Virus record (IMG/VR): IMGVR_UViG_3300024261_000980 | Coordinates: 1-36,089 of that record | DNA length: 36,089 nt | From: a virus | Strand: one strand, 5' to 3' | Shown here: piece by piece, positions 1 to 36,089 of the stretch | How the letters are laid out: each line of letters starts with the position of its first letter | Position numbering within the stretch: the first letter of the stretch is position 1 | The notes under the pieces: generated by a model | Told to the model about the DNA's origin: nothing | Database searches by the model: none | The model's input: only the letters and a program-made list of their open reading frames with translations | Program-made: the position numbers and the translations under genes

Positions 1-50
1 GTGTAGCTGGTTATATCTATCACTAATTATAACATAAGGAGTTTATAAAC

Positions 51-242
51 ATGGAAACATTAATGGTTGCTTGGGGTTCAAGTCAAGCATGGTGGGGAAC
101 AGCTTGTTCAATCGTTGTAATTGCAAACGCACTTACGATGGCACTGAAAGATGAATATGCTGAGAAACTTCCTGTACTTGGTAAATTATGGCCTATAATG
201 AATTGGTTAGCACTTAACGTACATAATAATAAAAATAAATAA
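51..242 (+). CDS. Small membrane protein, possible holin
   Basis: A 63-residue protein with one hydrophobic stretch (about residues 13-31, including WWGTACSIVVIANAL), a charged middle and a basic C-terminus ending NNKNK. A Shine-Dalgarno AAGGAG lies about 9 bases before the ATG. Size, the single membrane span and a basic tail fit a holin or another small inner-membrane phage protein. No lysozyme gene adjoins it, so the lysis role is only a guess. It precedes the 23S-complementary stem-loop. Confidence 0.55.
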   Translation: METLMVAWGSSQAWWGTACSIVVIANALTMALKDEYAEKLPVLGKLWPIMNWLALNVHNNKNK

Positions 243-247
243 TTAAT

Positions 248-333
248 TATTGCCACTAACAGGTGGATAATTCCCGAACTACGCCATTCGTGTGGGACGG
301 AACTTACCCGACAAGGACTTGTTAGTGGCAATA
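248..333 (+). ncRNA. Stem-loop with loop complementary to 23S rRNA (H70-H71 region)
   Basis: A 17-bp stem (248-264 with 317-333, one G-U pair, 13 outer pairs perfect: TATTGCCACTAAC / GTTAGTGGCAATA) encloses a 52-base loop. On the minus strand, bases 317-280 match the universally conserved 23S rRNA segment at about E. coli 1934-1971 (TCCTTGTCGGGTAAGTTCCG, then ACGAATGGCGTA). From my memory of the E. coli sequence, 35 of 38 positions are identical. A plus-strand transcript, the direction of all neighbours, would therefore carry an antisense copy of 23S. A minus-strand transcript would be an rRNA mimic. It lies between two plus-strand genes, in the leader of the 350-622 gene. It lacks a U-tract and so is not a standard terminator. 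The match is seen in the sequence; transcription and function are unknown. Confidence 0.7.
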
Positions 334-349
334 TTTTGAAAGGAATAAT

Positions 350-622
350 ATGTCTAAAGGAGTAATTGGCGGTCTATCTGGTAATACAGGTCAAATTTTA
401 AGTGAAGGTAATATATATAATTTTAATGTTGAGATTGTAGATGGCGGGATTCGTAATCAGCAGGAAATAGAATTTGAACTTAGCCAAGAAGGAAGTGTAA
501 AAGTTATTTATGGGACAGGAGCAACAAAACCAACAAAGGCACCTGCACCAAAATCAAAACAAAAAGAAAATACTACAGGTAAACTTGTAGGGAAAAATAT
601 TCTATTAACAGAGGAGAAATAA
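350..622 (+). CDS. Small protein, possibly cold-shock/OB-fold-like
   Basis: A 90-residue protein with an AAAGGA ribosome site just before the ATG. Residues 4-55 have a beta-strand pattern (GVIGGLSGNTGQI, IYNFNVEIV, QEIEFEL, GSVKVIYG) reminiscent of the five-stranded cold-shock or OB fold that binds nucleic acid. The aromatic RNP residues of true Csp proteins are not clear. Residues 60-80 are a Lys/Pro/Ala-rich linker. It sits directly downstream of the 23S-complementary stem-loop, whose RNA would form its 5' leader. The OB-fold reading is tentative. Confidence 0.6.
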   Translation: MSKGVIGGLSGNTGQILSEGNIYNFNVEIVDGGIRNQQEIEFELSQEGSVKVIYGTGATKPTKAPAPKSKQKENTTGKLVGKNILLTEEK

Positions 623-623
623 T

Positions 624-1205
624 ATGAGTTCATGGGGAGCTTCAACGACAGACGAAAGTAAGCCTAAATATTTAACAGACGCAGAAAAAAGAGATGTTTA
701 TGCAAATGAGAAAGGCTGGACAGCTCCAGCTGGTGGTAATAGTAATCCAGCTGCAGATAGAGAAGTTCTAGTAGCTATCGGTGGTCTTTCTGGTGGTACT
801 TCTACGACTGCTGGATTGGCAAGAGCAACAATTAGTTCTATTCGTATTACTTCAACAGCATTTAGTGCTGGTACTGGTGGTTCTCTTAATGTTGAAGTAG
901 TTTATAATGAAAATGTAGATGTTACTATTCCAAATGGTATATCAGACACAATAAAACTTACTGTAACAAATACACCTGGCGCAGATCAAGTTCTTGATTA
1001 TACGGGTGGTACAGTTACAAGTGAAAACCGTTTGACATTTACAGCAATTATTGTAGCTAATACACTTACTGAGAATGATGTTCTTTCAATTGCTGCTGGT
1101 AATGTTACGTTGGCTGGTGCAGCAACAATTCAAGATGCTGGTACAACTGTTGACTCTGGACTTGCACATGGAACTGCAACTGATACATTGACTGTTGCTG
1201 CATAG
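624..1205 (+). CDS. Virion surface protein with Ig-like (SwmB-type) domain
   Basis: A 193-residue protein. The N-terminus (SSWGASTTDESKPKYLTD, then EKRDVYANEKGW) resembles short virion proteins of T4-like marine phages. Residues 65-190 are rich in Thr, Val, Gly and Asn and follow the bacterial Ig-like/SwmB pattern (LNVEVVYNENVDVT, LTFTAIIVANTLTENDVLSI, IQDAGTTVDSG). Such domains usually sit on capsids, tails or host surfaces. It begins 1 base after the stop of the previous gene, with GAGGAG before the ATG. The role as decoration or fibre-type protein is inferred from composition and neighbours. Confidence 0.65.
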   Translation: MSSWGASTTDESKPKYLTDAEKRDVYANEKGWTAPAGGNSNPAADREVLVAIGGLSGGTSTTAGLARATISSIRITSTAFSAGTGGSLNVEVVYNENVDVTIPNGISDTIKLTVTNTPGADQVLDYTGGTVTSENRLTFTAIIVANTLTENDVLSIAAGNVTLAGAATIQDAGTTVDSGLAHGTATDTLTVAA

Positions 1206-1207
1206 AT

Positions 1208-1648
1208 GTGAAACTTTTAGTCTGTTTAATAGTTTTGTTATGGTCATCATTTGCACAAGCTGAAGATTTTCCAAAAGAGTTTGAAGAACCATCAATAGAT
1301 AGACTTATTGAGTGGATACCAGAAGAGGTTCCCCGTACTGTATCATTTTATTTTGATACAGATGGGGATGGTGTATCTGATTTGATTGTAGCTTATTCGT
1401 ATATTGAATCATATCAGTGTGGAAATAAATGCATGATAGAGATACAGGTTTTTGATGACCACTGGATTTTAGTTACACCTACTGATGTCAATCCTTATAG
1501 TTACTACGTCTTGAAGAAGTGGACGTATTGGCGTTATACTAAGGATGAAGATTGGAGAAGTGTGGGCAAGACATCTGGATCAGTATATAAGTATAAGAAT
1601 AATGAAGAGTGGTATGAAAATGAATTTTTAAAAAGAAAGTTTTATTAA
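1208..1648 (+). CDS. Secreted protein with EF-hand-like Ca-binding loop
   Basis: A 146-residue protein read from a GTG start. It has a clear signal peptide (KLLVCLIVLLWSSFAQA, cleavage near residue 18). Around residue 50, DTDGDGVSD matches the calcium-binding loop of thrombospondin type 3/EF-hand-like repeats. A Cys pair (CGNKC) could form a disulfide in the periplasm. It follows the Ig-like protein by 2 bases and is probably co-transcribed. Function unknown. Confidence 0.6.
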   Translation: MKLLVCLIVLLWSSFAQAEDFPKEFEEPSIDRLIEWIPEEVPRTVSFYFDTDGDGVSDLIVAYSYIESYQCGNKCMIEIQVFDDHWILVTPTDVNPYSYYVLKKWTYWRYTKDEDWRSVGKTSGSVYKYKNNEEWYENEFLKRKFY

Positions 1649-1662
1649 AAAGGAAAAATAAA

Positions 1663-1902
1663 ATGGCTTGGATACCTGTAAAAATAGGTACGTCACCTGC
1701 AGTAGATAGTACTATATGGGACTATGAGAATACTGCCACTGGAGCTAATACATATTCAGATGCAAATGGTACATATTCAGGTGGCATAAGAACTTATACC
1801 TCTGCTAATGGAAATGTACAGCAAACCTATGCGAGATGCAGAAAGCAGATTGATTCGGTAGAGCGTGGTGAGCTTTCTAAGGATTATTATGATGCACTAT
1901 AA
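1663..1902 (+). CDS. Small structural-type hypothetical protein
   Basis: A 79-residue protein rich in Tyr, Thr, Asn and Gly (TYSDANGTYSGG, TYTSANGNVQQTYARC) with the C-terminus GELSKDYYDAL. An AAGGA ribosome site precedes the ATG. The composition fits a small virion protein and the surrounding genes are of that kind. No family is recognised with confidence. Confidence 0.55.
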   Translation: MAWIPVKIGTSPAVDSTIWDYENTATGANTYSDANGTYSGGIRTYTSANGNVQQTYARCRKQIDSVERGELSKDYYDAL

Positions 1903-1918
1903 ATAGGAAATAATATAT

Positions 1919-2284
1919 ATGAGGTTCGATGATTTGACGAATGGTAATTATATGATGTATGCATTACTTCATTATGATAATCCACATTGTAAAGATATAA
2001 AAGAGTTTTTTGAAGATATCAAACGTATTCATTATATTCGTAGATTACTTAAAAGATATTATACAGAGGGTTCTCTTAAAGAAAGATTAATACTCAATCA
2101 TCTAATTACTTTTTATAATGTTTTTCAAGCAGAAGCTGCTACGAGAATATTATTCTTTAGAGTAGAGAAGAGTTTTCATCCAGCTTTGAAAACTTTTTTA
2201 ATTTATATTAATAAAATGCCAGAGGATGATGAAGATATAAGTTTGGATGAAGGAGTTATAAATGTTCTAAGGAAGATAAAATAA
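1919..2284 (+). CDS. Conserved T4-like marine phage protein
   Basis: A 121-residue, probably helical protein. The stretches YMMYALLHYDNPHCKDIKEF, KRIHYIRRLLKRYY and LKERLILNHLITFYNVF, then AATRILFF, resemble a protein I recall as conserved in T4-like cyanophages without a known function. It lies 16 bases after the previous gene and abuts the next (stop at 2284, ATG at 2285), so the two are likely translationally linked. Confidence 0.7.
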   Translation: MRFDDLTNGNYMMYALLHYDNPHCKDIKEFFEDIKRIHYIRRLLKRYYTEGSLKERLILNHLITFYNVFQAEAATRILFFRVEKSFHPALKTFLIYINKMPEDDEDISLDEGVINVLRKIK

Positions 2285-2743
2285 ATGTCATCATTAGCAG
2301 ATACCTATATAACATATAGGGTAATAAAAATATTAGTAACACCTTGGGATGAGCAAGATGCTTTCAAGCTTGGTATTATTGATAAAAAAGGTAAGGTTCT
2401 TAAAAAATCAAAAGAACTAAAAACAAGCAAAGAGAAAGATGCTTATACTGTTTTGATAAGATTTGTTTTTAACCTTAAACGTCTTTTGAATCAATTACCG
2501 GGCGGAAGAAGTAGTTTTGGTTCTTATGCTGCAGCTGCTGTAATGTTGTTAAGAGAGGAAGACGATAAGGAGCAACTTATAGAAAGACCAGTATTACCAG
2601 CAAATAGATTGATACCCAATTCCGCACCAATACTAAAGAAGTTAATCAATGGTGGATATGCTCAAAGGATAAAAGAGTTTTCACCTAAAAAGAGAGAACA
2701 ATTCACACTGGCTCTCACAAACTTATTGGACACGTTAGAATGA
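2285..2743 (+). CDS. Conserved T4-like marine phage protein
   Basis: A 152-residue protein. Motifs TYITYRVIKILVTPWDEQDA, FKLGIIDKKGKVL and RFVFNLKRLLNQLPGG are the pattern I recall from a conserved hypothetical of T4-like cyanophages. An Ala-rich stretch (GSYAAAAVMLL) follows. It overlaps the next gene by 4 bases (ATGA). It belongs to the late/structural block. No biochemical role can be assigned. Confidence 0.7.
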   Translation: MSSLADTYITYRVIKILVTPWDEQDAFKLGIIDKKGKVLKKSKELKTSKEKDAYTVLIRFVFNLKRLLNQLPGGRSSFGSYAAAAVMLLREEDDKEQLIERPVLPANRLIPNSAPILKKLINGGYAQRIKEFSPKKREQFTLALTNLLDTLE

Positions 2744-3798
2744 AGAAAATACATAACGAAGACGCACCAGCAAATGCTACAGGTGGTTCTGTAGTTGGTA
2801 CTGGTGACGATAAAACTGTATGGAAAAGAAAGAAAAAGAAAAGTAAGATTGTAAAACGATTAAGAGCTACTTATGAAGTTGGTAGAAAACCTGATAAAGA
2901 ATTAGTGTTGAAAAAAGAAGGAACATTCATAGAAATGAGAGTTGGTTTTCAATTAAACAAACATCAACCCCGCAACGAACGCCCGGCTTCACCCACTAAA
3001 TCATGGAATGTCGATAAGGGAGATAAAGTCACTTTAAAACCACAAGACAGAGAGTATCCAAATCAAACAGGGATTATTACCAAAGTTGTTGGTATAGATA
3101 AGCGTTATGGCAGAGGTGGAGTTGTTACATACAAAATTAAAGTCAAGGGAAAGACTATAGAGAGAAAGACTTATGAGTTAGTATTTGAAGGTAAGAATAT
3201 GGATTGGTTGCATAAACTAATCAAACAAGGAAAGTCTGCCGAAGAGATTGCAAGAGTTATGGAGATAGATAGAGATACAGTAGAAGCATTGATGGAACGT
3301 AACTATCGTAAAGAGTATGATAATTATCATGCACAACCAGAGCAGCGTGAAAAGAACGCAGCTCGTTTGAGAGCGAGGAGACTAATGGTGAAAAAAGGAA
3401 AAGCAAAAAAGAATGATAAGCTAGATGTACATCACAAAGATAATAACCCACTAAATAATGACCCTAAGAATCTTTCAGTAGTAACACAAAAATACAATAG
3501 GACAGAGCCCAGAAGGCGTGATGAAGATATAGATACACCTACACCTACACCTACTCCTACTCCCGATTCAACCTTTGCAAGTATGCCAGTATTCAAAGTC
3601 AACGGTGATGATTTTGTAAGATGTCAAGATGGTAAAAAGAAACATGCTCATTGGAATAAACATATTGATATAGAATCAGATTACGGAAAGAAGATTCATG
3701 GTTATGCAAAAAAGAATCCTAAGAGCTCTATCATAGTTCAAGATGATAAAACTGGTCACATGGTTTACTTAAAAAAATATTCACGATTGGAGAAATAA
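2740..3798 (+). CDS. KOW/HNH-containing multidomain phage protein
   Basis: A 352-residue protein of several parts. Residues 1-80 are Lys-rich. Residues about 90-145 form a KOW/SH3-like segment (DKGDKVTLKP, QTGIITKVVG). Residues about 150-185 contain a helix-turn-helix-like element (SAEEIARVMEIDRDTVEALM). Residues about 228-255 hold an HNH-type motif (LDVHHKDNNPLNNDPKNL). A Thr-Pro repeat follows near residue 266, then a C-terminal domain ending in a charged tail. The HNH part resembles phage homing or packaging endonucleases. The order of parts suggests a DNA-binding enzyme built from modules. Activity is uncertain. Confidence 0.65.
   Translation: MKKIHNEDAPANATGGSVVGTGDDKTVWKRKKKKSKIVKRLRATYEVGRKPDKELVLKKEGTFIEMRVGFQLNKHQPRNERPASPTKSWNVDKGDKVTLKPQDREYPNQTGIITKVVGIDKRYGRGGVVTYKIKVKGKTIERKTYELVFEGKNMDWLHKLIKQGKSAEEIARVMEIDRDTVEALMERNYRKEYDNYHAQPEQREKNAARLRARRLMVKKGKAKKNDKLDVHHKDNNPLNNDPKNLSVVTQKYNRTEPRRRDEDIDTPTPTPTPTPDSTFASMPVFKVNGDDFVRCQDGKKKHAHWNKHIDIESDYGKKIHGYAKKNPKSSIIVQDDKTGHMVYLKKYSRLEK
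3535..3564 (+). repeat. Thr-Pro microsatellite inside the HNH gene
   Basis: Five 6-base units (three ACACCT, then ACTCCT and ACTCCC) encode a Thr-Pro linker between the HNH part and the C-terminal domain. Such short in-frame repeats can change length by slippage without breaking the frame. Confidence 0.7.
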
Positions 3799-3800
3799 AT

Positions 3801-4013
3801 ATGTTAGGTCTTATCGGAAACGCACTAGGTCTTGGTATTAAGATTATGGATAAGATTGAAAAGAATTCTGATAAAGCAAGTTTTGAAGAATTCAAAGCAC
3901 GAAAAAAGGAAATGGATAATTCATTAGCTGATACTGATGTTGAAGGTATTGACTCAATGTTTGAATATTTAGCAGATAGAGCCAGAGGTGGTAAAACTGG
4001 ACGAAAAGGTTAA
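3801..4013 (+). CDS. Small helical hypothetical protein
   Basis: A 70-residue protein. A short hydrophobic glycine-containing start (MLGLIGNALGLGIKIMDKI) may associate with a membrane. The rest is charged and helical, with a basic C-terminus (GGKTGRKG). It starts 2 bases after the HNH gene, with GGAG about 8 bases upstream. No family recognised. Confidence 0.55.
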   Translation: MLGLIGNALGLGIKIMDKIEKNSDKASFEEFKARKKEMDNSLADTDVEGIDSMFEYLADRARGGKTGRKG

Positions 4014-4061
4014 ATCTATATTATTTCATAAAATAAAAATATTTTAGAAATAAGGGGAAAA

Positions 4062-5693
4062 ATGTCAGAACAAAAAGAGTATATTGTTGTTGTTAAACCA
4101 AATGAAGATTTAGCTATATTAGATTCTGAAATGTCAGCTAGTACAGGTAGTGGTGTAGTACCAAATAGAGCAGTAGAGTGTTGTGATGCTTGTGAGCACG
4201 ATACACGAATGACACACTGGATGCTTACAGATGAAGAAGCAAAAGAATTAGAAAAAGATGAAAGAGTTTTAGGTGTTGACTTACCTTATGATAATGACCC
4301 GACTGTAGAAAGAGTCCGTTGCGCTCGTCAATCTGGAACTTTCAATAAGACAACAACAAATGATGGAGTAAATTGGGGATTGTCAAGATGTTCTTCTCAA
4401 GTTAATAACTTTGATGATGTTACTTCACTCTTTGATAATTACAAATATGCTATGACGGGCGAGGGTGTTGATGTTGTTATATTTGATTCTGGTATTGAAC
4501 TTGACCATCCAGAATTTAAAGATGCAGCTGGTAATGCTAGAATCCAAACAATAGATTGGTATTCAGATCATGGTGGGCCAGGTAATCCTCATTCCGGTGG
4601 TTCTTTAGGTGGTGCATTTTATACTGATTCGGATGGTCATGCAACTCATGTAGCTGGAATATCTTGTGGTAAAACATATGGATGGGCAAAAAATGCCCAT
4701 ATTTATGTTATGAAGATTTTTGATACTGATGCTATTGGCGATCAAGTTGGTATGGATTTAATAAAATACTGGCATGAAAATAAAGGTACTGGCCGCCCTA
4801 CGGTTGTTAATATGAGTTATGGTTATTATCATGTTATTGATGGTTGGAATGGTGCAGCAGCTGGAGATAGTGGACAACATTGGGATACTTTTACAAATCA
4901 GATGGATGTTTGGACTTTTGGTGATACAAATTTTACTACTAAATCTGAAGTAAATCAGCAAGTTGATGTTTCTTATGTTTATAGATTATCAACTAGATTA
5001 GCATCAGTTGATGCAAAATTAGATCAATTAATCGCTGCAGGTATTCATGTTACTATTGCTGGTGGTAATAGTGCTGATGTGCAATATAATTATTCAGATG
5101 ATGCAAATGATAACTATAATGATTTTTTTAGTAGACCAAGCCATGCAGGTGGAGCTCCTGTCTATTATCACCGTGGTTCTAGTCCAAGAGCATCTACAGT
5201 TAAGAGTTCTGAAATGGTAGTAACTAATATCGGTGTTGAAATAGAAAATAGTAAAGAGGTATTATCTTCCAACTCTGCATGTGGTGAAGCTATGGATATT
5301 AATGCGCCAGGAACAAATATTACATCAGCATTTTGTACATCTGGAGCTGGAACGTCTGACTATCCACCTGATCCTAATTTTAAAATTAAATCTATATCTG
5401 GTACGAGTATGGCAGCACCACAAGTTGCTGGAGTTATGGCTTTATATTTACAAAATGAACCAAATCTTACACCAACAGAATTAAAAGCAAAAATCTTACA
5501 TGATGCAAAAACTGGTTTACTATATGATACTGTTTGGGATCAAAAGGATTTAGGAAAATATAGATATATAGAAAATTCTATTAATTCATTTTTTAGACCA
5601 GATAGAGGTTTATTTGGTGCTCCTAACCTAGTTCTTTATAATAGGTTTGTTGGTGATGTTTTTGTTCAGTATGTAACATCTGGCGGTGATTAA
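4062..5693 (+). CDS. Subtilisin-like serine protease (peptidase S8)
   Basis: A 543-residue subtilase with the full catalytic set: Asp142 in VVIFDSGIELDHPEF, His193 in DGHATHVAG, oxyanion Asn336 in AGGNS, and Ser449 in SGTSMAAPQVAG. Residues 1-75 look like an inhibitor I9-type propeptide (EYIVVVKPN) with two Cys in ECCDAC. No signal peptide is visible, so it probably acts in the cytoplasm or as a virion component rather than being exported by Sec. It has its own spacing from the upstream gene and a GGGG-containing ribosome site. A hairpin terminator follows at once. S8 proteases occur in some marine myoviruses. The substrate is unknown; virion maturation or host degradation are both possible. 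Confidence 0.9.
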   Translation: MSEQKEYIVVVKPNEDLAILDSEMSASTGSGVVPNRAVECCDACEHDTRMTHWMLTDEEAKELEKDERVLGVDLPYDNDPTVERVRCARQSGTFNKTTTNDGVNWGLSRCSSQVNNFDDVTSLFDNYKYAMTGEGVDVVIFDSGIELDHPEFKDAAGNARIQTIDWYSDHGGPGNPHSGGSLGGAFYTDSDGHATHVAGISCGKTYGWAKNAHIYVMKIFDTDAIGDQVGMDLIKYWHENKGTGRPTVVNMSYGYYHVIDGWNGAAAGDSGQHWDTFTNQMDVWTFGDTNFTTKSEVNQQVDVSYVYRLSTRLASVDAKLDQLIAAGIHVTIAGGNSADVQYNYSDDANDNYNDFFSRPSHAGGAPVYYHRGSSPRASTVKSSEMVVTNIGVEIENSKEVLSSNSACGEAMDINAPGTNITSAFCTSGAGTSDYPPDPNFKIKSISGTSMAAPQVAGVMALYLQNEPNLTPTELKAKILHDAKTGLLYDTVWDQKDLGKYRYIENSINSFFRPDRGLFGAPNLVLYNRFVGDVFVQYVTSGGD

Positions 5694-5701
5694 AAATATA
5701 C

Positions 5702-5722
5702 GGGGCTCCGGCCCCCTTCTTT
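5702..5722 (+). terminator. Rho-independent terminator after the subtilase gene
   Basis: A GGGGC / GCCCC stem closed by a TCCG tetraloop is followed by CTTCTTT. It lies 9 bases after the subtilase stop codon. The stem is GC-rich in an AT-rich background. The U-tract is interrupted, so efficiency may be partial and some read-through into the lipoprotein gene is likely. Confidence 0.7.
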
Positions 5723-5734
5723 AAGGAAAGATAA

Positions 5735-5950
5735 ATGAAAAATGTAATGATAGGATTTTGTTTAGTTGTTTTGATTGGATGTGGAACTAGTAATGCATAT
5801 GAAAGACCTTCTGTTAGGATTGTCGGTGAAGCTCAGATGACAAAGTTACCTAATGGAAATTATGAAGTAACTCCACGCTGGATTAAAGATAGATTTAATG
5901 CAGAAAATTCAATGGTAAAACAGCTAGAGGATTGTAGAGAGGGTGGATGA
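5735..5950 (+). CDS. Small lipoprotein
   Basis: A 71-residue protein with a short N-terminal hydrophobic segment and a lipobox-like LIGC (Cys16), which suggests lipidation and periplasmic or outer-membrane location. The mature part contains VTPRWIKDRFNAENSM. It overlaps the next gene by 8 bases. Lipoprotein followed by a membrane coiled-coil protein recalls spanin pairs, but the topology of the partner is not typical. Function inferred only from signals. Confidence 0.6.
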   Translation: MKNVMIGFCLVVLIGCGTSNAYERPSVRIVGEAQMTKLPNGNYEVTPRWIKDRFNAENSMVKQLEDCREGG

Positions 5951-6302
5951 GCAATCAAGAAAATCACAGACACAAATATTAGAAGTACAGAAGGACATTG
6001 AACATTTAAAATATGTAATTGAAGAACTTGAAAAGGATAAAGAGTTTTTAAAAGATCACTTTACCTTAAAGAATTCTCAAAGGATTGAGGATATAGAAAA
6101 GATACATAACAGGATGGATAAGCATATTCAGACTGAATTGGACTATCATCAAGCTATTAGAGATAAGGCTACAACAGAACATAGCTCTATTCATAAGAGA
6201 ATAGGGCAAGCAGAACGCTGGATATGGATATTTTTTGGTGGCATTACTGTTCTTAGTGCTTTGCTGGGTAAAGCTTCTTTTTCTAGCTTATTTGGTGGAT
6301 AA
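5943..6302 (+). CDS. Coiled-coil protein with C-terminal membrane anchor
   Basis: A 119-residue protein read from GTG. Residues 1-90 are charged and heptad-like, predicting coiled coil. Residues about 93-110 are hydrophobic (WIWIFFGGITVLSALLG), giving a C-terminal membrane anchor. It overlaps the lipoprotein gene by 8 bases. It could be a lysis or membrane-remodelling partner of that lipoprotein. Classical inner-membrane spanins have an N-terminal anchor, which argues for caution. Confidence 0.6.
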   Translation: MDEQSRKSQTQILEVQKDIEHLKYVIEELEKDKEFLKDHFTLKNSQRIEDIEKIHNRMDKHIQTELDYHQAIRDKATTEHSSIHKRIGQAERWIWIFFGGITVLSALLGKASFSSLFGG

Positions 6303-6311
6303 AGTTTTTCC

Positions 6312-6340
6312 TTGTTTTCAATAATTATTTATGGTATCAT
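6312..6340 (+). promoter_or_regulatory. Promoter P1, leaderless type
   Basis: TTTTTCC directly precedes TTGTTT (-35), then 17 bases, then TATCAT (-10). The next gene's ATG begins 7 bases after the -10 box, about where transcription would start. The mRNA is therefore predicted to be leaderless or nearly so. It shares the T-tract plus CCTTG with six other promoters here. Confidence 0.65.
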
Positions 6341-6346
6341 TATAGT

Positions 6347-7414
6347 ATGAAAAATCAAGATATACATATCGGAATAGTTGGTGCTGGGAATATAGGTTCT
6401 ACTATATACCAGCTGTTGGTTAGTGGTGGCATGAGCTATAAAGTTTCCATAGCTGACCAGACTGAGAAAAAAAATATATTTATAGCAGATGATAATTATG
6501 TTAAGTTAGAGAAAGGTAGTACACAATTCAATCAATTCGTTAATGGTAAAACTCTTATCGTTAATGCACTCCCGTATCACCAAAATATAAATCTTTATAA
6601 AGCTTGTCAATCGGCAGGTGTTGCATATTTTGATCTATCAGAAGATGATGGGCTTGATAAATATATTGCATCATCACATCAAGGCATACCTTTCACTATG
6701 CCACATTGTGGACTTGCGCCTGGAATGTCTACCGTTGTAGCAAATCACTTACTTAAAGGAATTGAAAATCCTACTAGTGTAAAAATTCGTGTTGGTGCTC
6801 TTTCACAGAATGCTTCTAACAAACTAAGATATTATACTTCATGGAGTGGTGAAGGTTTAGTTAATGAGTATCTTGGTGATTGTCAAGTATTAGAAAATGG
6901 AAAATACAATACAGTAGATGCATTGACAGGATACGAAAAGATTACACTTGACGGTAGAGAGTATGAAGCATTTAATACGTCTGGTGGTTTAGGAACATTT
7001 GCTAAATCATTAGCTGGTCAGTATGATTCACTAAATCTTAATTACAAAACATTAAGAAGAATTGGACACCATGATTATGTTGATTTTCTTTTTAATGATT
7101 TAAAGATTCCACAATCAGAATTGACAAGTATATTTAGAAGAATTCCAAAAACCAGAAAGGATGCAGTAATACTTTATGCATCAGCTAGTGGTGAAGGAAT
7201 GGAAGATCAAATAACTTATTTTAAGATATTTAAACCTAAAGATATAAATGGTAGATTTTTGACAGCGATAGAGTATACTACAGCTATTGGTTTGTTGTCG
7301 ATGGTTGAGTTATATATAAAAGGAAAGATTCCGCAAGAGGGATATGTAAGACAAGAGGATGTTAATTGGAAAGATGCAACATCGACTACATTTGGGAGTA
7401 TATATAAGGGGTAA
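6347..7414 (+). CDS. Saccharopine-dehydrogenase-like NAD(P) oxidoreductase
   Basis: A 355-residue protein. The N-terminal Rossmann fold is clear (IGIVGAGNIGSTIYQLL, residues 8-24) and is followed by ADQ at the second strand end. The central motifs PHCGLAPGMSTVVANHL, LRYYTSWSGEGLVNEY and FNTSGGLGTFAKSL match the saccharopine dehydrogenase/lysine 6-dehydrogenase/carboxynorspermidine synthase superfamily. Length fits the shorter members. Possible substrates are saccharopine, lysine or a polyamine precursor; the sequence alone does not decide. No ribosome site is visible, in line with the leaderless promoter. It opens the primase-thyX-nrdJ operon. An aldehyde dehydrogenase at 23136-24617 could take the semialdehyde product of a lysine pathway. 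Confidence 0.8.
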   Translation: MKNQDIHIGIVGAGNIGSTIYQLLVSGGMSYKVSIADQTEKKNIFIADDNYVKLEKGSTQFNQFVNGKTLIVNALPYHQNINLYKACQSAGVAYFDLSEDDGLDKYIASSHQGIPFTMPHCGLAPGMSTVVANHLLKGIENPTSVKIRVGALSQNASNKLRYYTSWSGEGLVNEYLGDCQVLENGKYNTVDALTGYEKITLDGREYEAFNTSGGLGTFAKSLAGQYDSLNLNYKTLRRIGHHDYVDFLFNDLKIPQSELTSIFRRIPKTRKDAVILYASASGEGMEDQITYFKIFKPKDINGRFLTAIEYTTAIGLLSMVELYIKGKIPQEGYVRQEDVNWKDATSTTFGSIYKG

Positions 7415-7419
7415 AGATT

Positions 7420-8418
7420 GTGATTTCTACATACATTGATGTGAAGTATATAAATATTTGTTCAAGTAGTTTAGATAAGTTTAAGCAGAAAACTAGTAGT
7501 TTGTGGCAGTTCCGTTGCCCTATATGTGGCGATTCTCAAAAGAACAAAAGTAAAGCTAGAGGTTTTATTTACGAGAAAGGTAATAAGTATTTTTATCGTT
7601 GCCATAATTGTGAGTTTGGAACAAGCTTTAGTAAGTTTTTAGAAAAGATAAATCCTTCATTGCATCGTGAATATGTAACTGAACAGTATAAGGAGAAAAA
7701 ACTTGTCAAAACAGATGATATTGTTTCTAAGTTTAGTTTCGTTCCAAAGTTTAATGATATTCTTCAAGGACTACAAACGATCAGTTCACTTGAGGCTGGT
7801 CACCCAGCAAGAAAATATTTAACAGAAAGGTTAATACCTGAAAGGTGTTTTGGTAAACTGTATTTTTGTACAGAGTTTAAAAAGTGGACTAATAAAGTAG
7901 AGCCAAACAAATTTCCAACTCTGAAAGGAGACACGCCAAGACTTGTTATACCCTTCTTTGATAGTAGCAATAATATAATAGGTTTTCAAGGAAGGTCATT
8001 TGATCCTAAAGATTTATGTAAGTACATTACAATTAAACTGAAAGGAGTTGATGACTTAATATATGGCCAAGAGAGAATCAGTAACCGAAAAAAGAAGTAT
8101 TGCGTCGAGGGCCCTCTGGATAGTTTGTTCCTGCCTAACTGTATGGCAATGGCAGGGATAAAGTTTAATGTTTTTGATCTTGATACTATCATAGTGCTCG
8201 ACAATGAAAAACGAAATAAGGAGATCGTACATTCGTTACAGAAATTTATTACTAATGGTTATAGTGTTTGTATATGGCCGGAAGGTGTAAATGGTAAAGA
8301 TATCAATGACATGATTTTAAATGGGATGTCGGTGGAAGAGATTATAGGTGTTATAGATATTAATACATATTCTGGTTTACAAGCAGATTTCATACTTTCT
8401 CAATGGAGAAAATGTTAG
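7420..8418 (+). CDS. DNA primase, T4 gp61-like
   Basis: A 332-residue primase beginning at GTG, with AAGGGG about 9 bases upstream. A zinc ribbon is formed by Cys33-x2-Cys36 (FRCPICGDS) and Cys61-x2-Cys64 (YRCHNCEFG). The motif KARGFIY between them also occurs in T4 gp61 as KARGWYY. The Toprim core follows: Glu in CVEGPLDSLFL, and Asp in VVLDNE-type IVLDNEKRN, then GKDINDMI. Length is close to T4 gp61 (342). It makes RNA primers for lagging-strand synthesis with the replicative helicase, which is not in this window. It lies 5 bases after the oxidoreductase gene and before thyX. Confidence 0.9.
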   Translation: MISTYIDVKYINICSSSLDKFKQKTSSLWQFRCPICGDSQKNKSKARGFIYEKGNKYFYRCHNCEFGTSFSKFLEKINPSLHREYVTEQYKEKKLVKTDDIVSKFSFVPKFNDILQGLQTISSLEAGHPARKYLTERLIPERCFGKLYFCTEFKKWTNKVEPNKFPTLKGDTPRLVIPFFDSSNNIIGFQGRSFDPKDLCKYITIKLKGVDDLIYGQERISNRKKKYCVEGPLDSLFLPNCMAMAGIKFNVFDLDTIIVLDNEKRNKEIVHSLQKFITNGYSVCIWPEGVNGKDINDMILNGMSVEEIIGVIDINTYSGLQADFILSQWRKC

Positions 8419-8427
8419 GAGGCTGTA

Positions 8428-8628
8428 ATGTTAGATCATACCACAGTAGAAGATTGTTTGGAAGTAAAAGAGTATTTAGATGAAATGATTGAGTATTATC
8501 AATATACACATAACCCTTTATTGGCTGAAAGACGCAAGACATATAAAGACATTAAAATAGCACTATTTGGAGAAGACTTAGATAATGGAGATACAGGAAA
8601 CAAAAATACACGAGCATGGGTTTGTTAG
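8428..8628 (+). CDS. Small acidic hypothetical protein
   Basis: A 66-residue protein with a good AGGAGG ribosome site 6 bases before its ATG. It contains VEDCLEVKEYLDEMIEYYQY and is acidic and probably helical. Its last 44 bases overlap the start of thyX in another frame. The long overlap means either thyX starts later or the two are coupled. The strong ribosome site supports it as real. Confidence 0.6.
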   Translation: MLDHTTVEDCLEVKEYLDEMIEYYQYTHNPLLAERRKTYKDIKIALFGEDLDNGDTGNKNTRAWVC

Positions 8629-9466
8629 ACTAGTAGACACAATGGGTAGTGATGGTGATATTGCTGATGCAGCTCGGGTTTCTTACGGTAAAGGAACTCG
8701 GGCTGTTTCCGATAATAGAAATCTTATTCGTTATTTGATGAGACATAAACACACCAGCCCGATAGAGATGGCCTCAGTAAAGTTTCATTTGAAACTCCCC
8801 ATTTTTATAATGCGTCAGTTGATTCGACACAGAACAGCGTCTGTTAACGAGTACTCTGGTAGGTACTCGGTAATGTCAGATGATTTCTATGTTCCCGAAA
8901 AAGAATATGTTAAACCACAATCACAAACAAATAAGCAAGGCAGTGATGGTGATCTTGCCGATTCGTGGAAAGATAAATACAAACAGATTATAAAAGATAT
9001 TACTTTAAGGTCATCAATTGCATATAAAGCTTTAGTTGACCCAGGCTTTGGTACATTAGGTTTATCAAGAGAGTTGTCAAGAATTGTTTTACCAGTTTCA
9101 AACTATACGGAATGTTACTGGAAAATTGACTTGCACAACTTTTTTCATTTCTGCCGTTTGAGAATGGATAGTCATGCTCAACAGGAAATACGAGATTATG
9201 CAATTGCGATGTACGAGTTAGCTAAACCTCATTTTCCTATTGCAACTGAAGCATTTGAAGATTACAGTTTAGGTAGTAAGTCGTTTAGTAGAATGGAAAT
9301 GGATGTATTAAAATATGCATTTGAAACATTTGCAGAAGTACAAAACTATAGCGGGTACGATGGGTACTGCAATAAGATAACGGATTATATAGACAGCATA
9401 AGTAAAATAAAAGATTTTGGATTAGGTAAACGTGAATGGATAGAACTAAAGGAGAAGTTTAAATAA
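8585..9466 (+). CDS. thyX: Flavin-dependent thymidylate synthase
   Basis: A 293-residue ThyX. The signature RHR-x-x-S-x-NEYS-x-RY is present as RHRTASVNEYSGRYS, with Arg81-His82-Arg83. The C-terminal half holds the dUMP-binding pattern (LSRELSRIVLPVSNYTECYW, then HNFFHFCRLRMDSHAQ). It makes dTMP from dUMP using FAD, NADPH and methylenetetrahydrofolate. In contrast T4 uses ThyA. It sits between primase and ribonucleotide reductase, in a nucleotide-supply operon, and ends 1 base before the next ATG. The ATG at 8585 lies inside the preceding small gene. Confidence 0.93.
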   Translation: MEIQETKIHEHGFVRLVDTMGSDGDIADAARVSYGKGTRAVSDNRNLIRYLMRHKHTSPIEMASVKFHLKLPIFIMRQLIRHRTASVNEYSGRYSVMSDDFYVPEKEYVKPQSQTNKQGSDGDLADSWKDKYKQIIKDITLRSSIAYKALVDPGFGTLGLSRELSRIVLPVSNYTECYWKIDLHNFFHFCRLRMDSHAQQEIRDYAIAMYELAKPHFPIATEAFEDYSLGSKSFSRMEMDVLKYAFETFAEVQNYSGYDGYCNKITDYIDSISKIKDFGLGKREWIELKEKFK

Positions 9467-9467
9467 G

Positions 9468-11384
9468 ATGGATATATACCAACAATTTATACATAAAAGT
9501 CGATACGCCAGATGGCTCGACAATGAGAACAGAAGAGAAACGTGGGAAGAAACCGTAAAGAGATATTTTGATTTCTTTGAAAAACATTTAGAAAAACATA
9601 AAGGTATCAAGGCACAGAGAAAAGAGTTAGAGCAAGCTGTAGTCAATATGGAAATCATGCCGTCAATGAGATCATTGATGACTGCCGGTGATGCATTGGA
9701 ACGTGACAATGTTGCTGGATACAATTGTGCCTATCTTGCAGTAAACAAACCAAGAGCATTTGATGAATGTTTGTTTATTCTGATGTGTGGTACAGGTGTA
9801 GGGTTTTCTGTAGAACGCAGAGAGGTTGAGAAACTTCCAGAAGTACCTGATGAATTATTTGATACAGATACAACTATTCATGTAGCTGATTCAAAGATCG
9901 GTTGGGCAAAAGCATATAAAGAATTAATTCAAATGTTGTTTGCTGGACAGATTGCAAAATGGGATATGACAAAGATTAGACCAGCAGGTGAACGTCTGAA
10001 AACTTTTGGTGGTAGGTCTTCTGGCCCAACACCATTGGATAATCTTTTTCGTTTTACAGTAGAGATTTTTCAAAGTAGTAAAGGAAGAAAGCTTTCTTCT
10101 ATTGAGTGTCACGACATTATGTGTAAGGTAGCAGAGATAGTTGTTGTAGGTGGAGTCCGTAGGTCTGCATTGATATCATTGTCAAACCTTACAGATGAAC
10201 GTATGAGAAATGCAAAGATGGGCCAATGGTGGTTGGATGAAACTCAACGTGCGTTGTCAAACAACTCTGTTGTTTATACAGAAAAACCAGACGTAGGTAT
10301 TTTTTTAAAAGAATGGATGTCTTTGATTGCATCGAAATCGGGGGAACGTGGAATATTTAATAGAGCAGCTGCAAAGAAACAAGTTGAGAAACTTGGTGAT
10401 CGTAGAGATTCTAATCATAATTTTGGTACTAACCCTTGTTCCGAAATTATATTAAGGGACAAAGAATTTTGTAACTTAACAGAGGTTGTAGTTAGACCAC
10501 AAGATACACCAGAAACATTAGCAGAGAAAGTTCGCCTCGCAACTATACTTGGTACATGGCAGGCAACTCTAACAGATTTCCGTTACTTATCAAAAGAGTG
10601 GAAAACAAATTGCGAAGAGGAAACATTGTTGGGTGTATCATTAACTGGTATTATGGATAATGCATATACAAATGGTTCTTATTATCATAATGAGCGAGAC
10701 AAATTACCAGAATTATTGAACGAGTTGAAAGAGATTACAATAGATGTAAATAAGAAAGTAGCAAAACAATTGGGTATCAATCCATCTGCAGCTATTACTT
10801 GTGTTAAACCTTCTGGAACTGTATCACAATTGGTTGATGCATCTTCTGGAATTCACGCAAGACATTCACCATATTATATTAGAACTGTAAGAGGTGATAA
10901 GAAAGACCCGTTATGTCAGTTTCTAGTGGAGAAGGGTATTCCACACGAATCTGATTTGACTAAGCCAGAACATACTTGGGTATTTTCATTTCCTATTAAG
11001 ACAGCAGAAAATGCAATATGTAGAAATGATAAGACAGCTATAGAACAATTAGAGTTCTGGAAGTTGTATCAAGAACATTGGTGTGAACATAAACCATCAG
11101 TCACCATTACAGTAAAGGAAGATGAGTGGATTGATGTAGGTGCTTGGGTTTTTAGAAACTTTGATATGATTTCTGGAATCTCTTTTCTTCCTTATTCGGA
11201 TCACTCTTACAAACAAGCTCCTTATCAAGAGTGTTCAGAAAATGAATATTTACAAATGCTAGACACTATGCCAACCGAAATTGATTGGGGAGAGTTGACT
11301 AAATATGAATTAGAGGATAATACTATAGGTTCACAGGAATACGCTTGTACAGGTGATAAGTGTGAAGTTGTAGATTTGAAATAG
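9468..11384 (+). CDS. nrdJ: Class II (B12-dependent) ribonucleotide reductase
   Basis: A 638-residue monomeric reductase. Key residues follow the Lactobacillus RTPR scheme: Cys87 (AGYNCAYL), Cys324-x-Glu326 (NPCSEIIL) with the second active Cys335 exactly 11 residues on, and a C-terminal Cys627-x4-Cys632 pair (CTGDKC) that re-reduces the active site. The phosphate-binding-type VKPSGTVSQLVD is present. It reduces ribonucleotides, probably triphosphates, with adenosylcobalamin. It is shorter than RTPR (739). It follows thyX by 1 base. T4 carries a class I enzyme, so this is a non-T4 choice that ties the phage to host B12. Confidence 0.92.
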   Translation: MDIYQQFIHKSRYARWLDNENRRETWEETVKRYFDFFEKHLEKHKGIKAQRKELEQAVVNMEIMPSMRSLMTAGDALERDNVAGYNCAYLAVNKPRAFDECLFILMCGTGVGFSVERREVEKLPEVPDELFDTDTTIHVADSKIGWAKAYKELIQMLFAGQIAKWDMTKIRPAGERLKTFGGRSSGPTPLDNLFRFTVEIFQSSKGRKLSSIECHDIMCKVAEIVVVGGVRRSALISLSNLTDERMRNAKMGQWWLDETQRALSNNSVVYTEKPDVGIFLKEWMSLIASKSGERGIFNRAAAKKQVEKLGDRRDSNHNFGTNPCSEIILRDKEFCNLTEVVVRPQDTPETLAEKVRLATILGTWQATLTDFRYLSKEWKTNCEEETLLGVSLTGIMDNAYTNGSYYHNERDKLPELLNELKEITIDVNKKVAKQLGINPSAAITCVKPSGTVSQLVDASSGIHARHSPYYIRTVRGDKKDPLCQFLVEKGIPHESDLTKPEHTWVFSFPIKTAENAICRNDKTAIEQLEFWKLYQEHWCEHKPSVTITVKEDEWIDVGAWVFRNFDMISGISFLPYSDHSYKQAPYQECSENEYLQMLDTMPTEIDWGELTKYELEDNTIGSQEYACTGDKCEVVDLK

Positions 11385-11397
11385 GAGATAAGACTCA

Positions 11398-11586
11398 ATG
11401 GAAGAAGAATATGAGGACGAAGAAGAAATAGTAAAAAGATTTGGATGCTCTGAATGTGGACATTCATTTGCTATGGAATGTGAAACACCTGATATGATTC
11501 CTAAGTTTTGTCCTTTTTGCGCAACACCAGTATATAATAAAGACGTTGATGAGGATGATTCAGACTATTGGCCTACTGATTATTAA
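11398..11586 (+). CDS. Small zinc-ribbon protein
   Basis: A 62-residue, very acidic protein. Two Cys pairs, CSECG and CPFCA, form a rubredoxin-like zinc ribbon, with one further Cys (MECET) between them. The N-terminus is EEEYEDEEEIV and the C-terminus DEDDSDYW. It starts 13 bases after nrdJ and its last base is the first base of the next ATG. It may be a small adaptor. Function unknown. Confidence 0.65.
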   Translation: MEEEYEDEEEIVKRFGCSECGHSFAMECETPDMIPKFCPFCATPVYNKDVDEDDSDYWPTDY

Positions 11587-12089
11587 TGTCGAATAAATCT
11601 AAAAATAAAGGAAAGAGTTGGGAGAGGGATGTTTGTAATTTTCTTTCTGATTTGTATAGTCAATCATTTATTAGAGTTCCCAATAGTGGAGCCTTTGTAG
11701 GTGGTAAGAATGAGTTTAGAAAAGAGACACTTTCATTAGAACAGATAAAGTTAATGCGTGGTGATATTGTTCCGCCACTAAATTATCCATACTTTGTAGC
11801 TGAGTGTAAGAACTATGCAGATTTTCCTTTTCATCAAATGGTTCACAATAATAGCATTAGGCTCCTAGATGAATGGATAGGTCAAGTGGTACATGATTGC
11901 AACCAAGAGAAAGATGTTTGGATGTTGTTTATTAAGATTACCAGAAAAGGTCAGTATGTAGTTTATGATACACGAATACTTGATGCCCTTGAGTATGGTA
12001 TAAGATACAAAAATTACTGGTTTTGTGATATGAGATATTTTTTTGATTGTTACAAAGATAGAATCGAAATGAAATGGAAAGGTGAGTGA
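11586..12089 (+). CDS. PD-(D/E)XK nuclease, Holliday-junction-resolvase-like
   Basis: A 167-residue protein. The motif order fits archaeal Hjc or similar resolvases: NKGKSWERDVCNFL (Glu13), RVPNSGAFVGGKNEF, Asp in MRGDIVPP, and the E-x-K pair in FVAECKNY. The last two elements are the PD-(D/E)XK core. It overlaps its neighbours by 1 base at each end, so it is translated with them. T4 resolves branched DNA with endonuclease VII, which belongs to another fold. A function in recombination or packaging is likely but not proven. Confidence 0.75.
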   Translation: MSNKSKNKGKSWERDVCNFLSDLYSQSFIRVPNSGAFVGGKNEFRKETLSLEQIKLMRGDIVPPLNYPYFVAECKNYADFPFHQMVHNNSIRLLDEWIGQVVHDCNQEKDVWMLFIKITRKGQYVVYDTRILDALEYGIRYKNYWFCDMRYFFDCYKDRIEMKWKGE

Positions 12090-13135
12090 TGGTTGAGAAA
12101 AAGATAAATATTGCGTTTAATGGTTTTGGTAGAATCGGTAGAAACCTAGTTAGGAAGTTGATTAACGAACCAAAGTATAATATCGTAGCAATTAATGCTA
12201 GGACAACTGTTGACGTTAGAGCTCACTTGTTTAAGTATGATTCTATTCACGGTCACTTTGACGGTAAGATTTCATTTGAGTTGGATAACTTAATCATTAA
12301 TGGTAAGACGATTCCCAACTTTGATAGAAACAGTCCATCGAAGTTGCCTTGGAAAGAATTAGAAGTTGATTACGTTATAGACTCAACTGGTAAGTTTACA
12401 GATAAGCATTCATTATCTCAACATATAGAAGCTGGTGCGAAGAATGTTATTGTTACATCACCAGCAGCAGATGTAGATGCTACATTAATATACGGAGTAA
12501 ACGAAACAGATTATAAGGTAAAGGAGAATAATATAATTTCTGCTTCATCTTGCACTACTACTTGTTTGACACCATTGTTAAAATTATTACAAAAACAGTA
12601 TGGTATTAAACAGGGATTCATTACAACCGTTCATTCATTCACTATGGGACAAACACTATTGGATTCATCCCATCCTGATTTACGAAGAGCAAGAGCTGCA
12701 ACCTTGTCAATGATTCCGACATATACTGGTGCAGCTAAAAATGTCGGAGTTGTTTTACCTGAACTAGAAGGTAAACTTGACGGGTCAGCAATCAGAGTTC
12801 CAGTTCCAGATGTATCACTATTGGATATGTCGATAGAGTTGGAGAAAGATGTTGATATTGAATCATTACATGAAATGTTTAATAAAGAGTCAAAAGGTAA
12901 GATGAAAGGTATTATTGATGTATCATGTGAGCCACTGGTTTCCGTTGACTATATTGGTAGTACTTTTTCGTCAGTAATTGATTGCCTTTCTACAAACGTG
13001 CTAAACAAGAGATTTTTGAAGTTGTTAGCATGGTATGATAATGAGCATGGATACTGCTGTAGAGTCATTGATTTACTGGATTATTTGACTAAAAAGACCA
13101 ATCCCCCTAAGTCCCCACAAACAAAGGGTTTATAA
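12089..13135 (+). CDS. gap: Glyceraldehyde-3-phosphate dehydrogenase
   Basis: A 348-residue GAPDH. The Rossmann start is FNGFGRIGRNLVRKL. Catalytic Cys155 lies in SASSCTTTCLTP (usual ASCTTNCLAP) and His182 in TTVHSFT. The phosphate-site region DLRRARAATLSMIPT-x-TGAAK and the C-terminal AWYDNEHGY are intact, so it looks active. The loop after the second strand reads VAINART where most NAD enzymes have an Asp (IND); B. subtilis GapB, which prefers NADP, has INAT. NADP use is therefore possible. It overlaps the nuclease stop (TGATG). GAPDH is an unusual phage gene; it might redirect carbon or supply NAD(P)H or ATP during infection. Confidence 0.93.
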   Translation: MVEKKINIAFNGFGRIGRNLVRKLINEPKYNIVAINARTTVDVRAHLFKYDSIHGHFDGKISFELDNLIINGKTIPNFDRNSPSKLPWKELEVDYVIDSTGKFTDKHSLSQHIEAGAKNVIVTSPAADVDATLIYGVNETDYKVKENNIISASSCTTTCLTPLLKLLQKQYGIKQGFITTVHSFTMGQTLLDSSHPDLRRARAATLSMIPTYTGAAKNVGVVLPELEGKLDGSAIRVPVPDVSLLDMSIELEKDVDIESLHEMFNKESKGKMKGIIDVSCEPLVSVDYIGSTFSSVIDCLSTNVLNKRFLKLLAWYDNEHGYCCRVIDLLDYLTKKTNPPKSPQTKGL

Positions 13136-13204
13136 GTCGTTGTTTTATAAGGGTTTATAGGGTTTTTTCAATTTATTTTATAAGTCCTTTAAAAACAACA
13201 ACTT
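13134..13204. repeat. Imperfect 19-bp inverted repeat after gap
   Basis: AAGTCGTTGTTTTATAAGG (13134-13152) pairs with CCTTTAAAAACAACAACTT (13186-13204), 16 of 19 matching, around a 33-base spacer. The right arm with one more base (CCTTTAAAAACAACAACTTA) recurs exactly at 26037-26056. The spacer holds AGGGTTTATAGGGTTTTTT, which is related to the ACCCTTA motifs at 25971-26065. This stretch between gap and promoter P2 might be a terminator, a protein-binding site or part of an origin. Confidence 0.65.
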
Positions 13205-13231
13205 ACAGAGCCTCTTTTCTGATGTTTTTCC

Positions 13232-13260
13232 TTGACAGTTCTATTTTTCTTTGGTATAAT
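13232..13260 (+). promoter_or_regulatory. Promoter P2, consensus sigma70 type
   Basis: TTGACA, 17 bases, TATAAT: a perfect housekeeping promoter, preceded directly by TTTTTCC. The transcript would start near TATATAACAATTAACG and drive the acidic protein at 13294 and the operon behind it. Confidence 0.85.
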
Positions 13261-13293
13261 ATATATAACAATTAACGAATAGGAGATTTTCCA

Positions 13294-13542
13294 ATGAGCA
13301 GATGGGATGACGATTTCAACGAAGATTTAGATAAAGATGATTTTGAAGCATGGTTGGATTCTGTTAATGAGTCTGGTGATCCTGAAATGGATGAGCATTA
13401 CTATAATGAAGTCCAAGCTCAAGAATGGGAAAAATGGATTGACTCCCAAGCAGATGAAGAAGCTGCACTTATGAATGATGCAGAATATCCTGAATGGATG
13501 GTTAAAGGTCAGCATTATATTATGACAGTATCAAATAATTGA
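13294..13542 (+). CDS. Small highly acidic protein
   Basis: An 82-residue protein rich in Asp, Glu and Trp (DDDFNEDLDKDDFEAWLDS, EWEKWIDSQADEEAALM). AGGAG lies about 9 bases before the ATG. It is the first gene after the strongest consensus promoter in the window, so it should be highly expressed. Strong negative charge in a first-expressed phage gene suggests DNA mimicry or binding of a host factor, an inference only. No family recognised. Confidence 0.65.
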   Translation: MSRWDDDFNEDLDKDDFEAWLDSVNESGDPEMDEHYYNEVQAQEWEKWIDSQADEEAALMNDAEYPEWMVKGQHYIMTVSNN

Positions 13543-13551
13543 GGTTAGAAA

Positions 13552-13818
13552 ATGAAAGATTGGTTAATAGATGATTGGAAGAATAATAGGTTTCGTTTGT
13601 TTTGTGAAACCGTTGGTTCATTATGTTTTATTTTAATATATTTATTGATGGCTTATTATGGTGACGATGTTTGTATTACCACTATATTTTTGATTCAGTT
13701 GGTAGGTTCATCATTACATATTATTAATGCTTATTTACGAAATAGTGTTAACCTTATTATGTTGAATGCTATTGTTATTATTATTGCATTGGTTGGTTTA
13801 GCCAATATGCATCTTTGA
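13552..13818 (+). CDS. Small multi-span membrane protein
   Basis: An 88-residue protein. The N-terminus WLIDDWKNNRFRLFCETVGS is a soluble lead of a type I recall from T4-like cyanophage membrane proteins. Three hydrophobic segments follow (about residues 20-38, 43-60 and 65-85). It lies 9 bases after the acidic gene. Function unknown. Confidence 0.65.
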   Translation: MKDWLIDDWKNNRFRLFCETVGSLCFILIYLLMAYYGDDVCITTIFLIQLVGSSLHIINAYLRNSVNLIMLNAIVIIIALVGLANMHL

Positions 13819-13831
13819 AAGGAATTATATT

Positions 13832-14686
13832 ATGGAGTATGATATTGTTTATTGTAATGATGGAGTTACACGAGCTGTTCCAGTTGTTAAAGGAACACCG
13901 CAAGACCCTTCAATTGGATCATTGAAAGTTGTGAAAGAAGAAAAGGTAAAACCAGAGAAACCTAAGATTTCTATTCAAGATAGAATCAATGAGCAGGTTT
14001 CTACTTTTATCGGTGAGATTGAAGGTAAGGTTGATGATTTTGTTGATAGTGATTTTAAAGATAAATATGACTGTTATAATCATTTGAGTGAGATGGGCTG
14101 TAAGTCAGTTCATGCTCGTAAAATGAGACAGTTTTATATTGAATGTTATAATGAATCAGTTGACGTTTACAATGCTGACGATGATTACCTTAACGAAGCA
14201 TGGGGACATTTGAAACCAAAATACCATAAAAAGATTATGGATTTCTATGGTGTTATTGTGGATGACATTGAACGTCTTATTAAAAACTCTACAGCTCAAC
14301 GAAAGCCTAGAAAGAAGAAAACACTATCTGCAAATAAACTTATTAAGAGTTTAAAATATCAGGTAGAACATCCTGAACTTAGATTAGCAAGTGTAAATCC
14401 AGAAAAGATTATCGGTGCTAATGAATTGTGGGTTTATAATACTAAGTACAATAAGATGGGCGTTTACTATGCTGAGAATAGTGTTAGAGGTCTTAGTGTC
14501 AAAGGTTCTACTATACAAGGTTTTGATAGTAATGCATCAATACAAAAGACGGCAAGGAAGCCCGAAGAAGTATTGGATAAATTGACAAAGAGAACTTTGA
14601 ATAAAAACATCAAGCAGATGAAGACTAAGGAACAGGACGTTACTGGTCGCATCAATGCTCAAACTATCTTACTAGGAGTATTCTAA
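13832..14686 (+). CDS. Conserved T4-like marine phage protein
   Basis: A 284-residue protein of mixed charge with a coiled or helical centre. Residues 155-215 contain KPRKKKTLSANKLIKSLKY and IGANELWVYNTKYNKMGVYY, which I recall as conserved in T4-like cyanophages. Many Lys and Asp residues suggest interaction with nucleic acid. Its stop codon shares one base with the next ATG. No function known. Confidence 0.65.
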   Translation: MEYDIVYCNDGVTRAVPVVKGTPQDPSIGSLKVVKEEKVKPEKPKISIQDRINEQVSTFIGEIEGKVDDFVDSDFKDKYDCYNHLSEMGCKSVHARKMRQFYIECYNESVDVYNADDDYLNEAWGHLKPKYHKKIMDFYGVIVDDIERLIKNSTAQRKPRKKKTLSANKLIKSLKYQVEHPELRLASVNPEKIIGANELWVYNTKYNKMGVYYAENSVRGLSVKGSTIQGFDSNASIQKTARKPEEVLDKLTKRTLNKNIKQMKTKEQDVTGRINAQTILLGVF

Positions 14687-14964
14687 TGTTTAAGAATTTT
14701 ATTATTATATTTTTGTTCTTTCTATTATGTTCTTTACTAATTCAGAAACCTGATAATGCTAAACTCTTGATACAAGATTTGGCAACATCTAAAGAAATGG
14801 TTATGGATGGTGCAGAGTATGTTAAGAAAACTTTTGATAAAGAGTTCACGGTTGTAGAAGAAAAGTTTGCTCCATTTGAACAGAACAAAGGTGCAGAAAG
14901 TCCAGTACCATTACTTGAAGCTCTGAAAGAAATTGAAGAAGATACATTTTTTACTGATAAATAG
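14686..14964 (+). CDS. Membrane-anchored small protein
   Basis: A 92-residue protein with a hydrophobic N-terminus (FIIIFLFFLLCSLLI) that is a signal anchor or signal peptide, and an acidic helical remainder. It precedes the M23 peptidase gene by 13 bases and may work with it at the envelope. No family recognised. Confidence 0.55.
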   Translation: MFKNFIIIFLFFLLCSLLIQKPDNAKLLIQDLATSKEMVMDGAEYVKKTFDKEFTVVEEKFAPFEQNKGAESPVPLLEALKEIEEDTFFTDK

Positions 14965-14977
14965 GGAGTACTATATA

Positions 14978-15595
14978 ATGAAAACTATATTGACAATCTT
15001 TTTTACTATATCGTTTTTGGGTAATGCATTTGCACTTGAATGTACCTTACCATTATGTAAGAATATTCAAAAAAGATCAGCTATGTTTAAAGAAATGGAT
15101 AGCTGGGATAGTTATAAGTCACCTAGAAAATATACTATTACAAAGGTATCTTTTACGCCACCTAGTAGACCTAAACCAGCTAAACGAAGGGTAAAGTCTA
15201 AGTTACTTTGGCCGTTGAAGAGTGGAAGGATTTCTTCAAAGTTTGGATATAGGAAAAATCCTTTTAATGGAAAACGTCAGCACCATAATGGATTAGATAT
15301 TGCAGCTCCTACGGGTAGATTGATTAGAGCCTCTGCTGATGGTGTTGTTACCAAAAGTGGTAGAATAACGAATGGTTGTGGTTATGGTGTTTATATCCAG
15401 CATGGTAAGTATGAAACAATTTATTGTCATGCTTCAAAAGTACTTGTTAAAAAAGGTGACAGTGTAAAAAGAGGTCAGGGTATTGCTAAGGTTGGTAGTA
15501 CTGGATATTCTACTGGCCCCCATCTACATTTTGAGATAAGAAAAAATAAGAAATCTTATAACCCTTTAAATTTTCTTGCAAGATATGAAAAGTAA
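14978..15595 (+). CDS. Secreted M23 (LytM-type) peptidase
   Basis: A 205-residue protein starting at the ATG that has GGGAG 10 bases upstream. A signal peptide (MKTILTIFFTISFLGNAFA) is followed by a basic linker and an M23 domain from about residue 72. Zinc ligands are visible: His in HHNGLDIA (H-x3-D) and the H-x-H of GPHLHFEI. It cleaves peptide cross-links of peptidoglycan. Sec export points to a role in lysis or cell-wall remodelling from inside the infected cell rather than in the tail. It overlaps the dCMP deaminase gene by 11 bases. Confidence 0.88.
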   Translation: MKTILTIFFTISFLGNAFALECTLPLCKNIQKRSAMFKEMDSWDSYKSPRKYTITKVSFTPPSRPKPAKRRVKSKLLWPLKSGRISSKFGYRKNPFNGKRQHHNGLDIAAPTGRLIRASADGVVTKSGRITNGCGYGVYIQHGKYETIYCHASKVLVKKGDSVKRGQGIAKVGSTGYSTGPHLHFEIRKNKKSYNPLNFLARYEK

Positions 15596-16058
15596 ATACA
15601 TAGACGCTCACTTAGATGTTGCTCGAAGATACGGGAAACTTTCTTCAGCTGAAAGGTTGAAGGTTGGGTGCATCATTGTAAAGGATGAAAGAATTATATC
15701 CATAGGTTATAATGGAATGCCTATAGGTGGGTCTAATGTATGTGAAGAGGATGGCCATACAAAACCAGAAGTTCTTCATGCAGAAGCTAATGCAATTACT
15801 AAGTTAGCAAAGTCAACAGAGTCAGGTCAGGGTTCTTATATGTTTTGTACCTATGCTCCTTGTGTTGATTGTGCTAAGTTAATATTGCAATCAGGTATTA
15901 AAGAATTTCATTATGAAGAAAGTTATAAAGATTTAGACGGTATTAATTTATTAAAGAAGTATTCTAATGTGAATATTTTTAAACATCAACGTGAACTTAA
16001 TTTTATTGAATTTACAGAAAAGGAATATTATGATGATGAAGCGGGAGACATTGGTTGA
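15585..16058 (+). CDS. dCMP deaminase
   Basis: A 157-residue zinc deaminase. The motif HAEANAI gives the zinc-binding His and catalytic Glu, and PCVDC gives the two zinc Cys, in the order typical of dCMP deaminases. The segment VGCIIVKDERIISIGYNGMP is conserved in the T4 enzyme family. It turns dCMP into dUMP, the substrate of the ThyX encoded upstream. It overlaps the M23 gene by 11 bases, and the next gene starts inside its end. Confidence 0.9.
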   Translation: MKSKYIDAHLDVARRYGKLSSAERLKVGCIIVKDERIISIGYNGMPIGGSNVCEEDGHTKPEVLHAEANAITKLAKSTESGQGSYMFCTYAPCVDCAKLILQSGIKEFHYEESYKDLDGINLLKKYSNVNIFKHQRELNFIEFTEKEYYDDEAGDIG

Positions 16059-16287
16059 AGGTTTGAAGAATAATTTAGTTAAAGTAGTTTTCACAAAAGT
16101 AAATGGTGATGAGCGAACGATGAATTGTACATTGCATGATTCTATTTTACCAGAACCTACTATTACTGAAACAGAGAAAAAAGTAAATCAAGATGCAATA
16201 TCCGTTTGGGATACTGATAATGATGGATGGAGAAGTTTTCGTGTTGACTCCATTAAAGAATTTAAAATTGTAGAAGGTGTGATATGA
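16030..16287 (+). CDS. Small Sm/SH3-like phage protein (DUF2693-like)
   Basis: An 85-residue protein starting in a run of three ATG codons with AAAAGGAA just upstream. Motifs VVFTKVNGDERTMNCTL and VWDTDNDGWRSFRVDSI match the small beta-barrel (DUF2693/WYL_2-like) proteins common in T4-like marine phages. It overlaps the deaminase gene by 29 bases and the RNase H gene by 4. Probably a small nucleic-acid or protein binder; the role is unknown. Confidence 0.7.
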   Translation: MMMKRETLVEGLKNNLVKVVFTKVNGDERTMNCTLHDSILPEPTITETEKKVNQDAISVWDTDNDGWRSFRVDSIKEFKIVEGVI

Positions 16288-17144
16288 TACTCTTAGATTT
16301 CTCAAATATAATTGTGGGTAGTATTATGGTAGCTCATAGAATTCCAGATGAAGAAAGAACGTCTGAGGATTTTATTAGGCACTTAGTTTTGAATAGCGTA
16401 AGAAACTATAGAGCAAAGTATAAAGATAAGTATGGCGAGATTGTAGTTTGTACTGATAATATGTCAAGCTGGAGAAAGCAAGAATATCAGTATTACAAGG
16501 CTCATCGTAAGATCAAACGAGAGAAACAAAAAAATAAAGATGGTATGGATTGGTCAGCTCTATTTAAGACCATTCACGACATTATCGTTGAAATTGATAC
16601 CCATTTCCCGTATAAGGTGATTGCTGTACCTCATGCTGAGGGTGACGATGTTATTGCTGTATTGTCTAAGAATATCCAAGAGAAGAGTATTATTATCTCT
16701 AGTGATAAGGATTTTACTCAATTACAGAAATATAAGCACATTAAACAGTATTCTCCTATCCAGAAAAAGATGTTGAGTACTTCTAACCCTTATAAATACT
16801 TGAAAGAACATATAATTCGTGGTGATAAAGGTGACGGTATTCCCAACATTTTGTCAGCTGATGATTGTATTGTTGAGGGTGTAAGGCAAAGACCTATTTC
16901 TAAGAAAAAGGTTGAGTTGTGGGTAAACGAGAAGCCTGAAGACTTTTGTAAAAATGGTATGTCTGAAAAGTGGGATAGGAATAAGAAGTTGATTGATTTT
17001 GATTGTATTCCTGCAGAGATATCAGATGCGGTTATGGCTGAATATACGAAAGAAAAGACTCCAAAGCAAGGACAGTTGTTGAATTATTTTATTAGTAAGA
17101 AATTGAAATTTTTAATGGAACATATAGGAGATTTTACACGATGA
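16284..17144 (+). CDS. rnh: RNase H / 5'-3' exonuclease, T4 Rnh-like
   Basis: A 286-residue FEN-family nuclease, close to T4 RNase H (305). Acidic metal-binding motifs are visible: ILLDFSNI at the N-terminus, HAEGDDVIAVL, ISSDKDFTQLQ, and RGDKGDGIPNIL. The arch region is YKAHRKIKREKQKNKDGMDW. It removes RNA primers and adjacent DNA from the lagging strand, working after the gp61-like primase. It overlaps both neighbours by 4 bases (ATGA). Confidence 0.9.
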   Translation: MILLDFSNIIVGSIMVAHRIPDEERTSEDFIRHLVLNSVRNYRAKYKDKYGEIVVCTDNMSSWRKQEYQYYKAHRKIKREKQKNKDGMDWSALFKTIHDIIVEIDTHFPYKVIAVPHAEGDDVIAVLSKNIQEKSIIISSDKDFTQLQKYKHIKQYSPIQKKMLSTSNPYKYLKEHIIRGDKGDGIPNILSADDCIVEGVRQRPISKKKVELWVNEKPEDFCKNGMSEKWDRNKKLIDFDCIPAEISDAVMAEYTKEKTPKQGQLLNYFISKKLKFLMEHIGDFTR

Positions 17145-17578
17145 CAGTATACATTTCTGAATTATTGAAAGGTATTGCCAAGGCAAAAACAAGGAAAGAA
17201 AAGAAAGCATTGTTAGAGAAATATAAAGATAATAATATTTTAAAGTTTGTATTGCAGGGTTCGTTTGATCCGTCTATTGAATGGAATGTACCTAAAGTTA
17301 TTCCAAAATATAAAAAGGATGATGCACCTATTGGCTTGAGTGAAACATCATTATTTACTATAATGCCAAAGTGTTCTATTTTTGTTAAAGGTCATGCTAA
17401 ATCAGAAATTCTAAAGCAGAAAAGAATTAAAGAACTTCTTATTCAGATTTTGGAATCAATGCACCCTGATGAATCACTTATTTTCACACAGATGTTAAAG
17501 AAGAAACTCAAAGTAAAGGGATTGACTGAAAAGCTAGTGCTTGAGGTTTTCCCTGACTTGTATCGAAAGGTAGCCTAA
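17141..17578 (+). CDS. DUF6433-like T4-type phage protein
   Basis: A 145-residue protein. Motifs ISELLKGIAKAKTRKEK, LKFVLQGSFDPSIEWNVP and SIFVKGHAKSEILKQKRIKE, then MHPDESLIF, match a conserved protein of T4-like marine phages that I recall as DUF6433. It is basic and sits directly after RNase H with a 4-base overlap, so a replication or DNA-repair role is plausible. No activity is known. Confidence 0.7.
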   Translation: MTVYISELLKGIAKAKTRKEKKALLEKYKDNNILKFVLQGSFDPSIEWNVPKVIPKYKKDDAPIGLSETSLFTIMPKCSIFVKGHAKSEILKQKRIKELLIQILESMHPDESLIFTQMLKKKLKVKGLTEKLVLEVFPDLYRKVA

Positions 17579-17892
17579 TGAGTGTTGTATCTATGGAAAC
17601 AGAAGTTATTATTCAAGTTAATAAAAGAAAGAAGGTAACTAAATCAGCTTTAGTGATGGAAGGTTTTAAAAACAAATATATTAAAGTTGATTTAGTTGAT
17701 GAAGATGACCATGTGTTTGAATTGAAATGGAATGGTTTTATGTATGAAGGAACATTTTTAGAAATGTCGATGACTTGTCATTATAATGTTGAAAAAGATT
17801 TTTCAGCGGTTAAAACGATTGATGGGTCAGGACAGAAAGCTGTTACAGTAAGACGGAGCAGAAGTGGAAAGCCAGTAAGTATGCAAGACTGA
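17578..17892 (+). CDS. Small beta-rich hypothetical protein
   Basis: A 104-residue protein whose ATG overlaps the previous stop (TAATG). Alternating hydrophobic strands (YIKVDLVDEDDHVFELKWNG, FLEMSMTCHYNV) suggest a small beta domain, and the tail is basic (VRRSRSGKP). No family recognised. It lies between the DUF6433-like and SprT-like genes. Confidence 0.6.
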   Translation: MSVVSMETEVIIQVNKRKKVTKSALVMEGFKNKYIKVDLVDEDDHVFELKWNGFMYEGTFLEMSMTCHYNVEKDFSAVKTIDGSGQKAVTVRRSRSGKPVSMQD

Positions 17893-17906
17893 AAAGGATA
17901 AGAACA

Positions 17907-18308
17907 ATGTATATCAAAAAAGATAATATTGTTATTAGAACTATTCGAGAAAATAAGAATAAGGTAAAGCCATTTGTTCCATCGAAGCATTTGATTACCC
18001 GATGGACAAATATCTTGAATGAAGAAATCTTTAATAATATTATACATCCTTTTCACGATATCACAATAAAAAGAAAACATGATTGTCATGCTGAACATAT
18101 TGGATGGGAACATGGCGAGTATGTATTCGGGGAGCTTTCTATGGATAGTAAGTTCTTGAATAAATCATATTTCATTTATACATTAGCACATGAAATGATA
18201 CATCAATGGCAATGGATGCAATTGAATAAAACAGATCATGGTAAGTCGTTTATGAAGTGGAAGAGTAAATTAAATCAATTTGAAATACCATTGGGAGTAA
18301 GTATCTAA
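17907..18308 (+). CDS. SprT-like zinc metallopeptidase
   Basis: A 133-residue protein with the zinc site HEMIH at residues 95-99 (TLAHEMIHQWQW) and a third-ligand candidate in DHGKSFMKW. This is the SprT/Spartan arrangement. Family members cleave proteins cross-linked to DNA in eukaryotes; the bacterial and phage role is unclear. It is slightly short but has the complete core. It abuts the FmdB-like zinc-ribbon gene; many SprT proteins carry a C-terminal zinc ribbon, so the two may act as split partners. Confidence 0.82.
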   Translation: MYIKKDNIVIRTIRENKNKVKPFVPSKHLITRWTNILNEEIFNNIIHPFHDITIKRKHDCHAEHIGWEHGEYVFGELSMDSKFLNKSYFIYTLAHEMIHQWQWMQLNKTDHGKSFMKWKSKLNQFEIPLGVSI

Positions 18309-18574
18309 TGCCATTATACGATTTTGAGTGCGAGAAGTGTAGTCATAATTATGAGGAGTTTTATACAATAGCTGAGATGGATGTTCCTTTATCCAAGCCA
18401 TGCCCTAGTTGTAAAAAGAAGGGTGGTATCATTCGTATTGTCGGTACTGGTCGTATAGTTGATTCTGCAAGATTGGAGTCAACTAAAGGACGGTTAAAAC
18501 CTACAAAAGAATTTACGGAAGTTATGACGCGAATGAAAAAGAAACATACTCAATCGACATTTGAGGTAAGGTAA
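18308..18574 (+). CDS. FmdB-family zinc-ribbon protein
   Basis: An 88-residue protein beginning MPLYDFECEKC, the signature of the FmdB/CxxC_CxxC family, with a second pair in CPSCKKKGG. The C-terminal half is basic and helical. Such small ribbons are common in T4-like marine phages and are thought to bind nucleic acid. Its start overlaps the stop of the SprT-like gene by 1 base. Confidence 0.78.
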   Translation: MPLYDFECEKCSHNYEEFYTIAEMDVPLSKPCPSCKKKGGIIRIVGTGRIVDSARLESTKGRLKPTKEFTEVMTRMKKKHTQSTFEVR

Positions 18575-18575
18575 G

Positions 18576-18914
18576 ATGAGAAAACTATTATTAATTAGCT
18601 TATGTTTATTATTTCTTCTAGGTAATAAACCTATTGCAGATACCCCGACAGTAGAAAAGACAGTTCCGATATCTGATATTCTAGTGTATTGCAATACAAC
18701 AGAATTTATCACGGAAATGGCTAAGAAGGATTATATGTTAGGGTTAGCTGCAAGAGGTGTCATCAATGATGACAGACATAGAATGTTACTATCTATGGAA
18801 TTGCTGATGAATCCAAGAAATAAACAATGGGCTATCATCTTTAATTATGCAAAGGGAAACCTTTCATGTATTGTCGGAGGCAATCGTATAGAACTTTATA
18901 CACCAAAAAACTAA
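18576..18914 (+). CDS. Secreted hypothetical protein
   Basis: A 112-residue protein with a signal peptide (RKLLLISLCLLFLLGNKPIA). The mature part has two Cys (VYCNTTEF, LSCIVGG) that could form a periplasmic disulfide. It sits just before the periplasmic HtrA-type protease, which suggests envelope action, but no function can be given. Confidence 0.6.
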   Translation: MRKLLLISLCLLFLLGNKPIADTPTVEKTVPISDILVYCNTTEFITEMAKKDYMLGLAARGVINDDRHRMLLSMELLMNPRNKQWAIIFNYAKGNLSCIVGGNRIELYTPKN

Positions 18915-18941
18915 ATTCAAACAAAACGCAAGGAGCACAAG

Positions 18942-20054
18942 ATGTTGCACTATAAAAAAAATACATTATTATGTTTTTTTATATCATTTCTGTTATTGGG
19001 AGTAAGTACAATAGTCAATGCTGATCACACTTACAAAACAAGTATTGTAAAGAAAGTACTTCCAGCAGTTGTAGAAATACACGCAGAAAGAGGCAAGATT
19101 AGTGCGGGAATGCAACCACAAAATCGTGGTGGGTTTAAGTTTCGTCAACCTCAAGGTCAACAAGCACCTCAAGGTAGGCCGAGTCCGAAACAAGACCCAC
19201 AGCACGTTGGTTCTGGTTTTGTTATTAGTTCAGATGGTTATATATTGACTAATGCTCACGTTGTCAATAATATTTTTGATGGCGGAAAAGTAATTGTTAT
19301 CTTTCAGAGTGATAAATCATACGAAGCAGATTTAGTTAACTACGATGAAGAGTCAGATATAGCTTTATTGAAAATCAATAATGCTGAACATGGTAAAGTA
19401 TTTGAATATTTAGAATGGGGTAAAACTCCAGAAATGGGACAGGATGTTATTGCTATTGGTTCACCAATGGGACAGTCGTTCACAGTTACATTTGGAAATG
19501 TATCATCGCTAAATAGGTTTGTACCTAAGTCAGCACCGTTTGTACCTTACATTCAAACTGATGCTTCTATCAATCCCGGCAATTCTGGTGGGCCACTGTT
19601 GAATTCTGCTGGATATGTAATAGGTATTAACACTATGATTATTACAGGTAGTGGTGGAGCAGGAGCAGGTAGTGTAGGAATTGGATTTGCTATTGACGGT
19701 GATTATGTTCAGAAAACAGTTTCACAACTCAAAGCACTTCAGAAAGGTCAGAGAATTCATAGACCATATATGGGTATTGTTTTCCGTCCAGTAAAAAAAG
19801 AGGACTATGGGAAACTAGATCATATGTTTAAGTATGGTTATGGTGCTTATGTGCAAGAGATAGTTCCAGATAGTCCAGCTGAAGGTATTCTGAAAGTTGG
19901 CGATATTATTACAAAGATTGATATGAAAATTTTCAAATGGAAACTATTAGCTACAAAGGTTAAATCTAAAAAAGTAGGTGATAAAGCGTATTTTATAATT
20001 TTGAGAGATGGGATGTTAATTCCATTGACATTCACTATGAGTGAAATGAAATAA
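18942..20054 (+). CDS. Periplasmic HtrA/DegP-type serine protease
   Basis: A 370-residue protein with an N-terminal signal sequence (LLCFFISFLLLGVSTIVNA). The trypsin-like domain has His106 (LTNAHVV), Asp139 (ESDIALL) and Ser215 (GNSGGPLLN). A Gln/Pro-rich insert (residues 58-85) lies before the protease core. One PDZ domain follows (PYMGIVF; GAYVQEIVPDSPAEGILKVG), against two in E. coli DegP. It would degrade or refold envelope proteins. AGGAG lies about 7 bases before the ATG. A phage-coded envelope quality-control protease is uncommon; it could protect the infected cell or process secreted phage proteins. Confidence 0.9.
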   Translation: MLHYKKNTLLCFFISFLLLGVSTIVNADHTYKTSIVKKVLPAVVEIHAERGKISAGMQPQNRGGFKFRQPQGQQAPQGRPSPKQDPQHVGSGFVISSDGYILTNAHVVNNIFDGGKVIVIFQSDKSYEADLVNYDEESDIALLKINNAEHGKVFEYLEWGKTPEMGQDVIAIGSPMGQSFTVTFGNVSSLNRFVPKSAPFVPYIQTDASINPGNSGGPLLNSAGYVIGINTMIITGSGGAGAGSVGIGFAIDGDYVQKTVSQLKALQKGQRIHRPYMGIVFRPVKKEDYGKLDHMFKYGYGAYVQEIVPDSPAEGILKVGDIITKIDMKIFKWKLLATKVKSKKVGDKAYFIILRDGMLIPLTFTMSEMK

Positions 20055-20067
20055 ACGAAAGGATGTT

Positions 20068-20751
20068 ATGAAAAAAGAGTTCGTACACTTGACAGATTGT
20101 GATGACATTGAAATGGGAGTCCGTGAAGAAATTAATGGTAAACGGGTGTATGTAACTCCAGAAGGAAATGTTTATCCATCTATTACCTCAATTCTTGGTA
20201 GTCAACCAAAGCCAGGAATTGAGGAATGGAAGGAAAAAGTAGGGTATCAGGAAGCAAATAAGATTATGAAAGAATCTGCAGCACTTGGGACTATGGTTCA
20301 TAGTCTTTGTGAAGATTACCTGTATAACGAAAAATTACAATGTGAAGATCAAGAAGCAATTAGTGTTTTCAATAGACTAAGATTTCTATTGGGAAACATT
20401 GATAACATCTACGGTATTGAAGTACCTTTGCATAGTGATATACTAAAGGTAGCTGGAACTGCTGATTGTGTTGCAGAATACAATGGTGTGTTATCTGTTA
20501 TTGATTTCAAAACATCTAGGAAACCGAAGAGAGAGGATTGGATTGAAGATTATTTCATCCAAGCCTTTTTTTATTCCGCTGCATTCTTTGAGATGACAGG
20601 TTCATTGCCAGAACAGATTGTAATACTTGTAGCAGTCAGGAATAGTTTTGAAGTACAGGTGTTTAGAAAGCCTTTCAAAGAGATGGATATATATATTGGA
20701 AAGCTAATAGAAATTATGAAAAAGAACCCAAGCGTAATTCAACAACATTAG
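20068..20751 (+). CDS. RecB/Cas4-like PD-(D/E)XK nuclease
   Basis: A 227-residue protein. Motifs in order: LGTMVHSLCEDYL, AGTADCVAEYNG, VIDFKTSRKP (D-x-K core) and QAFFYSAAFFE (Q-x3-Y). This is the RecB/Cas4/lambda-exonuclease-like arrangement. T4-like marine phages often carry such a protein. Its early segment GNVYPSITSILGS is also typical. A DNA end-processing or recombination role is likely. No Fe-S cysteines of Cas4 are evident. Confidence 0.82.
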   Translation: MKKEFVHLTDCDDIEMGVREEINGKRVYVTPEGNVYPSITSILGSQPKPGIEEWKEKVGYQEANKIMKESAALGTMVHSLCEDYLYNEKLQCEDQEAISVFNRLRFLLGNIDNIYGIEVPLHSDILKVAGTADCVAEYNGVLSVIDFKTSRKPKREDWIEDYFIQAFFYSAAFFEMTGSLPEQIVILVAVRNSFEVQVFRKPFKEMDIYIGKLIEIMKKNPSVIQQH

Positions 20752-20760
20752 GAGAATATT

Positions 20761-21126
20761 ATGGCAGATGAATTAAATGTTGATGACTATGATGATTTTG
20801 ATTTTGGTTTCAGTACAGTTGATGAAGATGAAGTCAAAGAGTTTGAGAGTCAAGTTAAGACAAGAGTAGCTGAAGAAACATCAAGTATTTCTACTGGACT
20901 TGAGGACAAGATTAATGAGTTATTGAAAGCAAGAGAAGGTGATACCAGTAGGGTAGAAGAGTTAGAGAAAAAAAGAAAAGAGGATTTGTTGAAAATTGAG
21001 AAAATCATTATGCCTCTGTTAAAGAATTTACAAAAGAATCCTGATGACGTTTATATTAAATGGCCTAATCGTAAAGTAGTTATTGAGAAGCAAATTAAAA
21101 AGATTGTTGCTATTACAAGGAGCTAA
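20761..21126 (+). CDS. Conserved T4-like marine phage protein
   Basis: A 121-residue protein. The first 45 residues are strongly acidic (DDYDDFDFGFSTVDEDEVKEF). A coiled-coil centre follows, then PDDVYIKWPNRKVVIEKQI, which I recall from T4-like cyanophages. GGAG precedes the ATG. Its stop overlaps the ribosome site of the IscA-type gene. Function unknown. Confidence 0.68.
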   Translation: MADELNVDDYDDFDFGFSTVDEDEVKEFESQVKTRVAEETSSISTGLEDKINELLKAREGDTSRVEELEKKRKEDLLKIEKIIMPLLKNLQKNPDDVYIKWPNRKVVIEKQIKKIVAITRS

Positions 21127-21127
21127 T

Positions 21128-21454
21128 ATGGATTTTGTAACCATTACACCAAAAGCATCAGATCAGGTGAAGTATCTTATTAGTGAATTGCCTAGTGATT
21201 TTGGTTTACGTCTAGCAGTTAAGGGTGGTGGATGTTCAGGACTTTCTTATGACTTGAAATTTACACCCGAAGAAACTGGTGATACGGTTTTTGACTATAA
21301 TGGCTATAAAGTGTTCATGGACAAAAAGAGTATGATATACCTGAAGGGTATGGCTTTAGATTTTCAGGATGGATTGAATGGGAATGGCTTTCAGTTTATT
21401 AATCCAAACGCTACATCTACTTGTGGCTGCGGAGAGTCTTTTTCAATGAGTTAA
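21128..21454 (+). CDS. A-type iron-sulfur carrier (IscA/HesB family)
   Basis: A 108-residue protein starting at the ATG with AGGAG 7 bases upstream. The three family cysteines are present: GGGCSGLSY and the C-terminal TCGCGES. The opening ITPKASDQVKYLI is typical. These proteins carry iron or Fe-S clusters to target enzymes. HesB-like genes are widespread in marine phages. Here possible clients are the ferredoxin encoded at 24828-25184 or host enzymes. Confidence 0.9.
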   Translation: MDFVTITPKASDQVKYLISELPSDFGLRLAVKGGGCSGLSYDLKFTPEETGDTVFDYNGYKVFMDKKSMIYLKGMALDFQDGLNGNGFQFINPNATSTCGCGESFSMS

Positions 21455-21463
21455 CTTTTTCCT

Positions 21464-21491
21464 TGACATATCCTGAAAAGTCTGATATACT
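21464..21491 (+). promoter_or_regulatory. Promoter P3, sigma70 type
   Basis: TTTTTCC followed by TTGACA, 16 bases and TATACT. It lies 10 bases after the IscA-type stop codon and leads into a repeated leader. It should drive the gene at 21544. Confidence 0.75.
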
Positions 21492-21496
21492 GTATA

Positions 21497-21526
21497 TAAC
21501 AATTGAGAAACATTGATTTAATGGAG
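21497..21526 (+). repeat. Promoter leader repeat, copy 1
   Basis: Thirty bases running from TAACAATTGAGAAACATT to TTTAATGGAG are identical at 29 of 30 positions to 26133-26162, the leader of the EcoRI-like gene. In both copies the terminal ATGGAG opens a mini reading frame whose stop codon overlaps the main start (here seven codons, 21521-21544). Either a shared mRNA leader or a duplicated promoter unit. Confidence 0.8.
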
Positions 21527-21543
21527 ACATACGGTGGTAGATA

Positions 21544-22053
21544 ATGTTTAGAGTATTAGACGAATTAGATAAAAAGCCAGAAACATTCCGTGATAAAATA
21601 GAAACCGCATGGTGGAGTTTTTATCATTGGAGTAGACTCAGCAGTATTTGGAGATTTAAACCATATTTTATATGGCAACGCCTTACTAGAGGTTTTCCAG
21701 AGCATCATTTGTGGAATCTCGATCATCACCTTTCAGAGCACATTGCACCAAGATTGAGAGCATTTGCAGATTACCCATTACATGGCTGTCCTTATGATTA
21801 TTCAGATAAATATGGAATGGAAAATACCAGTGGTGGTTTCATGCATTGGAAACGAGATATAAAGAAACTCGCATTTGCCTTTGAGAAACTTGCAGAGGAA
21901 AGTGGAGATTGGGAAGATGCAGCAGACCAATGGAAACATCCAATGACAGAAGAAGAAACAGCAAAATGGCTAAAGGTTACAGAAGTAAGAGGCAAATTCA
22001 TTCAGGAAAATTTAGAGTTTTTTGGTAAATATTATTCAAATTTATGGGATTAG
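21544..22053 (+). CDS. Conserved phage protein, Trp/His-rich
   Basis: A 169-residue protein with many Trp residues (WWSFYHWSRLSSIWRFKPYF) and the segment TRGFPEHHLWNLDHHLSE, followed by IAPRLRAFADYP. This pattern is familiar from conserved phage hypotheticals. A cluster of His and Asp residues could bind metal. It is the first gene behind promoter P3. No function known. Confidence 0.65.
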   Translation: MFRVLDELDKKPETFRDKIETAWWSFYHWSRLSSIWRFKPYFIWQRLTRGFPEHHLWNLDHHLSEHIAPRLRAFADYPLHGCPYDYSDKYGMENTSGGFMHWKRDIKKLAFAFEKLAEESGDWEDAADQWKHPMTEEETAKWLKVTEVRGKFIQENLEFFGKYYSNLWD

Positions 22054-22061
22054 AAATTAAT

Positions 22062-22094
22062 ATGAATGATAAAGATATAGAAATCACAGAATGA
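22062..22094 (+). pseudogene. Truncated copy of the 32828 gene start
   Basis: A 10-codon frame (MNDKDIEITE, stop) shares an exact 25-base stretch with the beginning of the gene at 32828-33127 (22068-22092 equals 32834-32858). The rest of that gene is absent here. This looks like a remnant of duplication or recombination between the two sites. Confidence 0.6.
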
Positions 22095-22149
22095 ACCAAG
22101 GCAGTTTTTAGAAGGTAAATGTTAATGGAAAAAATGAGGAGTAAATGAT

Positions 22150-22284
22150 ATGGCAAGACAGAAGGATGGAAATCAAATCACAGTGGTTATAGTTGCCCCA
22201 TTGAGTGGTAAAGGGGATGTAGAAGTAAGGATTGCAGCGGGAAAGTTGCCTAGGAGTGGAGCAGGAAGAATAAGGTTTAGGTAA
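22150..22284 (+). CDS. Very small basic protein
   Basis: A 44-residue frame with GAGGAG about 9 bases before its ATG. It reads ITVVIVAPLSGKGDVEVRIA, then a basic glycine-rich tail ending GAGRIRFR. The good ribosome site supports translation. No family recognised. It lies in a 260-base stretch that also holds the truncated copy at 22062. Confidence 0.5.
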   Translation: MARQKDGNQITVVIVAPLSGKGDVEVRIAAGKLPRSGAGRIRFR

Positions 22285-22319
22285 TATATGTGTATATTAA
22301 AAAAATAAGGATATCACAA

Positions 22320-22574
22320 ATGAAAAGTTATAAAAGTTATAGACAATTCAATGAGGATATTCAGGACTCTAGGATCATTGCAAGTTCATGGAAACTTGTG
22401 AAGATATTGGTAGAGAATATCAGTGCAGACCTGAATGAAATCATTGGCACAAGGAATTTCGACCAATCTGAAAAGAAAACCATGACAAAGGAAATGGATA
22501 CTCTACAGAAGAGATTGAATATATTATCTAAGAAGGTATCAAATATCAAAGAAAAGGCAAGGGATTTTAAATGA
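22320..22574 (+). CDS. Small coiled-coil protein
   Basis: An 84-residue charged helical protein (TMTKEMDTLQKRLNILSKKV) from the ATG that follows AAGGAT by about 9 bases. A GTG 30 bases earlier is an alternative start. It overlaps the next gene by 4 bases (ATGA). Function unknown. Confidence 0.55.
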   Translation: MKSYKSYRQFNEDIQDSRIIASSWKLVKILVENISADLNEIIGTRNFDQSEKKTMTKEMDTLQKRLNILSKKVSNIKEKARDFK

Positions 22575-22834
22575 CAATCTTTAAGGATTTAGTTGTTGCC
22601 ACCGCCACAGCGGGATTGCTAGGTGAAAACTCAGATGAATCAAGGGAATGGTATCAGGATCAGGTAGTGAATATCAAGAGAACACAGGTTGCCCCAAAGA
22701 GATTCACCAAGGACAATAAGGATTTGCTAGTGTCCAGACCAGTACTTGGCAAGATGTATGCCTTCTTATATGAACCATTGACGAAATCCCTTCTCAAACT
22801 TCTTCCTTGTGTTGAGGTGAAAAGTTTGTTATAA
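22571..22834 (+). CDS. Small phage protein with altered C-terminus
   Basis: An 87-residue protein. The segment SRPVLGKMYAFLYEPLTK matches the core of a small conserved protein of T4-like phages, in which I recall a continuation of the LPYYD-x-FPL kind. Here it ends LLKLLPCVEVKSLL instead. Those last codons coincide with promoter P4 (22807-22835). The gene therefore seems truncated or remodelled by the promoter sequence. It may still be functional. Confidence 0.6.
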   Translation: MTIFKDLVVATATAGLLGENSDESREWYQDQVVNIKRTQVAPKRFTKDNKDLLVSRPVLGKMYAFLYEPLTKSLLKLLPCVEVKSLL

Positions 22835-22835
22835 T
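22807..22835 (+). promoter_or_regulatory. Promoter P4, inside the end of the upstream gene
   Basis: TTCTTCC followed by TTGTGT, 17 bases and TATAAT. It overlaps the last codons of the gene at 22571. It belongs to the same promoter family as the other six and should drive the 22867 gene and the aldehyde dehydrogenase. Confidence 0.75.
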
Positions 22836-22866
22836 AACTTATATAATTAATTAAGGAGATTTTGTT

Positions 22867-23130
22867 ATGTCAGTAATTTATGGAATTTTAGCATTGGTGT
22901 GGGGTGGATATACTGTTCAACCACAAATGTTTGACAACGGCCCGTATGAGTTCAACCAAAAATATGAAACTCTAGCAGAGTGTAAAATCGCAAAGTCTGA
23001 AACGGATATTTGTGTTGGTGAGCAACCGTCAAACCTTTATGTTTTGAGTGAGAAAAAAACCCCTAGTGTTTCAGCAGAGTTAGACTTTGTTGAGTGTGAT
23101 TATTGGGCTGGTTGTTATATACAGGAGTGA
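22867..23130 (+). CDS. Hypothetical protein with Cys pairs, possibly exported
   Basis: An 87-residue protein. A short hydrophobic start (VIYGILALVWGGYTV) may be an export signal. Four Cys follow (CKIAK, ICVGE, CDYWAGCY), consistent with disulfides outside the cytoplasm. AAGGAG lies about 8 bases before the ATG. It ends 5 bases before the aldehyde dehydrogenase gene and shares its promoter. No family recognised. Confidence 0.55.
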   Translation: MSVIYGILALVWGGYTVQPQMFDNGPYEFNQKYETLAECKIAKSETDICVGEQPSNLYVLSEKKTPSVSAELDFVECDYWAGCYIQE

Positions 23131-23135
23131 ATGAT

Positions 23136-24617
23136 ATGATATATAAGAATTATATAAATGGTGTATGGTTAGATGCTTCTAAAGGAAATACGTTCAAGAA
23201 CATTGATCCAGCTCATACTGATAAAGTCATTTCAGAGTTTCAAGATTCTGATGAAGTAGATATTAACTTTGCAGTAGAAGTTGCACATAATGCTTTTAAG
23301 TTCTGGAAAAATACTCCAGCACCTAAACGTGGTGAGATTATGTATAAGGCTGCTGAGATTCTTGTAAGAGATAAAGAATGTATTGCAAAGGGTATGACTC
23401 AAGAGATGGGTAAGTGTATTGCAGAAACTAGGGGTGATGTTCAAGAAGCAATTGACATGGCTTATTATGCAGCCGGTGAGGGTAGACGTATGGCAGGTGA
23501 AGTTGTTCCTTCCGAATTAAATAATAAGTGGTGTATGTCCCGTAAAGAACCCATTGGGGTTATCGGTGCAATTACACCGTGGAACTTCCCTATAGCAATT
23601 CCATCTTGGAAAGCATTCCCAGCATTAGTTGCAGGAAACACAATGGTTATTAAACCTGCCGAGGATACTCCGTGGAGTGTCATTAAACTCGCAGAGGTTT
23701 TCCATGAAGCAGGATTACCTGCTGGTGTTTTCAATGTCGTAACTGGTTACGGCCCAACTGCTGGAGCTCCACTACTTACTAATCCAAAAGTAAAAATGAT
23801 TTCGTTTACAGGTTCTACTGCTACAGGTAAGATTGTAGCTACAACTTGTGCAGAACAGATGAAACCATATTCACTTGAGATGGGTGGTAAGAATGGTATC
23901 GTTATTATGAATGATGCTGATATTGATTTAGCTGTTGAAGGTGTAGTATGGGGAGCATTTGGTACTACTGGTCAACGGTGTACTGCTTGTAGTAGAGTTA
24001 TGGTGCATGAAGATGTCCATGACGAATTCATTGAGAAGTTGTTAGCAAAAACTGAAACATTGGAACTTGGTTGTGGACTAAGTTCATATACAGATGTTGG
24101 GCCTTTGATTAATGAGAAGGCATTAAATAAAGTTAGTGATTATGTATACAATGCAAAACAAAGAGGAATAGAACCGATTTGCGGTGGTTTCAAAAATCAA
24201 ATGCCTAACGAAGAAGTTGATGGATGGTTTTATGAACCAACTATTTTTGACAATGTAGATATTAATGATACTCTGATGCAAGAGGAAATCTTTGGGCCAG
24301 TTGTTGCAGTTACTACTTTCAGTAATACTAACGAAGCAATCTGGATGGTAAACAATACTTGTTATGGTTTGAGTGCAGCTGTTTATACCAGTGATGTCAA
24401 CTTTGCATTTACAGCATTGAATGAAATAGAAACTGGTATGGTATATATCAATGCATCAACTATTGGTGCTGAGATTCAGTTACCCTTTGGTGGTATCAAA
24501 GGAACTGGTAATGGTCATAGGGATGCTGGTAGTTCTATGATTGATAATTGTACAGAGAACAAATCTTGTATGATTGATTTTTCTGGAAAGGTTCAGAAAG
24601 CTCAAATTGACGAATGA
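23136..24617 (+). CDS. NAD(P)-dependent aldehyde dehydrogenase
   Basis: A 493-residue ALDH, full length for the family, from the ATG with AGGAG 8 bases upstream. The general base Glu248 (LEMGGKNGIV) and nucleophile Cys282 (GQRCTACSR) are 34 residues apart, as in other ALDHs. Cofactor-site motifs ITPWNFPIA, KPAEDTPWS and FTGSTATG are intact, as is EEIFGPV. The pattern is closest to semialdehyde dehydrogenases, including the ALDH7/aminoadipate-semialdehyde type, but specificity cannot be settled by eye. With the saccharopine-dehydrogenase-like enzyme it could form two successive steps of lysine catabolism. It overlaps the next gene by 4 bases. Confidence 0.92.
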   Translation: MIYKNYINGVWLDASKGNTFKNIDPAHTDKVISEFQDSDEVDINFAVEVAHNAFKFWKNTPAPKRGEIMYKAAEILVRDKECIAKGMTQEMGKCIAETRGDVQEAIDMAYYAAGEGRRMAGEVVPSELNNKWCMSRKEPIGVIGAITPWNFPIAIPSWKAFPALVAGNTMVIKPAEDTPWSVIKLAEVFHEAGLPAGVFNVVTGYGPTAGAPLLTNPKVKMISFTGSTATGKIVATTCAEQMKPYSLEMGGKNGIVIMNDADIDLAVEGVVWGAFGTTGQRCTACSRVMVHEDVHDEFIEKLLAKTETLELGCGLSSYTDVGPLINEKALNKVSDYVYNAKQRGIEPICGGFKNQMPNEEVDGWFYEPTIFDNVDINDTLMQEEIFGPVVAVTTFSNTNEAIWMVNNTCYGLSAAVYTSDVNFAFTALNEIETGMVYINASTIGAEIQLPFGGIKGTGNGHRDAGSSMIDNCTENKSCMIDFSGKVQKAQIDE

Positions 24618-24802
24618 TTCCCTATTATTTTGCAGTAGTTAATGTTGCAGCAGGATTTGTAATATCATATGGAATGAATTTTTGGTTACTGCCAAGAATA
24701 TTTGGTATTAAAGTATGTCACAAGAAATTGGGTATACTAGCTGGAATCTTTACAGTCACAGCACTTATTAGAAATGCTGTTGTATTTACTTGGTTTCAAT
24801 AA
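24614..24802 (+). CDS. Small two-span membrane protein
   Basis: A 62-residue protein with two hydrophobic helices (about 4-26 and 40-60) joined by a short basic loop. The layout with N-FWLLPRIFG in the middle recalls small phage membrane proteins of the DUF7220 kind. It overlaps the aldehyde dehydrogenase gene by 4 bases. Function unknown. Confidence 0.6.
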   Translation: MIPYYFAVVNVAAGFVISYGMNFWLLPRIFGIKVCHKKLGILAGIFTVTALIRNAVVFTWFQ

Positions 24803-24827
24803 TAGATAATTAAAGAAAGGAAAGACG

Positions 24828-25184
24828 ATGGCAACCATAATTCTTGATGATTGTATCAACTGTGGGGTTTGTGAGCCCGAATGCCCTAATAACGCAATAG
24901 ACGATGGTTCGGGTGAAGGTCTTGATTTTTTCTATATTGACCCAGAACTTTGTACTGAGTGTGTAGGTTTTCATGGAGAAGAGGCGTGCCAGGAAGTATG
25001 CCCCGTAGACTGCTGTATTCCTGATGAAGATATTGTAGAAACAGAAGAAGATTTGTTGGCACGAGCTAATAAGTTACACCTTCAAGAAGTTTTTCTCTCA
25101 GATGATACGTTTCCAGAGTTGGATGCTTTGACGAATAAAACTTCATTGTTTCGTAACCCAGCAAGAAAGAACGCGGGGCTGTAG
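24828..25184 (+). CDS. Two-cluster [4Fe-4S] ferredoxin
   Basis: A 118-residue ferredoxin. Cluster motifs are CINCGVCEPECP near the N-terminus and CTECVGFHGEEACQEVCP in the middle; the second has the insertion typical of the YfhL/Allochromatium type. A 40-residue C-terminal extension follows. It would carry electrons at low potential; a partner is not obvious, though class II reductase, the cytochrome or host enzymes are candidates. The last 10 bases, including the stop codon, lie inside tRNA-Ala. Confidence 0.9.
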   Translation: MATIILDDCINCGVCEPECPNNAIDDGSGEGLDFFYIDPELCTECVGFHGEEACQEVCPVDCCIPDEDIVETEEDLLARANKLHLQEVFLSDDTFPELDALTNKTSLFRNPARKNAGL

Positions 25185-25250
25185 CTCAGTAGGGAGAGCG
25201 TCGCCCTTGCACGGCGGATGTCGCAGGTTCGATCCCTGTCAGCTCCACCA
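25175..25250 (+). tRNA. tRNA-Ala (TGC)
   Basis: A 76-base cloverleaf with acceptor GGGGCTG / CAGCTCC, including the alanine identity pair G3-U70. The anticodon loop is CTTGCAC (anticodon TGC), the T loop is TTCGATC, and CCA is encoded. It overlaps the end of the ferredoxin gene by 10 bases. Confidence 0.95.
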
Positions 25251-25264
25251 AATAAAATGGAAAT

Positions 25265-25338
25265 GCCCGGTTAGCTGAGAGGCTTAGCAAGGCCCTTGTA
25301 AGGCCTAGACATCGGTTCGATTCCGATACTGGGCTCCA
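25265..25338 (+). tRNA. tRNA-Thr (TGT)
   Basis: A 74-base cloverleaf with acceptor GCCCGGT / ACTGGGC, anticodon loop CTTGTAA (TGT), T loop TTCGATT and encoded CCA. The discriminator base is T. It reads ACA codons, which are common in these AT-rich genes. It lies 14 bases after tRNA-Ala. Confidence 0.93.
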
Positions 25339-25339
25339 T

Positions 25340-25555
25340 TTATTTTATTTTCTTTTTGAAGGGTGGCAGGTGTATAGTATCTGATTCAAGTAGTTTTTCA
25401 ACTTCAAAGTTTTCGTCAATGTATTTCATCTTATCAAAGGTAGTATCAAAGTTTGCTATTTGTTCTAAGAAATCACTAAGTTCATCCATGCCACCCTTAA
25501 ATTGTATTGATGGCTGTATGATACCATGTATGCTTTTTCTTAACGGAAATTTCAT
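25340..25555 (-). CDS. Small hypothetical protein, only minus-strand gene
   Basis: A 71-residue protein on the minus strand with an AAAGGGA ribosome site about 5 bases before its ATG. It contains GGMDELSDFLEQIANFDTTF and DTIHLPPFKKK. Its natural composition, against a Ser-rich plus-strand reading of the same bases, supports this strand. It ends 1 base from tRNA-Thr, so it converges with the tRNA genes. A promoter for it should lie near 25560-25600. Function unknown. Confidence 0.6.
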   Translation of the reverse strand: MKFPLRKSIHGIIQPSIQFKGGMDELSDFLEQIANFDTTFDKMKYIDENFEVEKLLESDTIHLPPFKKKIK

Positions 25556-25607
25556 ACGATCCCTTTCTTTATATTATTAATCATATTTATAATAAATGGT
25601 ACTTGTT

Positions 25608-25955
25608 ATGAAAATAGTTCATATGCATAAAGTAGAAAATTCTCTCGCAGAAAAAGCAAAAAGTAATCCTTACGATGTTGTCATGGTCTATTGTAGGTAT
25701 TGCCAACAAAAGATTGATGTACACGTTTACCATTCTTTCGGCAAGCTTGAATACTACCAGCTAACTAATCTTCCAGAAAAAATCTCCAAGCATTTAGGCA
25801 CCAGAAATATTCAATGTATCCCATGCGATAAAACATTCGTCTTGGAGAAGCAACCAACAAAATCAACTACAGATTACCTATTGAAGCTTGACTGCTCCAG
25901 TATGAGCCCCGGCATGGAATCATGGTATGAAAACCCCCATTCTAAGACGATTTAA
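25608..25955 (+). CDS. Zinc-ribbon-like hypothetical protein
   Basis: A 115-residue protein. Cys pairs CRYCQ and CIPCD, about 47 residues apart, could bind zinc. The rest is mixed. Neither this ATG nor the one at 25596 has a clear ribosome site, so the start is uncertain. It is the last gene before the motif-rich gap at 25956-26170. Codon choice is somewhat richer in C than in neighbours, a possible sign of later acquisition. Confidence 0.6.
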   Translation: MKIVHMHKVENSLAEKAKSNPYDVVMVYCRYCQQKIDVHVYHSFGKLEYYQLTNLPEKISKHLGTRNIQCIPCDKTFVLEKQPTKSTTDYLLKLDCSSMSPGMESWYENPHSKTI

Positions 25956-25970
25956 GGCACTTTAATGGTT

Positions 25971-26065
25971 TACCCTATACTATACCCTTAGTTTGGACAA
26001 ATAACCCTTAAAACGACTCTGAGGGGGTCAAAAAACCCTTTAAAAACAACAACTTATAACCCCTT
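25971..26065. repeat. ACCCTTA-type motif array in a gene-free stretch
   Basis: Within the gap before promoter P5 the motif recurs in one orientation: TACCCTATA (25971), TACCCTTA (25983), AACCCTTA (26003), AACCCTTTA (26034) and AACCCCTTA (26057). The last 20-base segment CCTTTAAAAACAACAACTTA is identical to 13186-13205, where related motifs lie in the opposite orientation. This could be a cluster of protein-binding sites, an origin element or a transcription-end signal. Confidence 0.55.
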
Positions 26066-26098
26066 ATTTTTCAATAACTTAGGTTAGTAACTTTTTCC

Positions 26099-26127
26099 TT
26101 GTATTATATGCCTAAATATGGGATAAT
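26099..26127 (+). promoter_or_regulatory. Promoter P5 of the EcoRI-like gene
   Basis: TTTTTCC followed by TTGTAT, 17 bases and GATAAT. The leader that follows repeats that of promoter P3. It gives the nuclease-methyltransferase gene its own transcription unit. Confidence 0.7.
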
Positions 26128-26132
26128 ATACT

Positions 26133-26162
26133 TAACAATTGAGAAACATTAATTTAATGGAG
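26133..26162 (+). repeat. Promoter leader repeat, copy 2
   Basis: This copy differs from 21497-21526 at one of 30 positions. It contains CAATTG. The ATGGAG at its end opens a five-codon frame whose TGA overlaps the ATG of the EcoRI-like gene, while GGAG is also a well-placed ribosome site for that gene. Confidence 0.8.
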
Positions 26163-26170
26163 TTTATATT

Positions 26171-27424
26171 ATGAGTTCAAGTGCAAGACTTAGAGAAACA
26201 CATACAAAACTTGGAGGCGGTCAAAATATTTTTAATAAGATTGCTAAAAACCAAGAAGCTGTTTTGTCTGATTGTGTTGATAAAGTTATAGATGATGTGC
26301 AAAAAGAACATCCAGATTTAGAAATTCGTAGAAAGGATTTACTAAAAAAAACAGAAATAGCTGAAGCTCTTAATAATGGTTATAGGCCGGAAAATGATAA
26401 ATCATTTGTAAAACCTGATGGTGGAATAATCGAAGTAAAAATTGGTAAGAGTTGGTATCCGTTATTAATTTCAGAAATGAAAAAACAGGGGACGAATAAA
26501 GCACGTGAAAAAGAAGGAAAGAAAAAACAAGCAAAAGGCAATGCCATTGAAAGAGCAGCAAAAAATGTTGATGAGTTTAGATTATGGTGTGCAAATAAAA
26601 AATTAAATTATTTTCCTTATGTAATTTTTGCTTGTGGATGTGATTTTCATGCTGGTTCTACTATGTATGATCGTTGTGACGCTCTAGCGAGTTATAAACC
26701 AAGAAATAATATTAACATATTAACAGATTGTCGTATACAACCTGCTACACTTTTTATTCAAGAAAAGTCTTGGACAAGAACCGAAGTTTTGAAAAGGTTA
26801 AGAGAGTGTGTGGATGTTACGCTTAATCATATTTTACAGATGAAAAAAGGTAAAAACTTTAGTGCTAATAATAGTAAAGGTATAAGAAAGAAATCTGATT
26901 TTTATGAAACACCATATAGCATAACAGAACATTTATTTGAAAGAGAGGATTTTGATAAAGATTTATCTGTTTGTGAACCTGCTTGTGGTGGTGGTGCTAT
27001 TGTTGATATATTAAATAAACATTGGACGGATAGAGTTTTTTCTTATGACCAAGAAAAGGATTTTTTAAAAGAAAATGATAAGTATGATTATATTGTAACA
27101 AATCCCCCATTTTCTTTAGCACAGGAGTTTATACAACAAGCTAGAAAAGTCGCCAGAAAGAAGTTTGCATTTTTATTACCACTTTCATATTTACATGGTA
27201 AAAAGAGATATGATGAGATTTTTACGAGCGATACATATAAATTAAAAACTGTTTATGTATTTACTCGCTATCCTATGTTGGGTGATAAGTTACGAAAAGA
27301 TGGTAAGTATAAAACTGGTATGATGGTATATGCTTGGTATGTTTTTGAAAGCACTTATACTGGAAAACCTACTATTGAATGGATTGATAACAATGCAGAT
27401 GTTTTGAGTAAAAAAGATTTATAA
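26171..27424 (+). CDS. EcoRI-like restriction nuclease fused to DNA methyltransferase
   Basis: A 417-residue fusion. Residues 1-200 resemble EcoRI: KKTEIAEAL (EcoRI KKTEINEAL), VKPDGGIIEVK with Asp83, Glu102-x-Lys104 in ISEMKKQG (EcoRI AEAKHQG), GNAIERAAKN with Asn124 and Arg128 (EcoRI GNAIERSHKN), and FPYVIFACG. The GN-x-x-ER motif contacts AATT in EcoRI and MunI. Residues about 240-400 are an amino-methyltransferase: FYETP, SAM motif VCEPACGGGAIVDIL, catalytic NPPF (311-314). Nuclease and modification in one chain is the type IIC/IIG layout. At least eight GAATTC sites exist in this window, so the phage must be protected if the site is EcoRI's. It has its own promoter (P5). Likely a competitor-exclusion or host-DNA-degrading enzyme. 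Confidence 0.88.
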   Translation: MSSSARLRETHTKLGGGQNIFNKIAKNQEAVLSDCVDKVIDDVQKEHPDLEIRRKDLLKKTEIAEALNNGYRPENDKSFVKPDGGIIEVKIGKSWYPLLISEMKKQGTNKAREKEGKKKQAKGNAIERAAKNVDEFRLWCANKKLNYFPYVIFACGCDFHAGSTMYDRCDALASYKPRNNINILTDCRIQPATLFIQEKSWTRTEVLKRLRECVDVTLNHILQMKKGKNFSANNSKGIRKKSDFYETPYSITEHLFEREDFDKDLSVCEPACGGGAIVDILNKHWTDRVFSYDQEKDFLKENDKYDYIVTNPPFSLAQEFIQQARKVARKKFAFLLPLSYLHGKKRYDEIFTSDTYKLKTVYVFTRYPMLGDKLRKDGKYKTGMMVYAWYVFESTYTGKPTIEWIDNNADVLSKKDL

Positions 27425-27436
27425 AGGAGAAAGATA

Positions 27437-27553
27437 ATGGATGAAATCTTGAAAATGATTGGTGGAATAGTTTTTGTTATTGCTACATTGATATATTGTC
27501 TTGCAGCTGTCTTTGCACCATTCGGAATTGTGTGGTTAGTCTTAAATCATTAG
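27437..27553 (+). CDS. Tiny membrane protein (38 aa)
   Basis: An ATG with AAGGAGA upstream opens a 38-residue frame that is almost wholly one or two hydrophobic segments (GGIVFVIATLIYCLAAVF, then GIVWLVLN). It lies 12 bases after the nuclease-methyltransferase and 8 bases before the next gene. Function unknown. Confidence 0.6.
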   Translation: MDEILKMIGGIVFVIATLIYCLAAVFAPFGIVWLVLNH

Positions 27554-27561
27554 GAGGCAAC

Positions 27562-27780
27562 ATGAAAAATCAGAGAATTTTAAGAAGAAAGAAACAAGTT
27601 AAATTAAATAAAAAGAGAGTTGAAAGGAATAAAAAAAGAAATAAAATTAAAAAATATGATTTTTTAGAAAAAACAATGGAGAATAGTACAAAGAAGAAAA
27701 GACAATTAAAATCAAATAAATACAATGTACAACCAGCACAAGTACCGTCTGCTCAACCTGTATTGAAACATTCATCATAA
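27562..27780 (+). CDS. Very basic small protein
   Basis: A 72-residue protein from the ATG preceded by a perfect AGGAGG. The first 55 residues are dense in Lys and Arg (RRKKQVKLNKKRVERNKKR), suggesting nucleic-acid binding. A Pro/Gln/Ala tail follows. Its stop shares one base with the next ATG. Confidence 0.6.
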   Translation: MKNQRILRRKKQVKLNKKRVERNKKRNKIKKYDFLEKTMENSTKKKRQLKSNKYNVQPAQVPSAQPVLKHSS

Positions 27781-27929
27781 TGAAACATATCAAAGAGGAT
27801 AGTGTATGGAAAAAGGTATACAAACCATATTCAACTAAGCTTGTTAAATTCTTTAGTTGGGAAAGGATAAAAAAAGATGACAGACCCATTGAGGAAAGAA
27901 GAGCAGAAAGAGCCAGAAAAAGAACTTGA
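27780..27929 (+). CDS. Small basic protein (49 aa)
   Basis: A 49-residue frame whose ATG overlaps the previous stop (TAATG). It contains SWERIKKDDRPIEERRAERA and many Lys and Arg. Its last 53 bases overlap the UBact-like gene in another frame. The tight coupling on both sides supports translation, but no family is recognised. Confidence 0.5.
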   Translation: MKHIKEDSVWKKVYKPYSTKLVKFFSWERIKKDDRPIEERRAERARKRT

Positions 27930-28044
27930 TAATCCCAGCCCAAAGTCAGACAAAACTAGACCGGGCCGAGATAAACTTTTTGAAAGGATGAGGAAGGTAG
28001 ACCCTCAGCAGTCAGAAAAGTATAAGCAAAGAACTGGTGAATAA
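27877..28044 (+). CDS. UBact/Pup-like small protein modifier
   Basis: A 55-residue, hydrophilic, probably disordered protein. AAGGA lies about 8 bases before the ATG. The second half reads RPGRDKLFERMRKVDPQQ and then SEKYKQRTGE at the very C-terminus. This matches the end I recall for UBact, the Pup-like ubiquitin-type modifier of Nitrospinae, Nitrospirae and other Gram-negative phyla (RMRKVDPDQA, then YRQRSGE). In Pup systems the C-terminal Glu is joined to lysines of target proteins by a PafA-type ligase, and tagged proteins go to a proteasome. No ligase, Dop or proteasome gene lies in this window. It may be used with host enzymes or block them. Next to it are a tiny gene and a cytochrome c. 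Confidence 0.72.
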   Translation: MTDPLRKEEQKEPEKELDNPSPKSDKTRPGRDKLFERMRKVDPQQSEKYKQRTGE

Positions 28045-28045
28045 T

Positions 28046-28165
28046 ATGTGGATATATCAATGCGATTCTGGAGAGTATAGAGAAGATAATTTTATAAGAT
28101 TACTTTCCACAATATTTTTTCATAGACTTTCACACTTTTTAAAGGGGGAAGGGTTCAATGATTAA
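28046..28165 (+). CDS. Tiny hypothetical protein (39 aa)
   Basis: A 39-residue frame beginning 1 base after the UBact-like stop (MWIYQCDSGEYREDNF). Its end overlaps the start of the cytochrome gene by 8 bases. It has no strong ribosome site of its own and may depend on translation of the upstream gene. Weakly supported. Confidence 0.4.
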   Translation: MWIYQCDSGEYREDNFIRLLSTIFFHRLSHFLKGEGFND

Positions 28166-28577
28166 AATTCTATTACCATTAGTTACAATGATGTTTATCA
28201 CGAATACAGTGTATGCAACCTGTACACAATTTCGTAACACTAAAACTGCACCGTCAATGTTCCAGAAACTTGATAAGACTGCGACTGCTGATAAGAAGAA
28301 AGGAAAGATGATTTTCCAGAAGACTGCAAAACCAATGGCATGTAAGATGTGTCACGGTAAGAAGGGTGACGGTAAAGGAAAACTTGGTAAAGCACTAACA
28401 CCAAAACCAAGAAACTTCACCTGTGCTGACGTTATGAAGGATATCTCGCCCGGCCAGATGTTCTGGATCATTCAGAATGGCTCAAAGGGCACTGGGATGT
28501 CTCCACAGAAGTCTCTGAAACCTAGAGAAATCTGGGACGTTATCAAGTATATCAGAGAGGACTTGAATAATGGATAA
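28158..28577 (+). CDS. Secreted class I cytochrome c
   Basis: A 139-residue protein with a signal peptide (residues 1-20, LLPLVTMMFITNTVYA). The heme site is Cys62-x2-Cys65-His66 (CKMCHGKKGDGKG) and the axial Met is Met114 in GTGMSPQKSL. The C-terminal helix IWDVIKYIRE is typical. It would be a soluble periplasmic electron carrier matured by the host Ccm system. A GGGGGAAGGG ribosome site precedes the ATG. Phage cytochromes are rare. It could feed or divert electrons at a terminal oxidase during infection. Codon use is somewhat less AT-rich than its neighbours, which hints at acquisition from a host. Confidence 0.92.
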   Translation: MIKILLPLVTMMFITNTVYATCTQFRNTKTAPSMFQKLDKTATADKKKGKMIFQKTAKPMACKMCHGKKGDGKGKLGKALTPKPRNFTCADVMKDISPGQMFWIIQNGSKGTGMSPQKSLKPREIWDVIKYIREDLNNG

Positions 28578-28656
28578 CGAATATCTTCCAGCTGCGATTG
28601 GGATTCTTGGAATGATTATAGCTTATGTAGTTGCAATCAAGTGGTTGTTTAGTTGA
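28570..28656 (+). CDS. Tiny membrane protein (28 aa)
   Basis: A 28-residue frame (PAAIGILGMIIAYVVAIKWL) that overlaps the end of the cytochrome gene by 8 bases and the start of purS by 4. A single helix next to a cytochrome recalls the tiny CcoQ/CydX-like subunits of oxidases, but that link is speculative. Confidence 0.5.
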   Translation: MDNEYLPAAIGILGMIIAYVVAIKWLFS

Positions 28657-28901
28657 AATGGGAAGTCACTTCTTTATTGAGAGATGGTATTAAGGGTAGT
28701 GAGCAGGAAGTTATTATGAAAGCATTAATACAGTTAGGGTTTGAAGAAATTACAGAAGTTCTTTATGGTGCTGTATACAATCTTACATTGGATGATAAGA
28801 TGTCCGAAGATGAGCAAAGGTTGAGGATTAAAGAAATGTGTAGTACAAATATTATTAATACTAACTTATATGATTTTAAAATCAAACTTATTGAGGAGTA
28901 G
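28653..28901 (+). CDS. purS: PurS, subunit of FGAM synthase
   Basis: An 82-residue protein with a TTG start overlapping the previous stop. The pattern EVTSLLRDGIKGSEQEVIMK, LGFEEITEVLYGAVYNLTL and LRIKEMCSTNIIN, then YDFKIKLIEE, matches PurS, the small subunit that joins PurL and PurQ in purine synthesis. purS is known from several marine T4-like cyanophages. The phage would raise purine supply by supporting host PurLQ. It precedes the dNMP kinase gene by 2 bases. Confidence 0.82.
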   Translation: MKWEVTSLLRDGIKGSEQEVIMKALIQLGFEEITEVLYGAVYNLTLDDKMSEDEQRLRIKEMCSTNIINTNLYDFKIKLIEE

Positions 28902-28903
28902 CG

Positions 28904-29458
28904 ATGTGGACTAATAGAGATAATCAACCTTTAGTTATTGGGTTTGCTGGTAAAGCTAGAAGTGGTAAAGATACTGCTGGAAAATACTTGGTTGACGAAT
29001 ATCAGTTTTTACGTTATTCTTTTGCACAACCTTTAAAAGATGCAACAAAGATAATGTTTCATCTTACTGATAAACAGATTGAGAATAAAGAGAAACCAGC
29101 AGAGCCGTGGGGTAGATCACCAAGAGATTTATATCAACGGGTAGGAACAGATATTGCTCGGGCGATTGATATCAATGTATGGGTGAAGGGTGCAGATATA
29201 TTTATGAGAAATAATCCTGGCCGTTCTATTGTTGTTACCGATGTTCGTTTTTCTAATGAAGCATTCTGGATTAGAGATCAAGGTGGCATTGTTGTTTACC
29301 TTCAAAGTGATACTAGAGGTATCTATGAAAATGGTGAGCATTCAAGTGAGAATGGTATGAAGGGCGATGATGTTGATATTATCATACAGAATGATGGGAC
29401 TATCAATGCCCTGCATGAAAAACTAGAAGAACTAAAAACTGAAAGGTCTTTTGCATGA
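28904..29458 (+). CDS. Deoxynucleoside monophosphate kinase, T4 gp1-like
   Basis: A 184-residue kinase. The P-loop GFAGKARSGKDTAGKYL lies at residues 11-27. Substrate-lid motifs LYQRVGTDIARAI and VVTDVRFSNEAFWI are typical of T4 gene 1 type kinases. It is shorter than T4 gp1 (241) but holds the core. T4 gp1 accepts dTMP, dGMP and hydroxymethyl-dCMP; here modified cytosine appears to be made on DNA, so the last activity may not be needed. It overlaps the methyltransferase gene by 4 bases. Confidence 0.88.
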   Translation: MWTNRDNQPLVIGFAGKARSGKDTAGKYLVDEYQFLRYSFAQPLKDATKIMFHLTDKQIENKEKPAEPWGRSPRDLYQRVGTDIARAIDINVWVKGADIFMRNNPGRSIVVTDVRFSNEAFWIRDQGGIVVYLQSDTRGIYENGEHSSENGMKGDDVDIIIQNDGTINALHEKLEELKTERSFA

Positions 29459-30597
29459 GTAATACAGGATATAAAGAATATACTTTGAAGGATGTTAGGG
29501 ACTCTGCTGATAGGAAACTATTTACAGTTGTCTCTACATTCGCTGGTGGTGGCGGAAGTTCTACAGGGTATAAGTTAGCTGGTGGTAATGTTCTTGCAAT
29601 GAATGAGTTTCAACAAATTGCATGTGATACCTATTCTGCTAATTATCCTGATACTACAACTATTTGTAAAGATATTAGAGAATTGCGTGTCGAGGAAATA
29701 TTTGATGCAGCTAATCTTGGGCCAGGCGAATTAGATATATTCGATGGCTCTCCGCCTTGTCCGCCATTCTCTATGAGTGGGTCAAAACGTAAAGGATGGA
29801 ATAAGACTAAAAAGGTTTATGGTAAAGTACAAACTAATATTGAAGATTTAACATTTGACCTTATTAACCTAGCTAAAGATGTTCAGTCTAAGGTTATTGT
29901 TTGTGAGAATGTTAAAGGTTTAACTATGAATTATGCTAGAGATCATATGAAAAAGATGATTGAAGGATTTGAGAATATCGGGTACACTGTTGCTCATAGA
30001 GTATGTAATGCATCGTTTCACGGTGTGCCACAAAAACGTGAAAGGGTATTTATTGTTTGTGTTAGAAATGATGTGATGGAAAAACTAGGACTAAACATTA
30101 TCAGTTTAGCTGAAAAGGTTTTTCCAGTACCATATAAACTACAACCTACACAAAGAGATGCTATATATCATTTGTTAGAAGATGAAGATAATCTTGCAGA
30201 AGGTAAAATCTTAGAAGATAAAATGAGTGGTAGCACTACTGGTCAATGGGTTAAGATGATGCCGAAAGACCCGCCTAAGTATGTATCTGTTGGAGATTAT
30301 AACCCTAAAGGTAATGGTTTTCAAACAAGACGTTTGGGGTGGGATCAAGCTTCAAATACTATTCTTGAAAAAGGTTTGATGGGTCAATCGCATATTCATC
30401 CTATATGTGATAGGGGGTTTACTACTCAAGAAGCAATTCGGATTATGGGTTTACCTATTGACTTTGACCTTAAAGGTACATTGAAAGAGAAACAAGCTCG
30501 TATTGGGTTGATGGTTGCACCGCCGCAACTTAAACGTATTGCTGAGACAATTTATGAAAATATATTGAAACCATATAAAGAGATAGAAAATGTATGA
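29455..30597 (+). CDS. DNA cytosine-C5 methyltransferase
   Basis: A 380-residue enzyme with the motifs in order: I (TFAGGGGSSTGYKLAGG), IV with catalytic Cys102 (GSPPCPPFSMSG), VI with Glu151 (ENVKGL), VIII (QKRERVF) and a C-terminal motif (ITQEA-type TTQEAIRIMG). It is a lone methyltransferase without a matching nuclease next to it. The following gene is a TET/JBP-like dioxygenase and overlaps it by 4 bases. This pairing, with a glycosyltransferase third, is the known order of phage 5-methylcytosine hypermodification. Target sequence cannot be read from the protein. Confidence 0.93.
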   Translation: MSNTGYKEYTLKDVRDSADRKLFTVVSTFAGGGGSSTGYKLAGGNVLAMNEFQQIACDTYSANYPDTTTICKDIRELRVEEIFDAANLGPGELDIFDGSPPCPPFSMSGSKRKGWNKTKKVYGKVQTNIEDLTFDLINLAKDVQSKVIVCENVKGLTMNYARDHMKKMIEGFENIGYTVAHRVCNASFHGVPQKRERVFIVCVRNDVMEKLGLNIISLAEKVFPVPYKLQPTQRDAIYHLLEDEDNLAEGKILEDKMSGSTTGQWVKMMPKDPPKYVSVGDYNPKGNGFQTRRLGWDQASNTILEKGLMGQSHIHPICDRGFTTQEAIRIMGLPIDFDLKGTLKEKQARIGLMVAPPQLKRIAETIYENILKPYKEIENV

Positions 30598-31592
30598 AGA
30601 CTTTCGTTGCTGAAGTAGAACATGATGAAAAAGAAACTGATAATAAATGGAATGGAAAATTTGCAACTGAATCTTGTTATAAACAAGTAATAAAATGTGA
30701 TGAAACATTTCGTGTTGTACGTCCAAATAAAAATGTTCTTAACGACTATGAACCTATAGCTATTGTTGTTAAGAAGGGCTTCAATGAAGATGAACACAAT
30801 TTGATAAAAGATACATTGTACTCTATTGATGAAACATCTAATATGAGAGCTAATGCGTCTGGGCCTATTGACAAACAAAAACTGTTAGATGAAAAGGGTT
30901 GGGTAGAGGATGAGCATTACAAACTAAGAACACCCAACTCTTATTATACAAAAATGAAAGATGGCACTTGGAATGATATTGCTGTAGGTCAAGATATACA
31001 CTCATTACTCCTTGGTTACAAACGTGGAAGGTTTACGGGAAAAATTCAGTTGTCTGCATGGGCTAGAGATAATGCTGATAGATGGGAGAAGCTATTAAAG
31101 ATTTCTGAAATAAATGAAAGAGCATTTGAACAGGTTCATCCAGACAGGTATTATTCACAGAAAACATTTGCTGAGAAGTTTATAGCTGAAGAGCATAGGA
31201 TGGGTATATTCACTGCTTATTCACCTAACAAGTATAATGAAGCTCAGACTAAGCAGATGTCTTTGCATATAGATAAGGGCGATACCGAGTTAGGATTTAC
31301 TACAATGTCAGTTTTTCGGGTGGGTGAGTATACAGGTGCTTATCTTGTATTTCCTAGATGGCAGATTGGTATTGATACCGATGACGGCGACATTATAATT
31401 GCTGACTCTAAACAGGTTCACGGCGTATCAGCTATCTACGGTGAAGGCACTAGGTTATCGTGTGTAGCATATTGTGATAGTAAGGTAGCTACACTAGCAG
31501 GCGGTGAAGTGATTGCACGTCCAGAAAAATTGATAGGACAGACGTATGTGAAGGAAGGCGTGAAGCCTAATAATTTGGAGGCATTTCTATGA
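30594..31592 (+). CDS. TET/JBP-like 2-oxoglutarate Fe(II) dioxygenase
   Basis: A 332-residue protein. The C-terminal half has the double-stranded beta-helix iron site: His225-x-Asp227 (LHIDKGD) and His276 (KQVHGVSAI), with Arg287 (TRLSC) for 2-oxoglutarate. The strands between (VFRVGEYTGAYLVFP, DDGDIIIADS) fit the TET/JBP family. The N-terminal 150 residues are without recognised motifs and may bind DNA. Placed between a C5-methyltransferase and an AGT-like enzyme, it should oxidise 5-methylcytosine to 5-hydroxymethylcytosine in DNA. Phage TETs of this kind have been shown to act on cytosine in DNA. A PKHD-type protein hydroxylase is the alternative. Confidence 0.85.
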   Translation: MKTFVAEVEHDEKETDNKWNGKFATESCYKQVIKCDETFRVVRPNKNVLNDYEPIAIVVKKGFNEDEHNLIKDTLYSIDETSNMRANASGPIDKQKLLDEKGWVEDEHYKLRTPNSYYTKMKDGTWNDIAVGQDIHSLLLGYKRGRFTGKIQLSAWARDNADRWEKLLKISEINERAFEQVHPDRYYSQKTFAEKFIAEEHRMGIFTAYSPNKYNEAQTKQMSLHIDKGDTELGFTTMSVFRVGEYTGAYLVFPRWQIGIDTDDGDIIIADSKQVHGVSAIYGEGTRLSCVAYCDSKVATLAGGEVIARPEKLIGQTYVKEGVKPNNLEAFL

Positions 31593-32743
31593 TAGCACTT
31601 GTTATGGGTAGAGGTGTTGAGGGTTGTGGTGTTACCCGATATACCATTGAGTATAAGAATTGGCTAGAGAAACAGGGAAAAGAAGTTGTAGTATATGCAT
31701 TGAAAGAGAAAAGTTTTAGTAGAGGAAAAGCACAGGTATTCGACTATAAAATCTTTACTCCCAATGATGATATTTCTGCGGAGCTTAATGAATGTGAGTA
31801 TGTTGTTTATATGTCAGTGCCTTCTACTTCAAATTCACAGAAAGGAATAGATAATTTTGTAGAGAATTGTGTTTATAAAGTTACACCCAAAAAGATATTT
31901 ATTCAATTAGATCATAAACGTCAATCTCTACAAAGAAATGCTAGAATGTGGGATGTTGTAGAATATTGTGATGTTGTTTTTAATTATTCCAAGACTACTG
32001 ATTTTGGTGAGCAGTTTGATAAACACTTTGGCCCTACATTAATAGAAAGAGAAAGACCCATACCAGAGTATGGCTACTTTAGAGTTGCAATGGATTTTGA
32101 TACTATATCTCCATTGAGAAAAAAGTTTTCTGAAAAGGTAGACAGGGTATCTTACTTTGGAAGGTTTGCTAGATTTAAGCATCCTCAACGTGTTATAGAT
32201 TTAAGAAAACAATTAAAGGGTAATATCATTACCGAGATGAGAGGATTGGAAAGGTCTATTGGTGCATTAGATATATTTAATCATCCAGAAATTATAGAAG
32301 TTAAAAAGGGCGAAGATGTCGAACAGAACTGTTTTGATAAATCTTATGTCTATGGCCCTTACAATAGAAGCGAGGGGATGGAAGAAATCTCAAAGAGTAA
32401 GTTTGGTTGCTCCTTCTATGAATTGGATGCTAGGTATTATGGTTATCATGTCGAGTATGCAATGCTAGAAATTGTTGGATTGGGATTGATACCTATATTC
32501 AGTAAACATTGGGGTGATAATACTAAACATATTTCAGGTAAGTCTTTTAGCTCTATTCCTTTTTCTGGAATTTATATGGGCCCTGATAATATTGATGAAG
32601 TATGTAAAAGGATTATAGAAATAAATAATGATGAAGCACTATACAATGAGTATGTTGCTAATTGTATTGAAGTTTATAGATCACACTCTTCAGCTGATTC
32701 TGTCTTTTCTGATTTACAAAAAACAATAGGAGAAATATTATGA
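31589..32743 (+). CDS. agt: DNA alpha-glucosyltransferase, T4 AGT-like
   Basis: A 384-residue GT-B enzyme. The N-terminus MGRGVEGCGVTRYTIEYKNW matches T4 AGT (MARGLEGCGVTKFSLEQRDW). KEKSFSRG corresponds to KDKSFTRT, SVPSTS to SVPATS, and MRGLERS to MEGLERS. YFGRFARFKHPQRVIDL is the typical start of the second Rossmann domain. It moves glucose from UDP-glucose to hydroxymethylcytosine in DNA, which protects phage DNA from nucleases and Cas proteins. Length is near the T4 enzyme (400). It overlaps the TET-like gene by 4 bases. In contrast to T4, no dCMP hydroxymethylase is in the window. Confidence 0.92.
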   Translation: MIALVMGRGVEGCGVTRYTIEYKNWLEKQGKEVVVYALKEKSFSRGKAQVFDYKIFTPNDDISAELNECEYVVYMSVPSTSNSQKGIDNFVENCVYKVTPKKIFIQLDHKRQSLQRNARMWDVVEYCDVVFNYSKTTDFGEQFDKHFGPTLIERERPIPEYGYFRVAMDFDTISPLRKKFSEKVDRVSYFGRFARFKHPQRVIDLRKQLKGNIITEMRGLERSIGALDIFNHPEIIEVKKGEDVEQNCFDKSYVYGPYNRSEGMEEISKSKFGCSFYELDARYYGYHVEYAMLEIVGLGLIPIFSKHWGDNTKHISGKSFSSIPFSGIYMGPDNIDEVCKRIIEINNDEALYNEYVANCIEVYRSHSSADSVFSDLQKTIGEIL

Positions 32744-32826
32744 ATGATGCATGGGTAAATATGGCATTGTTTGCAGTAGTAACATTATGTCTTGCACTTA
32801 CAATTAAAACTTTATTTGGATTATGA
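32740..32826 (+). CDS. Tiny membrane protein (28 aa)
   Basis: A 28-residue frame (WVNMALFAVVTLCLALTIKT) whose ATG overlaps the AGT stop by 4 bases. AGGAG lies about 8 bases upstream. One membrane helix. Function unknown. Confidence 0.55.
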   Translation: MNDAWVNMALFAVVTLCLALTIKTLFGL

Positions 32827-32827
32827 T

Positions 32828-33127
32828 ATGACTGATAAAGATATAGAAATCACAGAATATTTTGAGTGTGAATGCTATTCAAATAATCACTTAATGGCAG
32901 TTAAATATTACAAAGAGAGTTTAAGTGATGAACAGCAGGAATTATGGGAATGGATTTCCTTTCATGTGCAAATGTCTCACTACCTGCCTTGGTATAAAAG
33001 GATTTGGTATGGATTAAAATTTATGATTGGATTACAAGATCACGGTTGTAGCTGGTCAGAAACACTTATAGAAAATATAGAAGATAAAGAACGAATGATT
33101 AGTTTATTGAAGAAATTTAAAGCATGA
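32828..33127 (+). CDS. Small hypothetical protein
   Basis: A 99-residue protein. The first bases contain a 25-base stretch repeated exactly at 22068-22092, where only a truncated copy remains. It has a Cys pair (CECYS), a Trp-rich centre (LWEWISFHVQMSHYLPWYKR) and an acidic tail. It may associate with the membrane. Function unknown. Confidence 0.6.
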   Translation: MTDKDIEITEYFECECYSNNHLMAVKYYKESLSDEQQELWEWISFHVQMSHYLPWYKRIWYGLKFMIGLQDHGCSWSETLIENIEDKERMISLLKKFKA

Positions 33128-33237
33128 AAGAAACAATAGTATGGAGTATGATAGGTATTGCTGTTGTCATGTGTTTGGCTTTAGGACTGTATGAATTGAT
33201 TAACTTCATGGAAAGTTGTCAATGTGTTAGTCTATAA
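33124..33237 (+). CDS. Tiny membrane protein (37 aa)
   Basis: A 37-residue frame with one helix (WSMIGIAVVMCLALGLYELI) and a C-terminal CQC. Its ATG overlaps the previous stop by 4 bases. It is the third one-helix or partly hydrophobic small protein in this stretch. It ends just before the tmRNA promoter. Function unknown. Confidence 0.55.
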   Translation: MKETIVWSMIGIAVVMCLALGLYELINFMESCQCVSL

Positions 33238-33247
33238 CGAATTGCTG

Positions 33248-33253
33248 TATAAT
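33248..33253 (+). promoter_or_regulatory. -10 box before the tmRNA
   Basis: A perfect TATAAT lies about 7 bases before the predicted start of the tmRNA acceptor piece. No good -35 box is seen at the right distance. The upstream TATAACGAAT also occurs in promoter P7. Confidence 0.5.
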
Positions 33254-33259
33254 CTGTAT

Positions 33260-33496
33260 AACGGAACTATATAGGACGGGGGTTCGATTCCCCCTTCCTC
33301 CACCAAATTCTATTACGGGGGAAATCGGTTTCGACTGTATATGGAAGGTATACGGACAGCACGGAGAAGAATGATGGCTCCGTTATCAATCATTCAAATC
33401 ACAAACGCAAACGATTATTCGTATGCTATTGCTGCGTAGTTAAGTAGCTAGGGTTTTGGTAGTTTTCCTCGTAACAGAATAAACTACCGCTTATTA
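33260..33496 (+). ncRNA. ssrA: Circularly permuted two-piece tmRNA
   Basis: The acceptor piece comes first (about 33260-33305): P2 strand TATATAG (33268-33274), T arm GGGGG-TTCGATT-CCCCC, acceptor strand TTCCTCC and encoded ACCA. An 11-base spacer follows, then the coding piece from 33317 starting GGGGGAAATCGGTTTCGACTG. The acceptor stem pairs fully with the alanine mark G3-U70 (33319 with 33299). P2 forms between 33335-33341 and 33268-33274. The tag frame 33407-33436 encodes ANDYSYAIAA, with stop TAG; it resembles ANDENYALAA. A final hairpin GGTAGTTT / AAACTACC (33458-33489) fits a late pseudoknot element. It rescues stalled ribosomes and marks proteins for proteolysis. The exact ends are approximate. 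Confidence 0.93.
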
Positions 33497-33516
33497 ATAT
33501 AATATGGAGATTTATT

Positions 33517-34155
33517 TTGAACGATTTAACTGAGAATTTATTATTCAAAGTAGGTAAGGTACATTCTGGTTTTATCAAACATACATATACAATTTATGAT
33601 AGGTCTTATAAACCTGATATTTTGGATGGTGTATTAGAGTCAGAGTTTGCATATCTTTTTGAAAGATTATTTTATGATAGAGTTCAGAGTTTAAAACTTT
33701 CTTGTGATGTGATTGAAAAAAAAGAGATGGATAGTTTAATAGAAGGTTTTGGGAATGGTGTCGGTTATAGTGAAGATGCTTTGAAATTTAAAAAGAATAT
33801 CAACAAAGCTGATTCTGCTGTGATAAAAAAGTCTGGATACACTGCAGACCATTTTGAACAACCACAAATGAAATGTAAAAAAGTATTAATAGAACAAAAT
33901 AAAAATAAAAAGACTTGGATATTTGATGAATATGTAAAATTTTATATTACTTGTGCTAGAGTTAATTTAGTAACAAGTAATGAAAATACTTTATTAGGTA
34001 GTAAAACAAAAGAAGATAGAAGATTATATTATTCTGATATATTTGGTGAAGATAGACAGTTAAAAATATATGATATAAATGGAAATATTATTGATGCTGA
34101 TGTTGATAGCTCTATGTATCAATTAAAGCCATCATTGATAGCTTTTTTCAAATAG
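33517..34155 (+). CDS. Hypothetical protein between tmRNA and tRNA-Gly
   Basis: A 212-residue protein with a TTG start and GGAG 8 bases upstream. It is mixed alpha/beta, with DRSYKPDILDGVLESEFAYL near the N-terminus and a KKTWIFDEYVKFYITCARV centre. No motif of a known enzyme is visible. Its place in the RNA gene cluster suggests it may be expressed together with the tmRNA. Function unknown. Confidence 0.6.
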   Translation: MNDLTENLLFKVGKVHSGFIKHTYTIYDRSYKPDILDGVLESEFAYLFERLFYDRVQSLKLSCDVIEKKEMDSLIEGFGNGVGYSEDALKFKKNINKADSAVIKKSGYTADHFEQPQMKCKKVLIEQNKNKKTWIFDEYVKFYITCARVNLVTSNENTLLGSKTKEDRRLYYSDIFGEDRQLKIYDINGNIIDADVDSSMYQLKPSLIAFFK

Positions 34156-34161
34156 CATTTA

Positions 34162-34236
34162 GCGGGTGTAGCGCAGTGGTAGCGCATCACGTTGCCAACG
34201 TGGAGGTCGTGGGTTCGAGCCCCACCACCCGCTCCA
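34162..34236 (+). tRNA. tRNA-Gly (GCC)
   Basis: A 75-base cloverleaf with acceptor GCGGGTG / CACCCGC, anticodon loop TTGCCAA (GCC), T loop TTCGAGC and encoded CCA. It follows the gene at 33517 by 6 bases. Confidence 0.95.
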
Positions 34237-34257
34237 GAAACAAGGGAAAGTTTTTCC

Positions 34258-34286
34258 TTGTGTAACGATAACCATTGTGGTACAAT
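34258..34286 (+). promoter_or_regulatory. Promoter P6 with palindromic operator-like site
   Basis: TTTTTCC followed by TTGTGT, 17 bases and TACAAT. The -10 box lies in a palindrome, ATAACCATT, 7 bases, AATGGTTAT (34267-34291). The same arrangement recurs at P7. The site could bind a phage repressor or activator. Confidence 0.72.
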
Positions 34287-34301
34287 GGTTATATTAAATC
34301 G

Positions 34302-34363
34302 GTAAGATATTCTAATTCACATGAAGTGCTTAGAGGTCTTACTTAAAATGTCGATTAATCGAC
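34302..34363 (+). promoter_or_regulatory. Structured leader of the 34380 gene
   Basis: GTAAGA (34302-34307) pairs with TCTTAC (34337-34342). Then a perfect 14-base palindrome, GTCGATTAATCGAC (34350-34363), stands directly before the ribosome site AGAAAGG. A hairpin here may control access of ribosomes, or the palindrome may be a protein site. Confidence 0.55.
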
Positions 34364-34379
34364 AGAAAGGTTTTACACT

Positions 34380-35669
34380 ATGATTAAGATTAACCGTATT
34401 AACCAACATTCAGTAAACAAAGCTTTAAATTTCTTTGTGAAAAAAGAAGTTGGAGAGTTTACTGAAAAAGATTTAGAACTGCATAAGAAGTTTAGAAACC
34501 CCGAAACATATCCAGAATATTTTTCTGATTTTGAAGATATGGGTTTGGACTTTGTTGAAACAAAACTGATGGATGCCTCAGAGTTGAAAGCAGCCAATCA
34601 AGGTGATTTCAAGGTTCAGAACTATAGGTCAGGAGCCAATCCTAAACACACCAAGATAAATGAATCTCTTGAAAAAGAAGGTTATGATTTAAGAGAGAGG
34701 TCTATACAGGTTGTACTTGGTTCTAATGGACAAGTTGAGTATATGTTTAATGGCAATACTATGGATAGTCTTTTATCTGATAAGGGCTTCACAAATAGAA
34801 TTGTCAGTACTTTCAAGAAAAACCAGTATTTTAATATAGATAATCTGATTCAAGTTGCTTGTCGAATGAATAATCTTGAACATGAAGCTGGTATTAATGA
34901 TATTGAGGGAATTAAATATTGTCTTGAACGTATGCAAAAGAATGGTTCTTTTAATATCAAAGAAAATCCTTCACAGGAAGAAATTACTGAACTTAGTAAT
35001 TCAATCAAAGAAAAGATTAATTTTATGAGTAATCAAAAGCTTGACCTTGAATCAGCAGCTGTTAATAATGTTGTTAATGGTCTTGTTAATAGTTCAACTG
35101 GAACAGAATGGGTTGCTAGTGTATCAGGTAAAGGTGTACATGCTAAAATCATTAAACAATTACAAATCACTTATGGTCAAAACTATTTTGTTGATTCTCC
35201 CCCAAGTGTTAAGTATGGTGTTCTTTCAACTTATGCTGAAAAAGTATTTTCTCATGTAACAACTGTTATGGATAATTGTGGAGAAACGTATGAATATTTT
35301 GCAAAAGGTGCTACCTATCAGCTAATTATTCACATGGGTTGTCCTAATGCAAGTGACCCTATTGCTTCTTTTTTCCATGAATACCTTACCTTTTGGAAAC
35401 AGTACAACAGAATTTTTAATTGTTGTAAACCAACTGGTATGGATTGGGTAAATATTCGTGGAGCATATCAGCAAGTTAAAGCTCTTGATTGTGTTTGGCC
35501 AATGTATTCTATTGTTCCTTTTGAAGAGATTAAGGATTTTTATGATGAGAATTATAATGAAAAGAAAAAGAAAGTCATAATTCCAGAAGAATACACCAAG
35601 AATATTCCAAATAATGAAAACATTTTTGATGATCTTTTAATTGGGATTGACAAAGAACTTGTTAGTTAA
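34380..35669 (+). CDS. Large phage protein, possibly ParB-like N-terminus
   Basis: A 429-residue protein. Residues 70-140 (KVQNYRSGANPKHTKINESL, RSIQVVLGSNGQVEYMFNG, then NTMDSLL) recall ParB/Srx-like domains, in which a binding loop is followed by a GHTR-like turn. The C-terminal half has conserved-looking Trp and Cys residues (IFNCCKPTGMDWVNIRGAY). It has its own strong promoter and structured leader, so it may be an early or regulatory gene. The ParB idea is weak; the function is unknown. Confidence 0.7.
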   Translation: MIKINRINQHSVNKALNFFVKKEVGEFTEKDLELHKKFRNPETYPEYFSDFEDMGLDFVETKLMDASELKAANQGDFKVQNYRSGANPKHTKINESLEKEGYDLRERSIQVVLGSNGQVEYMFNGNTMDSLLSDKGFTNRIVSTFKKNQYFNIDNLIQVACRMNNLEHEAGINDIEGIKYCLERMQKNGSFNIKENPSQEEITELSNSIKEKINFMSNQKLDLESAAVNNVVNGLVNSSTGTEWVASVSGKGVHAKIIKQLQITYGQNYFVDSPPSVKYGVLSTYAEKVFSHVTTVMDNCGETYEYFAKGATYQLIIHMGCPNASDPIASFFHEYLTFWKQYNRIFNCCKPTGMDWVNIRGAYQQVKALDCVWPMYSIVPFEEIKDFYDENYNEKKKKVIIPEEYTKNIPNNENIFDDLLIGIDKELVS

Positions 35670-35698
35670 TTGATGTGGAAGATTTTTAATATTCTTCC

Positions 35699-35727
35699 TT
35701 GTATAACGAATACCATTATGATATAAT
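35699..35727 (+). promoter_or_regulatory. Promoter P7 with operator-like palindrome
   Basis: TTCTTCC followed by TTGTAT, 17 bases and TATAAT. ACCATT, 7 bases, AATGGT surrounds the -10 box, as in P6, and the spacer is nearly the same. It drives the gene at 35793. Confidence 0.8.
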
Positions 35728-35739
35728 GGTTATATTGAA

Positions 35740-35758
35740 GTGATGAATGGTTCATCAC
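35740..35758 (+). promoter_or_regulatory. Hairpin at the 5' end of the 35793 mRNA
   Basis: GTGATGAA-TGG-TTCATCAC is a perfect 8-bp stem with a 3-base loop, starting a few bases after the expected transcription start of P7. 5' hairpins of this kind often protect mRNA from decay. Confidence 0.65.
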
Positions 35759-35792
35759 GAAACTTGATTTTAACTTTTAGGAGATTTATTTT

Positions 35793-36008
35793 ATGCGTAA
35801 CACAACTGTTGGTCAACCAAAAGTAGGTATGAAGAATGCTCGTAAAATCACCCGAGCAGAAGCAGACGTAACTGGACTGCCTCGTTGGGTAGAGATTTAC
35901 ACTTCACCTGCTACTGGACAAACTGCTTTCAAGGATTGTGACCTTGATGGTGGAGCAAAGGCTGTCTTTGCTTGTCGTAAAGCCCTCAATGCACATTGGG
36001 GTAACTAA
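35793..36008 (+). CDS. Small hypothetical protein behind strong promoter
   Basis: A 71-residue basic protein (TTVGQPKVGMKNARKITRAE; GLPRWVEIYTSPATGQTAF). AGGAG lies 10 bases before the ATG. Strong promoter, 5' hairpin and a near-ideal terminator make a single-gene unit that is probably highly expressed. No family is recognised. Confidence 0.65.
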   Translation: MRNTTVGQPKVGMKNARKITRAEADVTGLPRWVEIYTSPATGQTAFKDCDLDGGAKAVFACRKALNAHWGN

Positions 36009-36012
36009 GAGT

Positions 36013-36040
36013 AAGGGGATGGGCAACCATCCCCTTTTTT
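36013..36040 (+). terminator. Strong rho-independent terminator
   Basis: A 10-bp stem AAGGGGATGG / CCATCCCCTT with a GCAA tetraloop and six T, directly after the 35793 gene. It closes that transcription unit. Confidence 0.92.
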
Positions 36041-36044
36041 CATT

Positions 36045-36089
36045 ATGAAAACATTTATACTGATATATTCATTTTTATTCCTTAGTGGA
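36045..36089 (+). CDS. Start of a secreted protein, cut by the window end
   Basis: An ATG opens MKTFILIYSFLFLSG, a typical signal-peptide start, and runs off the window. It has no clear ribosome site because the terminator stands just before it. Confidence 0.4.
   Translation, partial: MKTFILIYSFLFLSG

Follow-up and report, generated by a model that had tools for sequence, protein, structure and literature searches.

A conserved phage stem-loop complementary to helix 71 of 23S rRNA, with counterparts in unrelated phages

Why would a phage genome carry, between two of its genes, 38 bases complementary to the conserved core of bacterial 23S rRNA? The window analyzed here is the whole 36,089-nucleotide stretch of IMG/VR virus record IMGVR_UViG_3300024261_000980, in which the element occupies positions 248 to 333 (Table 1). 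A sequence-only reading had described a 17-bp stem presenting a loop that is the reverse complement of the region of helices 70 and 71 (H70-H71) of 23S rRNA, and both parts of that description are borne out. Fold prediction places the stem around a 52-nt loop region, with z = -5.7 and none of 200 shuffled sequences equally stable, and local search aligns the plus strand of the anti-23S segment as the reverse complement of E. coli 23S rRNA (35 of 38 bases identical, E ~1e-11). The segment also matches the 23S rRNA of Salmonella and is matched in 5,395 of 5,426 E. coli genomes.

Table 1. Features of the stem-loop and its flanking genes in the window.
Feature	Position	Strand	Basis
Upstream gene, 63 aa, probably membrane-bound	51..242	+	90-94% identical in relatives; nothing above cut-off in Pfam or PHROG
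Left arm of the 17-bp stem	248..264	+	MFE and centroid fold, z -5.7
Variable loop stretch without 23S complementarity	265..279	+	Low identity in relatives compared with the rest of the element
Anti-23S segment, predicted to pair with H71 and the strand 3' of it	280..317	+	35 Watson-Crick, 2 G-U, 1 mismatch
A replacing T (GACGG for GTCGG), the sole true mismatch	297	+	Pairing count, unpaired probabilities
Right arm of the stem	317..333	+	16/16 kept over 318-333; a Rho-independent terminator sits here in relatives without the element
Downstream gene, 90 aa	350..622	+	Shine-Dalgarno AAGGA 3' of the stem; no match accepted in Pfam or PHROG

Read as RNA against 23S rRNA, the segment forms 35 Watson-Crick pairs, two G-U pairs (one G opposite U, one U opposite G) and a single A:A opposition, so that 37 of 38 positions are paired. 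The predicted duplex reaches about -74 kcal/mol, compared with -48.5 for the most stable among 100 shuffled loops. The target spans 1934-1971 in the annotated E. coli 23S gene copy, or approximately 1940-1977 in standard numbering, which we take to be H71 and the strand 3' of it by anchoring on m5U1939 and m5C1962. At a permissive threshold, part of the element, in minus-strand orientation, is recognized by Rfam as bacterial LSU rRNA. No Rfam 15 family reaches its gathering score in the window element, none matches at the elements of 12 other loci, and no 16S match beyond chance was found in the window element.

An exact complement of H71 would carry an inverted repeat of its own (GTCGG...CCGAC) and would therefore fold on itself. 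Because the A at position 297 breaks this pairing, the CGAC stretch of the window element is predicted to be unpaired with a probability of 0.93-1.0, versus ~0.12 in the exact complement; across the whole 38-base segment, about half is unpaired in the predicted fold (0.48). The same A-for-T change recurs in the uncultivated phage L018 and in phage 4HA13. The hairpin site is broken otherwise in Arya (ATTGG), PT1 (ACTGG), AH01 (CCGG), KA2-1 (TTAG) and L002 (GTTGG), and L005 and L010 have an entire hairpin inserted there, a pattern that was defined after the loci had been inspected. Judged from the sequences, the departures from rRNA appear patterned, comprising two wobble-keeping changes and one hairpin-breaking change. 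A further pairing, of TCCC with GGGA, had been proposed as a selected structure; this part of the earlier proposal does not hold, as TCCC is replaced by TCTT or TTCT in relatives and is not conserved.

The proposal that the stem-loop itself is under selection finds support in related marine phages, where it lies between the same two genes in several contigs (L004/L015, L013/L017 and L047-L049). L004 and L013 retain all bases of the anti-23S segment (38/38), and L047-L049 depart from it once, GACGG to GACTG, whereas the third codon positions of the upstream gene differ from the window at 25-27% of sites, and at 32% between L004 and L013. The downstream gene shows ~60% nucleotide identity in the relatives with the full 38/38 match. 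Within the element, positions 266-279, which belong to the part of the loop lacking 23S complementarity, show 78.6% identity, compared with 93-100% for the rest, and the only change in the stem arms is a C to T that turns a G-C pair into G-U. Other related marine phages (L053-L056) encode the same two genes without the element and have a plain G/C-stem hairpin at the site, which in L053 scores as a terminator. The element thus takes the place of an intercistronic terminator hairpin, a position that fits an RNA made together with the upstream gene. A search for relatives by way of the 193-aa protein returned none.

Recurrence extends to unrelated phages. The 18-mer GGAACTTACCCGACAAGG occurs in 21 viral contigs (a count that includes L016, which is true rRNA, and L007, which holds a real 23S piece), compared with one contig each for two other strongly conserved rRNA 18-mers; these controls rule out a fragment drawn from an arbitrary rRNA region. 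A scan of an 85,000-species bacterial and archaeal genome collection, which required D (not C) before the 18-mer, gave eight matches, all of them genes or true 23S, ruling out a bacterial origin. Altogether, some ten phage lineages carry the anti-H71 sequence. It usually sits in a hairpin between genes, the hairpins being unrelated in sequence, and a terminator is often adjacent. Among isolated phages, where the sequence is mostly intergenic, carriers include Jilinvirus (Arya, PT1, ECO1230-10, KA2-1 and their kin), Guernseyvirinae (Hafnia TS33 and Pantoea AH01, directly after the lysin gene) and Sabourvirus 4HA13 (where the o-spanin gene ends). In uncultivated phages, the site follows an endolysin gene (L105 and L106), a probable capsid gene (L002) or terminase and thioredoxin-like genes (L005/L010); L018, L068 and L112 are further uncultivated members. 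Isolated phages bearing such an element include Enterobacter phage Arya, Salmonella PT1, Escherichia Bas97 and Pantoea AH01.

The quality of the match varies among these carriers. Several lineages match over only 17-25 nt, and some of the weaker loci, including intergenic 16-mer matches, may be due to chance, the expectation for which is not nil in a large collection. The loop can decay or change and does not seem indispensable everywhere: its core is mismatched at two positions in Jilinvirus ep3, which keeps the stem, and the match survives only in part in Serratia MQ-4. Weak matches in the Staphylococcus 92-kb phages and TPWB06 (L032, L033) and in a vequintavirus gene (L026) were left uncounted, as was the E. 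coli plasmid pC27A-2 (L038), whose 23S-like stretch with many indels is probably a low-quality or error-laden rRNA copy. L028 and L029 show a gapped pattern in an unrelated context.

When the core was held unpaired, the hairpin around it was significant (p < 0.05) at 8 of 12 intergenic loci versus 2 of 19 chance matches inside genes, a comparison defined after the loci were inspected and in which the 12 loci are partly dependent (Arya, PT1 and KA2-1 are relatives; AH01, L105 and L106 share homology). Folding energy alone is not significant for L068, AH01, PT1 and, in a short window, L018; larger windows are significant for the window element, L013, L018 and L005 (p 0.003 to 0.037), with L010 just missing (0.06), and L112 shows no hairpin around the core. 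The L005/L010 pair illustrates replacement of the stem around a retained loop: the two contigs share 76% identity across 2.9 kb of flanking sequence, and in the intergenic region only the 24-nt antisense stretch (96%) and a short downstream piece align, the outer stem and inner hairpin having been swapped for other paired sequence.

The genomic setting favors reading the element as a plus-strand antisense RNA. It lies between the stop codon (242) and start codon (350) of two same-strand genes, and the plausible genes nearby are on the plus strand. In the intergenic lineages examined, either the upstream gene or a terminator behind the element lies, where readable, on the antisense strand. In addition, the wobble differences pair only as plus-strand RNA, and self-pairing is broken. 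Regulatory signals add little: no terminator is called at the element in the window, the sigma-70 scan was uninformative and supports no promoter for it, and ATAAATA at 235, considered as a T4/cyanophage-type late promoter, is not above chance (22 found, 21.7 expected). The downstream gene had been taken as cold-shock-like, an assignment that Pfam does not support, finding no cold-shock domain in it.

Taken together, these observations are consistent with a conserved phage antisense RNA hairpin directed against H71, which would bind free 50S subunits or nascent 23S rRNA and either block 70S formation or mark the rRNA; we give this reading about an even chance. The hairpin would be transcribed along with the surrounding plus-strand genes, and we infer that it persists as a stable RNA and binds ribosomes. 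Its 17-bp stem would display the loop for base pairing with H71 and the strand 3' of it in host 23S rRNA. H71 lies where the two subunits meet; it should be accessible while 50S is free or still maturing, rather than in 70S. Because H71 is itself base-paired in the mature 50S subunit, an exposed target must be assumed. Binding to free 50S or nascent 23S would then block 70S formation or mark the rRNA for cleavage, so that translation or ribosome assembly would be weakened in the infected host; of these, interference with 50S/70S formation is presumably the likeliest action. As a precedent, the toxin MazF-mt6 cuts 23S rRNA at neighboring loop 70 in 50S, not in 70S, and 70S assembly is lost (PMC5408214).

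The main rival places the action in cis. A hairpin in the mRNA could tether a 50S subunit, or a ribosome that has just terminated, close to the next start and thereby raise translation of the downstream gene, much as caliciviruses reinitiate through pairing between mRNA and 18S rRNA (PMC2793014, PMC3035654). The window element, situated between a stop and a start codon with AAGGA 3' of its stem, suits such a role. A tether does not fit L002, Jilinvirus, AH01, L105, L106 and L112, in which a terminator stands 3' of the loop ahead of any gene; relatives with the same two genes also manage without the element, and H71 is buried in 70S, so that we regard this explanation as rather improbable. A counter-defence role, in which the RNA covers H70-H71 and protects it from rRNA-cutting toxins or abortive-infection nucleases, would make sense of its presence and absence among close relatives as an arms race, and suitable attackers exist in MazF-mt6, which cuts UU^CCU in helix/loop 70, and MazF-mt3, which cuts U^CCUU (PMC5408214). 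Yet the antisense starts at ~1940 and covers only part of UUCCU, most other lineages center on 1942-1958, the element has no defence gene linked to it, and the duplex itself should block 70S formation, all of which makes a shield unlikely.

It is likewise necessary to ask whether the sequence acts as RNA at all. Plain rRNA contamination or misassembly is ruled out: the 23S match stops at 280 and 317, phage genes flank it on both sides in several contigs, and the departures from rRNA are patterned. A captured rRNA fragment serving as a DNA-level recombination or homing site, or surviving as a neutral remnant in a terminator stem, is a subtler variant, and short exact rRNA matches can indeed arise by capture; some other phage contigs (L003, L020, L014 and L006) have a plain stretch of 23S in which the native hairpin survives. 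Stronger conservation than at synonymous sites, the exchange of stems about a retained loop (L005/L010), a self-hairpin broken in independent lineages, placement on the transcribed strand and the absence of other rRNA regions in the control 18-mers all argue against it, and we consider mere capture a poor fit with little likelihood. On these sequence grounds, the element does not appear to be an rRNA remnant. The opposite strand offers a last alternative. The H70-H71 region is the substrate of the m5U1939 and m5C1962 methyltransferases, and a minus-strand RNA imitating H71 could titrate rRNA-modifying enzymes or assembly factors; a sense-type class of this kind may exist elsewhere. For the window, this decoy, also raised by the sequence-only reading, is very improbable indeed, given the plus-strand genes around the element, the H71 hairpin broken at 297 and the lack of any minus-strand promoter above chance nearby.

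Returning to the antisense reading, some lineages present a second complementarity. A longer predicted RNA, homologous among AH01, L106, MQ-4 and Jilinvirus, is composed of the anti-H71 hairpin, a AGGAGGTGATCC-like stretch and then a terminator. The AGGAGGTGATCC-like stretch is complementary to the 3' end of 16S rRNA over 12/12 bases in KA2-1, 11 in MQ-4, 10 in TS33 and 9 in Arya. In L037 (1990-2090), L031, L036, L044 and L106, such a 16S complement lies 3' of the anti-H71 hairpin and is followed by a conserved TATCTC. This complementarity is suggestive only, because these bases can also pair locally into a hairpin and the lineages do not count as independent. Tentatively, and with the balance still against it, phages may have repeatedly evolved antisense RNAs against H71 of 23S rRNA, and the Jilinvirus/Guernseyvirinae RNA with AGGAGGTGATCC could seize both subunits and stop initiation.

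Among known systems, the TURBS elements of caliciviruses and influenza B are similar in being viral RNA structures with a short rRNA-complementary stretch located between two genes. They differ in pairing with small-subunit (18S) rRNA, in being eukaryotic and in needing a downstream reading frame, whereas the present element is directed at 23S H71 in a bacterial setting and in several lineages has a terminator in place of a gene. Bacterial and phage trans-acting antisense sRNAs of the 3'-UTR/terminator-hairpin type resemble the predicted element in exposing an antisense seed in a hairpin loop and in often ending at an intrinsic terminator, but they are known to act on mRNAs or other small RNAs rather than on the conserved core of 23S. 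MazF-mt6 and related toxins resemble the proposed RNA in acting at a neighboring 23S site that is reachable in 50S, not 70S, and in stopping 70S assembly; these are protein endoribonucleases, while the element would act by base pairing. Ribosome-targeting phage proteins and hibernation factors are also viral or stress factors acting on the ribosome, but they too are proteins.

Most of the phage factors known to affect host translation are proteins, nucleases or modified tRNAs. The literature searches for phage RNAs pairing with 23S rRNA returned nothing relevant, and neither they nor Rfam 15 contain an RNA of this kind, in agreement with the initial impression of an undescribed phage element. 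If true, a recurrent antisense RNA against a part of 23S rRNA that ranks among its most conserved would represent a new viral way of handling the ribosome and would mark a ribosomal site open to base pairing in vivo, with relevance to ribosome assembly and to antisense antibacterials.

A mirror class of elements carries 23S rRNA in the sense orientation. Pieces in L003 (10209-10248), L020 (519-560), L014 (10402-10443) and L006 (1689-1713, a shorter piece) correspond to E. coli 23S 1919-1961, and their H71 hairpin is fully or almost fully preserved; two of these contigs are P2-like, and there a terminator-like hairpin follows on the sense strand. Such pieces could be H70-H71 mimics or attachment sites. 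In L007 (14420-14579), phage terminase-region genes run into true 23S with the same boundary (~1919) as the sense-type elements; this contig is probably an assembly chimera seeded by the shared 23S piece.

Elsewhere, the window encodes a permuted two-piece tmRNA gene (33191-33530; Rfam tmRNA_permuted and beta_tmRNA, ARAGORN tag ANDYSYAIAA). A single reading frame at 26171-27424 combines EcoRI-type nuclease and adenine methylase domains and is followed by a C5-cytosine methylase gene (29455-30597). Metabolic genes are also present, encoding saccharopine-dehydrogenase-like (6347-7414), glyceraldehyde-3-phosphate dehydrogenase (12086-13135) and aldehyde dehydrogenase (23103-24617) proteins.

Follow-up and report, generated by a model that had tools for sequence, protein, structure and literature searches.

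The window analysed here is a 36,089-nucleotide stretch of marine phage DNA (IMG/VR record IMGVR_UViG_3300024261_000980, positions 1 to 36,089), which carries an open reading frame coding for a single chain with an EcoRI-type nuclease domain (R) followed by a DNA methylase domain (M) (Table 1). A previous sequence-only reading had placed the PD..E-x-K catalytic set, the GNAIER motif and an NPPF motif together in one fused chain, and all of them are present, at PD(83)..E(102)-x-K(104), residues 123-128 and residues 311-314, respectively. By sequence and profile matches, nuclease and methylase domains stand in a single polypeptide, as in type IIC enzymes. Elsewhere, the window contains a tmRNA gene (33213-33530, tag ANDYSYAIAA), tRNA-Ala, -Thr and -Gly genes, an aldehyde dehydrogenase gene (23103-24617, Pfam E=2.1e-170) and a GAPDH-like gene (12086-13135, recognized by eye only). 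GATC is strongly under-represented in it (46 vs 128.7 expected).

Table 1. Features of the fused gene in the window, and of the gene preceding R in the nuclease-only clade
Feature	Position	Strand	Basis or remark
Shine-Dalgarno-like GGAG, 8 nt ahead of ATG	26159..26162	+	By reading the sequence
Fused restriction-modification ORF, 417 aa	26171..27424	+	ATG start; Pfam and phrog_799 matches; second contig L002
Nuclease (R) domain, residues 1-223, EcoRI family	26171..26839	+	Pfam PF02963, Foldseek, VIA
Catalytic set D83 ... E102-x-K104	26417..26482	+	Kept in all viral R sequences covering the position, among 52 (D 51/51, E 51/51, K 52/52)
GNAIER, residues 123-128, EcoRI recognition motif	26537..26554	+	52/52 viral R sequences
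CAG-ATG fusion junction, no linker	26837..26842	+	R end in frame with former M start codon
Methylase (M) domain, residues 224-417, gamma-class N6-adenine, without separate target-recognition domain	26840..27424	+	phrog_799, M.TaqI fold
Motif I EPACGGG, AdoMet binding	26975..26995	+	E, P and G columns invariant or nearly so in M alignment
Motif IV NPPF, catalytic	27101..27112	+	NPP invariant in 28/28 M sequences, F nearly invariant
Gene before R in nuclease-only clade	L060:5323-6453		Druantia DruA PF14236, E=3.7e-7; at least 600 matched stretches among viral relatives

Domains of the fused chain

The identities proposed for the two halves, an EcoRI-type nuclease and an adenine-type methylase, are upheld by both profile and fold. 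Residues 16-170 match the Pfam EcoRI family (PF02963) with E=6.5e-20 and 71.7 bits, the family's cut-off being 22, and phmmer against the PDB retrieves EcoRI 1ckq (E=9.1e-17); NCBIfam gave no match for R or M. When the R domain (223 aa) is modelled by AlphaFold2 from 12 sequences (pLDDT 82, pTM 0.80), Foldseek matches it to EcoRI (E=5.2e-14), and the R half of the full-length model superposes on EcoRI 1eri with a VIA Z of 21.2 and an rmsd of 2.6 Å over 196 residues, which is the outcome that the sequence-only reading had anticipated for a structural comparison. Apart from this fold, the domain shares with EcoRI the catalytic D..ExK and GNAIER, through which EcoRI reads AATT, and R168 aligns with EcoRI R200. 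It differs from EcoRI in its length (223 vs about 276 aa), its fusion to a methylase, its viral origin and its inferred site, RAATTY instead of GAATTC. The window has Q120 at the position of EcoRI M137, and viral R sequences mostly have K, Q or L at that of A139; as both are EcoRI contact positions, the differences would suit a nuclease that reads the outer base pair less strictly. Purifying selection acts on R, with dN/dS of 0.06-0.32 in 10 pairs. In the bacterial genome contigs scanned, the R query gave 43 pattern matches and 0 relatives, so that the R clade was not found there, and the M query gave 3 loci.

As for the methylase, residues 221-409 correspond to phrog_799 'DNA methyltransferase' (E=4.6e-47), and the M half superposes on the catalytic domain of M.TaqI 1aqj with Z 14.3 (model residues 245-411 on chain residues 21-226). 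This M.TaqI-like fold, together with the order of motif I before motif IV NPPF, is that of a gamma-class enzyme, and the scores against the M.EcoRI family PF13651 (20.5 and 21.7 bits) lie below its cut-off of 26.4. M comprises 194 aa and its alignment stops at M.TaqI residue 226 of about 390; a separate target-recognition domain (TRD) is absent. The full-length AlphaFold2 model (30 sequences, pLDDT 80, pTM 0.55) consists of two domains with a low-confidence stretch, residues 226-232, between them, and its relative domain placement is unreliable.

A separate IMG/VR record, L002, is 99.83% identical to the window over 8801 bp (11 mismatches and 4 gaps) and codes for the identical 417-aa fused chain. 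Because this distinct contig encodes the same chain, a sequencing error confined to one contig is ruled out as the source of the fusion.

Separate, fused and solitary relatives

Scanning IMG/VR with the whole protein yielded 42 loci. R is present at 20 of them, and the DNA examined shows M alone at the other 22, where L043 is no more than a fragment and L008 shares its contig with a piece of R (L077). When an R alignment was the query, 51 loci were found, several of them near-identical contigs. M is a separate neighbour of R in 26/51, is fused to it in 4/51 (the L002 contig, plus L079, L080 and L082 of another lineage) and gives no match in 15/51, here called R-only, where thyX often adjoins R; 5/51 are other loci without such an M, and 1/51 is cut by the contig end. 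The one-chain description is thus supported for the window and these four loci, but does not hold for the family in general. Among these other 5 (L081 and L083 to L086), R of L081 overlaps a gene for a D12-class methylase, and a search covering L083, L084 and L086 gave D12 matches in each of those records. The same 366-aa protein is encoded on both strands, face to face, at L081:4554-6817, which is probably an assembly palindrome.

At the separate-gene loci, M lies out of the R frame in 19/19 examined, mostly overlapping the end of R. In the window, the final R codons run into CAG-ATG, whose ATG is the start codon of M in stand-alone relatives. The one-chain form would have been produced when such overlapping, out-of-frame R and M genes were brought into the same frame. 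Among 36 R sequences placed in a tree whose deep joins are unsure, fused L079 and L080 fall away from the window, inside a clade with 100/100 support whose other loci have separate genes; by this nesting, fusion arose at least twice.

One reading of the fused chain is that of a broken restriction-modification system in transition to an orphan methylase, with R having lost its cutting activity and M guarding the phage from host enzymes. At least 20 of the 42 M loci are without a full R in the DNA examined, the terminal branch of the window R is long (0.94), and at L020:100-910 only a C-terminal R remnant directly precedes an intact M, seemingly a cassette that has decayed to an orphan methylase. 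But the window and the other fused lineage have both kept all catalytic and recognition residues, and in the latter the frame stays open although L079 and L080 diverge at 18% of synonymous R sites. The R dN/dS of 0.17 for this pair, over a pS of 0.18, indicates that selection has maintained an uninterrupted frame through the junction, and we regard decay of the nuclease as unlikely. Another reading is that both products are made, the fused chain cutting and a free M from the internal ATG at 26840 doing most of the methylation. The ATG at the former M start is retained in both fused lineages, which would suit such a use, but the methionine has perhaps been retained by descent alone and no Shine-Dalgarno-like sequence lies ahead of 26840; this second product seems doubtful, if less so than the loss of cutting.

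Missing RAATTY sites in the R-only clade

Evidence on the specificity of R comes from the phages in which it was found without M. In the three largest contigs of the R-only clade (G006, G007 and G008, 128 kb in total), RAATTY occurs 0 times vs 114.9 expected under an order-2 Markov model, with AAATTC, AAATTT, GAATTC and GAATTT all absent, and the 12 other NAATTN words are at or near expectation. Twelve further R-only loci have 0 RAATTY vs 70.3 expected and 187 other NAATTN vs 186.6, although these contigs are kin and their counts are not independent. A codon-shuffle null gives 0 vs 105.5, 59.4 and 47.5 for R-only contigs, an expectation overstated about twofold, as three sister contigs reach 0.41-0.59 of it. 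Between R-only contigs, 0 RAATTY sites were gained vs 17.8-23.9 expected; control pairs reach 0.24-0.48 of expectation, and the calibrated figure is nearer 6-8. A search for M covered 15 records, 12 from the 15 R-only loci plus those of L083, L084 and L086, and found it in 0/15, the same query being positive in a known carrier; as R-only contigs are fragments, this absence covers the sequence examined, and M may lie elsewhere in the genome.

Taking avoidance as an in-vivo proxy, strict GAATTC specificity is rejected for the R-only relatives, since AAATTT, AAATTC and GAATTT are missing along with GAATTC, and so is plain AATT specificity, as CAATTG (33/34.7) and TAATTA (22/18.4) stand at expectation. 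The AATT-centred recognition predicted from GNAIER is supported and refined to RAATTY. This palindromic site is read not from the window protein itself but from relatives whose R domains are only about 40% identical to that of the window; by extension from them, the window nuclease, too, would be specific for RAATTY.

Sister phages without R served as control, the set being the 80 loci with relatives of the 376-aa gene upstream of R. RAATTY stands at 0/85.0 in the 9 with R, at 968/1294.4 in the 70 with no R in the DNA examined, and at 13/20.9 in the remaining one, which is 93% identical and has no R in a fully covered interval to thyX. L115, among the 70 (97% identical, interval uncovered), has 0/5.1 and may itself have R. 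Whole-record searches of twelve sisters, with working positive controls, found neither R nor M, and seven of these records have 391 RAATTY vs 502.3 expected. Among 1323 degenerate palindromes, RAATTY shows the strongest contrast between R-only phages and sisters (log10 P -38.8), followed by AAATTT at -10.5, more than 28 orders behind, and, at -7.7, by the top-scoring palindrome not of the AATT group; the R-only carriers being one clade, this is essentially one phylogenetic comparison. GAATTC is already low in the sisters (37/116.3), and AAATTT is the cleaner word, with 127/136.5 in sisters vs 0/26.1 in R-only phages.

The same clade-wide loss could also have been driven by a host RAATTY-specific restriction-modification system, with the phage R incidental and of unknown specificity. 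Strong host-driven avoidance does seem to occur, for CTGCAG, TGCGCA, CTTAAG, GACGTC and GCATGC are nearly absent from G006-G008 as well. These five palindromes, however, are equally rare in the sisters (7/65.7, 3/51.9, 4/91.1, 0/49.6 and 3/39.4), which suggests restriction systems of shared hosts behind them, whereas RAATTY is near normal there. Moreover, RAATTY is missing from 15/15 R-only loci, and its AATT core was predicted independently by GNAIER. A host origin of the loss is accordingly improbable in our judgement.

Self-protection, role and known systems

Phages which carry both R and M keep the site, with RAATTY counts of 183 (G001), 36 (G003) and 25 (G004) in contigs with separate R and M, and of 156 (G009) and 57 (window) in fused DNA. 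Because these contigs retain sites that R would cut, M presumably methylates RAATTY, its specificity being taken over from that of R. The sites are nevertheless fewer than expected, at 57/109.5 in the window (other NAATTN 199/248.3) and 256/450.0 over the loci with separate R and M, with 36/100.0 in contig G003, which speaks against simple full protection by M; protection may be incomplete, or other pressures may be at work. In L035 and L037, which are M-only and prophage-like, RAATTY lies about 2.4-fold over expectation (67/27.9 and 72/28.5) and other NAATTN at about half.

Independent support for RAATTY comes from known methylases of this target. M.CjeNI and M.CjeFI are described as methylating RAATTY (PMC3526280) and as belonging to the D12 class (PMC4294202), the class of R's partner in L081. 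That partner is 48% identical to a Campylobacter showae methylase. The window M would have the RAATTY target in common with M.CjeNI and M.CjeFI, and differs from them in being gamma-class and of phrog_799.

The sequence-only reading had the phage's own DNA methylated or glucosylated, and only the first of these is supported, by the retained sites. Window genes at 28904-32743 encode in a row, according to Pfam, a dNMP kinase, a C5-methyltransferase, a TET/JBP-type oxygenase and an alpha-glucosyltransferase, the TET match of 27.1 bits being under the Pfam cut-off of 34.9. To judge from these gene assignments, they would probably make glucosylated hydroxymethylcytosine after replication. As a sufficient shield, this modification is rejected. 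The window contains 17 copies of AAATTT, a word without cytosine which cytosine glucosylation cannot shield, so that adenine methylation is needed; further, the AATT enzyme MluCI is reported to digest glucosyl-hmC T4 DNA fully (PMC7653180). In 17 other R-carrying records, a TET gene was found in none, in a search without positive control, and a C5-methyltransferase gene in none, with controls working.

Taken together, we consider it quite likely that the phage encodes a type II restriction-modification enzyme specific for RAATTY, here in single-chain form, which cuts unmodified RAATTY in host or rival phage DNA. R would cut unmethylated sites, probably as a homodimer like EcoRI, in the host chromosome and in co-infecting phages, and M would methylate an adenine in RAATTY to protect the phage genome. 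The R-only clade would be safe through having no such sites, and the persistence of R without M argues that R is itself useful. That a virus may degrade host DNA with restriction enzymes has a precedent in the chloroviruses, whose enzymes are held responsible for it (PMC7019647). R might instead be a selfish homing-type or exclusion nuclease directed at sister phages rather than the host chromosome: sisters are rich in RAATTY (211 in the 144-kb G028) and R carriers have 0, and phages that are otherwise alike may have or lack R, in the manner of a cassette. Against this, the chlorovirus enzymes, credited with degrading host DNA, are stated to have caused no mutual exclusion (PMC7019647), and we rate the idea as possible but on balance improbable. 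We lean, with some reserve, towards a phage weapon rather than a self-preserving toxin and antidote, the EcoRI-type nuclease being kept with a methylase, as a repeatedly arisen one-chain fusion, or alone with its sites purged.

Phage- or virus-borne restriction-modification systems and one-chain restriction-modification enzymes are each already known, although one paper states that type II restriction enzymes 'rarely occur on bacteriophages' (PMC4081073). Type IIC/IIG enzymes (Eco57I, MmeI, BcgI) likewise join an N-terminal PD-(D/E)xK nuclease and a gamma-class methylase in one chain, but they cut off-site and share a specificity module (PMC4081073), whereas the window R is a complete EcoRI-type nuclease and its M is without a TRD. 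The predicted site is the one given for ApoI (PMC7653180). Chlorovirus type II systems (CviAII etc.) are also virus-encoded, with host DNA degradation proposed as their role (PMC7019647); they belong to eukaryotic algal viruses and have adjacent but separate genes. The closest design is RM.Eco29kI, in which overlapping R and M genes, in that order, were joined into one bifunctional chain (PMC3039593), an activity that is predicted in the present case; that enzyme is engineered, of GIY-YIG type and from a bacterial plasmid, in contrast to a natural viral fusion with the EcoRI fold. Its authors suggested that natural fusions could exist (PMC3039593). A literature search of partial coverage, reaching few subscription journals and preprints, showed among the matches listed no natural fusion of an EcoRI-fold nuclease to a TRD-less methylase in phages beside site-purged nuclease-only phages.

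One viral clade displays several evolutionary stages together, with separate genes, fused genes, a nuclease alone with self-sites purged, and a methylase alone, in one case with a nuclease remnant. It points to a possible origin of some orphan phage methylases, and it provides a natural test of how one-chain restriction-modification enzymes arise and what a virus gains from restriction, and a compact 417-aa enzyme with a testable predicted specificity, RAATTY. If the nuclease is indeed a phage weapon, the fused chain would be the equivalent in nature of the engineered RM.Eco29kI, and the specificity of a viral nuclease would be readable from the words missing in the virus's own genome.

Follow-up and report, generated by a model that had tools for sequence, protein, structure and literature searches.

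Why would a phage carry the gene for a ubiquitin-like protein modifier, and whose enzymes would use it? This question is raised by the IMG/VR record IMGVR_UViG_3300024261_000980, a fragment of a T4-like marine phage, whose entire 36,089 bases (hereafter called "the window") were analyzed.

Identification of the phage-encoded UBact

The gene lies on the plus strand at positions 27877..28044 and runs from ATG to TAA, encoding a protein of 55 amino acids, MTDPLRKEEQKEPEKELDNPSPKSDKTRPGRDKLFERMRKVDPQQSEKYKQRTGE, which ends in KYKQRTGE. By direct reading of the sequence, the Shine-Dalgarno-like element GGAAAGGA precedes its start (27860..27867, plus strand). The protein matches Pfam PF20513 with 51.7 bits (E = 7.3e-14; cut-off 27.8) and the NCBIfam "equivalog" model NF033388 with 57.6 bits (E = 1.1e-15; cut-off 35), both far above the curated cut-offs, and PF20513 is the sole Pfam family found at E-values up to 1, with no match to the Pup family. 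The PHROGs search gave no match, the PDB profile search gave chance matches only, and PADLOC reported nothing for UBact, nor for PafA or Dop. The motif R-M-x-K/R-VDPxQ...QR-x-G-[E/Q] sits at the extreme C-terminus of this hydrophilic protein of about 55 residues, of which 80% are disorder-promoting and 51% charged, disorder being judged by composition. The 55-residue protein is thus a phage-encoded UBact, and the first-pass annotation, which had read it from the letters as a hydrophilic, disordered modifier of the UBact/Pup type, is borne out by the profile matches and the composition.

The conserved C-terminal part, GRDKLFERMRKVDPQQSEKYKQRTGE (27964..28041, plus strand), is defined by the profile match and the invariant columns, and is expected to bind PafA and Dop, by analogy with the corresponding segment of Pup (PMC8223512). 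The last codon, GAA, encodes glutamate, the ligatable residue. The window protein belongs to the same family as the UBacts of Nitrospinota and Nitrospirota over its full length. It shares with the Nitrospinota proteins the N-terminal MxDPLRxEE, as written for the window copy, and the C-terminal VDPxQSEKYKQRTG, and differs from them in its final residue, in the sequence LFER in place of LLKR or ILKR, and in its genomic location away from the enzyme genes. Pup of the Actinobacteria belongs to another Pfam family, although the two would be alike, as far as can be inferred, as short disordered tags with a C-terminal Gly-Glu/Gln that are handled by PafA/Dop-type enzymes, an ATPase, and the 20S proteasome.

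The UBact locus is maintained in a group of related phages

Within IMG/VR, seven further contigs from this phage group also encode UBact. The tail reads KYKQRTGE or NYKQRTGE in all eight contigs, and the pattern VDPxQSExYKQRTGE is invariant in the seven further ones, in line with the C-terminal pattern that had been noticed in the window copy. As far as each related contig extends, the surroundings are also common to them: in most, a small basic ORF lies upstream, while a deoxynucleotide monophosphate (dNMP) kinase gene and then usually a cytosine methyltransferase gene lie downstream. In the window, the upstream ORF (27562..27780, plus strand) is rich in lysine and arginine; it has blastp matches of 77-81% in L003, L004, L006, and L007, and no match in family searches. 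The dNMP kinase gene (28904..29458, plus strand) is the syntenic partner on the other side, and its start coincides with the UBact stop in contigs L005-L007. Between UBact and the kinase, the window has a c-type cytochrome gene (28158..28577, plus strand; PF00034), described below, and a PurS-like gene (28653..28901, plus strand; PF02700, 43.1 bits; TIGR00302 above the cut-off). A small ORF in another frame (27780-27929) overlaps the UBact start by 53 bases, and has no homologue among the related contigs except the near-identical L002.

Across the related contigs, the dS values of UBact range from about 0.3 to saturation, with dN/dS ratios of 0.03-0.18. These low ratios at strongly diverged synonymous sites indicate that UBact is a functional gene kept by selection. 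The same results bear on whether the ORF might be a functionless passenger, an assembly contaminant from the host, or a chance ORF. Such an origin could be suspected for a small ORF of biased composition in a metagenomic fragment, but it is refuted, to the point of being highly improbable, by the strength of both profile matches, by the phage gene order shared with the seven contigs and the occurrence on a contig that also encodes baseplate and endolysin proteins, by the dN/dS ratios, and by the consistent differences between the phage copies and all host copies.

Some 20 contigs that share this dNMP kinase have no UBact in the DNA compared, and some of them have other small genes at this place; UBact is an accessory gene in the wider phage group. 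A ninth contig (L176/L178) carries a diverged UBact (48.2 bits) that ends in KYKQRVGE. In L178 (IMGVR_UViG_3300009103_001106), a T4-like contig with baseplate wedge, endolysin, PurC, and NifU-like genes, this UBact lies at 13819-13905 on the minus strand, with VGE as its final residues. The part of this contig that was compared has no gene in common with the window besides UBact, and hence it stems either from a second lineage or from a different part of the genome in which UBact has another position.

As for the rest of the window, matches to PHROG families were obtained for its primase, ribonucleotide reductase (RNR), exonucleases, and ThyX. The primase shares 45% identity with its counterpart in Methylophilales phage Melnitz and 44% with the one in Pelagibacter phage Mosig. 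One fused protein (26171-27424) combines an EcoRI-like endonuclease domain (PF02963, 71.7 bits) with a DNA adenine methyltransferase-like domain. Three protease-like genes are present (4062-5693, 18942-20054, and 14933-15595), one for a subtilisin-like protein with weak NCBIfam matches and two for DegP-like and M23-like proteins, which were assigned by eye only.

Nitrospinota as the most likely host

Which bacterium does this phage infect? The closest cellular UBacts, 64% identical along their full length (E = 2e-17), are those of Nitrospinota; those of Nitrospirota come next. The window UBact and the Nitrospinota proteins have the N-terminus MxDPLRxEE and the tail YKQRTG in common, while the Nitrospirota tail is YRQRTG. 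The neighboring c-type cytochrome, which has a signal peptide-like N-terminus, is 60-70% identical to Nitrospinota cytochromes and has a match in 74 of 77 Nitrospinota genomes (best E = 2e-55). The comparison set for these host markers consisted of UBact-bearing genomes, mostly of Nitrospirota, and plasmids: the best identity of the cytochrome in 12 such genomes was 51%, two plasmids gave weak matches only, and the annotated phages gave none. Because both the nearest UBacts and the adjacent cytochrome are Nitrospinota-like, the host is most likely a member of Nitrospinota, the marine nitrite-oxidizing Nitrospina-type bacteria. During infection, the phage cytochrome could take part in the electron transfer of nitrite oxidation.

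Other genes of the window were also compared with these bacteria. The ferredoxin and IscA-type Fe-S genes (24828-25184 and 21083-21454) match many Nitrospinota genomes at about 70-76% DNA identity, and Fe-S genes seem to recur in the phage group. The GAPDH gene (12086-13135) is uninformative about the host, with about 51% identity in Nitrospinota and 48% in plasmid-borne Bacillota genes. For the second half of the window, the DNA comparison with Nitrospinota genomes revealed homologies at the level of genes, and the CRISPR spacers of these genomes, with a few candidates per genome scored, gave no clear match.

An alphaproteobacterial host, assumed in the first-pass annotation, is rejected in view of the Nitrospinota-like UBact and cytochrome. 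The permuted, two-piece tmRNA of the window (33213-33530) may have prompted that guess. This tmRNA is a trait of the whole group: it is also present in L005, L006, L008, L143, L145, L146, L148, L151, and L157, with tags such as ANDYSYAIAA in the wider phage group. The tmRNAs of the Nitrospinota genomes examined fit the ordinary one-piece family along their whole length. Marine phages that infect various hosts commonly have two-piece tmRNAs, which can outlast host switches (PMC9004378), and the permuted tmRNA is therefore no guide to the host.

The host probably supplies the enzymes

The phage contigs provide the tag alone. PafA, Dop, the proteasome subunits, and the ATPase are absent from the window and from the related phage contigs, which are metagenomic fragments, and a profile of Nitrospinota and Nitrospirota PafA found no relative in any IMG/VR contig, which extends the earlier remark that the window has no ligase. 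In cellular genomes, UBact lies beside its enzymes. In the single-cell Nitrospinaceae genome L063, the genes are consecutive, in the order ATPase, Dop, UBact, PrcB, PrcA, PafA, and the other Nitrospinota loci examined contain the same genes in a somewhat changed order. UBact is present in 58 of the 77 Nitrospinota genomes. A place beside the PafA, Dop, and proteasome genes is customary in cellular genomes and does not belong to the definition of the UBact family. The use of the modifier had appeared unexplained, since alphaproteobacteria usually lack proteasomes; with a Nitrospinota host, which has UBact, PafA, Dop, and the proteasome in a complete locus, this puzzle dissolves.

The phage UBacts end in glutamate

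All of the phage UBacts end in glutamate, while 48 of the 49 distinct Nitrospinota UBacts end in glutamine (Fisher p of about 2e-6, with kinship ignored). In pupylation, PafA requires the glutamate form, which Dop produces from the glutamine form (PMC7947786), and a Pup that ends in glutamate makes deamidation unnecessary and enables a dop mutant to carry out pupylation again (PMC12288473). By inference from the Pup system, the phage UBact should be ready for ligation without deamidation by Dop. The main phage group further differs from its hosts in having LFER where they have LLKR or ILKR. This change from LLK/ILK to LFE, consistent at two positions, could affect how UBact binds PafA, Dop, or the ATPase.

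The glutamate may, on the other hand, reflect ancestry instead of adaptation, because this residue is also the last one in the UBacts of a single Nitrospinota lineage (L039) and, with few exceptions, in those of Nitrospirota. In a tree of the 55 UBact columns, the phage copies join Nitrospinota in a single clade when the last column is included, and this grouping is lost when it is left out; the clean grouping is likewise lost when the diverged L176 copy is added. As the tree is this fragile, we make no claim from it about the branch point of the phage UBact, one or two origins, or whether the glutamate is derived.

Proposed use of the phage UBact

How would the phage benefit from a tag without a ligase? 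We propose, with a probability of roughly 0.55, that the virus supplies a pre-activated UBact, which the host PafA uses to raise or redirect proteasomal degradation during infection. The gene most likely originated from the Nitrospinota host and was subsequently kept by selection. The glutamate-ending UBact would be a direct substrate of the host PafA, skipping the Dop step, and PafA would join it to lysines of host proteins, or of selected phage proteins. The host ATPase and 20S proteasome would then degrade the tagged proteins, which would remove host factors or free amino acids for the phage. We count in favor of this proposal that the protein is kept at full length, including the disordered N-terminus MxDPLRxEE common to host UBacts, that the gene holds a conserved position before the dNMP kinase, and that the diverged copy also ends in GE. 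The LFE change in a conserved segment, the glutamate-ending cellular UBacts, and the fragmentary state of the phage records, which may hide a phage ligase in another part of the genome, count against it.

The main rival, which we rank above a simple top-up of the host pool but regard as doubtful, is that the phage UBact jams the system: it would be taken up by PafA, or occupy Dop and the ATPase, and its conjugates would be poorly degraded or removed. Proteasomal turnover in the host would thereby be blocked, protecting phage proteins or freezing a host stress or defense response. Such a decoy fits a tag that comes without a ligase, the phage-specific LFER falls in the very segment expected to contact PafA, Dop, or the ATPase, and a tag ending in glutamate could compete directly for PafA. 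A simple decoy does not need the ligatable glutamate, however, and yet every phage copy has kept it; moreover, the conserved C-terminal half closely resembles that of the host, and the N-terminus is full-length and disordered, as engagement of the ATPase would require by analogy with Pup. The top-up reading is still less likely, and we consider it improbable. Here, the phage gene would only replenish the host UBact pool during the shutdown of host transcription, for normal quality control and with no re-aiming. Many genes of the window are metabolic top-ups of this kind (RNR, ThyX, ferredoxin, IscA-type, and cytochrome c), and closely related phages without UBact exist, but the consistent glutamate ending and the phage-specific LFER residues are left unexplained.

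Returning to the re-aimed tagging, we give about even odds to a broader scenario, in which phages of marine nitrite oxidizers captured the host tag, possibly more than once, fixed the glutamate form that bypasses control by deamidation, and thereby seize the proteasome.

Relation to known systems and implications

The family to which the phage UBact belongs is known, and what is new is a viral copy with a functional-looking C-terminal change. None of the annotated phage records in a collection of 50,697 matches M. tuberculosis Pup or the window UBact, and our literature search, which was incomplete, found no paper on a phage-encoded modifier of the UBact or Pup type, although such papers may exist. 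The closest parallel among phage genes is the tmRNA (ssrA), as in the OM43 phage Melnitz, which likewise provides a degradation tag from the phage and depends on proteases of the host (PMC9004378). Whereas the tmRNA adds its tag to nascent chains when ribosomes stall, UBact would tag lysines of finished proteins, and the window phage, with both a permuted tmRNA and UBact, has two different degradation-tag genes.

The proposed use concerns the main marine nitrite oxidizers, whose phages are little known. Eukaryotic viruses exploit ubiquitin, and the phage UBact, if the proposal is true, would be a ubiquitin-like modifier that a virus employs in bacteria. The change from glutamine to glutamate provides a simple and testable molecular difference between the host and phage tags, and the presence of the phage gene suggests that phage infection involves the UBact-proteasome system.
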